A model generated the notes under the pieces. That model saw nothing but the letters and a program-made list of their open reading frames with translations, made no database searches and was not told the origin of the DNA. From NCBI RefSeq assembly GCF_000152965.1, contig NZ_CH902583.1, forward strand, positions 3,823,992-3,887,991: DNA of 64,000 bases, given 5' to 3'. The first letter of the stretch is position 1. Each line of letters starts with the position of its first letter. This stretch comes from Roseobacter sp. MED193. GTDB lineage: Bacteria; Pseudomonadota; Alphaproteobacteria; Rhodobacterales; Rhodobacteraceae. Below, piece after piece: positions 1 to 64,000 of this stretch. A program made the translations under genes and the position numbers.

Positions 1-262
1 AGTCTTCGAAGTGACGGCCAAAATGAATCCGCCAGCCTACAGCAAGTGTAATTGGGTCGAGGAACGTGCCGGTTCCACCAGCTGTTTTATGGATTATAGG
101 CCTGCCAATAATGGCCGAGCCAGGTGGAGTGTTGTCCCAGTAACTGTATCCGGTAAGAAAAACGGTCATGCGACGCTCTTTGGGTAGCCAAAACAAGAAG
201 GCCAGAGCGGTGACCAGTAAGAGAAAAAGCAAGTTTTTCCTTTTACGCAAGGGCCCTCGCAT
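1..262 (-). CDS. Secreted double-psi-barrel-like protein, partial (N-terminus only)
   Basis: The gene runs off the left edge and about 87 N-terminal codons are visible. The ATG at 262 gives a basic start (MRGPLRKRKN), a hydrophobic Leu/Phe-rich helix and then the sequence MTVFLTGYSYWDNTPPGSA. From there it closely matches the lipoprotein at 2289-2921, including the GGTGT..DPITLAVG block, so the two are paralogues. The internal Met at 169 is in frame, but starting there would lose the membrane anchor and the paralogue has equivalent N-terminal sequence, so I prefer 262. The helix could be a signal anchor or an uncleaved signal peptide, so the barrel should sit on the periplasmic side. The family is inferred from the fuller paralogue, which resembles a double-psi beta-barrel (RlpA/expansin-like) domain. 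The substrate is unknown. Confidence 0.6.
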   Translation of the reverse strand, partial: MRGPLRKRKNLLFLLLVTALAFLFWLPKERRMTVFLTGYSYWDNTPPGSAIIGRPIIHKTAGGTGTFLDPITLAVGWRIHFGRHFED

Positions 263-392
263 TCATCGTAGATGCCACGTACTGTGAAATTTCGGACCTT
301 TCCATTTGTAATCCGTTCTCGTTTTATGACTATCGTCGGTCTCTTTGTAACCATTCTTTCAACGACAGGACAGTCTTAGACATTAACAACGC

Positions 393-596
393 ATGGGGTT
401 TGTCGGCACCGGGCAGCCCCGCCTGGTTGATCCAAAACGAAAGCTAGTGCATGGCTGACCTTTGGTTCATCGGAACGCTGACCTAGTGAACGACTACACT
501 GTGGGGCACGCGCGTGAGAAGATTGGAGGTGGCGTTGTACCCGTTATGATTGGTGCCCCAAAGTGCTCTTTTTGGCTAGTGCCCTCTCCGGAATAG
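393..596 (+). pseudogene. Possible coding remnant with an in-frame stop (unidentified)
   Basis: This is most of the 263-622 gap between two minus-strand genes. A plus-strand frame starting at the ATG at 393 reads 68 codons with protein-like composition but has one internal TGA at 456-458. It continues through a stretch reading LVNDYTVGHAREKIGGGVV before a TAG. I cannot assign a family. It may be the leftover of a displaced gene or simply chance. Nothing else is recognisable in this gap. Confidence 0.2.
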
Positions 597-622
597 CCAT
601 TTGCTGGATACAGGTCTTGAGC

Positions 623-1591
623 CTAGGTCGGAGTGGCAGCCATTGGAGTCGCTATCATTCCCAAGTGAGTAGAAATGTCAAAATCATCCGCAACGTTTTC
701 CAAGTTTAACACAGGCAACCCATTTGCAAGAATTTCAACGTTTGTTGTCCCGTCAGGGTTGGCAGTCATATTCATAGAGATTTCCGGTTCAGAACCAGTC
801 TCGTCATAACGATACATTATCATGTCCTCACTTGTATCGAAATCAGTCACTGTTGCGACATATCCACTGGTTGACCAGTCGCCCACCACAAACTCATCGG
901 CATTGGCTCCTCCTGTGAGTACATCAAACGCGCCTCCAATCAAGGTATCTTCACCAGCACCACCATCCAATGTGTCACCAATATAGTCGTCCACAATTGC
1001 GTCTTCGGTGCCGCCAATGTCCGTGGTTGTCTGAGAGGACTCAAAGCTTGTATGCCATTCATCCAACAGCCTATCCTCGATCTCAATCGATGCACCATTC
1101 AGCAGATCATCGCCTTCACCGCCATTTAGCTGATCAGCTCCGTTCCCGCCATGCAATCCGTCATCGCCAGTTCCGCCGCTCAGTGTATCATCCTGTGATT
1201 CCCCCTGAAGAAAATCGTTTCCTGTTCCGCCAACCAGAACATCGTCTCCATATCCCCCTTGTAGAACGTCAAGACCATCACCGCCGTCGAGGCTGTCTTC
1301 ACCATCCTCTCCATCGAGGCCGTCGCTTCCTTCACCGCCTATGAGGGTGTCATTCCCAGCTCCGCCATAGAGAGTGTCGTCGCCAGTTTCTCCCGATACA
1401 TTGTCGTCTTCAGCCCCGCCATAAAACTCTTCATCTTCGCTGTCAGCGACGCCTCCCCCCGTATCTATTCCTCCGCCAGTGTCAGTTCCACCGCCGGTCC
1501 CTGAATCTGTGAAAACATCATCGTCATCATCGGAAATTGAGATCAAAGCACCAGCGGCTATTGTGAAGCCAAGTACAGCAAGCATTATCAT
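623..1591 (-). CDS. RTX (hemolysin-type) calcium-binding repeat protein
   Basis: A 322-residue protein begins with a short hydrophobic segment (MIMLAVLGFTIAAGALISI) followed at once by an acidic run (SDDDDDVF) and a Gly/Thr linker. Residues of roughly 55-170 and 205-240 carry nonapeptide repeats of the GGxGxDxL type (for example GGAGNDTLIGGEGSDGL), the calcium-binding parallel beta-roll of RTX proteins. The C-terminal ~90 residues are a non-repeat acidic domain ending in PMAATPT. Such proteins are common in Rhodobacteraceae and are often exported or surface-located, but no type I secretion genes are next to it here. The N-terminal helix suggests membrane anchoring rather than classical RTX secretion. 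The start at 1591 is preceded by a weak GGGAAG; Met-3 is an alternative. The function beyond calcium binding is unknown. Confidence 0.8.
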   Translation of the reverse strand: MIMLAVLGFTIAAGALISISDDDDDVFTDSGTGGGTDTGGGIDTGGGVADSEDEEFYGGAEDDNVSGETGDDTLYGGAGNDTLIGGEGSDGLDGEDGEDSLDGGDGLDVLQGGYGDDVLVGGTGNDFLQGESQDDTLSGGTGDDGLHGGNGADQLNGGEGDDLLNGASIEIEDRLLDEWHTSFESSQTTTDIGGTEDAIVDDYIGDTLDGGAGEDTLIGGAFDVLTGGANADEFVVGDWSTSGYVATVTDFDTSEDMIMYRYDETGSEPEISMNMTANPDGTTNVEILANGLPVLNLENVADDFDISTHLGMIATPMAATPT

Positions 1592-1740
1592 TGGAGTGAC
1601 TTCCCTGATCGTTACAATTCGGCCTTATTTTGCCGAAATTTTGACCCAGTTGAAATCTCCATAATTCGCGATTTTTTTAGAAACTTTTATACTTACGTGA
1701 ACAGTGTGTGCTCGGCTACAGGATTGTCTCGGGATTTGCT

Positions 1741-1801
1741 CCTTCGAACGGAAAGTGGCTTAAACGAGCACTTGGGGCGGCACGAAAACGGGACAGGTCC
1801 A
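1741..1801 (+). mobile_element. Right-end fragment of the same IS3-family element as at 7026-8256
   Basis: About 60 bases match the right end of the intact element at 7026-7085 with roughly four mismatches. They cover the codons for the last transposase residues (FERKVA and stop), the downstream spacer, and the terminal repeat ending GACAGGTCCA. A weaker match may extend upstream to about 1705. The fragment stops exactly at the element's terminal base and abuts a fragment of a different IS3-family transposase. This indicates an old insertion of this element into, or next to, the other one, followed by loss of most of it. Confidence 0.75.
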
Positions 1802-2133
1802 GTCGATCAAATACACTGAGAGGTTGGCGGATGCAGGGTTGGAACCATTCGTCGGCAGCGTCGGTGACAGCTATGACAACGCGCTGGCCGAGACGATCAT
1901 CGGCCTATTCAAAGCCGAGGTAATCAACCGGCTGGGGCCATGGAAGTCCAAAGACCAGGTCGAGTGGGAATCCTTGCCATGGGTCGATTGGTCAACAACG
2001 AACGCCTGCTCGAGCCACTCGGATATATCACGCCAATCGACGCAGAGGAGAAATACGAACAAGCCTTGAAATCAGACATAATCGCAGCTTGAAATACGAT
2101 CTCAACAGTCTCCGGCAAAACCGGCGCGGTTCA
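1802..2133 (+). pseudogene. Frameshifted 3' fragment of an IS3-family transposase (orfB)
   Basis: The frame from about 1802 reads SIKYTERLADAGLEPFVGS followed by GDSYDNALAET. This is the C-terminal part of the DDE integrase domain, including the third catalytic residue (Glu in the LAET segment). One base is missing just after the VDW codons near 1990. In the +1 frame the expected FNNERLLEPLGYITP-like end resumes and stops at 2090-2092. The sequence at 2105-2133 (AGTCTCCGGCAAAACCGG and on to GGTTCA) resembles the right terminal repeat of this kind of element. No 5' part is present, so it is a dead remnant. It differs from the intact element at 7026-8256. Confidence 0.8.
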
Positions 2134-2288
2134 ATGGTCCTAAGCCTAATGAGAAGTTGTGGGGGCGTTGTCTAAAATTGAAAGCAATTACATTGGTTCG
2201 GCTTGGAAGAAAATAAACTATCATTCTCAATACTGGCCTCAGTTTGGAAACATTAAGACTTATCCAAAAAGTTCACCGGAGCCAGAAA

Positions 2289-2921
2289 ATGCTAAAAAGT
2301 AAAGTGAAAACCGTTGCCCTCGCTATTGCTACCATATCACTCTCGGCATGTAGTGTCAGGACAGACAGTAACTCCAGAATGGGGAATGAAGTTAGCAAAC
2401 TTCTTATGCCGACTATTGAAACCCCGAGAAATACTTCTCGAAGTACTTCTTTTGTTGAAGGGGAACAATCAATGACTGTGTTCCTAACTGGATACAGCTA
2501 CTGGGACAACACACCGAGAGGATCTGCTCGGATCGCGCGCCCGGTCATTCATCAGTCGGCAGGAGGCACTGGGACCTATGACGACCCGATAACCTTGGCC
2601 GTGGGGCATGTGAAAAGAGGGAACACAAGTACAATGGATTACCCTGCAGGAACAAGGTTCTACGTTCAAGAATTGAGCAAGTACGCGATAGTAGAGGATC
2701 TATGTGGGGATGGGAACAACCCGCAGAATGGGCCCTGCCACAGTGGTTACCAAGGGTATGAATGGCTTGATATCTACGTTGGGGGGCGGTCGGTTGGAGA
2801 AGACCTGTCAGACGCTTGCATGTATAGAATAACCGGAGTTCAAACGGTCATCCTAAATCCGCAAAGGGGCTACCCAGTTTTGCCAGGCGAAATTTCTACT
2901 AGCACCTGCGCCAATACCTAA
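2289..2921 (+). CDS. Double-psi-barrel-like lipoprotein
   Basis: The ATG at 2289 is preferred over an upstream one at 2244 because GGAG lies 7 bases before it and the product then begins with a lipoprotein signal peptide (MLKSKVKTVALAIATISLSAC; lipobox LSAC, lipidated Cys at about residue 21). The mature ~190-residue part has a low-complexity linker and then a domain reading TVFLTGYSYWDN, GGTGTYDDPITLAVG, YPAGTRFYVQ, KYAIVEDLCGD and WLDIYVGG. This pattern, with paired cysteines and a D-x-[YF]-V-G-G end, resembles double-psi beta-barrel domains (RlpA, expansin, GH45-like fold). That fold suggests a cell-wall or polysaccharide-binding role, which is inference. It is a paralogue of the truncated gene at 1-262 and sits beside the exopolysaccharide locus, convergent with the DUF3131 gene. 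Confidence 0.65.
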   Translation: MLKSKVKTVALAIATISLSACSVRTDSNSRMGNEVSKLLMPTIETPRNTSRSTSFVEGEQSMTVFLTGYSYWDNTPRGSARIARPVIHQSAGGTGTYDDPITLAVGHVKRGNTSTMDYPAGTRFYVQELSKYAIVEDLCGDGNNPQNGPCHSGYQGYEWLDIYVGGRSVGEDLSDACMYRITGVQTVILNPQRGYPVLPGEISTSTCANT

Positions 2922-2933
2922 ACATTGAGATCT

Positions 2934-5498
2934 CTAGCCCGCCACTCCAAGGTGACGGGCTAGAGCCTGGAGAATTACTCCATTAGTATTTAGGTCAGAG
3001 TAAGATTCAGTTGATCGCCCGGTTTTAACAAAAGTGGAAGATGAGAAACCATTGTCGGTCTTTGATGTTTCCCTAACAAATTTTAAAAGGTTATCCGAGT
3101 AATCATGCGGCTGGTAGGCATTCCAAAGAAAAGCTGACTTTGTACTAACCACTAGAAAGTTCTCCCTAAAATCGGGGGTTCGGTACTCCGGTTCCTTACC
3201 GACCGTATCTGTTGCCCATGTCCGCTGTTCTGCATCGAGCTGAAGACCTTGATAGGTAAACCAAGGATTTCGATCAATCGGTCCTTCAGATACGCAGATC
3301 AGCCGCCCTGTTTCTCTAAACTCTTCAACCTGGGTCGAGAACAGGACATCTGCAAGATAAGAGCTTTCTCGCGACATGCCCATTTCCATTGCTTCAAGTA
3401 AGAGCGGCTCAGCTCCTATTGGGCCGATTGTGGCAACCGCCTCTAGCAATGCAGTTTGGTCATCCGTCACCGAAATTCCTTTAAAAACCTCGTACGGAGA
3501 CAGGACATCAAAACCCCACCTGCGAAAAGCCAATGCCGAATAGTGTGCGCTATGCGAGACATAGGATGAGGTCAGCTTTCCATCTATAACTGACTGTACC
3601 TTTCCATCCAAGATGATGTCCTTGAGATCCCATGATGCCACGAGCTCTTCAAGTTGGTCTTCAAACCCTCCAAACCGGCGCAAATTGTCGAGTGAAGACA
3701 ACAGGCGCCCTGCATCACTTCCATCAAAATTCTTGTTACCCCATTTGTGACGATCTGTACGAATCCAACCTTGGGGCAAGCGCCGTTCCTGCGAGGTGCG
3801 GCCAATGATGTTCGGAAGAATTTTATTGATGGAACGCTCAAACTTCTTTTTGTCGATCAGGCCAATCTGCGTTGCAGCAATTAGTCCATTTATGTGGCTA
3901 CCGACATCCCACATCGTAACGGTTTCATGCAATCGCCCCCCTGGGGCTGAATTCACAGTGGCAGGACAGAGTCCGGTTTTCTCGTTGGTGAAGCGATGGA
4001 AATACCGCCAAGCGATTTGAGCATCCTCCAAAAGGTCTTCTTTTTCCAAACGTTTCAGAGGCCTTCTGGGCTGCCTTAGTCCTGGTTGCGCTGCAGCGAC
4101 CTTGCGTCTTCTCGACGAAATTGGATCTTTCGGTGCTCGAAACCGCACGAATTGATCAATAGGCAGCGACGAGGTAATCCCATCGTTCAATAATAGTGAG
4201 ACCAGCTCAAAAAACGTATTGCGTACAGGTTGGGAGAATAGAAAATATGGATGAATCGAAATGATCAGGTCATCCATACCGCCTATGGCTTGACGTAGCT
4301 GCCCCATTGAACTCTCGGAGTGGATTTTCAACTCGATGGCATTCAATAGTCCGTTGCGGTCAAAGCCCGTTTGTCCATCTTCAGATGAACGAAAAACGAT
4401 CCCGACCCCAGAACCAAGTGGACGGGTAGTGCGGATTGTAGTAATGTTATCCGGCAGGCTCTTAGGGATCTCGAAAGGGATCATTTGGGGCCGGGCCAGA
4501 CCCTGGGCTGTTTGAATTTGCGCCACATCAGAGGGGACCCAAATTCCCCGAAGAGGGTCCAAAGGATCCCGGCTAGGGTCTGCCACTTCTGTGAGCTGTA
4601 CCCCCATCTTGATTAGCGTTGACCGTAGTTCGTTGTAGAATGACGAAAGCGAGGCATCGTTTTCTGGGGGGCGGACCAGAAGGCAGCATAAATGTCGTTT
4701 AAACTCATAATTATTACGCAACTGTAAATCCGAGGCAGGTTCCAAGGATATCAGCCCGTCCAACTCCGCTTGTGATAGCTCTGAACAAAATTGATTTGCA
4801 GCAACCTCAATTTTTTTGACGGGATATTGCGAGAATTCTGATGTAGATAGGTAAATCACACGTTGACTGCTCTTTGCTTCTTGACCAGCAGGCAAGTGTT
4901 GAAAAGAGCCCAGCGAGACCTTTTGGCCTCCAAACAGCCGTGCAGTTCCTGTGTCCCATGTTTGAGATTGGACTGGGCTGTTTTCATTCGGCTGCACAAG
5001 GATATTGAGAATTCCAGCAGAACGCGTTCCAGTGGGGGCAGTCGGCCTGTCGACATCATCACAAACGACTGTCCGGATAGGTCTGCGAAGGATTGTTCCT
5101 TTCAGAGCCGCAAGTAACCGTTGCAAAGCTTGAGAAGCCTCAAAAGTGGTTCTTGCCTGGAAGTGGGGGGATAGCTTTGCCAAATCAGGAATATAGGGAG
5201 CAATCTCGATATTGCTGCCACCTAACAGATACCCCTGCAGAAGTTGGGCTAGTTGACTACCTGTACCAAGTTCTTGCTGCGCGGAATCGAATGGGGAGAT
5301 GGCACAAACGACGGGTATGTTTTGATCTGTAAGCGCGTCTAAAACCGCAATCAGATGTGGGAAGGAGGTTTCCTCACTTACTCCTGAGAGTACAACGATA
5401 CTTTGTTGAACCGACGAAACGGCAAGTGGAGACCTTGCTCCTAAAGGAACCAGGGCCATGCTAGCAACAGCCGATTTCAACAGAGTTCTTCGGTTCAT
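2934..5498 (-). CDS. Tat-exported DUF3131 domain protein of the exopolysaccharide locus
   Basis: An 854-residue protein opens with MNRRTLLKSAVASMALVPLG, a twin-arginine-like signal (RRTLLK then a hydrophobic stretch, probable cleavage after a region ending SPLA), so the mature protein is probably periplasmic. Residues of about 30-470 look like a degenerate polysaccharide-deacetylase-type alpha/beta fold without the metal-binding TFDDG and HxxxH motifs. The C-terminal half (about 490-850), starting at DAQIAWRYFHRFTNEKTGL and with WDVGSHINGLIAA, matches the DUF3131 family, whose fold resembles (alpha/alpha) toroid glycosidases. Its ATG overlaps the GT2 stop codon (ATGA at 5495-5498), so the two are translationally coupled. 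Family members recur beside GH18/CE4/GT2 synthases. A role in processing or exporting the polymer is inferred. Confidence 0.75.
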   Translation of the reverse strand: MNRRTLLKSAVASMALVPLGARSPLAVSSVQQSIVVLSGVSEETSFPHLIAVLDALTDQNIPVVCAISPFDSAQQELGTGSQLAQLLQGYLLGGSNIEIAPYIPDLAKLSPHFQARTTFEASQALQRLLAALKGTILRRPIRTVVCDDVDRPTAPTGTRSAGILNILVQPNENSPVQSQTWDTGTARLFGGQKVSLGSFQHLPAGQEAKSSQRVIYLSTSEFSQYPVKKIEVAANQFCSELSQAELDGLISLEPASDLQLRNNYEFKRHLCCLLVRPPENDASLSSFYNELRSTLIKMGVQLTEVADPSRDPLDPLRGIWVPSDVAQIQTAQGLARPQMIPFEIPKSLPDNITTIRTTRPLGSGVGIVFRSSEDGQTGFDRNGLLNAIELKIHSESSMGQLRQAIGGMDDLIISIHPYFLFSQPVRNTFFELVSLLLNDGITSSLPIDQFVRFRAPKDPISSRRRKVAAAQPGLRQPRRPLKRLEKEDLLEDAQIAWRYFHRFTNEKTGLCPATVNSAPGGRLHETVTMWDVGSHINGLIAATQIGLIDKKKFERSINKILPNIIGRTSQERRLPQGWIRTDRHKWGNKNFDGSDAGRLLSSLDNLRRFGGFEDQLEELVASWDLKDIILDGKVQSVIDGKLTSSYVSHSAHYSALAFRRWGFDVLSPYEVFKGISVTDDQTALLEAVATIGPIGAEPLLLEAMEMGMSRESSYLADVLFSTQVEEFRETGRLICVSEGPIDRNPWFTYQGLQLDAEQRTWATDTVGKEPEYRTPDFRENFLVVSTKSAFLWNAYQPHDYSDNLLKFVRETSKTDNGFSSSTFVKTGRSTESYSDLNTNGVILQALARHLGVAG

Positions 5499-6931
5499 AG
5501 ATTGTGTGTCGCCAATTGGTAGTCACGCCCTTGTCGTTTGAGCGAACTCCAGTTGGCCAAACGCCCGGTCAGAGCTCGCAAAATCGCCCGCATGACCGAG
5601 AAATACAGCAACGGACGGTAAACCACACGCTGCAAAGGGAAAAGAAGCAGAGACCAGTTACTTTCTTCACGGTCCGTGGAAATAGCGAAGAAGGCAATCA
5701 GGAACTCAAGCGCAGGCAAGGTCAGATACGCCCACAGAAACTTTGTTTGGCTGGGGTCGTGAGGCGAGCCTACATCACCAGTCCAGCTACCGGAAAAGTG
5801 AGAATAAACCAATACTGCGATAAACAGGTCTGCAATTGGGGCGAGTAGTGGGAACAGGTAGCCAAAGACAAACATATCAGGAATGGAGACCAGACCAATC
5901 GAGCGAGTTTCACGCATTGCCGCCTTGTGCTTCCATGCGCTTTGAAACATTCCCAGAGACCAGCGGAGTCTTTGGTTCAAGAGTTGCCCAACCCGTTCAG
6001 GTGCTTCAGTATAGCCGCGCGCGAGTTTTTCATAGACTACCTTGTACCCAGCCCGGTTAACCTGAATTGTTAGATCGGTGTCTTCGGTCAAGGTTTCAGA
6101 GCAAAACATTCCGACCTTTTCCAATGCCTCGACACGCCAGGCTCCGATGGCCCCAGGCACCACCAATATGCCGTTGATAAGATCAAAGGCCCTGCGGTCA
6201 ATGTTCTGCGACGTGGCGTATTCATAGGCCTGAAGGCGGGTCAGGAGATTGACCCGGTTTCCAACCATGATCTTGCCAGCTACAGCCCCGACTGTGGGGT
6301 CATCAAAGTGCTTTACCAGATGATCAATTGCATCCTGTCTGATCTGAGTGTCTGCATCGATGCAAACAACATACTCGGCGTCAACCATCATGATCGCGCG
6401 GTTGAGCGCGCTCCACTTTCCTTGATTGGGCTGCGAGATGAGGTGTACTTCGTTCCGTTCTTTGAACTTCAGAACTTCGGCAACGGTGTTGTCCGTGGAT
6501 CCATCATCCACGACGATAATTTCCAAGTTTCCATAGGTGCAGGCACGCACGCTCTCAATACACTTGGCAATGACATCCTGTTCATTATAGGCAGGGATGA
6601 TCACCGCCACTTTGGGGTCATTGTCAAACTCAATCGTTTTTTTGCGACGGTTTGCCGAGGCCATCAGAATAATTGCGACAGATCGGACTACACCGATGCA
6701 CAGCACAATCCAAAAGATAACAACAATTGCATCCTTTGCGGTTACGGCTGCGGAAAAGGTAATCCGGTCAAAAATTGGATAGGCTCCTTCTCGTACCGGC
6801 ATCAATGCACCTGATGTGGTACCTAAAAGATCCGCCAAAGTTGTGAACTCGTATCCTTTTGACCGTAACTCATCAATGATCACCGGAAGGGCCGCAACTG
6901 AAGCACTCCGATCTTCACCACCATCATGCAA
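5495..6931 (-). pseudogene. GT2 polysaccharide synthase, 3' half of a fusion gene split by an IS
   Basis: The open frame encodes 478 residues. The first ~37 (HDGGEDRSASVAALP, then GYEFTTL) are the tail of a CE4 deacetylase domain, not a natural N-terminus. A membrane helix follows (about 70-95) and then a processive family-2 glycosyltransferase: VIIPAYNE, VDDGSTDN, the DAD metal site, the TEDTDL catalytic Asp region and QRLRW, as in PgaC/NodC-type synthases. About four membrane helices close the protein. The coding frame continues upstream without a stop to the IS at 7026. Joined to 8655-10552 it gives one 1141-residue protein. The first ATG that could restart translation is at 6931, but no clear ribosome site precedes it. 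If still translated, the synthase domain itself is complete. Confidence 0.8.
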
Positions 6932-7022
6932 GAGGATGACATTTCCTGCTCCAATTTCGGCCTGCTCAATGACGTAGGATGCAATTTGTTTACTGCTCCA
7001 ACCTTCCCAATCTTTAGGGACA

Positions 7023-7025
7023 ATA
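7023..7025 (+). repeat. Target site duplication (ATA), left copy
   Basis: ATA directly precedes the TG end of the element at 7026 and recurs at 8655-8657 after the CA end. A 3-bp duplication with TG...CA ends is typical of the IS3 family. Confidence 0.75.
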
Positions 7026-7063
7026 TGGACCTGTCGCGTTTTAGTGCCGCCCCAAGTGCTCGT

Positions 7064-7921
7064 TTAAGCCACCTTTCGTTCGAAGGCGACAGGGCTTTTC
7101 CAGCCCAGTGCTGAGTGACGGCGGCGTGGATTGTAGAACCCGTTTATGTATTCGAAGATCGCCATTTCAGCCTTCCGACGGGTCTCCCAAGGATGCCGCC
7201 AGATCAGTTCAGCTTTGATGGTCTTGAAGAACGTCTCGACGGCGGCGTTGTCGTAACAATTACCCTTACCGCTCATCGATACTTTGAAGCCGTTCTGGCG
7301 CAGGATTTTCTGGTAGTCATGGGAACAATATTGCGACCCGCGATCCGTATGATGGATGCAGCCTTTGGGCGGCTGCCGGAACGCGATGGCCATATTCAAC
7401 GCCCGGATCGCCAAGTCGCGTTTCATCCGATTGCTCACGGCCCAGCCGATAACACGCCTTGAATGCAGATCGAGGATCACGGCCAGATACAGCCAGCCTT
7501 CGCGGGTCCAGACATAGCTGATATCCCCCGCCCACTTTTGATTTGGCAGGTCAGCTGAGAAGTTTCGATCCAGCAAGTTCGGCGCGATATTGAACTTGTG
7601 GTCACTGTCTGTCGTGACCTTGTGTTTGCGTGTTCTGACAACAGATATCCCGTTCTGGCGCATCAACCTGCCAACACGACGGTGGCCCACGTTCAAACCG
7701 ATCTCCTTCAACTCTTCGGTCATTCGTGGGCGGCCATAGCTCCCCAAACTAAGCCGCGACTGCTCTTTGATATGAGCCAGCGTGACCAGATCAGATCGCT
7801 GCCTACGACTGGCTGGGCGACTGCGGAATGCGCGTAACCCGCGTGCGCTGACACCGACGACCTCGCACAACCGGGCGGCTGGAAAGCTGCCCCTGTGTTC
7901 TTCGACAAACCTAAATCTCAT
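7064..7921 (-). CDS. IS3-family transposase OrfB (DDE integrase domain)
   Basis: A 285-residue rve-type integrase. An HTH_21-like segment (SYGRPRMTEELKEIGL) is followed by the catalytic core: GDISYVW (first Asp), HTDRGSQY (second Asp) and NAAVETFFKTIKAE (Glu). The C-terminus is WKSPVAFERKVA. Its ATG overlaps the orfA stop (ATGA at 7918-7921). In orfA, 30-40 bases before the stop, the run CTTAAAAAAAGCC (7 A at 7951-7957 on the opposite strand) is a classic A-AAA-AAA slippery site. A -1 shift there reads KSHPVLCGPKAMRFRF straight into orfB with no stop, so the active transposase is most likely an OrfAB fusion made by programmed frameshifting. No inactivating mutation is seen. Confidence 0.93.
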   Translation of the reverse strand: MRFRFVEEHRGSFPAARLCEVVGVSARGLRAFRSRPASRRQRSDLVTLAHIKEQSRLSLGSYGRPRMTEELKEIGLNVGHRRVGRLMRQNGISVVRTRKHKVTTDSDHKFNIAPNLLDRNFSADLPNQKWAGDISYVWTREGWLYLAVILDLHSRRVIGWAVSNRMKRDLAIRALNMAIAFRQPPKGCIHHTDRGSQYCSHDYQKILRQNGFKVSMSGKGNCYDNAAVETFFKTIKAELIWRHPWETRRKAEMAIFEYINGFYNPRRRHSALGWKSPVAFERKVA

Positions 7922-8193
7922 TGCTTTAGGCCCGCAAAGAACTGGGTGGCTTTTTTTAAGATCTCCCTCTCCTCCTTCAGGAGCCGGTTCTCCCGTCGAA
8001 GTCGATCATTCTCTTGAGCCAGGCTCAAATCCTCTTTGGAAACCACGTCTGTGTCTCGGTGTGCAGTGATCCATTTGTTCAACGTCGACATGCCAACACC
8101 CAGATCGTCAGCCACCTGCTTACGCGTCAGCCCACTGGTTAATGCGATGCGCACCGCATCTTGTCGAAATTCGTCTGTCCGTTTCAGTCCCAT
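7918..8193 (-). CDS. IS3-family OrfA (HTH), copy 1
   Basis: A 91-residue protein (MGLKRTDEFRQDAVRIAL) with a helix-turn-helix near residues 20-45 (LTRKQVADDLGVGMSTLNKW) and a leucine-zipper-like C-terminal coiled coil rich in Arg/Glu/Leu. It binds the element's ends and, through -1 frameshifting on the A7 run, supplies the N-terminus of the OrfAB transposase. It is identical to the copy at 8316-8591. The ATG follows AAAGGAGATGAACT, a strong ribosome site. Confidence 0.92.
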   Translation of the reverse strand: MGLKRTDEFRQDAVRIALTSGLTRKQVADDLGVGMSTLNKWITAHRDTDVVSKEDLSLAQENDRLRRENRLLKEEREILKKATQFFAGLKQ

Positions 8194-8256
8194 AGTTCAT
8201 CTCCTTTGTTGCAGTAAATGCTATCAAAGGAGCGGCATCAAACCGTGACAGGTCCA

Positions 8257-8654
8257 GACCTCGCACAACCGGGCGGCTGGAAAGCTGCCCCTGTGTTCTT
8301 CGACAAACCTAAATCTCATTGCTTTAGGCCCGCAAAGAACTGGGTGGCTTTTTTTAAGATCTCCCTCTCCTCCTTCAGGAGCCGGTTCTCCCGTCGAAGT
8401 CGATCATTCTCTTGAGCCAGGCTCAAATCCTCTTTGGAAACCACGTCTGTGTCTCGGTGTGCAGTGATCCATTTGTTCAACGTCGACATGCCAACACCCA
8501 GATCGTCAGCCACCTGCTTACGCGTCAGCCCACTGGTTAATGCGATGCGCACCGCATCTTGTCGAAATTCGTCTGTCCGTTTCAGTCCCATAGTTCATCT
8601 CCTTTGTTGCAGTAAATGCTATCAAAGGAGCGGCATCAAACCGTGACAGGTCCA
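8257..8654 (-). mobile_element. Truncated outer copy of the IS (left end and orfA only)
   Basis: This unit has the left terminal repeat at its outer edge, the whole of orfA with its A7 slippery run, and orfB cut after about 20 codons at the left end of the intact copy. It cannot encode a complete transposase but duplicates OrfA dosage and supplies an extra left end. Confidence 0.85.
8316..8591 (-). CDS. IS3-family OrfA (HTH), copy 2
   Basis: The 91-residue sequence is identical to copy 1 at 7918-8193, with the same upstream ribosome site. Its orfB partner is truncated, so frameshifting here would give only a short OrfA-derived protein. In IS3-family elements free OrfA tends to repress transposition, so an extra copy might dampen activity; that is inference. 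Confidence 0.88.
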   Translation of the reverse strand: MGLKRTDEFRQDAVRIALTSGLTRKQVADDLGVGMSTLNKWITAHRDTDVVSKEDLSLAQENDRLRRENRLLKEEREILKKATQFFAGLKQ

Positions 8655-8657
8655 ATA
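8655..8657 (+). repeat. Target site duplication (ATA), right copy
   Basis: This is the second copy of the ATA flanking the composite IS. Deleting 7023-8654 (one duplication plus the insertion) joins the two gene halves in frame. Confidence 0.75.
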
Positions 8658-10552
8658 TCCATGCCTGAAATGATGTAACCGCGTTGCTGAGCCTCCATCA
8701 AAGAAGCGACTCTCGCTCCACTGATGGGGCCTCCGCTTCGCAAGAAAGGCTCCCGGTAAAGCAGAGAGCCTCGACCAGAGACCCCAGCGACAATCCGATC
8801 TAGAAGAGAAAACTCGAGCTCTAACCGGGTATCTGAAATCTTATCCATTCTGGGATGCGAAAAGCTATGTGCACCAACTTCGTGCCCTTCATCAACGATA
8901 CGATTCAACAGATCGGGAGCATTCATAACGCTTTGGCCGAGCACAAAAAAGGAACCAGGCGTATTGGTATCTCGCAGAATGTCCAGAATATCCTTGGTGT
9001 ATTCCGGATGCGGGCCGTCATCAAATGTTAGGACCAATTTCGTGGCCTCCGGCTTGCCATAACGCTCAACCGAATAAGGTGTGGGGATGGTGGTATATGT
9101 TTGCTCAATAAGTCGACCGCTCGCGAGATCAAAACTAGTCTGGCGAAAACCAACATTCGCTTCAGCTTTGACACGCAAGAATGCGCCTTGACCAGTGTAG
9201 TCTACATAGTTTTGCAAGTCGACCATCGCCAGTTGTGAGCTCAATGCTTCCTTTGTCTCCAGCTCCCCTGCAAGTACTTTCCACAGGCCTGGATCTTCCT
9301 GGCCCATAGACCAAACGGCAACATTTGCGAGTCCCAACTGACGAACCACAGCAAGCTGGTTGTGCGCTGACGCCGCGTCGAGCATCCAAATCTTATGCAG
9401 TGTTCCTTCAGAGTCAGTGAACCTGCTGAAACTATTGGATGTTCTGGGGCTAAACAGCACCTCGGCCTCAGCTTCTCCAATTCGTTGCACCGCCGCTGAA
9501 TAGGACAGTGTTTCGGGCAACGCCGTTCCAGAAGTCCAGTCCACTGCAAAGTTGCCAAGCGCTACAACCAGGCGTTCAGGTTCAATTCCCTTTACCGCTT
9601 GGCTCAAAGTTTTCTCAAACCATTGATCCGACGCTAACGGCATTGGCGCTGACCCGACCCAAGGGATTTGGAACATTTTCAAAATGACCTGATCAAAGTC
9701 CTGGATCAGGTCAGGCTGTTGCCACAGCGTTTGTTCGGGGTTCAAAACAATACACGAGACCAAACCATTTGTGCGAAACTGGGTTGTCAACTCACTCCAA
9801 AATGGAGCCAGGCGCTGCATGTCGTTGACCTTAAGAGTATTGAAATCAAGACAGGCCCCCTGTGCGCTCAAGGCGGTTAACGTTTCAGCCAGTGAAGCAA
9901 TGATTGCCGCTTTGCTGTTTTTTTCGACTAATAGATCTACGAAATGGTCCGGAATTCCAGATATGTTCAGCGATACAACAGGAAGCAAGCTAGTTGCTCG
10001 TTCTGTTTCAGCAACATACTCTGTGACAGCAAGACGCGTATCATCACTCGCCAAGGACACAGAAAGAATGTTCTTTTCAACCTCAAGCGTGATCCACTCA
10101 GGAACAAGAACACTCGGACGGGCACATTCATCGGCAAGCGAAAGATGTGCCCATTCATAAGCAATGGGCAGATGAGCATACAACCTGGGTGTAGACGCTG
10201 ATTCAGCCATGGCTGAAAAAACGGGTTGTTCAAACGGCCTACAAGTTTCAGAGGCTTCCGATGTCGGGGCTTGGGTCTGAACGACATGATCATGAGAAGC
10301 AGAGTGTTGGTGTTCAAGCGTAACCACGTTTTCAACTTGGTACGGAACTTCCTGACCAAGTTCCAAGTAGGAGATTGGAGACCAGACACCTAGATCCTTG
10401 ACAAAAAACCAAAGCCAGGCTGAAAGCCCAATGAGGCAAAGAAGAAAGATCCGACGAACGAGCTTGGAACGCCGCTGGACCGGATCTTCAAAGACTTTGG
10501 TTGCCGTCGCTGCAGACGGCAGCATCTCATTGTGAAACGTATAACGCTTCAT
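8655..10552 (-). pseudogene. GH18-like / CE4 polysaccharide deacetylase, 5' part of a split fusion gene
   Basis: The start at 10552 (MKRYTFHNEM) is preferred over 10585 because GGAG lies 8 bases upstream. A cytoplasmic tail, one membrane helix (about 35-55: LCLIGLSAWLWFFV) and a linker are followed by a GH18-like barrel (about 120-480). At the GH18 catalytic strand the sequence is CLDFNTL, with Asn where the acid Glu is expected, so this domain is probably a non-catalytic sugar-binding module. A NodB/CE4 domain starts near residue 500 with TFDDGP, HSFSHP and YREPF, and breaks at GMDI where the IS sits. The frame reads on into the IS as GPVTV and stops at 8636. CE4 motif 4 (DIVPKDW) is split and motif 5 (LLHDGG) lies beyond the IS. 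Confidence 0.85.
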
Positions 10553-10984
10553 AATGGGCACTCCACAGAGTGCAAAACCAGCCATTCTAAGTTTGCTTCA
10601 CGTGCGGAACAGGCACATGAAATTCCAATCGCTCGCGACACGAGCTCTCCTCACCCCTGGTGCACAAAGATCGTGTCTCAGCGAGACAAACCGTCTGAGC
10701 GTCCCCCACAGAAACTCAAACGCAGATCAAAATGCTGCTTCAATCTGTTCATTTTGACTTTATGCTAATTTCAGTCAAATTTCTTTCAGTTTTTAACGTG
10801 ATTTTAGGTTTTTTCGGGGTCTGGAGGGGGCACTTGGAGAACAATGCCTAAGATACCATGGCATTGTTTGCAAAAAACCACTGCTAGAGCCCGTCTCATA
10901 CGATGCGACTCACTAAAACTCAGCAGCTGTGGGAAAACCAATCGCGGCCACCATTTTGGAAACAGTTTGTCTCGCCAAAATTGC

Positions 10985-11012
10985 TTGACCTTGGTTCAGT
11001 GGCTTTTACATA
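10985..11012 (+). promoter_or_regulatory. Candidate sigma-70-type promoter for the DUF995-like gene
   Basis: TTGACC (10985-10990) and TACATA (11007-11012) are separated by 16 bases and end 34 bases before the ATG at 11046. The rest of the 10553-11045 gap shows no coding or RNA signal; it must also hold the promoter of the divergent polysaccharide operon. Confidence 0.4.
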
Positions 11013-11045
11013 TTCGAAGAGTTTAGTTCAAATTGGAGAAGTTTT

Positions 11046-11531
11046 ATGCGGTCGCTCGGCAAAGCCCTTTTAGTGACAGGTTTTTCAGTGTTTGCCTCGA
11101 CTGCTACGATGGCGGATCCACTCCCTGGGGGAGCTAAACCTGCCAATATTTCAAAAATTACAAAGGCGTACTCTGGTAAAACTGACCTTTGGAACAGCGG
11201 TTGCGATGGAGGTATCTATTTCTCTCCAGGTGGACAGGCAAGAGCTTGGTGCAAGGAAAGTAGTGACAGCTTAGGAGCAGGAACTTGGAGTGTTGATGCT
11301 CAAGGAAACCTGTGTCAGGATTTGACCTGGTACTGGCCAAGCGACAGGCAGGCAGGCGCTAGCCCAAGCGGCAGCACCTGTATTGCCCACATCCAGGATC
11401 GCTGGGGGCAACTCTGGCGGAGTTGGCCTGGAAGTGACGATTGGTGGCCTGTTGACCAGTATTCTGGTCTTGTACGGGGATACAAGTTTCAGTCAGAGAT
11501 TCTAGCTACTCGCTCGAAGCTGGGTTTTTGA
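11046..11531 (+). CDS. Secreted DUF995-like protein
   Basis: A 161-residue protein with a clear Sec signal peptide (MRSLGKALLVTGFSVFASTATMA, cleavage probably after TMA). The mature part has the spaced pattern WNSGCDGGIYFSPGGQARAWC, GTWSV, GNLCQDLTWYW, CIAHIQDRWGQLW and WPGSDDWW, with four cysteines likely paired in the periplasm. This resembles the DUF995 family of small secreted proteins of unknown function found in alphaproteobacteria, some encoded near exopolysaccharide genes. GGAG lies 7 bases before the ATG. It is divergent from the deacetylase fusion gene across a 490-base gap with a promoter-like pair in front of this gene. Confidence 0.6.
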   Translation: MRSLGKALLVTGFSVFASTATMADPLPGGAKPANISKITKAYSGKTDLWNSGCDGGIYFSPGGQARAWCKESSDSLGAGTWSVDAQGNLCQDLTWYWPSDRQAGASPSGSTCIAHIQDRWGQLWRSWPGSDDWWPVDQYSGLVRGYKFQSEILATRSKLGF

Positions 11532-12942
11532 GAGTATCTAGAGAACTCTATTTATAAGATGCTTTGATATATACTCGATCAATTGGCCGGTGTTGCGTCC
11601 CTTTTTGGGGGTATGTATCCAATTGGCCTTGTGGAGACCGCCACTTTGGTCCGGCCTCGTCAGATGTTGAGGTTCTGGACACTTCTTTCCGGTCAATCTG
11701 GGTTGATGACGCCTAAGACACTCAGAATGTGGAAGTACTCGCATTAGAAAAAGACGGCGGCACGTCAGCCAATAGCGGTGTCTTTGATGTGGTCATTGAA
11801 GGAATGAATGTTGAAGGTTTTGATTGCCGTATTTCCAAATTGATCACTGAACCTAGGGGACAATCCGGCGAAATTGAGGAACGGGTGCGGGATATTGATA
11901 TTATCCCTGCCGCCAAGGAATTCGGTGGTTCCCCCGCTAACCCAACGAAGGGAGGACCTAGGTCAAACATCCGCGAAACCGCCTTTTACAGCGCGGCCAA
12001 TTACGATCGGACGGAGTCCCCAAATCTGGTGACAGGGGTGCTGTCGTCTTGAAATACGTTGCCCCTTAGGTTCTCTTACTTCGGCGCAGGTCTGAGTGAC
12101 GTCGAGTGCAAGATTGAACCATGGGTGGAGGCCAAGACAAAAAAACACGGAGCGGCTCTGGATTGCAGACGGTTTGACGCGGACCTCTGCCTATAAAATG
12201 ACCATGGTCGACTGCACCTCGTCCATTGGCTCTGCCCCGATGATCAATCCATTTTGGAAGCAAGGCTCGATTTCAAAGTGCGAGAACTACAGGTAGTACC
12301 GTACCCGTTTTTCATGCTGGATACCCCACTGGACAACACCATGCCGGTACGTGGCCGGGGTGATGGCTAGACAAATTCGAAGGGAACGCTTCATAAAGGG
12401 TCGTTTTTGATGTCTTGAACTACGTCAACAGATCCCTCAACAAGTTATCGAATACTCGCTCACTCCGCTAGAGTAACTTTTTGAAACTATTAAAAACTAA
12501 GTTGAGCTTACAGTGGTTTTGTCTGCCGCCGCCCGCTCCATAACCTCCCCATTTTGGAATTCCCGCACGCGAATGACAGTGCCTAGGTCGGCTCCTGAGG
12601 GAGCTTTAGGGATGTGTGCCGGACGTTCGGGGCTTGCTGGGGAAGCCGTGCGGATTGATTTTGTTCTGGGTCGGTTGTCGTTGAGCTGCGCTGGGCAAGA
12701 ACACAGGCCATCGGCACAGGTGTCTTGTCCCGGGAGAGACTGAAACTCAGAGGGGATTGCCTTTCACAGTTCAAAGTTGGTTGCGTCTTTTTGCCCGGTA
12801 GGGCGGTTTGGCGTCCAATGATCCCGGTTTGTTCTGGCCTCAGAGGCGAGAGGCGCTTGACCTGTTGTGCTGAGGGGGCCATGAACCTGTCTGCACCGCA
12901 GGGCATCAGATCCCTGGGGTAGATCTGTAAAAAGGACCCGGT
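11532..12942. other. 1.4-kb gap with no intact gene
   Basis: No complete gene with a ribosome site or family match is seen on either strand. The only suggestive stretch is the degenerate frame at about 11660-12160 (entered separately). Short open frames elsewhere here (for example 12513-12743 plus and 12583-13167 minus) lack ribosome sites and look like chance frames. The gap marks the border between the AT-richer accessory region and the GC-richer core. Confidence 0.5.
11664..12160 (+). pseudogene. Degenerate coding trace, family not recognised
   Basis: One plus-strand frame reads through DVEVLDTSFRSIWVDDA, a TAA at 11714-11716, then DTQNVEVLALEKDGGTSANS and about 100 further codons to a TGA near 12050. 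After that a protein-like stretch (SYFGAGLSDVECKIEPWVEA) continues in a nearby frame. The uniform composition on both sides of the stops suggests a decayed gene rather than chance. No ribosome site precedes the internal ATG at 11729. I cannot name the product. Confidence 0.3.
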
Positions 12943-14742
12943 ATGGCGCGAAATCAGGCTGCTCCGACAACAGAAGATGAACGCGAAAGCTCCAAGCAGA
13001 TTGGGGTTCTCGCGGCCTTGTGGCCCTTTATGCGCCCCTATCGGTTGTTGATGTTTGCAGCTACTTGCGCCCTTGTGCTTACCGCGGGCCTGTCTTTGAC
13101 GCTGCCACTTGCAGTGCGCCGTGTGGTGGATAATTTTCGCATCTCCGAGAGCGCCTTGCTGAATCAATACTTCCTCGCGGCGCTGGTTATAGCGGCCCTG
13201 CTGGCTGCGGGCACCGGGCTGCGCTACGCGCTGGTGACTCGATTGGGCGAACGGGTGGTGTCAGATATCCGCAAGGCGGTGTTTGACCGTGTCATCGGCA
13301 TGAGTCCTGCCTTCTTTGAAAAGATCATGACCGGTGAGGTGCTGAGCCGGATCACCACAGACACCACTCTGATCCAGTCTGTGTTGGGCTCCTCCGTTTC
13401 GATCGCGCTGCGCAATGTGTTGATCTTTAGCGGCGGGATGGTGCTGATGCTGCTCACCTCGGCCAAGCTCACCGGGTTGGTTTTGCTGATTGTCCCTGCA
13501 GTTATTGTGCCGATTCTGGTTCTTGGTCGCCGTTTGAGGGGCATTAGCCGGGAGAACCAGGACTGGATTGCAGCCTCCTCGGGGAATGCAGGCGAGGCCT
13601 TGGGCGCGGTGCAGACTGTGCAGGCCTTTACCCACGAGAATGCTAGTCGGGCGCAGTTTTCCCAGATGACAGAGACCGCTTTTGATGTCTCGATCACCCG
13701 GATAAGGACCCGCGCTTACCTGACTGTTATTGTGATCTTTTTGGTGTTCTCCGGCATTGTTGGCGTGCTTTGGATGGGCGCGAATGACGTGCGCGCCGGA
13801 GTGATGAGTGAAGGCACTCTGATCCAGTTTGTAATCTACGCGGTTCTGGTTGCGGGATCCGTTGCAGCTCTTTCGGAGATCTGGAGCGAGCTGCAACGTG
13901 CTGCGGGGGCCACCGAGCGGCTGATAGAACTGCTGAACGCGACGGATACTGTGAAAGACCCTAAGGCGGCGAAGGCCTTGGTGCAGCCGGTCAAGGGCGA
14001 GATTCGTTTTGACGGGGTCTCCTTTGCTTATCCGGCGCGCCCAGGGGTACAGGCCCTAAATGGGGTCAATCTGACAGTGGAACCTGGGGAGACCGTTGCC
14101 TTTGTTGGGCCATCGGGAGCCGGGAAGACCACCATTATTCAGATGATACAGCGGTTTTATGACCCTGATCAGGGGGCTATCCTGCTTGACGGAGTTGCCC
14201 TGACTGATCTGCAACGGGCAGATTTTCGCCAGCATCTGGCCATGGTGCCTCAGGATCCGGTGATCTTTGCCGCATCTGCGCGGGAAAACATCCGCTTTGG
14301 TCGCCCCGATGCAACGGATGCTGAGGTGGAGGCCGCTGCAGCTGCCGCGGCGGCGCATGAGTTCATCTCGAGCTTGCCTGAGGGCTACGATAGTTTTGTG
14401 GGCGAACGCGGTGTGATGTTGTCGGGCGGACAAAAGCAGCGGATTGCCATTGCCCGTGCCATCCTGCGCGACGCGCCTGTCTTACTGTTGGATGAGGCCA
14501 CTTCAGCGCTGGACGCTGAAAGTGAACGTCTGGTGCAGGCAGCTGTGGATGAGTTGAGCCAGAGCCGTACTACCTTGATTGTCGCCCATCGTCTTGCCAC
14601 GGTCAAAAAGGCGGATCGGATCGTGGTTATGGAAGAGGGGCAGATTGTTGCGACAGGCACCCATGATGCGCTGGTCGCCGAGGGGGGGCTATATGCCCGC
14701 CTGGCGCGATTGCAGTTCACTGACGGGCTGGCAGCAGAATAA
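12943..14742 (+). CDS. ABC exporter, fused membrane and ATPase domains (MsbA/BmrA-like)
   Basis: A 599-residue half-transporter that should dimerise in the inner membrane and export a lipid, drug or peptide. Six membrane helices occupy about residues 25-320 (ABC_membrane domain). The nucleotide-binding domain follows with Walker A GPSGAGKTT, the Q-loop region MVPQDPVIFAAS, signature LSGGQKQR, Walker B VLLLDEATSALD and the H-loop IVAHRL. All catalytic residues are intact. The start ATG follows AAGGA by 6 bases. It is a single gene with no obvious partner, so the substrate cannot be told. Length is normal for the family. Confidence 0.9.
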   Translation: MARNQAAPTTEDERESSKQIGVLAALWPFMRPYRLLMFAATCALVLTAGLSLTLPLAVRRVVDNFRISESALLNQYFLAALVIAALLAAGTGLRYALVTRLGERVVSDIRKAVFDRVIGMSPAFFEKIMTGEVLSRITTDTTLIQSVLGSSVSIALRNVLIFSGGMVLMLLTSAKLTGLVLLIVPAVIVPILVLGRRLRGISRENQDWIAASSGNAGEALGAVQTVQAFTHENASRAQFSQMTETAFDVSITRIRTRAYLTVIVIFLVFSGIVGVLWMGANDVRAGVMSEGTLIQFVIYAVLVAGSVAALSEIWSELQRAAGATERLIELLNATDTVKDPKAAKALVQPVKGEIRFDGVSFAYPARPGVQALNGVNLTVEPGETVAFVGPSGAGKTTIIQMIQRFYDPDQGAILLDGVALTDLQRADFRQHLAMVPQDPVIFAASARENIRFGRPDATDAEVEAAAAAAAAHEFISSLPEGYDSFVGERGVMLSGGQKQRIAIARAILRDAPVLLLDEATSALDAESERLVQAAVDELSQSRTTLIVAHRLATVKKADRIVVMEEGQIVATGTHDALVAEGGLYARLARLQFTDGLAAE

Positions 14743-14751
14743 TAGCAATAG

Positions 14752-14778
14752 CAAGCGGTTTCATGTGTAGACCGCTTG
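14752..14778 (+). terminator. Candidate terminator after the ABC exporter
   Basis: CAAGCGGT (14752-14759) pairs with ACCGCTTG (14771-14778) around an 11-base loop. The following T run is short (GTTTCG), so this is a weak call. Confidence 0.4.
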
Positions 14779-14909
14779 TTTCGCAACGTCAGAATGGGCC
14801 TGTTGCCTTGACGTGATCTTGCCCATGCGCTTGCACGATCCGGCTTTTGCCCTCAGATTAGCAGCGAAGAGGAAAACCCCGGCATTGTCGGGGGCAGGGG
14901 AGGATTACA

Positions 14910-16802
14910 ATGGCATTTGCCACGATAGAAGACTGCATTGCGATGGAGAAGGAAGCCAGCTGGGAAGAGCGGGATAACCCGGTCACTCTGTATCAGCTTT
15001 TGTCGCGCACCACGGGTAAGTTTCCCAACAATAATGCGGTTAGCTATCAGATCTTTTCTGGGCCGACCGATAAGGCGGAGACCCTGACCTGGAGCCAACT
15101 GAAGGACCAGGTGACACAGGCGGCGAATATGTTCCGTGAGCTTGGCATCGGTGAAACAGACGTGGTGGCCTATGTGTTGCCCAACTGTAACGAGACGCTG
15201 GTGACCATGTTGGCTGGTGCGGTAGCGGGGATTGTGAACCCGATCAATCCGCTGCTGGAGCCTGAGCAAATCGCGTCAATCCTGCGGGAAACCAAGGCGA
15301 AGGTCGTGGTGACGCTAAAACCCTTCCCTAAGACCGATGTGGCGCAAAAGGTGGCTGAGGCCGTGCGCCATGCACCGGGGGTGAACACGGTTCTGGAGGT
15401 GGATCTGAATCGCTACCTGACGCCGCCAAAATCCTGGATCGTGCCATTGGTACGTCCCAAGCTGGAAAACAAAGATAAAGTTGCCCACGCGGATTACAAA
15501 TCCTTCCGCCGGGAGATGCGCAAACAGCCCACCACTCTGGCCTTTGCGGATAGCACTGAGGATCGTGTGGCCTGCTACTTCCATACAGGTGGCACCACCG
15601 GCATGCCTAAGGTGGCGCAGCATAAGTATTCTGGCCTCATCTACAATGGCTGGATTGGCAGCACCCTGCTGTTCACCGAAGACGATAACATCATGTGTCC
15701 GTTGCCACTGTTCCACGTCTTTGCCTGTCACGTGATCATGATGGCTTCGCTGTCTTCGGGGGCGCATGTGGTGTTCCCAACGCCACAGGGCTATCGCGGC
15801 GATGGCGTCTTTGACAATTTCTGGAAGCTGATCGAACGCTGGAAGATCTCTTTTATCATCACCGTTCCCACGGCGATCTCGGCGAAGATGCAGCGCCCTG
15901 TGGATGCGGATATCTCATCTGTGAAAACGGCCTTTTCCGGATCTGCGCCTCTGCCTGTAGAACTGTTCCATCGCTTTGAAAAGGCGACGGGCATCAAGAT
16001 CATCGAAGGCTACGGCCTGACCGAGGCAACCTGCCTGGTCTCCTGCAATCCGGTTGATGGGGAAAAGAAGATCGGCTCGATTGGGCTCACCTTCCCCTAT
16101 ACGGATGTTAAGATCGTCAAAGGCACCCCCGAGGGGCTGGTGGAATGCGGCACCGATGAAATTGGCGAAATCTGCATCTCCAACCCAGGCGTCTATGCCG
16201 GCAATACCTATACCGAGGCCGACAAAAACGTCGATCTCTACTACAAGGATGAGTATCTGCGCACAGGCGATTTGGGGCGGTTTGACGAAGATAGCTATCT
16301 GTGGATCACTGGCCGCGCCAAGGACCTGATCATCCGCGGGGGGCACAATATTGATCCGGCTGAGATCGAAGAGGCGTTGTTGGGCCACGAAGCCGTAGCC
16401 TTTGCCGGGGCCATCGGCCAGCCGGATGTGCATTCTGGTGAACTGCCTTGTGCCTTTGTCGAACTGGTAGAGGGGGCAACGGCAACGGCGGATGAACTGC
16501 TGGAATACTGCAAGATCCACGTGCATGAGCGCGCCGCAATTCCAAAACACCTGACCGTGTTGGATGAGCTGCCAAAAACGGCTGTGGGCAAGGTCTTCAA
16601 ACCGGATCTGCGCAAACACGCCATCACCCGCATCTACAATGAGGCCTTGCTCAAGGCGACATCCCCGGCGCGTGTCGAAGCCGTGATCGACGACAAAAAA
16701 CGCGGGCTCGTGGCTCAGATCGCGGCCAATGGCGCCAGTGATGATGATATCTCCACCGTGCTGGGCGGCTTCACCCGTCCGTGGGAGCATGCGCCTGCCT
16801 AA
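14910..16802 (+). CDS. Acyl-CoA synthetase (AMP-binding)
   Basis: A 630-residue ANL-superfamily enzyme, predicted to activate a carboxylic (probably fatty) acid to acyl-AMP and then acyl-CoA. Seen motifs are the P-loop YFHTGGTTGMPKVAQHKY (about 220-240), the acyl-AMP contact EGYGLTEAT (about 370), the RTGDLG hinge and the C-terminal Lys motif PKTAVGKVFKPDLR. It is longer than E. coli FadD (561 residues), with an extended N-terminus, and resembles a Rhodobacteraceae subgroup often annotated only as acyl-CoA synthetase. GGAGG precedes the ATG. A strong terminator follows. The next gene is an esterase on the same strand, but the terminator separates them. Confidence 0.88.
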   Translation: MAFATIEDCIAMEKEASWEERDNPVTLYQLLSRTTGKFPNNNAVSYQIFSGPTDKAETLTWSQLKDQVTQAANMFRELGIGETDVVAYVLPNCNETLVTMLAGAVAGIVNPINPLLEPEQIASILRETKAKVVVTLKPFPKTDVAQKVAEAVRHAPGVNTVLEVDLNRYLTPPKSWIVPLVRPKLENKDKVAHADYKSFRREMRKQPTTLAFADSTEDRVACYFHTGGTTGMPKVAQHKYSGLIYNGWIGSTLLFTEDDNIMCPLPLFHVFACHVIMMASLSSGAHVVFPTPQGYRGDGVFDNFWKLIERWKISFIITVPTAISAKMQRPVDADISSVKTAFSGSAPLPVELFHRFEKATGIKIIEGYGLTEATCLVSCNPVDGEKKIGSIGLTFPYTDVKIVKGTPEGLVECGTDEIGEICISNPGVYAGNTYTEADKNVDLYYKDEYLRTGDLGRFDEDSYLWITGRAKDLIIRGGHNIDPAEIEEALLGHEAVAFAGAIGQPDVHSGELPCAFVELVEGATATADELLEYCKIHVHERAAIPKHLTVLDELPKTAVGKVFKPDLRKHAITRIYNEALLKATSPARVEAVIDDKKRGLVAQIAANGASDDDISTVLGGFTRPWEHAPA

Positions 16803-16868
16803 ATGGCATTTGACGGCAAGCAGAAGGGGCAGATCTGATAGGCCCCTCAATGGTTTCTAGAAAATTGC

Positions 16869-16900
16869 AGGGTGCGCTCGCTTGAGCGCGCCCTTTTTTG
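16869..16900 (+). terminator. Rho-independent terminator
   Basis: An 11-bp stem, AGGGTGCGCTC (16869-16879) with GAGCGCGCCCT (16884-16894) including one G-T pair, has a GCTT loop and then six T. It ends the acyl-CoA synthetase transcript. Confidence 0.85.
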
Positions 16901-16976
16901 TGTTTTGACCATTCCCTTGAACTAGGTCTCTAGCCTAACCTGTTGCGCAGAACAAAACAGTGATGAAAGACCGGCT

Positions 16977-17909
16977 ATGGATTATGAGCGGCTGATCGAC
17001 GAAGAAACCTGGGCCTTTATTCGCAAGACTGGTGAATGCTACCCCGAGGATGCTGTTGAGCTCAGCATCGCAGAACAGCGTGCGGTCTATAATGACATGG
17101 CCCGGGAGTTCCTGGCACCGCGCCCTGATCTGGTCACCAGCGAGGATCGCCTGGTGGAGCAGGTGCCAGTGCGTATCTATACGGCGGGAGACCCCACGCG
17201 CACGGTGTTGTTTTGTCATGGGGGGGGCTTCGTCGTTGGTGATCTCAATAGCCATGATGATGTCTGTGCTGAGATCTGCGCCCAGACTGGCTATCGCGTG
17301 ATTGCGGTGGATTATCGACTGGCACCCGAGCACCAACACCCAGCCATGTTTGAGGATGCCTGGACGGCGCTCAAATGGGTAATGGATTCTTATGGGGAGG
17401 GGATTGTCCTGATGGGGGACAGTGCCGGGGCAAATCTTTGTGCTGCCCTGGCCCATGCTGCGCGGGCGGATGCTGAGATCTCAACCGCTATTCTGGGCCA
17501 GGTGCTGATCTATGGGGCCTTTGGAGGCGATGTGAATGCGGGTTCCTATCTGGAGCACGCTCAGGCACCGATGTTAACCCGCAATGAGATCTTGTTCTAT
17601 ATGGACGTGCGCCGTCCGGGCGGTGATCAGGGGCCTGATCCCACCTATGCGCCATTACAGGATACAGATTTCGCCGACTTGCCGCCAACTGTACTGGTCT
17701 CGGCGGATTGTGATCCAGTGCGCGATGACAGCCGCGATTACCGCGATTGCATCCTGGCCGCCGGGGGGAGGGCGTATTGGGTCAACGAACCCGGACTGGT
17801 GCATGGCTACCTGCGTGCCCGCCACTCAGTCAGGCGGGCCCGTGATAGTTTTGAGCGCATTTCAGCGGCAGTCGAAGCCCTGGGCCAGGGGATCTGGCCC
17901 TATGACTAA
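16977..17909 (+). CDS. Alpha/beta hydrolase, hormone-sensitive-lipase family esterase
   Basis: A 310-residue cytoplasmic carboxylesterase of the bacterial family IV type. The oxyanion-hole motif HGGGFVVGD (about residue 80), the nucleophile elbow GDSAGA (about 144), the acid DCDPVRDD (about 248) and the histidine GLVHGYLR (about 275) form the expected Ser-Asp-His triad. It should hydrolyse short-chain acyl esters; the natural substrate is unknown. It stands between the acyl-CoA synthetase terminator and a convergent DUF4453 gene. The ribosome site is weak (GAAAGA before the ATG). Confidence 0.85.
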   Translation: MDYERLIDEETWAFIRKTGECYPEDAVELSIAEQRAVYNDMAREFLAPRPDLVTSEDRLVEQVPVRIYTAGDPTRTVLFCHGGGFVVGDLNSHDDVCAEICAQTGYRVIAVDYRLAPEHQHPAMFEDAWTALKWVMDSYGEGIVLMGDSAGANLCAALAHAARADAEISTAILGQVLIYGAFGGDVNAGSYLEHAQAPMLTRNEILFYMDVRRPGGDQGPDPTYAPLQDTDFADLPPTVLVSADCDPVRDDSRDYRDCILAAGGRAYWVNEPGLVHGYLRARHSVRRARDSFERISAAVEALGQGIWPYD

Positions 17910-17964
17910 GGGCGAGGTGTTCTGCTGCCCCTAACTGTCATGCACTGTCCCTTTCATCTCAGGC

Positions 17965-18537
17965 CTATCCAGCAAACTCTTCGCAGGCTTCGTCAGCCTC
18001 GTTGAAGTTGATCCAGCCAGCAGTTTTGAAGGCCCAGTTGGCATCAAAGATCATGGCATAGCTCCAGTCCCCCCAGACCTGATGCCCGTAGCGTACTGTG
18101 TCACCGACTTGGATCTGACCGATGAGCGGCGCCTCTGTGTTATGTCCGGCACGGAGCGCCGCAGGGGAGCTAAGCCAGCCGATACAGGCGCTTTCAAAGT
18201 CATCCCAGATGGGGAAGTGCCACAGTTTCCTGCGCTGGGCCAGATCCTGCAGGTCGAGCCATGAGGCCGAGCTGTCGACACGGCAGTTAGCCTGCTTCTC
18301 CATCTCCTGGACCTGGGCGACTTGCCGCTGTGCCTCGGAGCTCAGTGTTACGGATTTCCCTTGGCAATCGCTGTTGTCAAACAGCGCCTGTCCCAGGGGT
18401 GAGCCGAAGCAATAGCCCGCTTGATTGATGATTGCGTTGCGGGTGAACCAGAGATCGTTGCAACGTTCGTCTGCCTGGGCCGTCGACGCTATGAATGGCA
18501 GGGCAACAAGGGCTGAAACAAAATGGCTGAGGCGCAT
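17965..18537 (-). CDS. Secreted DUF4453 / YARHG-type protein
   Basis: The start at 18537 (MRLSHFVSALVALPFIA) is chosen because it begins a Sec signal peptide with cleavage near AQA and CGGAAG lies upstream. The alternative at 18582 adds 15 unlikely residues. The mature ~165 residues start with CNDLWFTRNAIINQAGYCFG, the YARHG-like motif, followed by a DUF4453 C-terminal domain with DFESACIGW and an SH3-like end (VGDTVRYGHQVWGDWSYAM). Six cysteines suggest disulfides in the periplasm. Such proteins are restricted largely to Rhodobacteraceae and have no known function. Confidence 0.7.
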   Translation of the reverse strand: MRLSHFVSALVALPFIASTAQADERCNDLWFTRNAIINQAGYCFGSPLGQALFDNSDCQGKSVTLSSEAQRQVAQVQEMEKQANCRVDSSASWLDLQDLAQRRKLWHFPIWDDFESACIGWLSSPAALRAGHNTEAPLIGQIQVGDTVRYGHQVWGDWSYAMIFDANWAFKTAGWINFNEADEACEEFAG

Positions 18538-18556
18538 TGGTACTTCCGTATTAAAT

Positions 18557-18595
18557 GAAAAAAGACCCTCATATGTTAGCATATGGGGTCTTTTG
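18557..18595 (-). terminator. Rho-independent terminator (bidirectional)
   Basis: On the minus strand AAAAGACCCCATATG pairs with CATATGAGGGTCTTTTTT around a short CTAA loop, with one bulge and T runs on both sides. It ends the phosphodiesterase-family gene just upstream and insulates the DUF4453 gene. Confidence 0.8.
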
Positions 18596-18615
18596 TTTAG
18601 GGGGAATTCTGCGCC

Positions 18616-19452
18616 CTATTTTAGGAACGGTTTGGCCTTCATACTATCCGCAATCGGCGCCCCAAGACGGTCCAGGATAGTGGGGGCCAGCTGTAGCTGA
18701 TCAATCACGTCACCCTGCGCCGGGCCTTCGGCATCGCCAAAGTAATAAAGGGCAGTTTCCTGTTGCAGCGCACTGCGTCCACCATGATGACCGCGTTCAT
18801 CCTGGCCATGATCCGCGGTGACGATTACCTCATAGCCGAGTTGCCGCCAGCGGGGAATGAAGGGGGCCAGCATCTCATCCATGACAAAACACGCGTGATC
18901 CATTTCCTGACAATCATGAAAGAACCGATGCCCCATGCTGTCCAATGTACAAGTATGCAGCATGCCATAGTTGAGGCCAAAACGCAGGCAGAGGTTGGTG
19001 AGGGAGCCAAAGAGATCCACGTCAGAGGGTGTCATCTGATTGGCCTGGCCATAGCCGGTCATGGTGTGGAACCTGCCATGGTTGATGGTCTGGCTTTCAG
19101 GTTCATCATATTCGATATCGCGCACGTAGTCGAAGGGGTGGCGGTTGAAAAACTGGGACCAGAAACTATGGGCAACACCGCCGGTCGTGCCCCCTGCTGC
19201 GCGCACCTGGCTAAAGACGTCTTTGTGGCTGAGCCTGAATACATTGCCATTACCGGTACAGCCGTGCTCGGCCGGGGCCACTCCAGTGTGGATCGAGGCA
19301 TAGCAGCTGGCAGAAATCGAGGGCAGCACAGAGCGTAGTTTCCAGACCCGGGCATCGCCGCTATCGACCCAGCCTTCAAGGTTGCCAAACAACCGACGAA
19401 AGTTGCGATAGGGCACCCCGTCCAGGATGATGAGAAGCAGCTTTTTTTCCAT
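18616..19452 (-). CDS. Alkaline-phosphatase-superfamily (type I phosphodiesterase-like) enzyme
   Basis: The start at 19452 (MEKKLLLIILDGVPYRNFRR) has AAGGA 8 bases upstream; the longer start at 19488 does not. The 278 residues match the phosphodiesterase/nucleotide pyrophosphatase fold: the first metal Asp in ILDGVPYRN, the nucleophile region SISASCYASIHTG (a Ser/Thr near residue 50), a middle metal site in LDSMGHRFFHDC, and the C-terminal TADHGQDERGHHGG with Asp-His metal ligands. It has no signal peptide, so it is cytoplasmic. Some relatives act on nucleotide phosphodiesters and others are phosphoglycerate mutase-like. The exact substrate is unknown. It lies downstream of the membrane protein gene at 19587. 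Confidence 0.75.
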   Translation of the reverse strand: MEKKLLLIILDGVPYRNFRRLFGNLEGWVDSGDARVWKLRSVLPSISASCYASIHTGVAPAEHGCTGNGNVFRLSHKDVFSQVRAAGGTTGGVAHSFWSQFFNRHPFDYVRDIEYDEPESQTINHGRFHTMTGYGQANQMTPSDVDLFGSLTNLCLRFGLNYGMLHTCTLDSMGHRFFHDCQEMDHACFVMDEMLAPFIPRWRQLGYEVIVTADHGQDERGHHGGRSALQQETALYYFGDAEGPAQGDVIDQLQLAPTILDRLGAPIADSMKAKPFLK

Positions 19453-19586
19453 GACCCGAATCCTTTTATTCCGCAGGGCTGTTTGCACTCATCATTGCGA
19501 CAGAAATTTGAATTGCCATTCAAAAAACGGATGGCGAAGCCGCCATCCGTCGCTTTTCGACCTTTTCCTCGGGTCAATTGACCTGG

Positions 19587-20816
19587 TTATTCTGCTGGAA
19601 CAACGGCGGTCTGAACTGGGCCAATTTTGAAATGTTGACGGTTGAGGCGCAGCACAAGCACGATCATCATCCATTGCAATGTCAGGGCCAAGGCCGAGAG
19701 AACCCAGAACCCTAGGCCAAATTTGTCGATGATTTGGGCACCCACTAGGCCTTTGTTGATAAAGAAATGCAGCATTACAGACAGAGCCACGCCGGGGCAG
19801 ATTAGAGCATAGGAACCTGGAGAGAGCTTGCTGCCAAAGACGAAGTCAGAGAAGTATTTCTGTCGTGTCATCACCAGAAGGCCCAACAAGGAGAAGACGA
19901 TCTGTATCGTCAGGATCCGCGCCAACATAATCAGTGTTTCAGCCGGGCTGCCGTGCACCTCAAAGGCAGTGTGTAGCCCGTGGTTTTGGCGTAGCATCAT
20001 GATACCCAGCACAGTGAGCAGCGGCACGATGACCATCAACGTAGGGCCAGATTCGCGCGCAGTTCCATGCATCAACATCGAGGAAAATGCAGTAACGGAT
20101 GCATATGCTGCATAGAGCATGGCCGTAATCCCAAAGAAGGTGGAGAGGACCAGGGAGGTGCCAACCACAAGGGTGTTGCCGCTCATCGCGGCAGGGGCCG
20201 AGAGCCCCACGGCAACCATGGATAGGGCAAAGGCAGGCAGTAACTGGGCAAAGGAGTTATGCGCGGTCATGTCAAACGCGCCGCCCTCTGCCAGAACACG
20301 GCCCAGGAAATGCCCAATCAGGCGAAAGGCCCAGAGGCCAACCATCAAGAAGGCAACCATGGCTGCTGGGAACAAATATTCAACCACGCTCCATAGCTGC
20401 GGCACAAAGACCAGTCCGACAATGAAGCCACCATTGATGGTCATTGCAGTGGCCAGTGGTCCGGCCAGAAGGGTGGTTTCAGCATTGCTCTGGCGCAGCT
20501 TTTCATAGTCCTCCGTATGTTTGAACCGGGACAAGGCGGCAAAATTCCAGATCAGCATCTTGACGTTCAGGAAGACAAAGAAGGCAATACCGACCATGGC
20601 GATCACCACGGCGGCCTTCATAGGCGTGCTGCCATTGGCCAGCACCGCCATCAGGTCTTCAAAGACGGGGACCGGCTGGCCGGGGTGGGGGACCCAGAAC
20701 ATCAGATACATGAAAAAGGTGACGGCAAGGCCCCCCGCGCCAAGGGAGGCGAGAAAGTAGAGCGGAGAGTAGCTCTGGTCTGCGGCGGGGCCAGCAGGGG
20801 CGATAGATTCGGTCAT
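19587..20816 (-). CDS. Multi-pass membrane protein (possibly TsoY / TDT-like family)
   Basis: The start at 20816 (MTESIAPAGP) has AGGA 8 bases upstream; 20867 does not. The 409 residues form about ten hydrophobic helices. The N-terminal motif YSPLYFLASLGAGGLAVTFF is followed by FMYLMFWVPHPGQPVPVFED. This arrangement recalls the tellurite-resistance/dicarboxylate (TDT, SLAC1-like) fold, and I think it belongs to the TsoY family, some members of which are described as selenoproteins. That assignment is from memory and tentative. I see no in-frame TGA here. The substrate is unknown. An AT-rich region with repeated GGAAT motifs lies upstream (20820-20885). Confidence 0.5.
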   Translation of the reverse strand: MTESIAPAGPAADQSYSPLYFLASLGAGGLAVTFFMYLMFWVPHPGQPVPVFEDLMAVLANGSTPMKAAVVIAMVGIAFFVFLNVKMLIWNFAALSRFKHTEDYEKLRQSNAETTLLAGPLATAMTINGGFIVGLVFVPQLWSVVEYLFPAAMVAFLMVGLWAFRLIGHFLGRVLAEGGAFDMTAHNSFAQLLPAFALSMVAVGLSAPAAMSGNTLVVGTSLVLSTFFGITAMLYAAYASVTAFSSMLMHGTARESGPTLMVIVPLLTVLGIMMLRQNHGLHTAFEVHGSPAETLIMLARILTIQIVFSLLGLLVMTRQKYFSDFVFGSKLSPGSYALICPGVALSVMLHFFINKGLVGAQIIDKFGLGFWVLSALALTLQWMMIVLVLRLNRQHFKIGPVQTAVVPAE

Positions 20817-20900
20817 CGGCCTATTCCTAACGTGAAAATAACATTCTGATTTTGGAATATTAAACATGCTAAAAGTGGAATGTATAGGTCCAAAACGACG

Positions 20901-20927
20901 CAGGCCCGCGCAAACTGCACGGGCCTG
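20901..20927 (-). terminator. Hairpin terminator of the peptide ABC operon
   Basis: On the minus strand CAGGCCCGTGC pairs with GCGCGGGCCTG around AGTTT (11 bp, one G-T). It lies 31 bases after the ATPase stop. The T run is interrupted (CGTCGTTTT), so efficiency is uncertain. Confidence 0.6.
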
Positions 20928-20957
20928 AGAGACTTTAAAAGGAACTAATGAGCGGGA

Positions 20958-22595
20958 TCAGTTGCCAGCGCTCTCCATTTTACGGTTGGCAATTACCTCT
21001 TCCAGCCAGCCAAGACGCATCTCTGGAACGGAGCTGAGCAACAGATCGGTATAGTCATCAAAGGGTGGGCTCAGCACCTGATTTTTGCCGCCATAGCGCT
21101 GCACCTTGCCCTGATACATCACGGCAATTGAGTCGGAGATCGCACGCACTGTTGCCAGATCATGGGTGATGAAAAGGAAGGCAACATCCTCGATCTTTTG
21201 CAACTGCAACAGAAGCTTGAGAATGCCGTCAGCAACCAGTGGGTCAAGCGCCGAGGTGACTTCATCGCAGATGATCATCTTGGGTTTGGCGGCCAGGGCA
21301 CGGGCGATGCAGACACGCTGCTTTTGCCCCCCTGACAGTTCGGCCGGGTAGCGGTCGATGAAGTCCTCTCCCAGTTCGATCTCGTCCAGAAGTTCGATGA
21401 TCCGCTTGCGCTTCTCTTCGCCCTTCATGCCAAAGTAAAACTCCAGCGGACGGCCGATGATGGTTCCTACGGTTTGGCGAGGGTTCATCGCCACATCCGC
21501 CATCTGGTAAATCATCTGCAGCTCGCGCAGATCTTCTGGCGACCGCCCTGCCAGATCTGGGGTGAGCGTCCGCCCGGCAAACTCTATCTCGCCTTCGCGT
21601 GGGGGCAAAAGGCCAGTAATAACACGGGCGAGTGTGGACTTCCCGGAACCGGATTCCCCCACCACAGCCAATGTCTGCCCAGGGTAGAGATCCACATTCA
21701 CATTGTGCAAAACGTCGAACTGCGTGCCCTTATACCGTGCTGTGATATTGCGAACACTCAGCACCGGATCGCCATTTGGGGCTTTTTCCTCATGATCGAT
21801 CGAGCGGACCGAAACAAGCGCCTGAGTATACTCTTCCTGCGGGTGGTTGATGATCTGATCAACCGGCCCGTATTCGACCATATTGCCGTGTCGCAGAACC
21901 ATGATATCATCGCTGACCTGGGCCACAACGGCCAGATCATGGGTAATATACAACGCAGCCACACCTGTGTCGCGAATGGCTTCCTTTATCGCCATCAGAA
22001 CATCGATCTGCGTGGTCACATCCAGAGCTGTTGTTGGTTCGTCAAAAACCACCAGGTCGGGCTCTGGGCAAAGCGCCAGCGCGGTCATGCAACGCTGAAG
22101 CTGCCCTCCCGAGACCTGATGCGGAAATCGGTCACCAATGTTTTGCGGATCCGGCAGGCCAAGCTTTTCAAAGAGCACGCGGGCACGGTCTTCGGCTTCT
22201 TTGCGGCTGAACTTTTTCTGCTCAACTGCTGCCTCAACCACCTGATCAATGATCTTTTTGGCAGGGTTGAAAGACGCCGCTGCGGATTGGGAGACATATG
22301 TCACTTCACCGCCGCGCAGCTTGCGGATATCGCCAATGCTGGACTGCATGATGTCGCGGCCATTGACCCAGACTTCACCGCCGGTGATTTTGACGCCGCC
22401 TCGGCCATAGGCCATGGAGGCCAGGCCGATGGTGGATTTACCGGCACCGGATTCCCCGATGAGGCCCAGCACCTTGCCCTTTTGGACGTCAAAATCCACC
22501 CCATGCACGATATCGATGTCATGGGGTTTCTCACCCGGAGGATAGACCGTGGCGCCAATTTTCAGGCCGCGTACTTTTAGCAAAGGTTCGCTCAT
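20958..22595 (-). CDS. Peptide-type ABC transporter ATPase, DppD-DppF fusion
   Basis: The start at 22595 overlaps the permease stop (ATGA), which settles it over the upstream 22637. The 545 residues hold two complete ABC ATPase domains. Domain 1 has GESGAGKST, VSGGQLQR and LVVFDEPTTALD; domain 2 (from about 275) has GESGSGKST, LSGGQKQR and MIICDEVTSALD. The C-terminal oligopeptide-type extension is short. Both domains look active. It energises the DppB/DppC-like permeases encoded just upstream, importing a peptide, opine or similar solute. It is the last gene of the operon and is followed by a terminator. Confidence 0.9.
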   Translation of the reverse strand: MSEPLLKVRGLKIGATVYPPGEKPHDIDIVHGVDFDVQKGKVLGLIGESGAGKSTIGLASMAYGRGGVKITGGEVWVNGRDIMQSSIGDIRKLRGGEVTYVSQSAAASFNPAKKIIDQVVEAAVEQKKFSRKEAEDRARVLFEKLGLPDPQNIGDRFPHQVSGGQLQRCMTALALCPEPDLVVFDEPTTALDVTTQIDVLMAIKEAIRDTGVAALYITHDLAVVAQVSDDIMVLRHGNMVEYGPVDQIINHPQEEYTQALVSVRSIDHEEKAPNGDPVLSVRNITARYKGTQFDVLHNVNVDLYPGQTLAVVGESGSGKSTLARVITGLLPPREGEIEFAGRTLTPDLAGRSPEDLRELQMIYQMADVAMNPRQTVGTIIGRPLEFYFGMKGEEKRKRIIELLDEIELGEDFIDRYPAELSGGQKQRVCIARALAAKPKMIICDEVTSALDPLVADGILKLLLQLQKIEDVAFLFITHDLATVRAISDSIAVMYQGKVQRYGGKNQVLSPPFDDYTDLLLSSVPEMRLGWLEEVIANRKMESAGN

Positions 22596-23449
22596 CCGCG
22601 GCCTCCTTTCAGCGATGTAGTCCGGTTCAGCACCCAATCAGCCACCAGGTTGACCGAAATGGCCAGTGTGGCGATCGCAAAGGCAGGCATCAGAGCCGCA
22701 GGTATGCCGTATACGATGCCATCTTTGTTTTCCTTCACGATACCGCCCCAGTCAGCTTCGGGGGGTTGAATGCCCAGTCCGAGGAAAGAAAGGGTCGAGA
22801 CAAAGAGAACCATAAAGATGAACCGCAGGCCCATTTCCGCCACCAGAGGAGACAGGGCATTAGGCAGGATCTCACGGAAGATGATCCAGGCGGTTTTTTC
22901 GCCACGCAGGCGGGCCGCTTCGACATAGTCCATGACTTCGATATCTACCGCAACAGCACGGGCCAGGCGGTAGACGCGGGTTGAATCCAGCAACCCCATG
23001 ACAAGGATCAGTACCGGTACGGTCACCGGCATAACCGAGAGCACCACCAGAGCAAAAATCAGTGTTGGGATCGACATTACCAGGTCGACAAACCGCGAGA
23101 GCACCTGATCCACCCAGCCACCGGCCACGGCGGCAAAGAAGCCAAGCACTGAGCCGAGGGTAAAGGAGAGGATGGTCGCCGCAGTGGCGATAAAGATGGT
23201 CGTGCGTCCGCCGTAGATCATTCGGCTGAGCAGGTCGCGGCCGATATTGTCAGTGCCAAGCCAGTAGTTGGCTTCGGTGACACCATCAGGTGCGATGCCC
23301 AGCATGATCTCGATCCGGGAGGTCTCCCAGACATCACCGACCACTTCGGCCATGCCATAGGGGGCGATCAGAGGCGCAAAAAGTGCTGCCAGAAAGTAGA
23401 GGGCCGTGAAGAACAACCCGATCATAGCGGAGATAGGGATATTCTTCAT
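22592..23449 (-). CDS. Peptide-type ABC transporter permease, DppC-like
   Basis: A 285-residue inner-membrane permease with about six helices. The N-terminal oligopeptide-permease-C region (AALFAPLIAPY, then NYWLGTDNIGRDLLSRMIYGGR) precedes the BPD_transp_1 domain, which has the EAA-loop sequence EAARLRGEKTAWIIFREILPN that contacts the ATPase. Its ATG overlaps the DppB-like stop (23446-23449) and its stop overlaps the ATPase start, so the three genes are translationally coupled. Confidence 0.9.
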   Translation of the reverse strand: MKNIPISAMIGLFFTALYFLAALFAPLIAPYGMAEVVGDVWETSRIEIMLGIAPDGVTEANYWLGTDNIGRDLLSRMIYGGRTTIFIATAATILSFTLGSVLGFFAAVAGGWVDQVLSRFVDLVMSIPTLIFALVVLSVMPVTVPVLILVMGLLDSTRVYRLARAVAVDIEVMDYVEAARLRGEKTAWIIFREILPNALSPLVAEMGLRFIFMVLFVSTLSFLGLGIQPPEADWGGIVKENKDGIVYGIPAALMPAFAIATLAISVNLVADWVLNRTTSLKGGRG

Positions 23450-24402
23450 TTTGGGTGCCTCAGACGGGGGTTCGACAGAATGGCCACAATATCAGCCACC
23501 ATGTTGAGACCGATATAGACCGCGGCAAAGATCAGACCACAGGCCTGCACAACTGGCACGTCACGTTTGGAAACGTGGTCGACCAGATACTGGCCCATGC
23601 CGGGGTAGACAAAGACGACCTCGATCACCACGACGCCCACAACCAAATAGGCGAGGTTGAGCATCACAACATTGACGATGGGCGCGATGGCATTGGGGAA
23701 GGCGTGACGAAAGATCACCTGAAAGCCATTGAGGCCTTTCAGTTCAGCGGTCTCAATATAAGCCGATTGCATCACATTCAGGATTGCCGCGCGGGTCATA
23801 CGCATCATATGGGCCAGAACCACGAGGGTCAGCACCGCGACGGGCAGGGCAATGGCGCTGAGCTTGTCGCCCAGGGTCATGCTGTCATTGATCATCGCCA
23901 CCGAGGGGAACCAGCGCAGTTTCACCGCGATTAGATACATCAGCACATAGCCGATGAGGAATTCTGGGATAGAGATAGAAGCAAGGGTGACAGCCGAGAT
24001 CAGCTTGTCAGGCCAGCGATCTTTGAACCGCACGGCCAAAAGGCCCAGGAAGATAGCCAGTGGCACCGCGATGATCGCAGCCCAGAAGGCCAGGAACAGG
24101 GTATTGGACAGGCGTTTGGCTATGCTTTCGGTAATATCGGCGCCACTGGTCAGAGCAGTGCCCAGATCGCCGGTCATCGCACCGCCGAGCCATTGAATAT
24201 AGCGCTGGAGTGGAGGGTCGTTTAACCCCAGCTCTGCGCGCAGGTTTGCCAGCGCTTCCGGGGTGGCCGACTGGCCGAGGATCGACTGCGCGACATCACC
24301 CGGCAGGATCATCGTGCCGACAAAAATTAGGCCGGAGACGAGAAGAAGCAGGATGAGGCCCAGCGCAATGCGCTGAGCCAATAGTTTAACAATGAGAGGC
24401 AT
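23446..24402 (-). CDS. Peptide-type ABC transporter permease, DppB-like
   Basis: A 318-residue permease with the DppB-type N-terminus (LILLLLVSGLIFVGTMILPG, LGLNDPPLQRYIQWLGGA) and six helices. The EAA-like loop is ETAELKGLNGFQVIFRHAFPN. It forms the translocation channel with the DppC-like protein. It starts two bases after the solute-binding protein stop (24404) and overlaps the next permease by 4 bases. Confidence 0.9.
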   Translation of the reverse strand: MPLIVKLLAQRIALGLILLLLVSGLIFVGTMILPGDVAQSILGQSATPEALANLRAELGLNDPPLQRYIQWLGGAMTGDLGTALTSGADITESIAKRLSNTLFLAFWAAIIAVPLAIFLGLLAVRFKDRWPDKLISAVTLASISIPEFLIGYVLMYLIAVKLRWFPSVAMINDSMTLGDKLSAIALPVAVLTLVVLAHMMRMTRAAILNVMQSAYIETAELKGLNGFQVIFRHAFPNAIAPIVNVVMLNLAYLVVGVVVIEVVFVYPGMGQYLVDHVSKRDVPVVQACGLIFAAVYIGLNMVADIVAILSNPRLRHPK

Positions 24403-24403
24403 C

Positions 24404-25986
24404 TTATGCCTTCACCCACATTCTGAGAGGAGCGTAGCTGTTCATCAACGCAAAGCCTTTTGCGTTTTCGACCCAGCCATCCAGACGATCCGATGTCGCA
24501 TCAACAAAATCGTTGAACATTGGGCAGATCAGGCCACCTTCGTCGCGCTGAATTTCACCCATGTCTGCATACATCTGGGTCCGCTTCGCTGTGTCGAGTT
24601 CGGCGCGGGCGGCCAGCAGCAGCTGGTCGAACTGCGCGTTGTTGAAACGGGTATCGTTCCAGTCAGCTGTGGATAGGTAGGCTGTGGTGTACATCTGGTC
24701 CTGTGTTGGACGGCCACCCCAGTAGCTGGTGCAGAAGGGTTGCTTGTTCCAAACTTCAGACCAGTAGCCGTCGTTAGGCTCACGCTTGACGTTCAGGTTG
24801 ATGCCGGCAGAGGCACAGGACTGCTGGAACAGCGCCGAAGCATCTGGTGCGCCAGGGAAGGAGTTATCCGAGGTGCGCAGCAAAATTTCACCTTCATGGC
24901 CAGATTTCTTCAGTGATGCATCGCCTTTTCAGGGTCGTACTCACGCTGTTCAACGGCGGTGAACATTGGGTAAGAGGAGTTGATCGGGCTGTCGTTACCA
25001 ATCGAGCCATAGCCGTTCAGAACCTTGTCGACCATTTCTTGGCGGTTGATGCCGTATTTCAGCGCCATCCGCACGTCTTTGTTGTCAAACGGCGCGGTGT
25101 TGGCGTGCATGATGAACACGTAGTGACCAGGACCGGAAGTCGAGTGCACAGTGATATTGGGCGCCCGGTCAACCAGCTTGGCGGTACGTGGGGGCACCCG
25201 GTCGATCAGATCCACCTGGCCGGACTGCAGGGCAGCAACACGGGCGGTGTTATCGTTGATCACGATCAGTTCGATGGTTTCGGCATGGCCGATATCGCCC
25301 CAGTAGTTGGGGTTCTTTTCAGCCACGATGCGCACACCCATATCAACATCTTTGATGATATAAGGGCCAGTACCGATTGCAGCAGCCGGATCATCCATGC
25401 CGCCGCCGGGCTGGATCACCAGGTGATAGTCCGCCATCAGGTAGGGAAGGTCAGCGTTCGGTGTTTCCAGCTCAATAGAGACAGTGTCGCCTTCGGTGGA
25501 AATGTTCTTGATGCCACGCATAATGCCAAGCGCACCGGATTTGGTGTCTTCGCCAGAGTGACGCTCAAGCGTCTTTGCGACATCTTCTGCAGTAACGGAT
25601 TGGCCGTTGGAGAAGGTGATGCCCTTGCGGATTTTGAAGGTCCAGACCTTGGCATCTGCTGAAGCTTCATAGCTTTCGGCAACCTTGCCGTCCAGGCCCC
25701 CATCGTCGTTCAGTTCAACCAGGGCTTCGCCCCACAGGCGCACCAGCATTAGGGTGACCTGGTTGGTGGACAGTGCTGGATCCAGGCTGTCGGTGGTGCT
25801 GCCGCCCTGCAGGCCGATACGCATAGTACCACCTTTTTGTGGACCAGCGGCGCGCGCCTCGGTGGTCAGCAATGTGCCCGCTGCTGCGGCGCTGAAGCCC
25901 AGAGCTGCGGCTTTTGCCATGAAATCGCGGCGGCTCAGTTTGCCGACAACGGCATGGCGCGCCAGATAATGAAGGTGATCGTTCAT
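24404..25986 (-). pseudogene. Peptide-type ABC solute-binding protein with a one-base frameshift
   Basis: The first 358 codons give a periplasmic SBP_bac_5 protein with a Tat signal (SRRDFMAKAAALGFSAAAA). They read to EKAMHH and hit a TGA. Inserting one C at about 24917 restores HHLKKSGHEGEILLRTSDNS, which continues to the natural end MWVKA, 527 residues in all, a normal family length. The 3' part alone (24404-24883) lacks a signal and ribosome site. The protein should deliver the operon's substrate to the permeases. Because both permeases and the ATPase are intact, this may be either a recent loss-of-function mutation or a sequencing error. GGGAG lies before the ATG at 25986. Confidence 0.88.
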
Positions 25987-26505
25987 CGATGTCTCCCAGT
26001 TTTAGTTCCTGCAGCTTGCAATCACGGTCTGCGATCTCGGCAGCTTATTTTTTGTATGATGCGCCAAGATTTGCGCATTTGTCGCGACCTCGCAAGCTTT
26101 AAAAACGACACGCCAGGTCTGACGAAACTTCTGCAAAGCCCCGAAATCCGATTGGTGTCGCCTTCTCAAGGTGTCATGCCGCATTTGTGAGGTAAACCGA
26201 CATTTGCCCCCTATTTTTCCTAACTGATTACTTTTGGGGTTTTTGTGACGTCATGAGGAAATTTTTGTTTCTACAGCCGAGAGACGGATATTTTTGCTCT
26301 CAGAAATGAAGAGAATCCATGACCGTTATCCGATCATTCGGGGGAGAGTCGGCCGTTTGCGACATCAAGGTTTGTCTTGGCAATTTGCAGTGTGAACTCC
26401 AGCAGGGGCTGGATATGATCCAGGGGCCAACAAGAGCCAGAATGGCATCAGAGGGTAGGCCCTGGCGGGTAGAGAAAGACAGCAGATTAGGCGCAGGTGG
26501 CAGGG
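25987..26505. other. Gap with no recognisable gene
   Basis: This is the upstream region of the ABC importer operon and the region after dtd. It is AT-rich in its middle. A GCGC...GCGC repeat and a TTGTATGATG-like stretch at 26050-26090 could be regulatory, but I cannot assign a regulator. The 72-codon open frame at 26319-26537 runs into dtd on the other strand and lacks a ribosome site. Confidence 0.4.
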
Positions 26506-26952
26506 TCAGCGCTCAGCGCTGTCCATCCAGATGGTGACCGGCCCGTCATTCAGCAACCTGACCTGCATATCGGCGCCAAAGGATCCCCGTTGCACCACAA
26601 GGCCCTGAGCCTCTAACTGATCCGCAAAGTAAGTATAAAGCGCCTCCCCCTGGGCTGGAGGGGCGGCGGTTGAGAACCCTGGGCGATTGCCACGATGGGT
26701 GTCAGCGGCCAGGGTGAATTGGCTAATTACCAGGACCGCGCCAGAGGTGTCGCTGACCGAGCGGTTCATTTTGCCTGCCTCATCTTTGAAAATGCGCAGT
26801 TTAGCGATTTTCTTTACCAGATAGTCGGCCTGCGTTTGGTCATCTCCCTGCATGGCGCAGATCAACACCAGCAGGCCGGCTTTGATCTCACCGATGACCT
26901 GTTGGTCGACAGTGACCGAAGCTTCGGTAACTCGTTGAATAACCGCGCGCAT
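26506..26952 (-). CDS. dtd: D-aminoacyl-tRNA deacylase
   Basis: The start at 26952 ([18 protein letters not shown]) matches the conserved N-terminus and has AGAGG 8 bases upstream; the longer frame to 27087 is not supported. The 148-residue enzyme removes D-amino acids (and glycine from tRNA-Ala) mischarged on tRNA. Both signature motifs are present: [17 protein letters not shown] (SQFTL) and [11 protein letters not shown] (the N-x-GP-[VTI] Gly-cisPro motif). Length is typical. It lies 49 bases downstream of a nitroreductase gene on the same strand and may be cotranscribed with it. Confidence 0.95.
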
Positions 26953-27001
26953 GAGGAGTGCCTCTCGAAAAAATGGGGTTCGTATTGTTGGGGCGCCAGC
27001 A

Positions 27002-27688
27002 CTAGCCGCGAAATTCGGTAAACTCCGGCAATGGAGCACGGCTGGTGCGAAATTTATTGGCGGGGTGGTCAGGATCGCCGTAACCAAAGGAAATGGCGCA
27101 GAGGATCTGACGATCTAACGGGATTTCCAGCATCTCGTGCAGCAAGGGCGCATAGGAGGCGACAGCAGCCTGCGGGATGGTTGCAACTCCAGCGGCTTGG
27201 GCCGCAAGGGTAAAGCCGGCCACAAATCCACCACAGTCCATGGCCCCATAGCCGCCAAGTTCCACAGGTGTAGACAAGATTGCACAATGGGGCGCGCCAA
27301 AGAGAGAGAAATTTTCCATCATCTGACGCTCTGATGCAGCGCGATCGCCCTTTTGTACGCCCACTGCCTGATAGAGCGCCCAACCGCATTTGCGGCGGCG
27401 AGTTTGGTACTCGTTCTCGTAAGAGGTTGGAAAAGCAAGGTCAGGGCTATGCCCCCCACTTGCTGCCGCGGCCTCCAGCGCGTGCCGCAGGCGATCGGTT
27501 TCATCGCCGCTGGTGATCGTAAGCTTCCAGGGCTGGGCATTGCACCACGAAGGCACTTTTTGTGCGCAGGTTAGTATTTCTTCGATGACCTCATTTGGCA
27601 GCCTGTCAGGCAAGAAGGCACGACAGCTATGACGCGCAGTGAACAGAGAGTGCAGTTCAGCCAGGGATGGGGTCTGGGGGTCGGTCAT
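27002..27688 (-). CDS. Nitroreductase family protein
   Basis: The start at 27688 ([20 protein letters not shown]) has AGGA 9 bases upstream. The 365-codon open frame extending to 28099 overlaps the neighbouring gene and is not used. The 228 residues show the FMN-binding nitroreductase pattern: [12 protein letters not shown] at the N-terminus, [14 protein letters not shown], a middle region [18 protein letters not shown] (here VAGFTL) and the C-terminal [19 protein letters not shown]. It should reduce nitro- or quinone-type substrates with NAD(P)H; the substrate is unknown. Confidence 0.88.
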
Positions 27689-27845
27689 ATCGGTGAATCC
27701 TATGAACAAAATCAGGTCGGTGAGCCGGAGGCGCGCAATTTGGCTACAGATCTGCATCCTCGGAACCTTAGCCTGTGAATGGGCCTTCTGCGCAGCCAGT
27801 CGATCTGAAACGCAAAGAGTGACGGAGAGGCACTTGAAAACACGT

Positions 27846-28985
27846 TTAGCTCTGGCCACCGAAATAGGCCGCAAGCCCCAGGGCCACCAATCCCAGCCCC
27901 ACCGCCGCAGCAATCTTCCAGGCAGAGTAAGGCCGCTCCCCTTGGACACGCCCGCTTTGGCCGTTAACCACAAATCGGTAGGTCTTACCGCGATATTTGT
28001 AGGCAGCCAACCAGACCGGCAGCAGTACATGCTTAAAGGTGATGTCCGACAATTGAGTGTCGATCTGCGAAATGCGTTGGCGGTCTCCGCCAATGTCAAA
28101 GCGCACGTCCCGCTCGATCACTCGATCCATATGGGCCTGAGCCTCGCGAAACCCCTCTTCCAGGTCAATCGCATAGGCCTCGGCGCGAAAACCAGCAAGG
28201 AATTGGGGCTGATAGGGGGCTAACGCAGAGAGATCCCAGGGTTCCAGCGCATCAGTGTAACGCTTGGGAAGGCTCTTGGAGGCCAGCACCAGAACATCAT
28301 CAAAGAAACGACGTACCCGCCCCGATACAGGGGTCCAGCGGATCTTGGCGACCCGACGGTTTTCAGACTTGCCGTCAACCATTACGGTTTCTGTGACGTA
28401 ATAGGTGGTGCCCCGTGATCCAGAATAGCGGCTCTGGCTGTCGGCATCATAGGTCCAGAAGGGAACATAGATTCCTTCCATCGCGCGGCCCTTGCGGGCA
28501 TAGGCCTGCAGCCCATTGGGGGCAAACCACAAGCGGCCGAGCCAGGCGCTCATGGCGTCATGGGCCGCGCGCTCTTCCAGTTGAAACGGCACCACGCCTT
28601 TGGGTTTGATGTGGCGGTTCTCACCCGTGTCAACCACCACAGGCGTCGCACAAAATGGGCATTCCAATGCGTGGGTCTCATTGGAGAACTCCACCTGTGC
28701 CGCACAGTTGGGGCAGCTCGAAACGCGGGTGACTTCCATCTCTGCCTCAGGCAGCTGATGCGACAGCGCAGCTTTGAAATCTAATTCCCGCAGGGCGCTG
28801 GCATGTTCTGACGTGTCGCGCAGAATCTGGCTGTGACCGCAATGGCCACAGGTCAGACTCCCTGCTGCGGGATCAAAACGGTAGTCTGCACCACATTGCT
28901 CGCAGGGGAACCGGTTTGTTTCCTGCGGCGTATCTAAAGGTATCTGAGATCTGGAATCTGGGGCAGGGGGAGGAATATCAGTCAC
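27846..28985 (-). CDS. TFIIB-type zinc-ribbon membrane protein (YdjG-like)
   Basis: A 379-residue protein starting with GTG at 28985. Two zinc ribbons lie near the N-terminus: CEQCGADYRF...CGHCGH (about 28-50) and CPNCAAQVEF...CPFCATP (about 90-115). A long central domain (KPKGVVPFQLEERAAHDAM, then LPVWLAAYKYRGKTYRFVVNG) follows, and one C-terminal helix (about 355-375, AAAVGLGLVALGLAAYF) anchors it. The architecture resembles B. subtilis YdjG, which is encoded with an SPFH protein (YdjI) and PspA-like factors. Here an SPFH gene lies 0.7 kb upstream on the same strand, with the CZB gene between them on the other strand. A role in envelope maintenance is inferred from context. Confidence 0.75.
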   Translation of the reverse strand: MTDIPPPAPDSRSQIPLDTPQETNRFPCEQCGADYRFDPAAGSLTCGHCGHSQILRDTSEHASALRELDFKAALSHQLPEAEMEVTRVSSCPNCAAQVEFSNETHALECPFCATPVVVDTGENRHIKPKGVVPFQLEERAAHDAMSAWLGRLWFAPNGLQAYARKGRAMEGIYVPFWTYDADSQSRYSGSRGTTYYVTETVMVDGKSENRRVAKIRWTPVSGRVRRFFDDVLVLASKSLPKRYTDALEPWDLSALAPYQPQFLAGFRAEAYAIDLEEGFREAQAHMDRVIERDVRFDIGGDRQRISQIDTQLSDITFKHVLLPVWLAAYKYRGKTYRFVVNGQSGRVQGERPYSAWKIAAAVGLGLVALGLAAYFGGQS

Positions 28986-29209
28986 AAAATTTCCGAAATC
29001 TAGCTAAAGCGTTTGCCGGATTATAGCAGGCCATACTTAGGATGTCCTCTATGTTTAGGCGTGCCTGCACGAGAAAACCGAAGGGGCAATCGCAGCGCAT
29101 TTTATGAATTTTTGGTCTCCGCGTTGACGATTGTGGTCCTAAAGAAAAACGGTCTTTTAGGGTTTTGGCATCACTATCTGAGCGTCAACACTACCTGGAG
29201 TTTTTGTTA

Positions 29210-29575
29210 ATGTCCGACGACGGTTTTCGTGAAGAGATCACAGAGGCAATTCGTGCGCATGGTGCTTGGAAGCATCGGCTTCGGTCTGCCGCGATGAAAA
29301 ATGAGACTGATTTGCCCGTTCAAGACATCTGCCGCGATGACAGATGCCGATTTGGCAAATGGTTGGCGGGCGTTGCCCCGACTGAGCGCAGCCGGGCTCG
29401 GCTAGAGACCGTCAAGGCCCTGCACAGCGATTTTCATAAGAATGCGGGTATGATCGCCCAGAAAATCGCCGATGGAAACACCGCCGTGGCAATTGCCGCA
29501 CTGGACAGCGAAATTTATAATGCCAAGAGTCAGCAGCTGACAGCTGCGCTTATGGAGTGGAAAGCGCAGGGCTGA
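29210..29575 (+). CDS. Free-standing CZB (chemoreceptor zinc-binding) domain protein
   Basis: The start at 29210 (MSDDGFREEITEAI) has GGAG 9 bases upstream. The 121 residues are one CZB domain: a His in AIRAHGAWKHRL, the Cys in CRFGKWL and two His in HSDFH form the 3His/1Cys zinc site. CZB domains usually sit at the end of chemoreceptors or diguanylate cyclases, where zinc modulates signalling; here the domain stands alone with no receptor nearby. It is inserted on the opposite strand between the SPFH and zinc-ribbon genes. A terminator-like hairpin follows. Confidence 0.85.
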   Translation: MSDDGFREEITEAIRAHGAWKHRLRSAAMKNETDLPVQDICRDDRCRFGKWLAGVAPTERSRARLETVKALHSDFHKNAGMIAQKIADGNTAVAIAALDSEIYNAKSQQLTAALMEWKAQG

Positions 29576-29608
29576 GGAGGTCGCCCTTCTCATTCAGGCA
29601 ACGTTCGT

Positions 29609-29642
29609 GGGAAGCATTCTGAATGAACGCTTCCCTTTCTCT
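29609..29642 (+). terminator. Candidate terminator after the CZB gene
   Basis: GGGAAGC (29609-29615) pairs with GCTTCCC (29629-29635), followed by TTTCTCTTT. An inner CATTCAG/CTGAATG pairing competes with it. Confidence 0.45.
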
Positions 29643-29655
29643 TTGGCCTAGGGCG

Positions 29656-30813
29656 TTAAGGCGCCGGCGGCGGCGGCGGTGGCAGCACGGTGAAAAGCTG
29701 TGCCAGTTCAGCGACGTCACCCGCCCGCATCCAGCCATCTTGGCCAGGTGTCCAGACATGGGTATCACGGCTTAGGCTACCTTCCTGTGCCATGCGCCCT
29801 AGGCGTGCCTTGGAAAAGGGGCCAGAGGTGGTGCCATTTTCAGCGGTGTGCCAGACATGCTCTACTGGTGGAGGTGGCGGTGCCACGGGTGCCGCTTGCG
29901 GTGCCGCTTCGGGAACAGGGCGGGCGCCCCAGGGCCCGGCGTTCTGTGCTGCTGTCTGAGGCTGCATCTGCTGCCCCATCTGCTGGGCCATGGCCATTCC
30001 CATCCCCATGCCAAGACCTGCCCCCATGCCACTGTTGGGGGTTTGGGCTGCTGCGCCCATGGCTTCGGCGGCGGCAAATTGGGTGTAACGTCCCAGATCA
30101 CCAACGATGCCCATCTGGGTTCTTTTGTCCATGGCCTGCTCTACAGCCGGGGGCAGCGAAATATTCTCGATATAGAGCTCAGGGATCGACAGCCCGTATT
30201 CAGCGAGAGTTGGGGCAATCTCGGTGGCGACCAATTTTCCCAGATCTGCGGTATTGGCGGCCATATCCAAGACTGGAATGCCTGATCCTGCCACCGCGCG
30301 GGAGAATTCCTGCACGATGATATTGCGGATCTGAAAAGAAATCTCATCCATGGTGAATTCACCATCGGTTCCGACGATTTCGGTAAGGAAACGCGCGGGA
30401 TCCACAACCCTGATCGTATAGCGGCCAAAGGCCCGCAGGCGCACAGGGCCAAATTCAGGATCCCGGCAGATGATTGGGTTTTTGGTCCCCCATTTTAGGT
30501 TGGCAAATCGGGTAGTGTCGACAAAATAGATTTCAGACTTGAAGGGAGACTGAAAACCATGATCCCAATGTTGCAGGGTTGTCATTACCGGCATGTTGTT
30601 GGTTTCAAGCATATAGAGCCCAGGCGTGAAGACATCCGCCAGTTGGCCCTCATGTACAAAAACTGCAGCCTGACCTTCGCGCACCGTCAGTTTGGCGCCG
30701 TATTTGATCTCATGGGCCTCGCGTTCAAACCGCCAGACCATGGTATCGCGGCTGTCATCGGTCCAGTGAATGACATCGATGAATTCGCCTTTGAGAAAGT
30801 CAAATATTCCCAT
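29656..30813 (-). CDS. SPFH-domain protein with C-terminal GYF_2 domain
   Basis: A 385-residue protein in the YdjI-like (virion core / SPFH) group. Residues 1-240 are the SPFH fold, starting MGIFDFLKGEFIDVIHW and containing LTVREGQAAVFVHEGQ and LYIENISLPPAVEQAMDKR. A Gly/Met/Gln-rich linker (about 255-300) and a proline-rich stretch lead to a GYF_2-type domain (WHTAENGTTSGPFS, MAQEGSLSRDTHVWTPGQDGWMRAG) and a Pro-only tail. SPFH proteins assemble on membranes; GYF_2 domains bind proline-rich partners. AAGGA is well placed. It is the last gene of the XpaC-TelA-DUF2927 run, 55 bases after DUF2927. Confidence 0.85.
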   Translation of the reverse strand: MGIFDFLKGEFIDVIHWTDDSRDTMVWRFEREAHEIKYGAKLTVREGQAAVFVHEGQLADVFTPGLYMLETNNMPVMTTLQHWDHGFQSPFKSEIYFVDTTRFANLKWGTKNPIICRDPEFGPVRLRAFGRYTIRVVDPARFLTEIVGTDGEFTMDEISFQIRNIIVQEFSRAVAGSGIPVLDMAANTADLGKLVATEIAPTLAEYGLSIPELYIENISLPPAVEQAMDKRTQMGIVGDLGRYTQFAAAEAMGAAAQTPNSGMGAGLGMGMGMAMAQQMGQQMQPQTAAQNAGPWGARPVPEAAPQAAPVAPPPPPVEHVWHTAENGTTSGPFSKARLGRMAQEGSLSRDTHVWTPGQDGWMRAGDVAELAQLFTVLPPPPPPAP

Positions 30814-30868
30814 GTTTCTGGTCCTTTTCTCTTGTCGTCTAAATCGGAAAGTTAAAGCGGGTGCGCGT

Positions 30869-31828
30869 CTAAAGCTGCTGCCCCATCACGTCGCGTGCGA
30901 TGATGCGAATGAGGGGCCTTGCTTCCTCTATCCCCATGCCGGTGCGCAGCCTGGGATCATAGAGCATCTTCAGGAGTAACTCGTCGTGGCTGGTCAGATA
31001 GGCAAATTCGTCATCGTCGTTAAAGATCGAAGGGCGCACCTTTGGGCTGTCATTCAGCAGGCCAAGCCCCTGGGCTACTTCTTCGTGGATGCAGCTGTCA
31101 CGCACCAGATCGGGATGTTCTGCCCGAATAAGAGCCACGCCGCGTATATAGTCAAATGGAGCATCTGGCGGACCGCCTGCCAGTACAAAACAATAATGGC
31201 TGCGTGGCAGGTTGACGAAGAGCTGCAGGTCATTATCGCTGAGGTTTGGTAAGAGATCGCGTACTTTTTCCGCCACATAGGCGCGGTCATCTGCGCCAGC
31301 AAAGATCACATGAAAGTTGCCCTGTCTGGCGGAGGTTGAGATAGTATGCCCCGTAACGCGCGAGAGCCGGGAACCATAGGCGCTTAGCACATCCAGATCG
31401 CGCTGGCGCTGGGAGGGAGGCACTGAGGGGCCAAAGTCCGCGACCAGTTTGACTGGCCCGGACCAACGGCTCAAACCGCCCGTCAGCCCGCTGCCGCTGC
31501 GACCAGCATATTCGTTGTAAAAGGCGATCTCTTCAAAATGCTCTGCCAGATCATCGGCGTCAAAAGGCGTTTCCGGCCCCCCACCGTCTGTGCGCAACAG
31601 ACCTCGGGTCAACAAATCCTGTTGGAGCACCCGAAAATAGTTTCGCAGTTCGGCGCTTTCGACCGAGGGGGGCTGATAAGAGGCAGGGAGCGCCGCGGGA
31701 CGTTGCTCGGGGACCAAGGATGTGCCGGGGCTACTCGGTAGGCAGCCAGTTAGGGCGGCCCCGGCAAGGGCCGCCATCATCAGCGGCGCGATGGCCCGCA
31801 ATCCTGCCTGTGCCGCCCCTTGCATCAT
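30869..31828 (-). CDS. DUF2927 lipoprotein
   Basis: A 319-residue protein with a lipoprotein signal (APLMMAALAGAALTGC; lipobox LTGC at about residue 28). The DUF2927 domain follows, with SHYCFVLAGG and the conserved DSCIHEEVAQGLGLLND, an HExxxxxGL arrangement reminiscent of zinc metallopeptidases; catalytic activity is not established for this family. Its start directly follows the TelA stop (TGAATG), so translation is coupled. It is expected at the inner face of the outer membrane or the outer face of the inner membrane. Confidence 0.8.
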   Translation of the reverse strand: MMQGAAQAGLRAIAPLMMAALAGAALTGCLPSSPGTSLVPEQRPAALPASYQPPSVESAELRNYFRVLQQDLLTRGLLRTDGGGPETPFDADDLAEHFEEIAFYNEYAGRSGSGLTGGLSRWSGPVKLVADFGPSVPPSQRQRDLDVLSAYGSRLSRVTGHTISTSARQGNFHVIFAGADDRAYVAEKVRDLLPNLSDNDLQLFVNLPRSHYCFVLAGGPPDAPFDYIRGVALIRAEHPDLVRDSCIHEEVAQGLGLLNDSPKVRPSIFNDDDEFAYLTSHDELLLKMLYDPRLRTGMGIEEARPLIRIIARDVMGQQL

Positions 31829-33019
31829 TCAGCCGGGAACTGCGGTGCCGGCATTGTCGCCAACGCCATCTTTGCGCGCCTTTGCTGCGGCCAAGGTGTC
31901 GCGCAATTCGGCTTCCATCTTCTTCAGCTCTTCCTCGGCAGCAGCGCGACGTGCCTTGCCCTCATCGGCAATCTGCAGGCTTTCCTGGATCGTGCCAACC
32001 AGATCAGCATTGGCCTGTTTAACGGCCTCAATATCAAACACGCCGCGCTCCATTTCTTCGCGGATCATTTTATTGCTTTGGCGCAGGTTGGCCGCATTCG
32101 AGGTCAGAAGCTCATTGGTGAGGTCATTGGCCGAGCTTACGGCCTTTGCGGCCTCGGCAGAGCGTTGAATGGTTACGGCCTGGGCCAGTTGGGTCTCCCA
32201 AAGTGGGACTGTATTGACCAGGGTCGAATTGATTTTGGTGACCAGGCTCTTGTCATTTTCCTGCACCAAACGGATCGACGGGAGCGACTGCATGGTTACC
32301 TGTCGGGTGAGTTTGAGATCATGCACTCGGCGTTCCAGATCATCGCGCGCCGCGCGCAGATCGCGCAGCTCCTGCGCCTTCATGACCTGATCCCCCTCAG
32401 GCGCAGCGGCAACAGCCGCGTCAAGAGCTGGGATGTCATTGGCATCCAGATCGGCCAGCTTGGCCTCACCTGCCGCAATATAGAGCGCCAGTTCGTCGTA
32501 GAAGTTCAGAGTTTTCTCGTAGAGCAAATCAAGCGATTTGATGTCTTTCAGTAGGGTATGCTCATGGCCCAGCAAATCATCGGTGATCTTGTCGATCTGG
32601 CTTTGGATGGTTTCAAATCTAGCCGTGAATTTGGCAAAAGGGGCCGCGCGCCCCAGCAGGCGCTCCCAGAAAGTGGGCTTGCGCCTTACGTCCAGCTCTG
32701 AGACTGAAAAGCCGCGAATGGTGGTGACGATGCCACGCAGCGAATCTCCCGCTGGGCCCACATCCTTGTTGCGCACATCGGCGAGCATCGCCTGGCTGAT
32801 GGTCTGCAGCTCAGCCTGGGCACCAGAGCCAAAGCGGATAATCGAATTGCTGTCACCCATGTCGATCTCACCGATACGTGTGGTGATCTCTGCGCTGACC
32901 TCGGGTGTGGCGGCCTCCAGCGGCTGAACTTCTTCGACAGGTTCTGGCAGGGTATTTGCGGCAACTGCCATGACCTGAGCTTCGGCTTCGGCGGCTTGTT
33001 TTTGAATGGTCTCTGACAT
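31829..33019 (-). CDS. Toxic anion resistance protein, TelA/KlaA family
   Basis: A 396-residue soluble, mostly alpha-helical protein with long coiled-coil stretches (for example RDLRAARDDLERRVHDLKLTR). Family features include FGSGAQAELQTISQAMLADVR near residue 65, the central PTFWERLLGRAAPFAKF and QSLPSIRLVQENDKSL. TelA-family proteins were linked to tellurite and colicin resistance but their mechanism is unclear. Pairing with XpaC is common across bacteria. AAGGA lies 7 bases before the ATG; XpaC lies 38 bases upstream. Confidence 0.88.
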   Translation of the reverse strand: MSETIQKQAAEAEAQVMAVAANTLPEPVEEVQPLEAATPEVSAEITTRIGEIDMGDSNSIIRFGSGAQAELQTISQAMLADVRNKDVGPAGDSLRGIVTTIRGFSVSELDVRRKPTFWERLLGRAAPFAKFTARFETIQSQIDKITDDLLGHEHTLLKDIKSLDLLYEKTLNFYDELALYIAAGEAKLADLDANDIPALDAAVAAAPEGDQVMKAQELRDLRAARDDLERRVHDLKLTRQVTMQSLPSIRLVQENDKSLVTKINSTLVNTVPLWETQLAQAVTIQRSAEAAKAVSSANDLTNELLTSNAANLRQSNKMIREEMERGVFDIEAVKQANADLVGTIQESLQIADEGKARRAAAEEELKKMEAELRDTLAAAKARKDGVGDNAGTAVPG

Positions 33020-33057
33020 TTAAGGTTCCTTGCTAAAGAGGCAAAAGGGCAAATAGG

Positions 33058-33993
33058 CTAGCTGCGATCCAGGTGGACGCCTTCGCGCTGCAGACGGTCG
33101 CGCAGCACGTCGATTTCAACAGTGAGGTCACTGCGATCCTCGATCAGCAGTTTGCGGGTGCGGGCGGCAAAGTTGTTCTCCAGGTCACTCAGGAGGGACA
33201 GGTAGTCCAGCCGTGCAGTTGCATCACCACTGCGGCTATAGATATCTGCAAATTTCACGGTCGCGTCCTTTGCTCCCTGCAAATAGACCGTCAGGTATTT
33301 ACGGGCAGCGGTCAGATCGCGCGGGTCTTCTTCGACTGTGCGAAACAATTCACGGGCGACAGCTTGAAACTGTTCGACACGTTCTTCCACCTCGCGATCG
33401 CGCGCGCGCAGGGCCGCATCGGTCATGGCGTCCAGGCTGAACTCCGCTTCCTCTACGGCGCGGGCAACCCGGTTTTGCTGAAAATCGTCTATTCCTTCAG
33501 TGCCCTTGTCCTGTAAGGGATCGAGACCAAAGGCCGCAAGGTGTAAGCCGCAGGTGGCAAACCCATAGAGCAGGGCGGTTAAAATATTTGGCTCCGCCTT
33601 GAGGGTGGCAAGGGTCGCACCAATGCCGACCAAGAAAGCTGCAAGAATCTTGCGCGGCAGGGCGGGTTTGCGCGCGACGCGGCGCTCCTCAAAGGCGGCG
33701 GTTGCGCGCAGGCCCTCGCGCAGTAGATAGGCAGCCCCCGTCCAGATCCCGGCAGCGATCATTCCCAGCGCCATGCCGGTGGCCTGATCCGTAACCGAGA
33801 GCAAGAGCAAAAGCCCGCCAGGCACAAACATCAGATTTGAGCGTACTCCGACGGGATCAACCTTTGCATTTCTGCTGGCAGCGTGCGCGCGAGGCGTCTG
33901 GGCTGATCCCGTATCGGTATCAGGCTGAGAAGCCGAGGCCGAGGCACCCGATTTGCCACGCGGGCTGAATTTTCCACCAAACTGTTTTGCCAT
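33058..33993 (-). CDS. XpaC-like membrane protein (5-bromo-4-chloroindolyl phosphate hydrolysis protein family)
   Basis: A 311-residue protein. A Ser/Ala-rich cytoplasmic N-terminus (1-50) is followed by paired hydrophobic segments (about 52-95 and 112-155, e.g. FVPGGLLLLLSVTDQATGMAL) and a C-terminal helical, charged domain (DAALRARDREVEERVEQFQ; DYLSLLSDLENNFAART) typical of XpaC. The enzymatic name is historical; the family's true role is unknown, and it is regularly encoded next to telA. The ATG lies 4 bases after the stop of a 24-codon membrane peptide. Confidence 0.75.
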   Translation of the reverse strand: MAKQFGGKFSPRGKSGASASASQPDTDTGSAQTPRAHAASRNAKVDPVGVRSNLMFVPGGLLLLLSVTDQATGMALGMIAAGIWTGAAYLLREGLRATAAFEERRVARKPALPRKILAAFLVGIGATLATLKAEPNILTALLYGFATCGLHLAAFGLDPLQDKGTEGIDDFQQNRVARAVEEAEFSLDAMTDAALRARDREVEERVEQFQAVARELFRTVEEDPRDLTAARKYLTVYLQGAKDATVKFADIYSRSGDATARLDYLSLLSDLENNFAARTRKLLIEDRSDLTVEIDVLRDRLQREGVHLDRS

Positions 33994-33997
33994 GTCC

Positions 33998-34072
33998 TCA
34001 GCCTCCCACGATCCAGCCGGTACTGAGACCGAACATCAGGATTAACAAAGCGACAAAGGCAATTTTCTGCAC
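33998..34072 (-). CDS. Small single-helix membrane peptide upstream of XpaC
   Basis: A 24-codon frame starts with GTG at 34072 (MQKIAFVALLILMFG, then LSTGWIVGG) and stops at 33998-34000, four bases before the XpaC ATG. GAGGGG lies 7 bases upstream of the GTG, a strong ribosome site. The product is one hydrophobic helix with a Lys at the start and a Gly-rich end. Position and ribosome site suggest a real leader or small membrane subunit of the XpaC-TelA operon. Homologues would be the test. Confidence 0.5.
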   Translation of the reverse strand: MQKIAFVALLILMFGLSTGWIVGG

Positions 34073-34166
34073 GCGGGGTCCCCTCGCAAAGGAAAGCTAT
34101 CTCAAGTTACTAAGAAGCTAAGGGATGCGAGGGCCACTTGCTAGGGGGAAGTCTTCTGGAACTTCC

Positions 34167-35351
34167 TCAGCGGCGAGGATTTTTCCCCATTGGGCGCGCT
34201 TTTGAGCTGGCGCCGCGCGGTCCGGGTTTCCCATTGCGAGACGCGGCACCAGAACCACCCGGCTTGTCGTTAAAACTGCCTGCGGATCTCGTGCCGGGCT
34301 TGCCGGAAGGTTTTCCACCTGGTTTGCCGGACGATTTTCCAGTTGGTCGACCTGTTGATTCATCAGCGGGTCTGCCCGTTGGCTTGCCCTTTGGTTTCCC
34401 GAAGGTCATGCCGCCTGATTTCGGAGCCGTTTTGGAACCGGGTTTGCCACTAGGTTTTTGCCCCGGTTTCGCCCCCGGACGTCCGCGTGTTGGGCGTGCG
34501 GCAGGTGTTTCTTCCATATCCTCAGCCTCGAGCCCCAATTGATCCCGCACAACGCGCGGGCGCAGCTCCTCCACTTCGCCGAGCTTTAGCGAACCCAGCT
34601 GGAACGGTCCATAGGACAGGCGCAGCAGGCGATTGACGTTAAAGCCGATATCTTCGAGCGCACGGCGGATCTCGCGGTTCTTGCCTTCACGCAGCCCGAT
34701 GGTCAGCCAGGCATTGGCGCCCTGTTGACGATCCAGTGCCACGGTCATGGGTTGAAAACGTTCGCCTTCAATCACCATGCCTTTGCGCAATGGCTCGAAA
34801 TCCTCGTCCTTGGGGCGGCCATTGATACGCACGCGGTAGCGCCGCAGCCAGCCGGTGGAGGGCAGCTCAAGGCGTCTTTTGATGCCCCCATCATTGGTCA
34901 GCAGCAGCAGGCCTTCGGAGTTCAAGTCGAGCCGCCCAACGGTCATTACCCGGGGCAGGTCCTCAGGCAGTTCGTCAAATATGGTGCGCCGACCTTTTTC
35001 GTCGCTGTTACTGGTCACCAACCCGGTAGGTTTGTTGTAAAGCCAGAGGCGAGGCGCCTCGGCCTGGGGCAGGGGCTTGCCATCAACGATGATGCGGTCA
35101 CGCTCTGTCACGTTTAGGGCCGGGCTGTCGATTTTGGTGCCGTTCACTTTGACACGGCCCTCGGCGATCATGCGCTCAGCCTCGCGGCGCGAGGCAACGC
35201 CAGCCCGCGACAAAACCTTGGCGATGCGATCCCCTGCGGGGGCGCTGTCGCCTTTGGATGGTGCGTCGGGCGCCGGTTTGGCGGCCGATTTGGCGGAGGC
35301 ACGGGCCGAGGTGGGGGCCTTGCCTTTGGGGGATCCGGGTGCTTTGCTCAT
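34167..35351 (-). CDS. rRNA pseudouridine synthase (RsuA/RluB family) with a long basic tail
   Basis: The start at 35351 (MSKAPGSPKGKAP) or 35396 is uncertain; neither has a clear ribosome site. An S4 RNA-binding domain (RIAKVLSRAGVASRREAERMI, about 45-95) precedes the catalytic domain with GRLDLNSEGLLLLTNDG, whose Asp attacks the uridine, and the motif LREGKNREIRRAL. Residues from about 285 to the end are a low-complexity Gly/Lys/Pro/Arg/Ser tail of ~110 residues built from GKP-like repeats. The core resembles RluB, which modifies 23S rRNA, but the exact site cannot be read from sequence. It is divergent from tadA, a common pairing in this group. Confidence 0.85.
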   Translation of the reverse strand: MSKAPGSPKGKAPTSARASAKSAAKPAPDAPSKGDSAPAGDRIAKVLSRAGVASRREAERMIAEGRVKVNGTKIDSPALNVTERDRIIVDGKPLPQAEAPRLWLYNKPTGLVTSNSDEKGRRTIFDELPEDLPRVMTVGRLDLNSEGLLLLTNDGGIKRRLELPSTGWLRRYRVRINGRPKDEDFEPLRKGMVIEGERFQPMTVALDRQQGANAWLTIGLREGKNREIRRALEDIGFNVNRLLRLSYGPFQLGSLKLGEVEELRPRVVRDQLGLEAEDMEETPAARPTRGRPGAKPGQKPSGKPGSKTAPKSGGMTFGKPKGKPTGRPADESTGRPTGKSSGKPGGKPSGKPGTRSAGSFNDKPGGSGAASRNGKPGPRGASSKARPMGKNPRR

Positions 35352-35432
35352 AGATCTGGGACATAGAGCATTCCTGTGGCTTGCGAAAGCTCCCATTGCG
35401 GGGCAGGAAAGGCCTAGGAGGACAAAGCCGCT

Positions 35433-35879
35433 ATGTTCAAATCACATATGGATGCTGCCCTGGAACAGGCCCGTGCGGCGGCGCAGCGGGGCGAGGTGCC
35501 GGTGGGCGCGGTTCTGGTTGCACCCGATGGGCGTATAGCGGCACAGGCGGGCAATCGCACTCGTGAGCTCTCCGATCCCACGGCTCATGCCGAAATTTTG
35601 GTCCTTCGCGAGGCCTGTGCAGCGGGAAAGACTGAGCGTTTGCAGGGGTTTGATCTCTATGTGACGCTTGAGCCCTGTGCCATGTGTGCCGCGGCGATCG
35701 CCGCGGCTCGGCTTCGCCGTGTCTACTACGGTGCTTCTGATCCCAAATCTGGCGGGGTCGCCCACGGTGCCTGCGTTTTTTCGCATCCCCAGGCGCATCA
35801 CACGCCAGAGATCTATGAGGGGATCGGGGAGGTGGAAGCGGCCGAGCTGCTGCGGGCGTTTTTCTCTCATCTCCGCTAG
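35433..35879 (+). CDS. tadA: tRNA-specific adenosine deaminase
   Basis: A 148-residue CMP/dCMP-deaminase-fold enzyme that converts the wobble A34 of tRNA-Arg(ACG) to inosine. The zinc/catalytic motifs are HAEILVLREA (His and proton-shuttle Glu) and PCAMCAAAI (two zinc Cys). Length and order are standard. GGAGG lies 11 bases before the ATG at 35433; Met-6 is possible but has no ribosome site. It is divergent from the pseudouridine synthase. Confidence 0.93.
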   Translation: MFKSHMDAALEQARAAAQRGEVPVGAVLVAPDGRIAAQAGNRTRELSDPTAHAEILVLREACAAGKTERLQGFDLYVTLEPCAMCAAAIAAARLRRVYYGASDPKSGGVAHGACVFSHPQAHHTPEIYEGIGEVEAAELLRAFFSHLR

Positions 35880-36027
35880 TTTCTTTTGGGTTTTCAAAGT
35901 GCTCTTTTTACATGTTGTGGATCGTATCTGGGGGGGGAGGGGCCGCCTGAGTTCAGTCAGCGCTGCTTTGCAAGTTGGGCAACCAAGGCTAAGAAGAAGG
36001 GCACTTTCGTAAAAGAGGAGGCGAGCA

Positions 36028-36651
36028 GTGAGCAAAGTGATCAATGGTAAGGATGGCCAGCCCCGCTGTGCCTGGAGCGCTTCTGCACCAGAGTTTGACG
36101 TCTATCATGACGATGAGTGGGGCTATCCTGTGGGCGACGATGTGCGTCTCTTTGAAAAGGTCTGCCTTGAAAGTTTTCAGTCAGGTCTGAGCTGGCGTAC
36201 AATTTTGGTAAAGCGTGAGAACTTTCGGACCGCATTTTGTGGGTTTGATTGGAACCGGGTTGCGGAATTTGGCGAGGCCGATGTGGCCCGCCTATTGCAG
36301 GACGAGGGCATCATTCGCCATCGTGGTAAGATCGAAGCTACCATCAATAATGCGCGCCGCGCACAGTAAATGGTCGCAGAATTTGGTTCACTGGCCGCGT
36401 TTTTCTGGAGCTATGAGCCGGACCCGAGCACGCGGCCTGTCCCGCAGAGCCAGACCACCAGTGCCGAATCCGTGGCGCTCTCCAAGGCTTTGAAGAAGCG
36501 CGGATGGAAATTTGTCGGCCCCACCACAGTCTTTGCTTTTATGCAGGCAATGGGATTGATCAATGACCATGCGGTTGGATGTTTCTGCCGAGAGCGGGCT
36601 GAAACCGCGCGCTCCCAGTTTAAGGTTCCGTCGTCAAGGTCAGAGGCTTGA
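36028..36651 (+). pseudogene. tag: DNA-3-methyladenine glycosylase I interrupted by a stop codon
   Basis: A GTG start at 36028 follows a strong GGAGG. The frame reads 113 codons (CAWSASAPEFDVYHDDEWG, SFQSGLSWRTILVKRENFR), then a TAA at 36367-36369, and continues in the same frame (VAEFGSLAAFFW, GWKFVGPTTVFAFMQAMGLIND) to 36651. Together this is 207 residues with one nonsense codon; E. coli Tag has 187. Zinc ligands are present on both sides (Cys and His near the N-terminus; NDHAVGCF near the end), and the glycosylase catalytic region FQSGLSW is intact. Either a nonsense mutation (for example CAA or GAA to TAA) or a sequencing error. A functional protein would excise 3-methyladenine. Confidence 0.9.
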
Positions 36652-36658
36652 CGCCACT

Positions 36659-36739
36659 GCGCCGGGCCAAAGGCCCGGCGCGACGCCCAACGGGAGCGGC
36701 TCTGCAACGCAGATCCAGCGACGGGCGGGAGCCCCGCCC
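36659..36739. repeat. Two strong GC-rich hairpins between convergent genes
   Basis: GCGCCGGGCC (36659-36668) pairs perfectly with GGCCCGGCGC (36672-36681) around AAA. GGGCGGG (36723-36729) pairs with CCCGCCC (36733-36739). They lie between tag and the UPF0173 gene, both of which end here, and may act as terminators or as a palindromic repeat unit. No T run follows either. Confidence 0.55.
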
Positions 36740-36816
36740 TGCCTTGTTTCACATGCCTTGTTCCGCCTGCCTTATTCCGCCGGTGTTGCTCCGGGGGTGA
36801 CCTGTGTCAGATCGCA

Positions 36817-37515
36817 TCAGTTCCAGATCTCGATGGCCTGCATAACCTGTGGTTCAATCACCTCAACATCTGGCAGCGCCTTGATCAAATACTCGGCCGT
36901 TTGTTCAAGGATTGGAAAAGACTTGTAGTGGCAGGGGATTAGGGCCTTGAAGTTGAAGTAGCGCTTGGCCGCATAGGCGGTTTGCTTCATATCCATGGTG
37001 AAGTGCCCCCCAGCGCTGATGATGCCAACCTGGGGCTGAAAATAGTCGCCCATCCAGTCCATATCCGCCATCATACCAGTATCGCCGGAAATATAGACCG
37101 TCTTGCCTTCACTCATCAGCATATAGCCCACCTCCGATCCGCTGGCGCGCAGCCCGTCCTCAGTCGTGAAGGTCGAGCTATGTGACGCGGGCACCATGGC
37201 GAGCCTTGGCCCACCCAGATCAACCGTTCCGCCCTTGTTGAACCCGATTGTGCTGATCTCTTCGCTCTCGCCCCAGTAGCCCATCAGATCATATTGACCA
37301 ACCACGGGAATATTGCGGGCTTTGGCCAGCGGCAACACATCAACAACATGGTCAAAATGAGTATGGGTCAGGATAATATGGGTCGCGCCCTCAAGGGCTG
37401 CTTCGTGTTGATCCTCACTCAGGGTCGGATTGCCCGTAAGCCAGGGGTCTACCAGCAGCACCTTGTTCTCCGTCTCAATACGAAAGCTGCCATGACCCAA
37501 CCAGATGATTTTCAT
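36817..37515 (-). CDS. UPF0173 metal-dependent hydrolase (MBL fold)
   Basis: The start at 37515 (MKIIWLGHGSFRIETENKV) has GGGAG 8 bases upstream; a GTG three codons earlier sits on the ribosome site and is rejected. The 232 residues have the metallo-beta-lactamase metal motif THTHFDHVVDVLPLAK, a later His (PASHSSTFT), an Asp (SGDTGMMADM) and the C-terminal PCHYKSFPI. Members of UPF0173 are cytoplasmic and of unknown substrate. Confidence 0.88.
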   Translation of the reverse strand: MKIIWLGHGSFRIETENKVLLVDPWLTGNPTLSEDQHEAALEGATHIILTHTHFDHVVDVLPLAKARNIPVVGQYDLMGYWGESEEISTIGFNKGGTVDLGGPRLAMVPASHSSTFTTEDGLRASGSEVGYMLMSEGKTVYISGDTGMMADMDWMGDYFQPQVGIISAGGHFTMDMKQTAYAAKRYFNFKALIPCHYKSFPILEQTAEYLIKALPDVEVIEPQVMQAIEIWN

Positions 37516-37757
37516 AATCTTCACTCCCTTTATTGCAATTCTCAGTTCTGGCGCAGCCTATCAGCGCCGCTGCGATTTGACAGGTTACAACATCAATTTG
37601 TTCGGGTTTGGCTGCGGCTGAAATGCTGGGTGGTCTGCCTTCCCTGTATTTGAAACACCCAACCGCTTGGGCAAATCCGGCAGAAACACCCGCCACAGGC
37701 TTGCAGCTAGGCCGCCACCCCGGTAAATGCCAGATTGAACACGAGATGAGGGTTTCC

Positions 37758-38045
37758 ATGTCGATTGACCAAAATACCGCCTCCAAAGTGGCCAAACTGG
37801 CCCGGATCAAGGTTGAAGACGAGGCGCTGCCAGGCCTGGCCGCCGAATTCAACACCATCCTGGACTTCATCGAGCAGCTGAATGAAGTGGATGTCGAAGG
37901 GGTCGATCCCATGACTTCGGTCACCCCGCAGCGGCTCAAACGGCGCGACGATGTGGTCACGGATGGCAATCAGGCGGATAAGGTCCTGTCCAATGCCCCT
38001 GACGCCCGCGAAGGCTTTTTTGCCGTCCCCAAAGTGATGGAGTAA
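37758..38045 (+). CDS. gatC: Glu/Asp-tRNA amidotransferase subunit C
   Basis: A 95-residue protein beginning MSIDQNTASKVAKLARIKV at 37758, with GAGGG 5 bases before. The rest (FNTILDFIEQLNEVDVEGV, then PMTSVTPQRLKRRDDVVTDG) is the standard GatC, a helical clamp that wraps GatA and stabilises the GatCAB complex used to make Gln-tRNA(Gln) and Asn-tRNA(Asn). The longer frame from 37608 is not supported. gatA follows 3 bases later, so the two are an operon; gatB is not in this window. Confidence 0.95.
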   Translation: MSIDQNTASKVAKLARIKVEDEALPGLAAEFNTILDFIEQLNEVDVEGVDPMTSVTPQRLKRRDDVVTDGNQADKVLSNAPDAREGFFAVPKVME

Positions 38046-38048
38046 GAG

Positions 38049-39536
38049 ATGAGCGATCTGAATAAACTGGGCCTGGCAGAGGCCCGTGATGCGCTCCGCA
38101 AGGGGGACACAACCTCCGTTGAGCTGACCGAGGCCTGCCTAAGCGCCATCGACAAGGCTGATGTGCTCAATGCCTTTGTGCATAAAACGCCGGAAATCGC
38201 GCTGGAACGCGCAGCCGCAGCAGATGCGCGGCTAAAGCAGGGCGATGCCCCAGCCATGTGTGGGCTGCCCATTGGGATCAAGGATCTTTTCTGTACCAAG
38301 GGGGTGGCCAGTCAGGCGGCTTCCAAGATTCTCGAGGGTTTTGTACCTGAGTATGAATCCACAGTTTCGCAGCAGCTGGCCGATAATGGCGCGGTGATGC
38401 TGGGCAAGCTGAACATGGATGAATTTGCCATGGGCTCGTCAAACGAGACCTCGACATATGGCAATGCGGTCAGTCCTTGGCGCCGTGGCAATGATGATGC
38501 TGCGCTGACGCCAGGTGGCTCTTCCGGTGGTTCCGCCGCCGCCGTGGCCGCTGACCTTTGTCTCGCAGCAACCGGTACAGATACTGGTGGCTCGATCCGC
38601 CAGCCTGCTGCCTTTACTGGCACCGTTGGCATCAAACCTACCTATGGACGCTGCTCGCGCTGGGGCGTTGTTGCCTTTGCCTCCTCGCTGGATCAGGCTG
38701 GGCCGATGACCAAATCGGTGCGTGATGCTGCCATCATGCTGGAGGCCATGTCGGGCCATGACCCCAAGGACAGCACCAGCGCCGATCTGGCGGTGCCAAA
38801 TTTTGAGGCCATGTTGACCGGCGATATTCGCGGCAAAAAGATTGGTATCCCCAAGGAATACCATATGGAGGGAATGCCCGCCGAGATCGAAAAGCTTTGG
38901 TCTGAAGGCACCGCGATGCTGAAAGCTGCGGGTGCTCAGATCGTTGACATCTCACTGCCACATACCAAATACGCTCTGCCGGCCTACTATGTGATTGCGC
39001 CAGCCGAGGCCTCCTCGAACTTGGCGCGCTATGATGGTGTGCGCTACGGCAACCGCGCCACGCTGGAAGCAGGAGATGGCATCACAGAGATGTATGAAAA
39101 GACCCGTGCGCAGGGCTTTGGCGATGAGGTCAAGCGCCGTGTCATGGTTGGCACCTATGTCCTGTCTGCTGGCTTTTACGATGCATATTACAACCGGGCC
39201 CGCCGGGTGCGTAGCCTGATCAAACAGGACTTTGAAAACGTCTTTGCTGCGGGGATTGATGCTATCCTCACTCCTGCGACGCCCTCGGCGGCCTTCGGTC
39301 TGGGCGAGATGTCGGATGCGGATCCGGTTGCAATGTATCTCTTGGACGTCTTTACCGTCACGGTGAACCTGGCAGGGCTGCCAGGGATTGCCTTGCCTGC
39401 CGGTGTCGACAGCCAGGGATTGCCGCTTGGACTGCAGCTGATTGGTCGCCCCTGGGAAGAAGGGGATCTGCTTAATACCGCCTATGCCCTGGAGCAATCC
39501 ACAGGATTTGTGGCAAAGCCTGGCAAATGGTGGTAA
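38049..39536 (+). CDS. gatA: Glu/Asp-tRNA amidotransferase subunit A
   Basis: A 495-residue amidase-signature enzyme that hydrolyses glutamine to supply ammonia for transamidation. The Ser-cisSer-Lys triad is readable: Lys in LPIGIKDLF (about 78), cis-Ser in [18 protein letters not shown] (about 155) and the nucleophile Ser in [12 protein letters not shown] (about 180). The C-terminus ([20 protein letters not shown]) is standard. It starts 3 bases after gatC with GGAG overlapping the gatC end. Confidence 0.96.
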
Positions 39537-39575
39537 GGATCTTTTCAAAGAAGAGCAGATAAACAGGTAGTTCTC

Positions 39576-40361
39576 ATGCGTGTCGTAGTTACACTTGCTG
39601 CCATCGGCAGTGTTCTTTCCCTTGCAGCATGTAGCCCTCCGGTACCAGATAGTGCAGCCGGGGTCGGCCTGGATGGCGACCCCTTTGCCGCACCACCCGC
39701 GGTGGGGACCACTATCACGGGGGACCCGCTGGTCCCCCCCTCTCGGATCTCCAGCGAAAACCTGCCTTTGACAAATGATCCCTTGCCTCAGGCGCCCCGC
39801 AGTGCGGGGAGCAGCAGTACAGCTTCGAGCTACGGCACGGCCAGGACATCTGAGGATATCGCGGCTGAGACCCAGGCCGCCCTTCGGGCCGCAGGGGCCA
39901 ACTCTGGCCAGACCCCGGTTGAGGCCAGCCCTTCAAACCCGGCTCCGGCTCTGATTGGTAATCCCGGCATTTCGGATGAAAATAATTTCGATGCTGTGGC
40001 CGCACGCCAAACCATCGAAAGCGATGCTCAGCGTCTGGCCAATCAACGCTCGCAGTATCAACAGGTTGCTCCCACCGCCTTGCCAAGCCAAACCAGCAGC
40101 CGTGACCCCAATATCGTCCAATATGCCCTGAGCACCTCGCATCCGGTTGGCACCAAGATCCATAGCCGTGCCGGGATCAATCTCCGCTCCCGTTCAGCGC
40201 GCAATTGCGCTGGGTTCCAATCGTCCGAGCAGGCTCAGATTGCTTTTTTGGCAGCTGGTGGACCTCAACGCGATCGACAGGCGCTGGACCCAGATGGGGA
40301 CGGCTATGCTTGCGGTTGGGATCCTAGCCCCTATCGCTTGGCAGTGCGCAGCAATTCCTGA
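39576..40361 (+). CDS. Lipoprotein with C-terminal excalibur calcium-binding domain
   Basis: A 261-residue protein with a lipoprotein signal (VVVTLAAIGSVLSLAACS; lipobox LAAC at about residue 19). A long Pro/Ser/Ala-rich, probably disordered region (20-190) precedes the excalibur domain: NCAGFQSSEQAQIAFLAAGG and DPDGDGYACGWDP, with a paired-Cys and DxDxDGxxC calcium loop. Likely extends across the periplasm. It shares one base with the following amidase (TGATG), so the two are coupled and probably act together at the cell wall. Confidence 0.82.
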   Translation: MRVVVTLAAIGSVLSLAACSPPVPDSAAGVGLDGDPFAAPPAVGTTITGDPLVPPSRISSENLPLTNDPLPQAPRSAGSSSTASSYGTARTSEDIAAETQAALRAAGANSGQTPVEASPSNPAPALIGNPGISDENNFDAVAARQTIESDAQRLANQRSQYQQVAPTALPSQTSSRDPNIVQYALSTSHPVGTKIHSRAGINLRSRSARNCAGFQSSEQAQIAFLAAGGPQRDRQALDPDGDGYACGWDPSPYRLAVRSNS

Positions 40362-41104
40362 TGTCGCAAGGACAGGCCGGACAGCAGGGGACAAAAGGCG
40401 GCAGGCCTGATACTGACGCGCCACTGGATGCTATCTGGAGCCCGAGTCCCAACCAGAGCGCGCGACGAGACGGTTTGCGCCCCAGTATGGTTGTGCTGCA
40501 TTACACCGCTATGCAAGGCGCCGAAGCGGCCCTTGCCCGCCTGTGCGATCCTGCCGCTGAAGTCTCGGCGCATTACCTGATAGGCCGTGACGGGCGGCTT
40601 TGGCAGATGGTGCCTGAAAGTCAACGTGCCTGGCATGCAGGTGCCGGGGAATGGCGCGGGCAGGGGGACATCAATTCACGTTCAATTGGGATCGAGCTGG
40701 ACAATACCGGTGGGCATCCTTTCAGCGAACCACAAATGGCGGTACTGGAGGTGCTGCTTGCCCAAATCTTGAGGCGCTGGTCGATTTTACCTGAGGCGGT
40801 GATTGGACATTCAGACATGGCCCCTGGAAGAAAATGCGACCCAGGCCCCCGTTTTGATTGGGCGCGGCTCGCAGGGCTTGGTTTGGCGCGGGCAGTTCCT
40901 GCGGTCTCTGGTTCGTCTCTGCAGGAATCTGATGCCGAGCTTGAAGATCTGTTTTGCCGCTATGCGCGGGATCTGGGGTACACGGCAGCTGTCGATACAG
41001 CGACCTTGTTGGCTGCCGTTCGGCTGAGATATCGTCCCTGGGCTGCGGGCCCCTTGGTTGCAGAGGACCTGATCCCTTTGGCACAGTCTGACCTCTGGCT
41101 GTGA
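40361..41104 (+). CDS. N-acetylmuramoyl-L-alanine amidase (amidase_2, AmpD/AmiD-like)
   Basis: A 247-residue zinc amidase cleaving the MurNAc-L-Ala bond of peptidoglycan or its turnover fragments. Zinc ligands and catalytic residues are visible: VVLHYTAMQ (His), the SRSIGIELDN strand, and VIGHSDMAPGRKCDPG (His and Asp/Cys with the catalytic Lys). A C-terminal ~70-residue helical region (ELEDLFCRYARDLGY) resembles a peptidoglycan-binding-like fold. No signal peptide is seen, so a cytoplasmic AmpD-type recycling role is possible. Its ATG overlaps the lipoprotein stop; rnpB follows. Confidence 0.88.
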   Translation: MSQGQAGQQGTKGGRPDTDAPLDAIWSPSPNQSARRDGLRPSMVVLHYTAMQGAEAALARLCDPAAEVSAHYLIGRDGRLWQMVPESQRAWHAGAGEWRGQGDINSRSIGIELDNTGGHPFSEPQMAVLEVLLAQILRRWSILPEAVIGHSDMAPGRKCDPGPRFDWARLAGLGLARAVPAVSGSSLQESDAELEDLFCRYARDLGYTAAVDTATLLAAVRLRYRPWAAGPLVAEDLIPLAQSDLWL

Positions 41105-41163
41105 GTTTTCCGGAGTGGATTGGCCGAAGGGCAGGGGGAGTAGTGCCCCAAGTTGCTTCTACC

Positions 41164-41192
41164 TTGACGCGGGTTGCCAGGAGCATTAGTCG
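41164..41192 (+). promoter_or_regulatory. Candidate rnpB promoter
   Basis: TTGACG (41164-41169) is followed after 17 bases by TAGTCG, with CATTAG also possible as the -10. Both lie directly upstream of the RNase P RNA 5' end. Confidence 0.4.
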
Positions 41193-41198
41193 GGCAGG

Positions 41199-41622
41199 GC
41201 GCAGAAGGCTGGACGACCGCGCTAAGGGCTTGCCCCTTGCGAGGAAAGTCCGGACTCCCTAAAGCAACGGTGCCGGGTAACGCCCGGGCGGGGTAACTCG
41301 ACGGATAGCGCCACAGAAACAAACCGCCATGCCGCGGGGGCCTTCGGGCAACCGTATCCGGTTTGGTAAGGGTGAAACGGTGGGGTAAGAGCCCACCGCG
41401 CCGCTGGCAACAGGGGTGGCAAGGCAAGCCCCACCGGGAGCAATGCCAAATAGGGTCCCCGTGTGGGAGAGAGCGGCGTTGGCCGATCTCGCCACTAGGC
41501 TTGCTTTAGCCGAGAGGGACCGGGTTGGCAGCTAGAGGTGCATAGCAATATGTACCGCAGAGGAATGGTCGTCTAAGGAGCGAAAGCTCTGGGACAAAAT
41601 CCGGCTTACAGGCCTTCTGCGC
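41199..41622 (+). ncRNA. rnpB: RNase P RNA (catalytic subunit, bacterial type A)
   Basis: The P1 helix is readable: GCGCAGAAGGC (41199-41209) pairs with GCCTTCTGCGC (41612-41622). The universally conserved P4 strand GAGGAAAGTCCGGACT lies at about 41240-41255, and its partner in ACAAAATCCGGCTTACA lies at about 41595-41610. The conserved AGAGGAATGGTCGTC-like region and the GGGGAAAC-like turn (GGGTGAAACGGTGGGGTAAGA) are also present. This RNA, with the RnpA protein (not in this window), removes tRNA 5' leaders. Length of about 424 bases is typical for alphaproteobacteria. Ends are placed on P1 and may be off by a few bases. Confidence 0.95.
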
Positions 41623-41752
41623 ATGTCCCTGTAAGGAGTTTCCTGGGTTAAGAGCCTGGCTCAGGCCTGCCGTATCTCAGGTCCTGAGGCGGCCAGAAGG
41701 CCGAAAGCAGGGCAGGAAGTTAAAATACCAAGGTAAAGCTGCCGGAATCCTA

Positions 41753-41780
41753 TTGACTTGGGAGCTGGGCAGGGTACAAG
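41753..41780 (+). promoter_or_regulatory. Candidate rpmG promoter
   Basis: TTGACT (41753-41758) and TACAAG (41775-41780) with a 16-base spacer lie 60 bases before the rpmG ATG. Confidence 0.45.
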
Positions 41781-41840
41781 CCACGCTCGTATAGGAATTT
41801 ACCGAGAGGCCCCTGCCTTTTCGGACGCAGGAGAAGCAAA

Positions 41841-42008
41841 ATGGCGAAGCCCACCACAATCAAGATCCGCCTGAACTCGACCGCGGGCACCGGCCACTTC
41901 TACGTGACCAAAAAGAATGCACGCACCATGACCGAGAAAATGGTTATCCGTAAGTATGACCCGGTTGTGCGTAAGCACGTCGAGTACAAAGAAGGCAAAA
42001 TCAAGTAA
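41841..42008 (+). CDS. rpmG: 50S ribosomal protein L33
   Basis: A 55-residue basic protein, [18 protein letters not shown] then [15 protein letters not shown], ending YKEGKIK. This is L33, a component of the large ribosomal subunit near the E site. It lacks the CxxC pairs of the zinc-binding version, so it is the cysteine-free (C-minus) form. GGAG lies 8 bases before the ATG. It has its own promoter-like pair and a terminator after it, so it is probably monocistronic. Confidence 0.96.
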
Positions 42009-42034
42009 ACCTTCCTTGTTCTTAGAACGGTTTC

Positions 42035-42062
42035 AAGGGTCACGCAGGGCGTGGCCCTTTTG
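42035..42062 (+). terminator. Terminator after rpmG
   Basis: AAGGGTCACGC (42035-42045) pairs with GCGTGGCCCTT (42049-42059) with one G-T pair, and TTTTGCG follows. Confidence 0.75.
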
Positions 42063-42284
42063 CGTTTTTGGGTTTGGACGCGATCTCGCCGTCAAGTATT
42101 GATCCGTTTCTGGACCTGAAGGGCTGATGTTCGTTTGCTCCGGCGTTTGTTTGCCTTTGCTGGGCCGTTAAAACTCGATTTTAATGAGCTGAAAAAGCAA
42201 AATATTATCAAAATCGTAAGACCATATTTCGCCCCATTCTCCGTTTATCTCCTTGCCGTGGATTGGTGAGAATTGGGTGTTGTT

Positions 42285-42725
42285 ATGATTAAGAGTATGA
42301 TGTTTAGCGCCGTAATAATTTTTGCGGCTGGTCCGGGGTCTGTACCAGTTTCGGCAAAATCGGTGCCTTTGCCAAGCCAAGTCGTCTCTGCGCCGTTAGA
42401 GGAGGGGGAGCCTCAGGGTTCCACTGTCGCCCATGCACCGCAGACTCTTTTGGAGAGTACCCAGATAGAGCCCGGCAGCCAAAAGCGGGTTGTGCAGGTG
42501 TTGGGACGCTCTTTGTCGTTGTCTTTGATGCGGGCGGAGCGCATGGGCTTGGCGGTTCTCACCGTTCCAAAGCGCAGTGTTATTACCATCTTACCGGATC
42601 TGGAGCCCAATGCGTTTCGTAGCCTGGTCGCAGTGGAATCGGGCTGCCGCCCGGTCGGGCAGGTGCAGGTGGTTGGCAGCAGAGGTGGAACTTTGGCGCT
42701 AGCAACCGGCCTGTCCTGTAGCTAA
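42285..42725 (+). CDS. Small secreted protein of unknown function
   Basis: The ATG at 42285 (MIKSMMFSAVIIFAAGPGSV) gives a signal peptide with cleavage probably near VSA. A TTG four codons upstream is possible but unnecessary; the ribosome site is weak. The mature ~120 residues include a Pro/Glu-rich linker and a compact C-terminal half (VVQVLGRSLSLSLMRAERMG, VITILPDLEPNAFRSLVAVES) with two cysteines (ESGCRP and the final LSCS) that could form a disulfide. No family is recognised. It stands alone between rpmG and a convergent gene pair. Confidence 0.5.
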   Translation: MIKSMMFSAVIIFAAGPGSVPVSAKSVPLPSQVVSAPLEEGEPQGSTVAHAPQTLLESTQIEPGSQKRVVQVLGRSLSLSLMRAERMGLAVLTVPKRSVITILPDLEPNAFRSLVAVESGCRPVGQVQVVGSRGGTLALATGLSCS

Positions 42726-42769
42726 AGCAATCCCTAACGCCCAAGTCGGTTTCTGGCGCGGGTGGCCGC

Positions 42770-43384
42770 CTACGGGTCCTTGAGGATTTTGTCTACCTCG
42801 TTGAGGCATGTCGCCCCAAATAATTCATTTCCATGGCTGCCATCTTCCAAAAGGTACTTAGGATCCGTTTGTGCTTTTCTGTCGACCACGGTCTCTTCTG
42901 GCAGCCTAGCATAGGTGATGCCCTCCCCGATCCAGTCGTTCGCCCACTGGGTATCCGCTTTATGCGTTGAATAGCTCATGGCTTCGGCCTGGCCTGCCTT
43001 TGGAAAAGGTCGAGGCAGAATGATACAGGGCTTGTTGAGTTGCCGGACGAGTTCACTAGAAAGCCTCAGGGCATCATGCCGGGTAAGCAGATCGGTCTTC
43101 CAGGTGCGAAGCAAAGCTGAAGAATAGGCCTGATCGGGTTGTTGGGGCGTTGCGCTTCCGGTGAATACAAAGGCGTCAAATGTCGACAATTCGTCAGCGT
43201 ACCACCCATTGAACTGCTTCGGCCTGGCATGGAAGAGTTTACCATCCCGAATGTCGACACCCTTCAGGCCGCCCCGGCCTTGGCCGCGAGCGATGAACTC
43301 ATAGTGGGTCTTTCCCTGATACCTGTTTTGATTTGCTATTCGCAGACAAGCAACGTGGCTATTTCCTAGAACCAGAACTTTCAC
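42770..43384 (-). CDS. Putative SGNH-like protein paired with the GSCFA gene
   Basis: A 204-residue protein beginning MKVLVLGNSHVACLRIANQN, where LGNSH sits in the position of the SGNH-hydrolase block I (usually GDS or GNSH), and ending with LEDGSHGNELFGATCL, a possible block V D-x-x-H region. It is annotated here only by pattern. Its ATG overlaps the stop of the upstream GSCFA gene (ATGA, 43381-43384), so the two are coupled. GSCFA proteins also have an SGNH-like fold, so the pair may work on the same substrate, for example acyl or carbohydrate groups on a polymer; that is inference. Confidence 0.55.
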   Translation of the reverse strand: MKVLVLGNSHVACLRIANQNRYQGKTHYEFIARGQGRGGLKGVDIRDGKLFHARPKQFNGWYADELSTFDAFVFTGSATPQQPDQAYSSALLRTWKTDLLTRHDALRLSSELVRQLNKPCIILPRPFPKAGQAEAMSYSTHKADTQWANDWIGEGITYARLPEETVVDRKAQTDPKYLLEDGSHGNELFGATCLNEVDKILKDP

Positions 43385-44433
43385 TTTCCAAATGCCTCAA
43401 GTAATTGTTCTTCGCAGACCTCATCCTCAGCGGATTTTGCTGAGGAACCGACAGGGTTTTGGGTGTCGAAGTAGTCTCCGAATTTTTCTACCAGGCATTT
43501 GAAAAACATGTCCATGACGAGGCCCACACCATGCGGGTTCACACTGCGCTGGTTGGGTTCAAAAAAGGACCCGCGATAAACGGGGCTATTGATGATTTCA
43601 TAGGATGGGAAGTAATCGACGTAGCTTCGGTTCTTCGCCAGCTGATCTGCGACCGCTCTTAGAATGGATTTGGAAGCCATTGTTGCCACCAACACATGCT
43701 GGGCAGACTTGGTTGCGGTAAGCGGTACGGGAGAGACTGTGAGGATGAACTTGAGCTTTGGGTTGATGCTCTGCATCGCTTCCATTGATTGGGACAGGGC
43801 ATTCAGGATTTGCTGAAAGTTTAAGTTTACGAATTTGTGGGACGTCTCATCGAAAGTTCCGGCAGCAGTGCCGGGGCACATTGGATATTCATAGTTTCGT
43901 TCTACGTTTACCCAGCTTTCAGTCAATCCCAGGGTGAACACGAAGAAATTGGCCTCTTCGATGGCGCTGCGAAAGCTGCTTATCGTCTGGCGTAGGGATT
44001 GCTGTGCCTCCTGCGCTGAGGCAAAGCCATTGGGCTCGACAGTGGGTCTGAACGGATCAAAAAAGCGTCCGTCTTTCTCCCATACCTCATCTGGGACTGG
44101 CTTTGCATCCAATGCCCAATCGGTCCACTGCTTGAGCAGCGTTGTCGTATAAATATTCCCAGTTCTGGCGGAGAAGATGTTGTAATTAAACTCTTTCTCA
44201 GAGTCCTCGCTCAAACCCCACGGAGGGGTTTCAGTGCTCAACCATTTAAAATCGCGTTTCTTTAGGGCTTTGCCAATGTGTTGCGCGAAGCAGGATCCAA
44301 AGGTTACAACTTTTTGCTCTTTTCCAATTTTGAATTTGGGGTCCCAGAGTTCAGAAATATCGTACATGCTTTTGTTGGCAACTGCGGTTTTCCAAAAAGA
44401 CTTTTCTCCCAGACTCTCATAGGGGTTCTTCAT
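43381..44433 (-). CDS. GSCFA domain protein
   Basis: A 350-residue protein with the family-naming motif VVTFGSCFAQHIGKAL near residue 42 and the conserved TETPPWGLSE and FTLGLTESWVN segments, plus VSPVPLTAT and a C-terminal YFPSYEIINS. GSCFA belongs to the SGNH/GDSL-like superfamily, with the GSC serine as possible nucleophile; activity is not established. AGAGGA lies 8 bases before the ATG. It is followed with a 4-base overlap by the LGNSH protein. Confidence 0.8.
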   Translation of the reverse strand: MKNPYESLGEKSFWKTAVANKSMYDISELWDPKFKIGKEQKVVTFGSCFAQHIGKALKKRDFKWLSTETPPWGLSEDSEKEFNYNIFSARTGNIYTTTLLKQWTDWALDAKPVPDEVWEKDGRFFDPFRPTVEPNGFASAQEAQQSLRQTISSFRSAIEEANFFVFTLGLTESWVNVERNYEYPMCPGTAAGTFDETSHKFVNLNFQQILNALSQSMEAMQSINPKLKFILTVSPVPLTATKSAQHVLVATMASKSILRAVADQLAKNRSYVDYFPSYEIINSPVYRGSFFEPNQRSVNPHGVGLVMDMFFKCLVEKFGDYFDTQNPVGSSAKSAEDEVCEEQLLEAFGK

Positions 44434-44587
44434 CTAGTAATTCCTCTGTGTCTCTTGCTGTGCAGGGAAAACACTCGACTAGGTTGTCACAGGCATGCAG
44501 CAGAATCTTCTCAAAACCGACTGTCTTGCGCTGCATGCTGCCGTGGCTAAAAGCTCTGCACAAGCGACAACTGCGGAATTAACCCCC

Positions 44588-45061
44588 CTATGCACGCCAT
44601 TCTGCTGCAACCATGACAGGTTGCAGTCCAAAACTCTGAAAAAGCGCCGCTGAGGCAGTGTTGAACGGCGCATAAGTGGTGCTGATGGTGTTGATATCCA
44701 GGGACTTTGCCTGGTGTTTGACCGCGTTCAACAAGGCCAGGCCAACGCCCATGCGGCGAAAGGCCTTGGCGGTGATAATGTGATGCACCATCACGCGGGT
44801 CTCAGAGAACCGGATCGGCAGCGGCGGGCGGTGCTCAACCTCAAAGATGACATAGCCCAGCAGGCCTCCCTTTGGGCTCTCAGCGACGAGCGCGGTGACG
44901 CTGTCTTGCGCCAGCCAGTCGTGTAACCAATGCTGCAGTTCTGCCTCTGACGGGTCTGCAGGGTAGCGGGCGGGTTGATGTGCAACATGGAGGCTGTGCA
45001 AGTCCTGTAAAAGCGGAATGAGGCGACCGGCTTCGCTAGCCGGTAGGTTCAGAATTTTCAT
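44588..45061 (-). CDS. GNAT-family N-acetyltransferase
   Basis: The start at 45061 (MKILNLPASEAGRLIPLLQ) has GAGGGA upstream; the frame to 45205 crosses a terminator and is rejected. The 157 residues show GNAT motifs: GLLGYVIFEV (motif C/D), VHHIITAKAFRRMGVGLALL with the R-x-x-G-x-G/A acetyl-CoA loop, and NTASAALFQSFGLQ (motif B). Substrate unknown. Confidence 0.85.
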   Translation of the reverse strand: MKILNLPASEAGRLIPLLQDLHSLHVAHQPARYPADPSEAELQHWLHDWLAQDSVTALVAESPKGGLLGYVIFEVEHRPPLPIRFSETRVMVHHIITAKAFRRMGVGLALLNAVKHQAKSLDINTISTTYAPFNTASAALFQSFGLQPVMVAAEWRA

Positions 45062-45110
45062 TGTCTTCCCTCGGAATCGGTATCTTGAAAAGTTGGTATT
45101 AAAACGAAGA

Positions 45111-45137
45111 AGGGGCGGATCGCTGTGATCCGCCCCT
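45111..45137 (-). terminator. Terminator after the Bax-inhibitor-1 gene
   Basis: GGGGCGGATC (45112-45121) pairs perfectly with GATCCGCCCC (45127-45136). On the minus strand it is followed by TTCTTCGTTTTAAT. Confidence 0.75.
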
Positions 45138-45167
45138 CGCTGTAGGTCTTGGAATTTTCTGTGTCGC

Positions 45168-45944
45168 TTATTCGCGATTTCCAAGCAGCTGGAGCAGCAT
45201 GACAAAGAGGTTGATGAAGTCCAAATAGAGGCTCAACGCACCCATGATCGCGGCTTTGCCCAGCCATTCCTGGTCGCCGGAATGGGCCATCTCAAGGTAA
45301 GTGGTCTTGATCTTCTGCGTGTCATAGGCGGTTAGGCCGGCGAAGATCAGCACACCAATGACCGAGATCGCAAAGGCCATGGCACCGGACTGCATGAACA
45401 TGTTCACGATGGAGGCCACGATCAGGCCGATGAGGCCCATAATCAGGAAGGCACCCATTGCAGAGAGGTCTTTCTTGGTGGTGTAACCAACCAGGGACAG
45501 ACCCGCAAAAGAGATCGCAGTGATCAGGAAGACCTGAATGATCGACTGGCCAGTGAAGACCAGAAAGATCGAGCTGAGCGAGAGGCCCATAACGGCGGCG
45601 AATACATAAAACAGCAACTGCACACCAGCGGCGGACATGCGGTTGGCCGCGGCACCAAACCCAAAGATAAAGGCAAGTGGGGCTAGCATGATGACCCATT
45701 TCAGCGGCGACAGGTAAATCGCATTGCCAAAGCTGGTCAGGTATTTGCCTTCGCCGATCATGGCGGTCGCGCTTGCCGGATCAGATGTCACCGCCAGATT
45801 GGACAGGGCCCAAGCCGCCAGAAAGGTGATGAACAGGCCTGCGGACATAGTGCCGTAGACTTTGTTCATATGGGCGCGCAGCCCCGCGTCTATCTCAACA
45901 GAGCGAGCGCCTGCTGCAGATCTCATTGTATCAAACTGTGCCAT
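45168..45944 (-). CDS. Bax inhibitor-1 / YccA family membrane protein
   Basis: A 258-residue inner-membrane protein with seven predicted helices. The N-terminus is cytoplasmic (MAQFDTMRSAAGARSVEIDAGL), and the conserved LSSIFLVFTGQSI and the aspartyl dyad region near the C-terminus (GLTAYDTQKIKTTYLEM) are typical of BI-1/TMBIM proteins, some of which are calcium leak channels. In bacteria the family can interact with the FtsH protease complex. It is followed by a terminator. Confidence 0.92.
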   Translation of the reverse strand: MAQFDTMRSAAGARSVEIDAGLRAHMNKVYGTMSAGLFITFLAAWALSNLAVTSDPASATAMIGEGKYLTSFGNAIYLSPLKWVIMLAPLAFIFGFGAAANRMSAAGVQLLFYVFAAVMGLSLSSIFLVFTGQSIIQVFLITAISFAGLSLVGYTTKKDLSAMGAFLIMGLIGLIVASIVNMFMQSGAMAFAISVIGVLIFAGLTAYDTQKIKTTYLEMAHSGDQEWLGKAAIMGALSLYLDFINLFVMLLQLLGNRE

Positions 45945-46081
45945 GTATCATGGTCTCCGTTCCAAAAACTCCCTCGCCGACCTTAGCGCGCATCACAGCG
46001 CGCCAAGTGGCGTTCCCGCTAAATATCGGTTTTCTTGGACAAGCGTTCAAGTCTCTATGCCGAAAATCCCGTTAAAAACGT

Positions 46082-46116
46082 AAAAAGACCTGCCTTATAT
46101 CGAGGCAGGTCTTTTT
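46082..46116 (-). terminator. Terminator after the DUF1127 gene (bidirectional)
   Basis: AAAAAGACCTGCC (46082-46094) pairs perfectly with GGCAGGTCTTTTT (46104-46116) around a 9-base loop. T runs occur on both strands. Confidence 0.85.
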
Positions 46117-46208
46117 CGTGGTGTCCAGTTTTGGCCAAATTGAAATGGATTGATCTGGGGTCGGTACAGTTTCCTGGTCGCTGCACGTCGGATCTTGACG
46201 TGCAACTT

Positions 46209-46442
46209 TTAGTTTTTCCAGCTTTCTGGTGCGTCCCAGATCGGACGGCCTGCCTCTTTCAACGCGTCGCGACGGCTGATACCGATATCTTCCAGCGTGC
46301 GGGCATCCAAGGTGCTCAGTTGGCGTCGCTGGTTCAGCAAGTCCAGGCGGTTTGTCACAAAGGACAGCAGGCTAAACCGCGCACGGGGCTTGATGCTGCG
46401 GATTGGAGTGGCAGAGTGACAGGTGTTCGCACTATAGGTCAT
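46209..46442 (-). CDS. DUF1127 small protein
   Basis: A 77-residue basic protein ending with the DUF1127 motif: RRQLSTLDARTLEDIGISRR followed by DALKEAGRPIWDAPESW. The ~40-residue DUF1127 domain with its conserved L..L....L.DIG..R pattern is frequent in alphaproteobacteria; some members bind RNA and influence phosphate or carbon metabolism, others are uncharacterised. AAAGGA lies 8 bases before the ATG. It is divergent from a LysR gene across 124 bases containing a candidate operator. Confidence 0.88.
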   Translation of the reverse strand: MTYSANTCHSATPIRSIKPRARFSLLSFVTNRLDLLNQRRQLSTLDARTLEDIGISRRDALKEAGRPIWDAPESWKN

Positions 46443-46485
46443 GTTCGTTGTCCTTTCGTTATAATTTGATGTGTCTTCGCGTCTG

Positions 46486-46502
46486 CATCATTTCTATTGA
46501 TG
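46486..46502. promoter_or_regulatory. Candidate LysR-type operator
   Basis: CATCA (46486-46490) and TGATG (46498-46502) form a 5-bp inverted repeat with a 7-base spacer; the core TCATTTCTATTGA fits T-N11-A. It lies between the divergent DUF1127 and LysR genes. A wider TGATGTGT ... ACACATCA pair brackets the region. Confidence 0.4.
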
Positions 46503-46566
46503 TATATGCAGGCTTATGATCTATTTTAAAAACGAATGTTATTGATGAAACACATCAGAGGTTGTG

Positions 46567-47448
46567 ATGGCACGTAATTTGGATATCACCACGCTGCGGT
46601 CTTTTGTTGCGGTGGCGGACTATGGCGGCGTCACCCGCGCGGCTGGATTTTTGCATTTGACCCAGTCTGCGGTTTCCATGCAGCTGAAACGGTTGGAAGA
46701 GCTGCTAGGGCTGGCACTGCTGGATCGCTCTGGGCGCACCATCGCCTTGACCCCCTCAGGCGAACAGCTCTTGGGCTATGCCCGGCGCATGGTAGCCCTA
46801 AATGATGAGGTTATCGGTCGATTGACGGATCAAGCTTTTGAAGGCGAAGTCGTCTTGGGGGTGCCCCATGATGTGGTCTACCCTGTTATCCCGCAGGTTT
46901 TGCAGCGGTTCAATGCCAGCTTTCCAAGGGTGAATGTCAATCTGGTGACCTCGAATACCCGGGATCTGAAGGCGGGCTTTGCCAAGGGGACCTATGATCT
47001 CATCCTGACGACGGAAAGTGGCGCGGGTGAGGGGGGGGAAACTATTCATGAAATGCCACTGCGCTGGGTGGGGGCGCCAAATGGCTCCGCCTGGCGGCAA
47101 AGCCCGTTGCGGCTGGGGTTTTGTCGGGCCTGTATCTTCCGCCCTGTTGCCACTGCGAAACTGGATCAGGCGGGCCAGGAGTGGGACATGGCAGTGGACA
47201 GTGAATCTGATCGTACGGTTGAGGCGACAATCAGCGCCGATCTGGCAGTCGGAGTTCTGCTGGAAGGAACCATCCCCGATCACCAAGAAGCTATTGACCA
47301 TGGCGGCCTCCTGCCGGACCTTCCCATACAGCATATCAATCTCTATGGGGCTGACAGTGTCAGAGCAAGCTTTGTCGAAGACCTGGCGCGGATCATTCGC
47401 CAGGGCTATGCCGCGCTGCGTCCGGTTCCGTTGCGCGCAGCAGGCTGA
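46567..47448 (+). CDS. LysR-family transcriptional regulator
   Basis: The ATG at 46567 (MARNLDITTLRSFVAVADYG) has AGAGG before it. The 293 residues comprise an N-terminal winged HTH (LTQSAVSMQLKRLEELLGL, about 30-50) and a substrate-binding-like effector domain. It probably controls its own promoter and the divergent DUF1127 gene through the intergenic T-N11-A site. The effector is unknown. A strong terminator follows. Confidence 0.9.
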   Translation: MARNLDITTLRSFVAVADYGGVTRAAGFLHLTQSAVSMQLKRLEELLGLALLDRSGRTIALTPSGEQLLGYARRMVALNDEVIGRLTDQAFEGEVVLGVPHDVVYPVIPQVLQRFNASFPRVNVNLVTSNTRDLKAGFAKGTYDLILTTESGAGEGGETIHEMPLRWVGAPNGSAWRQSPLRLGFCRACIFRPVATAKLDQAGQEWDMAVDSESDRTVEATISADLAVGVLLEGTIPDHQEAIDHGGLLPDLPIQHINLYGADSVRASFVEDLARIIRQGYAALRPVPLRAAG

Positions 47449-47464
47449 TCCAGATTGATCTAGA

Positions 47465-47500
47465 AAGGGGGCAGCTAGGTGCTGCCCCCCTTGGTTTTTT
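47465..47500 (+). terminator. Terminator after the LysR gene
   Basis: AAGGGGGCAGC (47465-47475) pairs with GCTGCCCCCCTT (47481-47492, one bulged C), followed by GGTTTTTT. It also separates the convergent oxidoreductase gene. Confidence 0.8.
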
Positions 47501-47503
47501 GAG

Positions 47504-48460
47504 CTAGGGCGTGATTACCACTTTGCCGGTTGAGGCGCGGCTGCGCAGCAGCTCCATGCCTTCGGCGACCTGCGCAAGCGGCAGCACATGGCTGATATGC
47601 GGGGAGATGCGCCCGGAACTGTGCCACTCCATCAAGGTCGCAAAGGAGCGCTGCATGACCTCGGGGTGGGACTTCAGATAGCCACCGATGTAGAATCCGA
47701 TGACGGTGAGATTCTTGACCAGCAGGTGGTTGGCGGGGATCTGTGGCACCTCGCCGCTGGCAAAGCCGATGGGCAGCAATCGACCGCCGGGCTTGGTGGC
47801 GCGAAAGGCTGCTTTCCAGACATCACCGCCCACGGCATCATAAACCACGTCCGCACCGCCGAGTGATTTCACCTCTGCCCGCAAATCGGCGGTGTCATCA
47901 ATCAGGTGGTCAGCACCTGCGGACTTGGCGACCTTCAGTTTTCCCGCTCCACGTGCATGAGCAATGACGCGGGCCCCCATCAGTTTGCCGATTTCCACCG
48001 CTGTCAGCCCGACACCGCCGGCTGCGCCAGTGACCAAAAGTGTCTCTCCTGGCTGCAGGCGGGCGCAGTGGTCAAGGGCGACATGACTGGTGCCATAGGT
48101 AATCAACAAAGCTGCGGCATCCTCAAAGCTCATGCTGTCGGGGATGGCCACCACGCGGGCAGCGTCAAACACCCCTTCCTGGGCCAGGCCTCCCTGCCCA
48201 GAAAAGACCGCGACACGGTCACCGGGAGACACCCGCTGAACCTGTGAACCACATTCCATTACCTCACCCGCCAGTTCCAGCCCAGGGGTGAACGGGGGGA
48301 GAGGGGTGTCTTGGTATGTGCCTTTTTGCAAAAGCAAATCCGCGAAGTTCAGACCGCAGGCTCGGATCCTGACCTTGACCTCATCAGCGCCAGGAGGAGG
48401 GCTTTCGATCTCTTCGAGAACCGGAGGTGCGTTAAAATCATTGATGCGATAGGCCAGCAT
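47504..48460 (-). CDS. NADPH:quinone oxidoreductase family protein (zinc-free MDR)
   Basis: A 318-residue medium-chain dehydrogenase/reductase. The catalytic GroES-like domain has CGLNFADLLLQKGTY, GLELAGEVMECG and GDRVAVFSG; the Rossmann domain has LVTGAAGGVGLTAVEIGKLMGA for NADPH. It lacks the cysteine cluster of zinc-binding alcohol dehydrogenases, so it fits the quinone oxidoreductase subgroup. It should reduce quinones or enals with NADPH. It converges on the LysR gene. Confidence 0.9.
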   Translation of the reverse strand: MLAYRINDFNAPPVLEEIESPPPGADEVKVRIRACGLNFADLLLQKGTYQDTPLPPFTPGLELAGEVMECGSQVQRVSPGDRVAVFSGQGGLAQEGVFDAARVVAIPDSMSFEDAAALLITYGTSHVALDHCARLQPGETLLVTGAAGGVGLTAVEIGKLMGARVIAHARGAGKLKVAKSAGADHLIDDTADLRAEVKSLGGADVVYDAVGGDVWKAAFRATKPGGRLLPIGFASGEVPQIPANHLLVKNLTVIGFYIGGYLKSHPEVMQRSFATLMEWHSSGRISPHISHVLPLAQVAEGMELLRSRASTGKVVITP

Positions 48461-48804
48461 TTCTATCCGTCTTTCTTCTCATGTGCGGGTGATTCGCTCC
48501 AAAGCGATGTTGAAACGGTCGATTTTTGCACCTCACTATTTATGGGGAGGCACAAATAGGTATCCAAAAGCATATATGACACAACCAAAATGATAGGTGA
48601 AATCATACATTTGCCATGTTGTCGGCGTCTGGGCGAGGTGACAGACTTGAATTCAACTGCGAAGGTCTTACTGTTGGGGCTGAGGTTGAGCTCTGATCGT
48701 GATGGTTGAGTATCTCTGTGGTGGGTATTGTATCTGATGCTGCTGCCACTGAAACGCGAAACTATATCCGGGCAGGGATTTATTGTTTAACTAGGAGATA
48801 GCGA
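48461..48804. other. Divergent promoter region, no gene seen
   Basis: This 344-base gap lies between the oxidoreductase and XRE genes, which face away from each other. I see no RNA gene or open frame of note. AT-rich stretches at about 48570-48620 and 48760-48795 are likely promoter areas. Confidence 0.4.
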
Positions 48805-49173
48805 ATGGCTCATCCCGTAGATGTTCATGTCGGCAAACGCATTCGTCACCGTCGGTGGCTCATCGGCAAGACACAGCAACAACTGGCGGAACAGGTTGGT
48901 ATCAAGTTCCAGCAAATCCAGAAGTATGAAACAGGCGCTAACCGCGTCAGCGCCTCTCGGCTTTGGGATATTTCCGACGCCATGGACGTCCCCGTCAGCT
49001 TCTTTTTCGAAGGGCTGGATGAAGAGGCGAAAGATGGTGGCAAGTCGGCAGTTCCTGACGATCTGATGGGGGACAAGGAAGCTCTGGATCTGGTGCGGTC
49101 TTACTATGCTATCCCAGAAAATCAGCGGCGGCGCCTGTTCGAACTGGCCCGCGTGTTGAGCGACGTCGCTTAA
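48805..49173 (+). CDS. XRE-family transcriptional regulator
   Basis: A 122-residue protein with a lambda-repressor-type HTH (RRWLIGKTQQQLAEQVGIKFQQIQKYE, about 15-45, with NRVSASRLWDISDAMDV following) and an alpha-helical C-terminus (EALDLVRSYYAIPENQRRRLFELARVLSDVA) probably for dimerisation. This short form is widespread in Rhodobacteraceae, often annotated as a helix-turn-helix regulator with an unknown regulon. GGAG lies 8 bases upstream of the ATG. Confidence 0.9.
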   Translation: MAHPVDVHVGKRIRHRRWLIGKTQQQLAEQVGIKFQQIQKYETGANRVSASRLWDISDAMDVPVSFFFEGLDEEAKDGGKSAVPDDLMGDKEALDLVRSYYAIPENQRRRLFELARVLSDVA

Positions 49174-49427
49174 CGGGGCCTTTGCATCGGGTTCCCGACG
49201 GTGGTTTGTACTGTACTGAGCGCCCGCAGCATTGATCCGCCCAGTCCTCTGCTTGGGGCAACCCGATGGCGCAAGCCCGGATTGGTCGAAACCGAGAGCA
49301 GGATCTTATTAGAGAATATGTTTTTGCTTGAACCGGGGCCACGAGAGTGGCACCGGTTTTCCTATGTTAATTTCAGGGGGCAGCGGATCGCTTGGGTGGT
49401 CTCAAGCGGATAGATAGAGGTGGGTAG

Positions 49428-50240
49428 ATGATAGAGACAGATTTGAGCGACATTGAGGTTGCACATAAATTGGCCGATGCCGCAGGACAGGTGATCCTGC
49501 CCTATTTTCGCAGTACAGATCTGGACGCGGAGAACAAGCTGAGTGATGGGTTTGATCCCGTGACTGTCGCAGATCGGGCCGCGGAAGAGGCGATGCGAGA
49601 TCTGCTCGCACAACTGCGGCCAAAGGATGGTATTCTGGGCGAAGAGTTCCCGGCCAAGATGGGCACCTCCGGGCGCACCTGGGTGCTTGACCCGATTGAT
49701 GGCACAAGAGGATTTATCAGTGGGACGCCGACTTGGGGGGTGTTGATCGCTCTTTCAGAGGGGGAGGGGCCCATACTCGGCGTGATCGACCAGCCCTATA
49801 CTGCAGAGCGGTTTTCTGGCAGTGCCGCGCAGGGCGACCGGGCGGTACTGGCAGAAATGACAGGGCCTTTGGGGCGCAGGGGGTTAAGAACGCGTTCCAC
49901 GCGCGATCTGGCGGAGGCCATTCTTTTTACTACATTTCCTGAAATCGGCAGCGCCGCTGAGCGGGCAGCGTTTGATCAGGTTGCCGCAGAGGTGAAACTG
50001 ACGCGCTATGGGATGGATTGTTACGCCTATGCGCTGTTGGCGGCCGGGCAGGTTGATCTGGTCATCGAGGCCGGGCTGAACGCCTATGACATTCAAGCGC
50101 CAATTGCTGTCATCCAAGCTGCTGGCGGCGTCGTCACAGATTGGCAGGGCGGGCCCGTGCATGAGGGAGGGCGGGCGCTGGCGGCAGCGACGCCGCAGTT
50201 ACACGCTGAGGCGCTGCGAGTGTTGAACTGGCAGGATTGA
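49428..50240 (+). CDS. hisN: Histidinol-phosphatase-like inositol monophosphatase family enzyme
   Basis: A 270-residue magnesium-dependent phosphatase. Metal motifs are DGFDPVTVADRAAEEAM, GEEF, the signature DPIDGTRGFISGTPTWG (about 88-105) and the C-terminal GLNAYDIQAPIAVIQAAGG. This fits the HisN subgroup, which removes phosphate from histidinol phosphate in histidine synthesis, but IMPase or PAP phosphatase activity is not excluded. GAGGTG lies before the ATG. It stands alone; no other his genes are here. Confidence 0.8.
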   Translation: MIETDLSDIEVAHKLADAAGQVILPYFRSTDLDAENKLSDGFDPVTVADRAAEEAMRDLLAQLRPKDGILGEEFPAKMGTSGRTWVLDPIDGTRGFISGTPTWGVLIALSEGEGPILGVIDQPYTAERFSGSAAQGDRAVLAEMTGPLGRRGLRTRSTRDLAEAILFTTFPEIGSAAERAAFDQVAAEVKLTRYGMDCYAYALLAAGQVDLVIEAGLNAYDIQAPIAVIQAAGGVVTDWQGGPVHEGGRALAAATPQLHAEALRVLNWQD

Positions 50241-50291
50241 AGAGACCGGGGTTCCTGCAGAGCCCATTGGGTATTTGCTGTCGCAGAGTTC

Positions 50292-50368
50292 GGGAGGCGG
50301 GGGCTCTGCCCCCACGGACCTTTGGTCCGCTCCCCCGGAATATTTTAAGAAAGGTGAAAACAGGCCGA
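50292..50368. repeat. REP-like palindromic intergenic element, copy 1
   Basis: GGGAG (50292-50296) and CTCCC (50330-50334) enclose two perfect hairpins, GGGGGC-TCT-GCCCCC (50299-50313) and CGGACC-TTT-GGTCCG (50315-50329). A tail reading GGAATATTTT...GGTGAAAAC follows. A related unit occurs at 58510-58573. Confidence 0.65.
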
Positions 50369-50507
50369 AGAGATCCGCGCCGCATTTCTGCCTTGAGCGC
50401 TTGCCCTGGTTTGAGGTAGATTTCCACCAGGTCGAGTCCTTTGCCTGTTCTCTGTCGGCCTGAACTGCACTCCATGAACCGAGTCGGGCCTAAATGGAGT
50501 GTGCATG

Positions 50508-51848
50508 ATGGGCGAGATCCTTATTCAAAATGCTAATACCGTCCTGACGATGGATGACCATGATCAGGTTTTTCACCATGCGGATGTGTTAATTCGCGAG
50601 GGCGAAATCGCCGCTGTGGGGCATGGATTGGTGAGCACCGGGGAGAGTCTATCTGGTGAGGGCTGCGTGGTGACGCCAGGATTGGTCAACACCCATCATC
50701 ACCTGTATCAAAACCTGACCCGGGCGGTGCCGGGGGCGCAGGATGCGCTGCTGTTTGGCTGGTTGCAGCGGCTCTACCCGATCTGGAGCCGCTTTGGCCC
50801 AGAGGAGATGTTTGTTTCGGCGCAGTTGGGGCTGGTGGAGCTGGCCCTGTCGGGCTGTACGTTGAGTTCCGACCATCTGTATCTTTATCCCAATGGCGCC
50901 CGGTTGGAGGATACCATCCATGCGGCGGCGCAGGTGGGGCTGCGGTTTCACCCCACTCGGGGTGCAATGAGTATTGGTGAAAGCGACGGCGGATTGCCCC
51001 CTGATCATCTGGTAGAGGCGGAAGGTGCTATCCTGGAAGACATGATCCGAGTTGTTGATGGCTTTCATGATGCCGCTGAGGGATCGATGTGTCGGGTCGG
51101 ACTGGCGCCCTGTTCACCCTTTTCGGTGAGTCGAGAATTGATGCGAGATACGGCAATCCTGGCGCGTGACAAGGGGGTGATGTTGCATACGCATCTCGCT
51201 GAAAATGAAGAAGATATCGCCTATTCCGAGGCTAAGTTTGGCTGCCGACCAGGCCAATATGCTGAGGAGTTAGGCTGGACCGGACCGGATGTTTGGCATG
51301 CCCATTGTGTGAAGCTGAACCCGACAGAGATAGATCTTTTTGCGCGCAGTCGCACAGGCGTGGCCCACTGCCCCTGTTCCAACTGTCGACTTGGCTCAGG
51401 GATCGCTCCGGTACGCCAGATGCGCGACGCTGGCGTAGTTTTGGGGCTGGGGGTGGATGGTTCTGCCAGCAATGATATGGCCAATTTAATGGGGGAGGCG
51501 CGTCAGGCCTTGCTGTTGCAGCGTGTGGCTCAGGGGGCAAACGCCATGAGCTCCTACGAGGCCTTGCAAATAGCGACCCGTGGCGGGGCAGATGTACTGG
51601 GGCGTCCTGACTGTGGGCGGCTGGCGGCAGGAAAACGCGCTGATGTGGCTATTTGGGATGTGAGTGGCGTGAGCACAAGTGGGAGCTGGGATCCCGCCGC
51701 GTTGCTGCTGGCGGGGCCTTCAAAGGTCAAACACCTGTTTGTTGAAGGGCGTCAGGTGATCGAGGATGGCGTGGTGACCACTCTGGATCTGCCAAGTCTG
51801 TTGGAGCATCACCATCGTCTTGCAAAGAGGCTGATGGCTATCGGCTAA
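50508..51848 (+). CDS. 8-oxoguanine deaminase / AtzB-TrzN-like amidohydrolase
   Basis: The start at 50508 (MGEILIQNANTVLTMDDHD) or the ATG one codon earlier is served by GGAG; the GTG at 50499 is not. The 446-residue metal-dependent amidohydrolase shows THHHLYQNLTRAVPGA (HxH metal site; the HLYQNLTR sequence is characteristic of 8-oxoguanine deaminase), the ThisHLAENEED strand (HTHLAENEED), AHCVKLNPTEI and GLGVDGSASND. It should convert 8-oxoguanine to uric acid and ammonia. It converges on a guanine deaminase gene, so this is a purine-salvage or catabolic pair. Confidence 0.82.
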   Translation: MGEILIQNANTVLTMDDHDQVFHHADVLIREGEIAAVGHGLVSTGESLSGEGCVVTPGLVNTHHHLYQNLTRAVPGAQDALLFGWLQRLYPIWSRFGPEEMFVSAQLGLVELALSGCTLSSDHLYLYPNGARLEDTIHAAAQVGLRFHPTRGAMSIGESDGGLPPDHLVEAEGAILEDMIRVVDGFHDAAEGSMCRVGLAPCSPFSVSRELMRDTAILARDKGVMLHTHLAENEEDIAYSEAKFGCRPGQYAEELGWTGPDVWHAHCVKLNPTEIDLFARSRTGVAHCPCSNCRLGSGIAPVRQMRDAGVVLGLGVDGSASNDMANLMGEARQALLLQRVAQGANAMSSYEALQIATRGGADVLGRPDCGRLAAGKRADVAIWDVSGVSTSGSWDPAALLLAGPSKVKHLFVEGRQVIEDGVVTTLDLPSLLEHHHRLAKRLMAIG

Positions 51849-51929
51849 CCCTAGAATTCAGGGCGTAGGGCCAGAGGGAGGTACAGACCGATCGAGGGCA
51901 GCGTCAGGGGGCTTGGTGCGCGCCCCGAC

Positions 51930-53216
51930 CTATTGGCGTTGGCCGTTGACCCAGACCTCGGTTACGGCGCGGTCATCCCCCATCATCAAAGTTGGGAAGA
52001 CGGCCTCCCAGAGATCCGCCGCACGGGCGCTACGTTGGGCGATTGCGGGGGTTGAGGAAAGGTCCAGCACCACCAGATCTGCCTCCATTCCGGGGGCAAT
52101 ATTGCCGATTTTATCCTCCATGCGCAGCGCGGTCGCCGAGCCCTGAGTAGCTAGCCAGATCAGCTCTGCAGCATGCAGGGGGCGCCCGCGGAGCTGGCCG
52201 ACCTCATAGGCGGCGGCCATGGTGCGCAGCATAGAAAAGCTGGAGCCGCCGCCGGTGTCGGTGGCCAGGCCGATGCGCTGGCCCTCTGCCATCAGGCCAG
52301 CCATATCGAAGAGCCCTGAGCCTATGAAGGTGTTTGAGGTTGGGCAATGCACCAGGGCTGCGCCATATTCACGCAAACGGTGGCGTTCGCGCTCTTGCAG
52401 GTGGATGGCATGGCCATAGAGGCCGCGGGCGCCAAGCAGACCAAACTCTTCATATGTGTCCAGATAGTCCCGTGCCTGCGGGAAAAGCGTTTTGACCCAT
52501 TCGATCTCATCCAGCTGCTCGCTGAGGTGGGTCTGCATCAAGCATTCGGGATGCTCGCTCCAGAGTGCGCCCATAGCCGCGAGCTGCTCTGGGGTGGACG
52601 TGGGCGAAAATCGGGGGGTAATGGCATATTCAAGGCGATCGACCCCGTGCCAGCGTTCAATAAGGGCTTTGCTGTCATCATAGGCGGATTGCACGGTGTC
52701 GCGCAGCCCCTCGGGGGCATTGCGATCCATGCAGGTCTTGCCGGTGACTACGCGTTGCCCACGGGCCTTGGCGGCGGTGAAAAAAGCATCGACGCTTTCG
52801 GGGTGGATGGTGGCAAAGCTGCAGACCGTGGTGGTGCCATTGGCCAGGGTCAGATCCAGATAGCGTTCTGCGATCTCCTGCGCGTAAGCGGCATCGCCAA
52901 AGCGCATTTCCTCTGGGAAGGTATAGCTGTTTAACCAGTCGATCAGCCGCTTACCCCAACTGGCGATAATGGCGGTCTGCGGGTAATGCACATGGGCGTC
53001 CACAAAGCCGGCCAGGATCAGCCTAGCCCCGTGGTCGATCACTTCGGCCTGAGGCTGCAGGGCTTTCATCTCTTCGAATGTGCCGCAGCCGACAATGCGC
53101 CCTTCCGCCAGCGCCACAGCGGCGGAAACCACGACTGCCTCCTCCGGAGTCTGGGTCTCAAAGGGGGATGCGGAATAGGACAGCACATGTCCGCGCAAGA
53201 TGAAGTTGCTGTGCAT
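51930..53216 (-). CDS. guaD: Guanine deaminase
   Basis: A 428-residue amidohydrolase converting guanine to xanthine. Motifs are DAHVHYPQTAIIASWGKRL (HxH and the guanine deaminase-type YPQ), QTHLSEQLDEI, GHAIHLQERE and ATDTGGGSSFSML. Length and order are standard. AAGGA lies 10 bases before the ATG. It converges on the 8-oxoguanine deaminase gene and is divergent from mgtE. Confidence 0.92.
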   Translation of the reverse strand: MHSNFILRGHVLSYSASPFETQTPEEAVVVSAAVALAEGRIVGCGTFEEMKALQPQAEVIDHGARLILAGFVDAHVHYPQTAIIASWGKRLIDWLNSYTFPEEMRFGDAAYAQEIAERYLDLTLANGTTTVCSFATIHPESVDAFFTAAKARGQRVVTGKTCMDRNAPEGLRDTVQSAYDDSKALIERWHGVDRLEYAITPRFSPTSTPEQLAAMGALWSEHPECLMQTHLSEQLDEIEWVKTLFPQARDYLDTYEEFGLLGARGLYGHAIHLQERERHRLREYGAALVHCPTSNTFIGSGLFDMAGLMAEGQRIGLATDTGGGSSFSMLRTMAAAYEVGQLRGRPLHAAELIWLATQGSATALRMEDKIGNIAPGMEADLVVLDLSSTPAIAQRSARAADLWEAVFPTLMMGDDRAVTEVWVNGQRQ

Positions 53217-53353
53217 TTCGGAGCCGTCCTTTTCTTGCCAAATCGCAGCCCACAGGATACGCGCGCTGAGAGTGCCGGTAAATTATCCCATTGTCATTGT
53301 TTTCTGGTAACTGCTTCTAGTAATTTGCAACCAATCTTAGCAAAGGGCAGCAT

Positions 53354-54745
53354 ATGAGCACAGGCAAGGATACTCTCCATGAGGACCAGCCCAGAGATGA
53401 GGGCTACGATCTCGACAGAAAGCTTGTTGCTGGCATCCTGTTTGCGGTTGATCGCGAAGACAAGGCCGCGCTCACCTCCCTGATGGAGGATCTGCACGCG
53501 GCGGATATCGCGGATCTTCTGGAGCAAATCAATAGCTATGACCGGACCCGGTTGATCCGGCTATACGGTCGCGAATTTGATGGTGAAATTCTCTCGGAAC
53601 TGGATGAGAGCATCCGTGAAGAGGTGATCGCCACGCTGAACCCATCGGTTCTGGCCAGTGCGGTGCGAGAGCTGGAAACCGATGATGTGGTGGATCTGGT
53701 CGAGGATCTGGAAGAGCCACAGCAAGAAGCCATTCTGGACGCATTGGAAGATTCCGACCGGGTCGCGGTTGAGCAATCACTCAGCTACCCGGAAAATTCG
53801 GCAGGGCGCCTAATGCAGCGCGAGGTGGTGATGGCCCCTGAACATTGGAACGTGGGCCAGGCCATCGACTATATGCGCGAATCCGAGGACCTGCCGGAAC
53901 AGTTCTACCATATGGTGCTGGTGGATCCCCGGCTGCGCCCCATCGGTAACGTGACCCTTGGCCGGATCATGGGCACCAAACGCGAGGTGCCGCTTGCCGA
54001 CCTGCTGGAGGAGACATTTCAGGTCATCCCCGCCGATCAGGACGAAGAAGACGTGGCCTATGCTTTTAACCAGTATCACCTGATTTCTGCCCCCGTGGTG
54101 GATGGGGATGGGCGACTCGCTGGGGTGATCACCATTGACGACGCCATGGCGGTTTTGGATGACGAACACGAAGAAGATATCCTGCGTTTGGCCGGGGTGG
54201 GTGAGGAAAGCTCGCTGGCAGATAGGGTGATCGAGACCACGAAACGGCGGTTCCCCTGGCTTGCGGTCAATCTGGTCACGGCTGTCCTCGCCTCCTTGGT
54301 GATTGCGCAGTTTGAGGCAACGATTGCCCAATTTGTGGCGCTTGCGGTTTTGATGCCCATTGTGGCTTCAATGGGAGGCAATGCGGGGACCCAGTCGCTG
54401 ACAGTTGCAGTGCGGGCAATGGCGACCCGCGACTTGACCGGGGCCAATGTCTGGCGGGTAATCCGGCGTGAGGTGTTGGTGGGATTTGTCAACGGTGTGA
54501 TCTTTGCCGTTGTGATGGGCATTGTAGGCGTAATTTGGTTCGGCTCTCCGGCGCTGGGTGGCGTGATTGCTGCCGCTATGGTGATTAATCTGGTCGTCGC
54601 CGGGCTCGCTGGGACGGTCATCCCGGTTTTACTAGAGAAGGTGGGCGTGGACCCGGCCCTGGCCTCTGGTGCCTTTGTGACCACGGTCACGGATGTGGTT
54701 GGGTTTTTTGCCTTCCTGGGGCTTGCAGCGACCCTACTTCTTTAG
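53354..54745 (+). CDS. mgtE: Magnesium transporter MgtE
   Basis: A 463-residue inner-membrane Mg2+ channel. The N-terminal superhelical MgtE_N domain (about 25-135, with repeated LEDLHAADIADLLEQ and DLVEDLEEPQQEAIL) and two CBS domains (about 150-270: AGRLMQREVVMAPEHW, VIPADQDEEDVAYAFNQY) form the Mg2+-sensing gate. Five C-terminal helices follow, with the pore motif PIVASMGGNAGTQSLTVAVRA. No upstream M-box-like riboswitch is seen. The next gene follows 40 bases later and may be cotranscribed. Confidence 0.95.
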   Translation: MSTGKDTLHEDQPRDEGYDLDRKLVAGILFAVDREDKAALTSLMEDLHAADIADLLEQINSYDRTRLIRLYGREFDGEILSELDESIREEVIATLNPSVLASAVRELETDDVVDLVEDLEEPQQEAILDALEDSDRVAVEQSLSYPENSAGRLMQREVVMAPEHWNVGQAIDYMRESEDLPEQFYHMVLVDPRLRPIGNVTLGRIMGTKREVPLADLLEETFQVIPADQDEEDVAYAFNQYHLISAPVVDGDGRLAGVITIDDAMAVLDDEHEEDILRLAGVGEESSLADRVIETTKRRFPWLAVNLVTAVLASLVIAQFEATIAQFVALAVLMPIVASMGGNAGTQSLTVAVRAMATRDLTGANVWRVIRREVLVGFVNGVIFAVVMGIVGVIWFGSPALGGVIAAAMVINLVVAGLAGTVIPVLLEKVGVDPALASGAFVTTVTDVVGFFAFLGLAATLLL

Positions 54746-54785
54746 GTCGTGTCTCAGCCTCGTGACGTATTTTGAGGAGAGAGAG

Positions 54786-55343
54786 ATGATCGATCTGAGA
54801 GAGATCAAAGCTGTGGCCCGCAAAGCTGCCTTTGCCCGGCGCAAAGCTGCCTTTGATCGCAATATTCCTGGTGCGGCCGGGCATCTCTCCGAAGTCCTGG
54901 CTGGCTATCGCGGCGTGCCGCTATCCGGTTTTGTACCCATTCGCACCGAAATTGATCCGCTGCCCGCCATGGCCGAGGCCGCTGCTCATGGCCCGGTCGG
55001 GGTGCCGGTTATTCAGGCCAAGGATATGCCGCTGAAGTTCAGCCGCTGGCAGCCAGATGGGGCCCTGCGCGATGGTCCCTTTGGGGCGGCGGTGCCTGAG
55101 GTCGATGATTTTTTCGAACCGGAAATCCTGATCGTTCCCTTGGTCGCCTTTGATGTCGCTGGCGGCAGGCTTGGCTATGGTGGTGGCTTTTATGACCGAA
55201 CGTTGGAGCTGTTACGCGCTAAGCGTTCCACCTTGGCCATCGGGTTTGCCTTTGACGCGCAGGAAGCCACGGATCTGCCTTTAGAAGCGACTGATCAGCC
55301 TTTGGATATGGTCGTGACCGAAAGCCGCGTTTTGCAGTTTTAG
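54786..55343 (+). CDS. 5-formyltetrahydrofolate cyclo-ligase
   Basis: The start at 54786 (MIDLREIKAVARKAAFARRK) has GAGGAG upstream; the 54693 frame overlaps mgtE and is rejected. The 185-residue enzyme (MTHFS, EC 6.3.3.2) converts 5-formyl-THF to 5,10-methenyl-THF with ATP. Motifs are the N-terminal RKAAFARRKAAF, SGFVPIRTEIDPLP, FGAAVPEVDDF and the signature GRLGYGGGFYDRTLELL. Length is standard. Confidence 0.9.
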   Translation: MIDLREIKAVARKAAFARRKAAFDRNIPGAAGHLSEVLAGYRGVPLSGFVPIRTEIDPLPAMAEAAAHGPVGVPVIQAKDMPLKFSRWQPDGALRDGPFGAAVPEVDDFFEPEILIVPLVAFDVAGGRLGYGGGFYDRTLELLRAKRSTLAIGFAFDAQEATDLPLEATDQPLDMVVTESRVLQF

Positions 55344-55473
55344 TACGCTGAGCAACACCCCGTGGCTGGAAAGCAGAGTTGCGGCGGCCAGAATGTGTTA
55401 CCAAGGCCAAAAATTGACACCTGAGCAGCCCGGGGCTCTTGTCCTGCGAGGCTGTGCGGCCTAGGACAGCTAA

Positions 55474-56292
55474 ATGCGAATTTTGTTTCTAGGCGATGTG
55501 ATGGGCCGCGCTGGGCGCCGCGCCATCACCGAAAACCTGTCGCGGTTGCGTCAGGAGTGGCGGCTCGACTTTGTCGTGGTCAATGGCGAAAATGCCTCCA
55601 ATGGCATGGGGCTCAGTGGGGCACATGCCAAGCTGCTACTCGATGCCGGAGCTGATTGTCTGACTCTGGGCGATCACGCCTTTGACCAAAAAGACATGCT
55701 GCAATACATTGAAAAAGAGCCGCGTATCATCCGGCCCTTGAACTTTGCCAAGGGGGCGCCCGGGCGGGGCTACCGTCTGTTTGATGCCGCTGGTGGACGC
55801 AAAGTTCTGGTGACGCAGGCGCTGGGCCAAGTCTTTATGAAGCGGGCTTTTGATGACCCGTTTGGCGCGGTTGAGGCTGTTCTCAAGTCGCATCCGCGTG
55901 GGGGGCTGGCCCAGGCTGTCATCGTTGACATGCATTGTGAAGCCACTTCTGAGAAGATGGCCATGGGTCATTTTTGTAATGGTCGGGCCTCGCTGGTGGT
56001 CGGCACCCACACCCATGTGCCTACAGGGGATGCGCATATCCTCTCCAATGGGACGGGATATCTGACCGATGCCGGTATGTGCGGTGACTATAACTCTGTG
56101 ATCGGAATGGAGAAATCCGAGCCGCTTCGTCGATTCTTGACCGGGATGCCCAAGAGCCGCTTTACCCCGGCAGAGGGCGAAGCCACCCTATCGGGCGCAT
56201 TGGTGGTAACGGATGATCGCACCGGCGAAGCCAAAGAGATTCACATGGTGCGCAATGGTGGGTTGTTGCAGCCATCCGGGCCTGGAATTTGA
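55474..56292 (+). CDS. YmdB-like metallophosphoesterase (TIGR00282 family)
   Basis: A 272-residue calcineurin-like phosphoesterase. Dinuclear metal motifs are GDVMGRAGRRA, VNGENASNGMGLS, TLGDHAFDQKDM and VVGTHTHVPTGDAHIL, followed by GYLTDAGMCGDYNSVIGM, characteristic of YmdB/TIGR00282. B. subtilis YmdB hydrolyses 2',3'-cyclic nucleotides and affects biofilm decisions; the substrate here is unknown. A weak ribosome site (AGGACAGCTAA) precedes the ATG. Confidence 0.88.
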   Translation: MRILFLGDVMGRAGRRAITENLSRLRQEWRLDFVVVNGENASNGMGLSGAHAKLLLDAGADCLTLGDHAFDQKDMLQYIEKEPRIIRPLNFAKGAPGRGYRLFDAAGGRKVLVTQALGQVFMKRAFDDPFGAVEAVLKSHPRGGLAQAVIVDMHCEATSEKMAMGHFCNGRASLVVGTHTHVPTGDAHILSNGTGYLTDAGMCGDYNSVIGMEKSEPLRRFLTGMPKSRFTPAEGEATLSGALVVTDDRTGEAKEIHMVRNGGLLQPSGPGI

Positions 56293-56454
56293 TCTTGTTG
56301 TTGCCTGTTTTTCAGGAAATTGACTGCTTAAATTAGGGTGTTTGTTGCATAAACTCCTTTTTGTCATGGAGCCGCAGTTGGCGGGGCATGAAACCATTGC
56401 CCCGCCATTTGCGATGAGGGAGACTGCCAGCGGCAACTTGGGACAATCGACACA

Positions 56455-58233
56455 ATGGATCTGATCAGTTTTTCCCAGAATGGCAGCGCCTTGCTGTCTT
56501 TGGCCATCGTTGGCTTGATGTTTGTCGCCTTCCTGCGCGAGATCTACCCGACCGAGGTGGTGGCCATGGCCGGGGTCTCGCTGATGCTGATCACTGGGGT
56601 ACTGCCCTATGAACGCGCCATCGAAGTGCTCTCCAATCCGGCACCTTGGACCATTGCGGCGATGTTCATCATCATGGGGGCATTGGTACGCACAGGGGCG
56701 CTTGATGCCTTTACATCTAAGGCTCGCAAACAGGCTGAGGTGAGCCCAAAGCGTGCCATTGCGCTATTGATGCTCTTTGTCATTGCGGCCTCGGCGGTGG
56801 TGTCCAATACCCCGGTGGTGGTGGTGATGATCCCGGTCTTCGTGCAGATCAGCCGAACCTTGGGAGTTTCGGCTTCCAAAATGTTGATTCCACTCAGCTA
56901 TGCGGCCATCCTTGGCGGTACATTGACCCTGATCGGGACCTCTACCAACCTGCTGGTTGACGGGGTTGCACGGGCACAGGGGCTTGCACCTTTTTCGATC
57001 TTTGAAGTCACGCCTTTGGGGATTGTTTTGGTGATTTGGGGCATGATCTATCTACGTTATATCTCGCCACACTTGCTGCCGAACCGCGACAGTATGGCGA
57101 TGCTGCTAAGTGATCGCTCCAAGATGAAATTCTTCACCGAAGCGGTGATCCCACCTGAAAGCAACCTGATTGGCCGTGAGGTGACCGGGGTGCAGTTGTT
57201 CAAGCGCCCTGGTGTGCGATTGATCGACCTCGTGCGCGGCGACCTGTCTCTGCGGCGCAACCTCAAAGGGGTTGAGCTGCAGGTGGGGGACCGCGTGGTA
57301 TTGCGCACCGAAATGACAGAGCTGTTGAGCCTGCAGGCCAATAAGGAGCTCAAGCGGGTCGATCAGGTATCGGCGGTGGAGACCAAGACGGTGGAGGTTC
57401 TGGTGACGCCGGGCTGCCGTCTGGTCGGGCGCTCTTTGGGGGCCATGCGTCTGCGGCGCCGCTACGGTGTCTATGTCCTGGCTGTCCACCGGCGCAACCA
57501 AAATATCGGTGTGCAGCTTGATGATCTGGTGGTGCGCGTCGGCGATACGCTGCTGCTCGAAGGCTCTCCAGGCGATATTCAACGGCTTGCTGCCGATATG
57601 GATATGGCGGATGTCTCCCAGCCCACCCAGCGTGCCTACCGCCGCAGTCATGCGCCGCTGGCGATTGTTGGCCTCTTGTCTATTGTCGGGCTGGCAGCGC
57701 TGGGCGTGGCTCCGATTTTGCTACTTTCTGTTGTTGTAGTGGCTATGGTTTTGATCACCCGCTGCATCGACGCGGATGAGGCCTTTTCTTTTGTAGATGG
57801 GCGGTTATTGGCGCTGATCTTTTCCATGCTGGCCATTGGTGCTGCGCTGGAAAGCTCGGGCGCTGTGCGTCTTATTGCTGAGGCAATCGCCCCCTCATTG
57901 ACCGGGTTGCCGCCCTTTGTACTGGTCTGGGCAATCTACCTACTGACCTCGGTGCTGACTGAACTGGTTTCTAACAATGCGGTCGCCGTGGTGGTAACGC
58001 CGATCGCCGTTGGTTTGGCACAGGCCATTGGCGTAGATCCAAGGCCACTGGTTGTTGCCGTCATGGTGGCGGCCTCGGCCTCTTTTGCCACGCCGATTGG
58101 TTATCAGACCAATATGCTGGTCTATGGTCCGGGGGGGTACAAATTCACGGACTTCTTGCGGGTTGGCATCCCGCTCAATCTCAGTATAGGGCTTTTGGCC
58201 TCGGCTTTGATCCCCTATCTTTGGCCGCTTTGA
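56455..58233 (+). CDS. SLC13-family permease with two TrkA_C domains
   Basis: A 592-residue membrane protein with about 10-12 helices in two halves. The repeat-end motifs are SNTPVVVVMIPV (about 122) and SNNAVAVVVTPI (about 505), typical of the divalent-anion:sodium symporter (DASS/SLC13) fold, each followed by a GTSTNLLV or TPIGYQTNMLV hairpin. Two cytoplasmic RCK_C/TrkA_C domains (about 215-300 and 310-385) lie between the halves and suggest ligand gating. It may import sulfate, dicarboxylates or another anion. It is similar in plan to the permease at 60473-62248. Confidence 0.85.
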   Translation: MDLISFSQNGSALLSLAIVGLMFVAFLREIYPTEVVAMAGVSLMLITGVLPYERAIEVLSNPAPWTIAAMFIIMGALVRTGALDAFTSKARKQAEVSPKRAIALLMLFVIAASAVVSNTPVVVVMIPVFVQISRTLGVSASKMLIPLSYAAILGGTLTLIGTSTNLLVDGVARAQGLAPFSIFEVTPLGIVLVIWGMIYLRYISPHLLPNRDSMAMLLSDRSKMKFFTEAVIPPESNLIGREVTGVQLFKRPGVRLIDLVRGDLSLRRNLKGVELQVGDRVVLRTEMTELLSLQANKELKRVDQVSAVETKTVEVLVTPGCRLVGRSLGAMRLRRRYGVYVLAVHRRNQNIGVQLDDLVVRVGDTLLLEGSPGDIQRLAADMDMADVSQPTQRAYRRSHAPLAIVGLLSIVGLAALGVAPILLLSVVVVAMVLITRCIDADEAFSFVDGRLLALIFSMLAIGAALESSGAVRLIAEAIAPSLTGLPPFVLVWAIYLLTSVLTELVSNNAVAVVVTPIAVGLAQAIGVDPRPLVVAVMVAASASFATPIGYQTNMLVYGPGGYKFTDFLRVGIPLNLSIGLLASALIPYLWPL

Positions 58234-58355
58234 TCTTTTAGGCTAAGGCTCACAGGCAACCACGCAGGTTTTTGCCGATGGTTAGTCACAGCGGATGAAA
58301 TTGGTAATCTTCGCCCTATATCAAGTTGGTAGACATATTTGATGAGGGTAGATTT

Positions 58356-58436
58356 ATGAGTTTTAGACGTGGATTTTTGGTTTTTCTGTTCGCCACTGCT
58401 TCCGGTATCGCCCTTCTGTCGCAGGCTCTGACCTAG
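58356..58436 (+). CDS. Small single-helix membrane protein
   Basis: A 26-codon frame starts at 58356 (MSFRRGFLVFLFATASG, then IALLSQALT) and ends with TAG at 58434-58436. GAGGG lies 7 bases before the ATG, a strong ribosome site, and the product is one hydrophobic helix with N-terminal Arg residues (positive-inside). It lies in the gap after the SLC13 gene, on the same strand. A real small membrane protein is plausible; homologues are unknown to me. Confidence 0.45.
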   Translation: MSFRRGFLVFLFATASGIALLSQALT

Positions 58437-58509
58437 GGTTTGGCGGCAAGTATAGGGTTTGGGCCCATCGGCTGCGGGTGCCCCTTGGCGATTGGTGCTG
58501 TGGACAACA

Positions 58510-58573
58510 GGGGGCGCTGCCCCCTCGCGCCAGAGGCGCTCACCCTTGGGATATTTGACGCCAAGTGAAAACG
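58510..58573. repeat. REP-like palindromic intergenic element, copy 2
   Basis: Two adjacent hairpins, GGGGGC-GCT-GCCCCC (58510-58524) and GCGCC-AGA-GGCGC (58527-58539), are followed by GGGATATTT...AAGTGAAAAC. The layout and tail match the element at 50292-50368. It lies in the gap between two convergent genes. Confidence 0.6.
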
Positions 58574-58679
58574 GGATAGGCTCCTGAGCACACCATTGAG
58601 CAGGAGGGTGATGGTGGTTTTGGACCTAACTCGTCTGTGACCGTGCTTTGTGACCATGCTTTGTGACGGGCGCGGCCCT

Positions 58680-60353
58680 TCAGGCAATCAGGGAAGAGCG
58701 CCCCGCCTGGCGGCCAGAGAACAGGCAACCGCCCAGAAAGGTTCCTTCCAATGCATTGTAGCCGTGATATCCACCGCCGCCAAAACCTGCGGCCTCACCA
58801 ATGGCAAACAATCCCGGCACGGCGGTGCCATTAGCCCCCACCATTTGGCTTTCCAGGTTTGTCTGTAGCCCGCCCAGGGTCTTGCGAGTCAGGATGTTGA
58901 GCCGCACTGCGATCAGCGGGCCGTTCTTACGATCCAATATGCGGTGGGGTTTTGCCGTGCGGATCAAGCGATCACCGCGATAGTTGCGGGCGGCATTGAT
59001 GGCGATCACCTGGGCGTCCTTGGCAAATGCATTGTCGACCTGGGCATCGCGGGCTTCGATCTGGCGGCGCAGATGGGTTTCGTCCAACGCTACCTCGGCA
59101 ATACGGTTCATACCCTCGACCAGCTCGGCCAGCGTGTCAGCGACAACAAAATCTTTCCCGTGTTTCTTAAAGGCCTCCACGGGGGCGGGCGCAGTGCCGC
59201 GCGACATCAGGCGCGACCGGAGCACTTCCACCCACTTGCCTGAGGTCAGGTCGGGGTTCTGTTCTGAGCCTGAGAGGGCAAATTCTTTCTCGATAATCTT
59301 CTGGCTCAGTACGAACCAGCTGTAATCATACCCTGTCTTGAGAATTTCTTTCAGCGTGCCCAGCGTATCAAAGCCGGGCAGGAAAGGCGCTTTTAGCCGG
59401 TCCCCAAGGGCATCAAACCACATTGAGGATGGGCCGGGTAGGATACGAATGCCGTGGTTGGGCCAGATCGGATCCCAATTGCGCAGCCCTTCGGTGTAGT
59501 GCCACATGCGATCCCCGTTGATCACATGGCCCCCTGCGGTTTCCGCAATGGGAATCATGCGCCCATCTACGTGGAAGGGCACTCCGGCTACCATCGTTTT
59601 TGGCGGCTCACCCAGGCGGTCACGGGGCCAGTTTTTGCGCACGAGTTCAAAGTTCCCGCCGATCCCGCCTGAGGCGACGATAACCGATGGGGCATAAACC
59701 TCGAATTCCCCTATCTCTTCTCGGTTTGTCCGAGCTCCCTGTGGTGCGGTATCGGCCGCCAGCACCTCGCCGGACACGCCTTTGACCTCGCCTGCCTGCA
59801 CGATGATATGGCTGACCTGATGGCGAAACCGAGTGATGATCCGGCCATCAGCAACATGGGCCTGCAGCCGGGCAGCGAATGGCGCGACAACGCCGGGACC
59901 TGTGCCCCAGGTCACATGAAAGCGTGGCACCGAATTGCCATGGCCCTCTGCGGTGCTGCCGCCCCGCTCGGCCCAGCCAACAATCGGAAACCAGCGCATG
60001 CCCATCTGATGGAGCCAGGGACGCATTTCAGTCGCAGCAAAGTCCAGATAGGCACGGGCCCATTGTTTGGGCCAGTCGTCCTCAGCCCGGTCAAACTGCG
60101 CACTGCCCATCCAGTCCCGTCGTGCCAGATCATGGCAGTCACGGATGCCCATGCGCCGCTGCTCTGGGGTGTCGATCATAAAGAGCCCACCAAGGCTCCA
60201 GTGGGCCTGCCCGCCAAGAAATTGCTCTGGTTCCTGGTCCAACAGAATCACCCGCTTGCCACGGTCTCCCAGCTCGCAAGCCGCCGCAAGTCCGGCAATG
60301 CCAGCCCCAACAATGATCACGTCTGCATGGGTATCTGTGCTATCTGCTGTCAT
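58680..60353 (-). CDS. FAD-binding dehydrogenase (fumarate reductase / ketosteroid dehydrogenase-like)
   Basis: A 557-residue cytoplasmic flavoprotein. The N-terminal dinucleotide motif is VIIVGAGIAGLAAACELGDRG with ILLDQEPE after it; VIVASGGIGGNFELVRKNWP and the C-terminal GLFAIGEAAGFGGGGYHGYNAL complete the FAD site. It fits a group annotated as FAD-binding dehydrogenase and related to flavocytochrome c/KSTD proteins; the substrate is unknown. It lies between two SLC13-type permeases and is 119 bases downstream of the second. Confidence 0.82.
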   Translation of the reverse strand: MTADSTDTHADVIIVGAGIAGLAAACELGDRGKRVILLDQEPEQFLGGQAHWSLGGLFMIDTPEQRRMGIRDCHDLARRDWMGSAQFDRAEDDWPKQWARAYLDFAATEMRPWLHQMGMRWFPIVGWAERGGSTAEGHGNSVPRFHVTWGTGPGVVAPFAARLQAHVADGRIITRFRHQVSHIIVQAGEVKGVSGEVLAADTAPQGARTNREEIGEFEVYAPSVIVASGGIGGNFELVRKNWPRDRLGEPPKTMVAGVPFHVDGRMIPIAETAGGHVINGDRMWHYTEGLRNWDPIWPNHGIRILPGPSSMWFDALGDRLKAPFLPGFDTLGTLKEILKTGYDYSWFVLSQKIIEKEFALSGSEQNPDLTSGKWVEVLRSRLMSRGTAPAPVEAFKKHGKDFVVADTLAELVEGMNRIAEVALDETHLRRQIEARDAQVDNAFAKDAQVIAINAARNYRGDRLIRTAKPHRILDRKNGPLIAVRLNILTRKTLGGLQTNLESQMVGANGTAVPGLFAIGEAAGFGGGGYHGYNALEGTFLGGCLFSGRQAGRSSLIA

Positions 60354-60472
60354 CTGCGCCTCCCGGTTTTTCCCAGCCTACGCGGAGCCTGTGGCTCAGA
60401 GCAATTCCTTCCATGCTTTGTCGTTGGGTCAGCCTTCGCTACGGTTGCAAGGCAATCCAGGTCTTGTGGGGG

Positions 60473-62248
60473 CTACATTGGCCAGAACACCAGAATCGAC
60501 GGGATCGAAACAGCAATCACAAGGATCTCCAGCGGCAGACCTATCCGCCAGTAGTCGCCAAAGCGATAGCCCCCAGGGCCTAACACCAGCGTGTTGTTCT
60601 TGTGCCCAATGGGGGTAAGAAAGGCGGCAGAGGCCGCGACAGCTACCGCCATCAGAAACGGATCCGGAGAGACGCCCAGCGTGGCGGCCATCTGGATGCC
60701 GACCGGGGCGGCGACAATGGCTGTGGCGGTGTTATTTAACACATCCGACAGCGTCATGGCGACCACCATCAGAACCGTCAGCACCATCCATGAGGGCAGG
60801 CCTGCAGTGAGGTCAATCAATCCATTTGCGATCAAGGCGGTGCCACCGGAGTCATCTAGGGCGGCGCCCAAGGGAATCATTGATCCCAAGAGTACGACCA
60901 CGGGCCATTCTACATGATCGTATATTTCCGCCACTGGCAGTACCTTAATCAGCACATAGCCGACCACCACCAGCCCCAAAGCCACGGGCAAATAGACCAG
61001 TCCCAAAGAGGCGGCGAGCACAGCCAAGGCAAACATTCCAATCGCGGCCCAGGTTTTGTCGTTGGCAGTTACCGCCAGGCCCCGCTGCGCCAAAGGCAGA
61101 CAGCCCAGCCATTCGGTTACATCGGCGCCACGGTCGCGGGGGCAGAGCAGAAGCAGAATATCCCCTGCCTCGATTTCGATCTGGCGGATATGGTTGGTCA
61201 AACGGCGCCCCTGCCGGGACAGACCCAGCAATACAGTACTCTGTCGCCAGGCTAACCCCACCGCCTGGGCGGAACGGCCATTGATGCGGGCGGTCTCGGG
61301 CACCACCACCTCTATCACTTCTAGACCTTCACCAGCTGCGGTAAGTTTCTCTTGGCGGGCAGCGTCAGAGAAATCTAAGGAGAGCGAGGTGCGAAACTCA
61401 TCCAGTGCCTCAGGCGTGGCTTCGATCACCAGGGTATCACCGGCCTGAAGCACCGCTCCGGCAGAGCGGCCATAGCGGCGCTTACCATTCCGGATCAGTC
61501 CAAGAATTGCGATATCGGCCTTTTCGGCCTCCGGGTCGAGCGTCCCTAGGCGTTCTCCGATCAGTTTGGATCGATCCGGAACGGTGAGTTCAGCAATATA
61601 ATCAGCCAATTGTGCCTCGGAGTTGCCAGCGCCCGCCTCCCGCTGCGGGATCAGGCGCCAGCCAATGAGGGCAACAAAAGCAAGCCCAGTCAGGGCGGCA
61701 ATTCCGCCCACGGGGGCAAAGTCAAACATCGCAAAGGGCGCGCCCACGGTTTCCTGCCGGATCGCGGCGATGATGATATTGGGAGGGGTGCCGATCAGCG
61801 TCGCCATGCCACCCAGGATAGTTGCAAAGGACAGTGGCATCAGGCTGAGCCCCGGCGCGCGCCCGGCCTTGCGGGCGGTCTGGATATCCACCGGCATGAG
61901 CAGCGCCAAGGCGGCAACGTTGTTCATAAAGGCAGACAGCACCGCCCCGACGCCCCCCATTAGGGCAATATGCAGTCCCAGGGCACGGGCGCTGTCCACC
62001 AGCGTTCGGGTGATCAAAAAGACTGCGCCAGAGCGCACCAATCCGGCCGAAACGATCAGCACCAGCGCCACCACCAGTGTTGCCGGATGGCCAAAGCCGG
62101 AAAAGGCATCTTTGGTGGGCACCAGGCCCATGACCACAGCGATCATCAGCGCACAAAAGGCAACGATATCGTAGCGAAAGCGTCCCCAGAGGAACATGCC
62201 AAAGACGGCGGCGAAGATGGCAAATAATGCGGTCTGTTCAAATGTCAT
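60473..62248 (-). CDS. SLC13-family permease with two TrkA_C domains
   Basis: A 591-residue permease with the same plan as the one at 56455-58233: membrane half 1 ends with MNNVAALALLMPV and LIGTPPNIIIAAIR, two TrkA_C domains (about 205-370) follow, and half 2 carries LNNTATAIVAAPVGI and TPIGHKNNTLVLGPGGY. Anion:sodium symport is inferred from the fold. It precedes the FAD dehydrogenase on the same strand and may supply its substrate, which is speculation from position. Confidence 0.86.
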   Translation of the reverse strand: MTFEQTALFAIFAAVFGMFLWGRFRYDIVAFCALMIAVVMGLVPTKDAFSGFGHPATLVVALVLIVSAGLVRSGAVFLITRTLVDSARALGLHIALMGGVGAVLSAFMNNVAALALLMPVDIQTARKAGRAPGLSLMPLSFATILGGMATLIGTPPNIIIAAIRQETVGAPFAMFDFAPVGGIAALTGLAFVALIGWRLIPQREAGAGNSEAQLADYIAELTVPDRSKLIGERLGTLDPEAEKADIAILGLIRNGKRRYGRSAGAVLQAGDTLVIEATPEALDEFRTSLSLDFSDAARQEKLTAAGEGLEVIEVVVPETARINGRSAQAVGLAWRQSTVLLGLSRQGRRLTNHIRQIEIEAGDILLLLCPRDRGADVTEWLGCLPLAQRGLAVTANDKTWAAIGMFALAVLAASLGLVYLPVALGLVVVGYVLIKVLPVAEIYDHVEWPVVVLLGSMIPLGAALDDSGGTALIANGLIDLTAGLPSWMVLTVLMVVAMTLSDVLNNTATAIVAAPVGIQMAATLGVSPDPFLMAVAVAASAAFLTPIGHKNNTLVLGPGGYRFGDYWRIGLPLEILVIAVSIPSILVFWPM

Positions 62249-62406
62249 GTGGTTACTCTAGCCATTGGCGCTAGAGGGGCAAGGTGGCACTTGTTATAGG
62301 GTCCATATGGCCTTGACGAAGCTCGCTAGCCAGTAGGCTTGAAAGCCGCCCCTGCCACAGGCTATATGAGCGCCAACTCAAGCATGCACGAGACAAAGGA
62401 TCTACC

Positions 62407-63147
62407 ATGGCAGGCCACTCAAAATGGGCAAACATCCAGCATCGTAAAGGTCGTCAGGACGCTGTGCGGTCAAAACTGTTTTCCAAACTGGCCAAGGAGA
62501 TCACCGTGGCCGCCAAGATGGGCGACCCCGACGTCGACAAAAACCCCCGTTTGCGGCTGGCGGTCAAAGAAGCCAAAAGCCAGTCGGTGCCAAAAGACGT
62601 GATTGAGCGCGCCATCAAAAAGGCGATTGGCGGCGATGCGGAAAATTATGACGAGATCCGCTATGAGGGCTATGGCCCCAATGGCGTTGCCGTGATCGTT
62701 GAGACCATGACAGACAACAAGAACCGCACTGCTTCTACCGTGCGTTCGACCTTCTCCAAAAATGGCGGCAACCTAGGCGAGACCGGATCCGTTGGCTTTA
62801 TGTTCGATCGCAAAGGCGAAGTGACCTACAAAGCCGAAGTGGGCGATGCGGACACGGTGATGATGGCCGCGATCGAGGCTGGCGCTGAGGATGTAGAATC
62901 TACCGAGGATGGCCATACGATCTATTGCGAGGACAGCGATCTCAACGATGTGTCCAATGCGCTGGAGAAAGAGCTGGGTGAATCCGAGAGCACCAAACTG
63001 GTGTGGAAACCAACCACCACCACTGAGCTCGACCTGGAAGGCATGCAGAAGCTGATGAAGCTGGTGGACGCCCTGGAGGATGACGATGATGTGCAGCGCG
63101 TCACCACCAATTTTGAAGCCTCTGACGAGGTTATGGAGCAGCTTTGA
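62407..63147 (+). CDS. YebC/PmpR-family protein
   Basis: A 246-residue three-domain protein starting [20 protein letters not shown], the hallmark N-terminus. It continues with [39 protein letters not shown] and a C-terminal [11 protein letters not shown]. Members bind DNA as regulators and, in some species, act as translation factors relieving ribosome stalling at proline runs. AAAGGA lies 7 bases before the ATG. A strong terminator follows. Confidence 0.94.
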
Positions 63148-63190
63148 GCTACCCCGAATAAAATCAACCGTCCAAATCCTGGGCGGCAGC

Positions 63191-63222
63191 AAAGGCCTCC
63201 GCTTTTTCGGGGGCCTTTTTTT
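63191..63222 (+). terminator. Terminator after yebC
   Basis: AAAGGCCTCCG (63191-63201) pairs with CGGGGGCCTTT (63208-63218) with one G-T, followed by a run of T. It is also the end of the convergent ClpP-like gene region. Confidence 0.82.
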
Positions 63223-63225
63223 GCC

Positions 63226-64000
63226 CTATGGAGCGCGACGCAGGACACCGGCGGTTCTGAGCTGATCGGGGCTGGGTCGCCATAGATCTGTTGGCGCGGT
63301 GGCGTAGATTTTGTCGGTGAAATCCGCGTGGACGCCTTGGGAAATCAGAAACTTACGATCTTTTTGTTGTTCTGCCATCAAGTCGATCTGTGGCAGGCCT
63401 CCAAAAATTTCCAGGGTGTAACCGTGAAATCCTAGCTGTCCCTCAGGGCCAAGCTGACGACGCTCACCGGCGGCAAAGATCAAGGTGCAGGCTGAGGCGC
63501 ACAGCCCAGATGCATAGGTGGCGAGCCCCTGCGCCTGAATAAGTTTGGCCACGCCGCGCGCTTCGTAGATATGACCGCCCGGGCTGGTGAGCTGCAGTTG
63601 CGTGACCCGCGGGTTTCGCTGCAACTGCGCCTTGATGGCCTTGGTCAGGCCAAAGGTGACTTCTCCGGTAAAGACCAGTGCCTGACCGTTCTGCGATATT
63701 GTCAGGCTGTAACGCTCTGCATGTTCCAGGGCACGTTGCTGCGAATAGCTGAGCCCCTCAGGTGGGCGGTTGGCGATCAGCAAGGCCTGCCACCACAGCG
63801 ACAGGGAAGCCAGAACGGTGAGCGCCAAAAGCAGATAGCCGCCCCAGATTGGTGCCATGGCGCCAGAGCTGAGCATATGGGCGTCAGCCGCGCGTAGATG
63901 GGCCCGGCTCAGCCAGATCAGCCAGATAAGGTCCAGCGCGATCAGGGCCCAGACCAGATTGGGCGGCATTTGGACCAGTTGATTGGCGCCCCACCAAAGC
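63226..64000 (-). CDS. Membrane-anchored ClpP/crotonase-like serine-protease-type protein, partial
   Basis: The open frame has no stop up to the right edge (upstream residues read LWWGANQLVQ), so the true start probably lies beyond position 64000; the first visible Met codon is at 63969. At least two membrane helices (ALIALDLIWLIWL and WGGYLLLALTVLASLSLWW) precede a ClpP-like domain with TSPGGHIYEARGVAKL, the nucleophile region GLCASACTLIFAAGERR and LGFHGY. The SxC[AS]xC-type Ser and the following His match ClpP/NfeD-type folds, though a full catalytic triad is not proven. It may degrade membrane proteins or peptides; substrate unknown. Confidence 0.7.
   Translation of the reverse strand, partial: LWWGANQLVQMPPNLVWALIALDLIWLIWLSRAHLRAADAHMLSSGAMAPIWGGYLLLALTVLASLSLWWQALLIANRPPEGLSYSQQRALEHAERYSLTISQNGQALVFTGEVTFGLTKAIKAQLQRNPRVTQLQLTSPGGHIYEARGVAKLIQAQGLATYASGLCASACTLIFAAGERRQLGPEGQLGFHGYTLEIFGGLPQIDLMAEQQKDRKFLISQGVHADFTDKIYATAPTDLWRPSPDQLRTAGVLRRAP

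Follow-up and report, generated by a model that had tools for sequence, protein, structure and literature searches.

The 64,000-nucleotide stretch of the Roseobacter sp. MED193 genome analysed here (the window) carries, on its reverse strand, two fragments of a gene for a large membrane protein separated by mobile DNA. The upstream fragment (8636–10585, reverse strand) encodes an N-terminal membrane segment, a GH18-like domain and a CE4 polysaccharide deacetylase domain that extends through motif 3 and the DI of motif 4; its frame runs to ...GMDI and then closes inside the insertion sequence (IS) with GPVTV and a stop. The deacetylase profile PF01522 matches this fragment with 82.7 bits at residues 511–615, covering profile positions 3–106 of 124. 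The downstream fragment (5495–7022, reverse strand), which starts VPKDWEGWSS, supplies the rest of motif 4 (VPKDW), motif 5 (ILLHDGG), a membrane helix, a complete GT2 domain (VDDGSTD, DADT, TEDTD and QRLRW) and C-terminal helices. An earlier note on this DNA placed the split in the deacetylase active site, and indeed the cut falls inside CE4 motif 4, with motif 5 and the GT2 domain beyond it; the coordinates, the ATA direct repeat and the frame arithmetic given there are all correct. The fused protein of 1141 residues put forward in that note holds in that the frames join, but the start may instead be an in-frame ATG at 10585, 33 bp upstream, for a length of 1152 residues; candidate start codons of the fused gene vary among relatives. 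Directly downstream, the ATG of an 854-aa gene with an intact frame (2934–5498, reverse strand), containing DUF3131 (PF11329, 263.8 bits), overlaps the stop codon of the split gene.

The inserted DNA spans 1632 bp (7023–8654) and is enclosed by a 3-bp target-site duplication, with the right copy at 7023–7025 and the left copy at 8655–8657 (ATA on the forward strand, TAT on the reverse). It consists of the 3-bp repeat, a complete IS of 1231 bp (7026–8256, reverse strand, ends TGGACC...GGTCCA) and, in tandem, a 398-bp partial second copy (8257–8654, reverse strand), which is 100% identical to IS positions 1–398 and takes in the left inverted repeat, all of orfA and the beginning of orfB. Thus, the description of the insert as an IS without decay applies to the complete 1231-bp element but not to the insert as a whole, which, given the partial copy, is not one clean element. 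In the complete copy, orfA (7918–8193, reverse strand) encodes 91 aa with an HTH_Tnp_1 domain, and orfB (7064–7921, reverse strand) encodes a transposase of 285 aa with an rve integrase core and overlaps the orfA stop (ATGA); the orfA of the partial copy, likewise of 91 aa, lies at 8316–8591 (reverse strand). The right inverted repeat (7026–7053) pairs over 28 nt, at 82%, both with the left inverted repeat of the complete copy (8229–8256) and with the outer left inverted repeat (8627–8654), all on the reverse strand. The junction between the partial and complete copies reads ...GAGGTC/TGGACC, the expected leftover of a nested insertion. Read-through of the insert, whose length is a multiple of 3, as one long protein was considered and dismissed, its translation containing many stops; a 1700-codon frame returned by a genome search was taken as an effect of chaining two matches.

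The element belongs to the IS3 family: its DDE (rve) transposase scores 348.2 bits against NCBIfam transpos_IS3 (cut-off 160) and 108.5 bits against PF00665, an orfA with a helix-turn-helix overlaps orfB, and the terminal inverted repeats are accompanied by a short target duplication, which in the IS3 family is typically 3–4 bp. An A-run close to the orfA end of the complete copy is a possible site for the -1 frameshifting by which orfA and orfB would be fused. The 4.67-Mb genome holds nine exact full 1231-bp copies, one interrupted copy and the partial copy of the window, and elsewhere in the genome a different IS is nested inside another copy of the element. A matching 3-bp repeat flanks 5 of the 9 full copies, the window copy being counted by its outer flanks, and is lacking at the other 4; a simple inversion between IS copies does not account for the latter, because the end triplets do not pair up. 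The best explanation of the split gene takes this IS3-family element to be active. The nine exact copies and the undecayed gene fragments also support, without dating it, the earlier view that the event is recent.

Comparison with relatives points to a fused ancestral gene. One continuous GH18-like/CE4/GT2 frame is present in 20 of 20 alphaproteobacterial loci (two weak Macrococcus loci were set aside), and in the alignment of the joined protein that had been proposed as a check, the flanks of the insert match the uninterrupted genes of all 20 relatives with no internal gap. In a family sample of 295 genomes, the remaining genomes with a match show the fused frame in 21 of 22 loci; the two samples share at least two loci, L095/L056 and L100/L062 being apparent duplicates with equal frame lengths and scores. 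These counts rule out an ancestor with two separate genes, the arrangement that the earlier note had named as evidence against a split. In the single exception, G024, the gene itself is cut and adjoins an apparent IS21-type gene pair (family name assigned by eye). In blastn comparisons with the three nearest relatives, the match breaks at the insertion place, and synteny with G004/EL27 extends on both sides, the DNA identity up to that point being 91% and 83%. The same insertion is not found in relatives: each of the other three congeneric genomes that have the gene carries it uninterrupted.

Across the 20 rows of the alignment, the CE4 residues D511, D512, H562, H566, R600, D637, W638 and H665 never vary (20/20), and in the window D637, W638 and H665 are severed from the others. 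The closer relatives match the Pfam CE4 profile and have motifs 1–5 in the usual numbering. In a wider set of 36 proteins from 41 loci (L112, L113, L114, L115 and L117 failed the filter and were excluded), which counts at least the two apparent duplicates between samples, the strict motif 5 pattern is present in 30, and the GT2 patterns DDG and DADT in 35 and 34, respectively. All signatures of a processive GT2 (DDG, DAD, ED and QxxRW) are found in the window fragment, for which PgaC_IcaA is the best NCBIfam match, although its score of 195.5 bits is below the 422.3-bit cut-off of the equivalog TIGR03937, so that the domain resembles PgaC/IcaA short of assignment to this poly-N-acetylglucosamine (PNAG) synthase. 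The extra domain has a GH18-like fold and does not qualify as an active GH18 chitinase, with 22 bits for PF00704 against a cut-off of 29.6 and the DxxDxDxE catalytic motif absent from all 36 proteins. A processive, self-deacetylating synthase, as suggested in the earlier note, is a fair prediction from QRLRW, the PgaC-like match and the conserved CE4 motifs.

The deacetylating synthase has most likely been lost in this strain. The upstream product is missing the conserved motif 4 residues aspartate and tryptophan as well as the motif 5 histidine, so the deacetylase should be dead, and the GT2 half lacks its own start and promoter, so that production of the deacetylated polymer has most likely ceased; decay of the sequence does not reveal this loss of function, neither fragment carrying a stop or a frameshift. 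When the genome was searched with the GT2 half and all 10 first-look candidates were scored, nothing else exceeded 46.4 bits; with the full protein of a relative, the two halves were the sole hits at E ≤ 1e-80 (2 of 10 candidates scored). Neither search found a second copy of the gene that could serve as a backup. Three other CE4 matches above the cut-off are located elsewhere in the genome.

Given the insertion, the direct repeat, the partial copy, the intact relatives and the lack of a second gene copy in our searches, we propose that, very probably, an IS3-family insertion that was later partly doubled broke a three-part polysaccharide synthase gene, with likely loss of the deacetylated polymer. 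For the order of events, we infer that an IS3-family element jumped into the chromosomal gene for a membrane-bound synthase (GH18-like barrel, CE4 and processive GT2) and gave rise to the 3-bp duplication. Another copy most likely then entered the first at IS position 396–398, with duplication of GTC; the two right parts, which have the same direction, would have undergone homologous recombination that deleted one of them and left the 398-bp partial copy next to the complete one. The upstream product would now terminate in the IS, past CE4 motif 3; its loss of activity and the type of polymer are likewise inferred. The nested insertion has left no trace on the right side and is indistinguishable from direct duplication or from a move of an already doubled element.

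Instead of a plain knock-out, read-out from the IS could keep a free PgaC-like GT2 and the DUF3131 protein in use, yielding an acetylated polymer, which we consider unlikely. Every GT2 signature is intact in the fragment, and an in-frame ATG at 6802, just ahead of the membrane helix, makes possible a putative free GT2 of 435 aa (5495–6802, reverse strand), with presumed start and expression. The IS and the downstream genes are codirectional and no terminator-like site was found in 6700–7300, so the GT2 and DUF3131, whose start overlaps the GT2 stop, could still be transcribed; this missing site says little, however, because only 0.6 are expected by chance. Furthermore, the G024 orthologue, with intact signatures, stands alone beside its IS21-like pair. 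Conversely, a consensus scan of 6700–7300 identified no promoter-like site and none directed outwards from the IS end (0.6 expected by chance), the ribosome site, judged by eye, is weak, and the split gene shows a slight excess of amino-acid changes, which is weak and at most suggestive: 20 amino-acid to 18 silent changes on the window branch versus 11 to 28 on the L046 branch (p = 0.038), counted at sites where L047 and L048 agree. The intact downstream gene has no such excess on the window branch (p = 0.82; DUF3131 alignment of the window and 17 of the 20 relatives). It is very unlikely that the IS acted as a domain separator, by which the fused deacetylating enzyme became a PgaC-like synthase that stands alone, is transcribed from the IS and makes an acetylated polymer; if it did, the polymer would be altered from deacetylated to acetylated rather than abolished, and the GT2-only orthologue of G024 by the IS21-like pair would represent a second, independent case.

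It is highly improbable that the assembly is wrong at the junction or, failing that, in the tandem copy of 398 bp. Short-read assembly copes poorly with nine identical copies plus a direct repeat, but assemblers tend to collapse tandem repeats rather than invent them, the contig that contains the window is 4.12 Mb long and one of four in the genome, the ATA repeats match and the flanks are syntenic. The least probable alternative is a reversible switch, whereby the IS would leave precisely in some cells and restore the enzyme. In its favour, neither the flanks nor the 3-bp repeat have been altered, but IS3-family elements copy via circles and rarely leave precisely, and the tandem partial copy would make clean removal less likely. 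The analogy is with Pseudoalteromonas atlantica IS492 and with IS256 in the staphylococcal ica locus, for which such switching has been proposed and which mark polysaccharide genes as its known targets (PMC2536512, PMC4322838); in the latter report, however, IS256 was present in the ica operon of 0 of 120 clinical isolates (PMC4322838).

Inactivation of the synthase gene by the IS3-family element, the reading we favour, is a known, ordinary kind of event. IS256 in icaA, icaB or icaC and IS492 likewise change or stop polysaccharide production, but they represent other IS families with proposed switching, whereas here the target is a fused CE4–GT2 gene and the insert includes a partial second copy. 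The PNAG system pairs a GT2 synthase with a CE4 deacetylase that resides in the periplasm and bears an additional domain acting on sugars (PMC5933820). The set is similar to that of PgaB/PgaC (pgaABCD), except that here it forms a single polypeptide, the extra domain is GH18-like rather than GH153 and the gene directly downstream encodes DUF3131. The GH18-like/CE4/GT2 enzyme and its DUF3131 neighbour are little studied: titles and abstract openings of the literature searched contained no description of the pair, and in that literature no paper combined DUF3131 with a glycosyltransferase and DUF3131 itself appeared in three papers. The locus thus represents a strain-level loss, through an active IS, of a roseobacter polysaccharide enzyme that is otherwise intact, and this natural mutant, together with relatives that have the intact gene pair, could help find the product of the system. 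As for the IS itself, the identity of full-length copies elsewhere in the genus does not exceed 84%, with short pieces reaching 98% over 53 bp, and the best full-length match in the 295 family genomes is 87% (two candidates scored per genome). Among 67 matching plasmid records, none reaches 90% DNA identity and the best has 86.0%; these include IS3-family elements of Rhodobacteraceae plasmids (e.g., CP049030.1), which match over the full 1231 bp and are annotated as IS3 family transposase.

The GH18-like/CE4/GT2 polysaccharide synthase gene, on the minus strand, is cut by an insert of 1632 bases (7023-8654) carrying a 3-bp ATA repeat on both sides (7023-7025 and 8655-8657). By translation and alignment, its upstream fragment starts at 10585 or 10552 and is interrupted after ...GMDI at 8655, and its downstream fragment runs from 7022 (VPKDW...) to 5495. 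The earlier note described this split correctly and well, but attributed it to one IS, overlooking a tandem partial copy. The insert is composite, consisting of a complete IS3-family copy (7026-8256, 1231 bp; orfA of 91 aa, orfB of 285 aa, 28-nt inverted repeats) and, ahead of it, a partial copy (8257-8654, 398 bp) that matches IS positions 1-398 at every base and has an inverted repeat and an orfA of its own. We infer that a second copy entered the first at IS 396-398, duplicating GTC; recombination between both right parts would then yield exactly the order seen, a history of which the right side retains no trace.

The upstream product lacks CE4 motif 4, except for DI, as well as motif 5, and its last five residues are encoded by the IS. 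GT2 is retained in full in the downstream part, which could be translated from an ATG at 6802 (435 aa); the IS and the downstream genes are collinear, and neither a promoter-like nor a terminator-like site was found in 6700-7300, where 0.6 of each would be expected by chance. At sites identical in two outgroups, the split gene accumulated 20 amino-acid and 18 silent changes on the window branch versus 11 and 28 on the branch of the close relative EL27 (p = 0.038), a weak hint of relaxed constraint; the corresponding counts for the downstream DUF3131 gene are 18:24 versus 16:18 (p = 0.82). Most likely, the strain has lost its deacetylating synthase, and the event is an unremarkable case in which an IS inactivated an accessory gene for polysaccharide synthesis.

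A contig scan of genomes returned 22 loci, two of which, weak Macrococcus matches, were excluded. All 20 kept loci, several of which come from metagenome-assembled genomes, combine GH18-like, CE4 and GT2 regions in a single frame of 1127-1191 codons, stop to stop, directly adjoined by the DUF3131 gene, and the window flanks align with every one of them without an internal gap. The closest relatives, by protein identity of the downstream part, are Pseudophaeobacter EL27 (93%), Roseobacter SK209-2-6 (90%) and Phaeobacter CECT 5382 (85%). Six of 60 relatives match at E < 1e-90, five of them with a fused gene. The gene is present in 3 of 11 other genomes of the genus and is thus accessory there. 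In a 295-genome family sample, which shares at least two loci with the contig scan, 22 genomes match at E <= 1e-80, own genome included; the other 21 hold 22 loci, with 21 fused frames of 1112-1189 codons. The single non-fused locus (G024; L087, 6579-10559) is a GT2-only frame with intact signatures beside a gene pair that looks IS21-like by eye, and the surrounding 18 kb yielded no GH18/CE4 part. A DUF3131-protein relative, often partial within the 1.5-kb flank in view, adjoins 14 of the 21 fused family loci, 10 on the same strand and 4, one weakly scored, on the opposite strand.

CE4 residues D511, D512, H562, H566, R600, D637, W638 and H665 are invariant in the 20-row alignment, and the GT2 part carries VDDGSTD, DADT, TEDTD and QRLRW. 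Its nearest family is PgaC/IcaA, with a score below the cut-off; by this test, the synthase is not a PgaC family member. The GH18-like region falls under the Pfam cut-off, and the DxxDxDxE motif is absent in all 36 proteins tested; its predicted fold resembles SleL and chitinase-like proteins (model mean pLDDT 68, with the GT2 part poor). The fused protein may act like a single-chain combination of PgaB and PgaC. Part of the predicted DUF3131 protein (2934-5498, 854 aa; mean pLDDT 78, pTM 0.53) folds like beta-1,2-glucanases and cyclic beta-1,2-glucan synthases (the best rows show 10-13% identity, with by-query TM-scores of about 0.3), and the model suggests a glycan-acting partner; in the literature searched, three papers mention this domain.

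Whole-genome search yielded 15 IS matches in the own genome. Nine are full-length and share exactly the same 1231-base string; the others are the two pieces of a copy broken up by another IS, the window's partial copy and three fragments that are short or diverged. Flanking 3-base repeats accompany five of the nine full copies, the window's being counted by its outer flanks, and the split copy; their lack at the other four (L004, L006, L007, L009) suggests rearrangements between copies. Elsewhere, the best full-length match reaches 84% identity in 12 genomes of the genus, where short pieces reach up to 98% over 53 bp, and 87% in the 295 family genomes (two candidates scored per genome). Nine identical copies at home and full-length matches of at most 87% elsewhere point to recent but undated multiplication of the element within the MED193 lineage. 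Window positions 1741-1801 hold a 61-bp relic with 93% identity to the IS3 element's right end.

The break in the split copy (L088) lies at 303-307 and holds a 1.25-kb element whose ends are of the TGACCTGCCCCC type and which, judged by eye, has an AAAG repeat. Relatives of the IS3 element in three other genomes (L118, L122 and L123 in G006, G272 and G070, respectively) are likewise interrupted near position 305, beside the A-run ending orfA: their left parts stop at 305, 305 and 272, and their right parts start again at 305, 318 and 305. The interrupting transposase frame, which by eye we take to be IS110-type, comprises 455 aa in L118 and 471 codons in L123 and is broken in L122; L123 has one more transposase-like frame.
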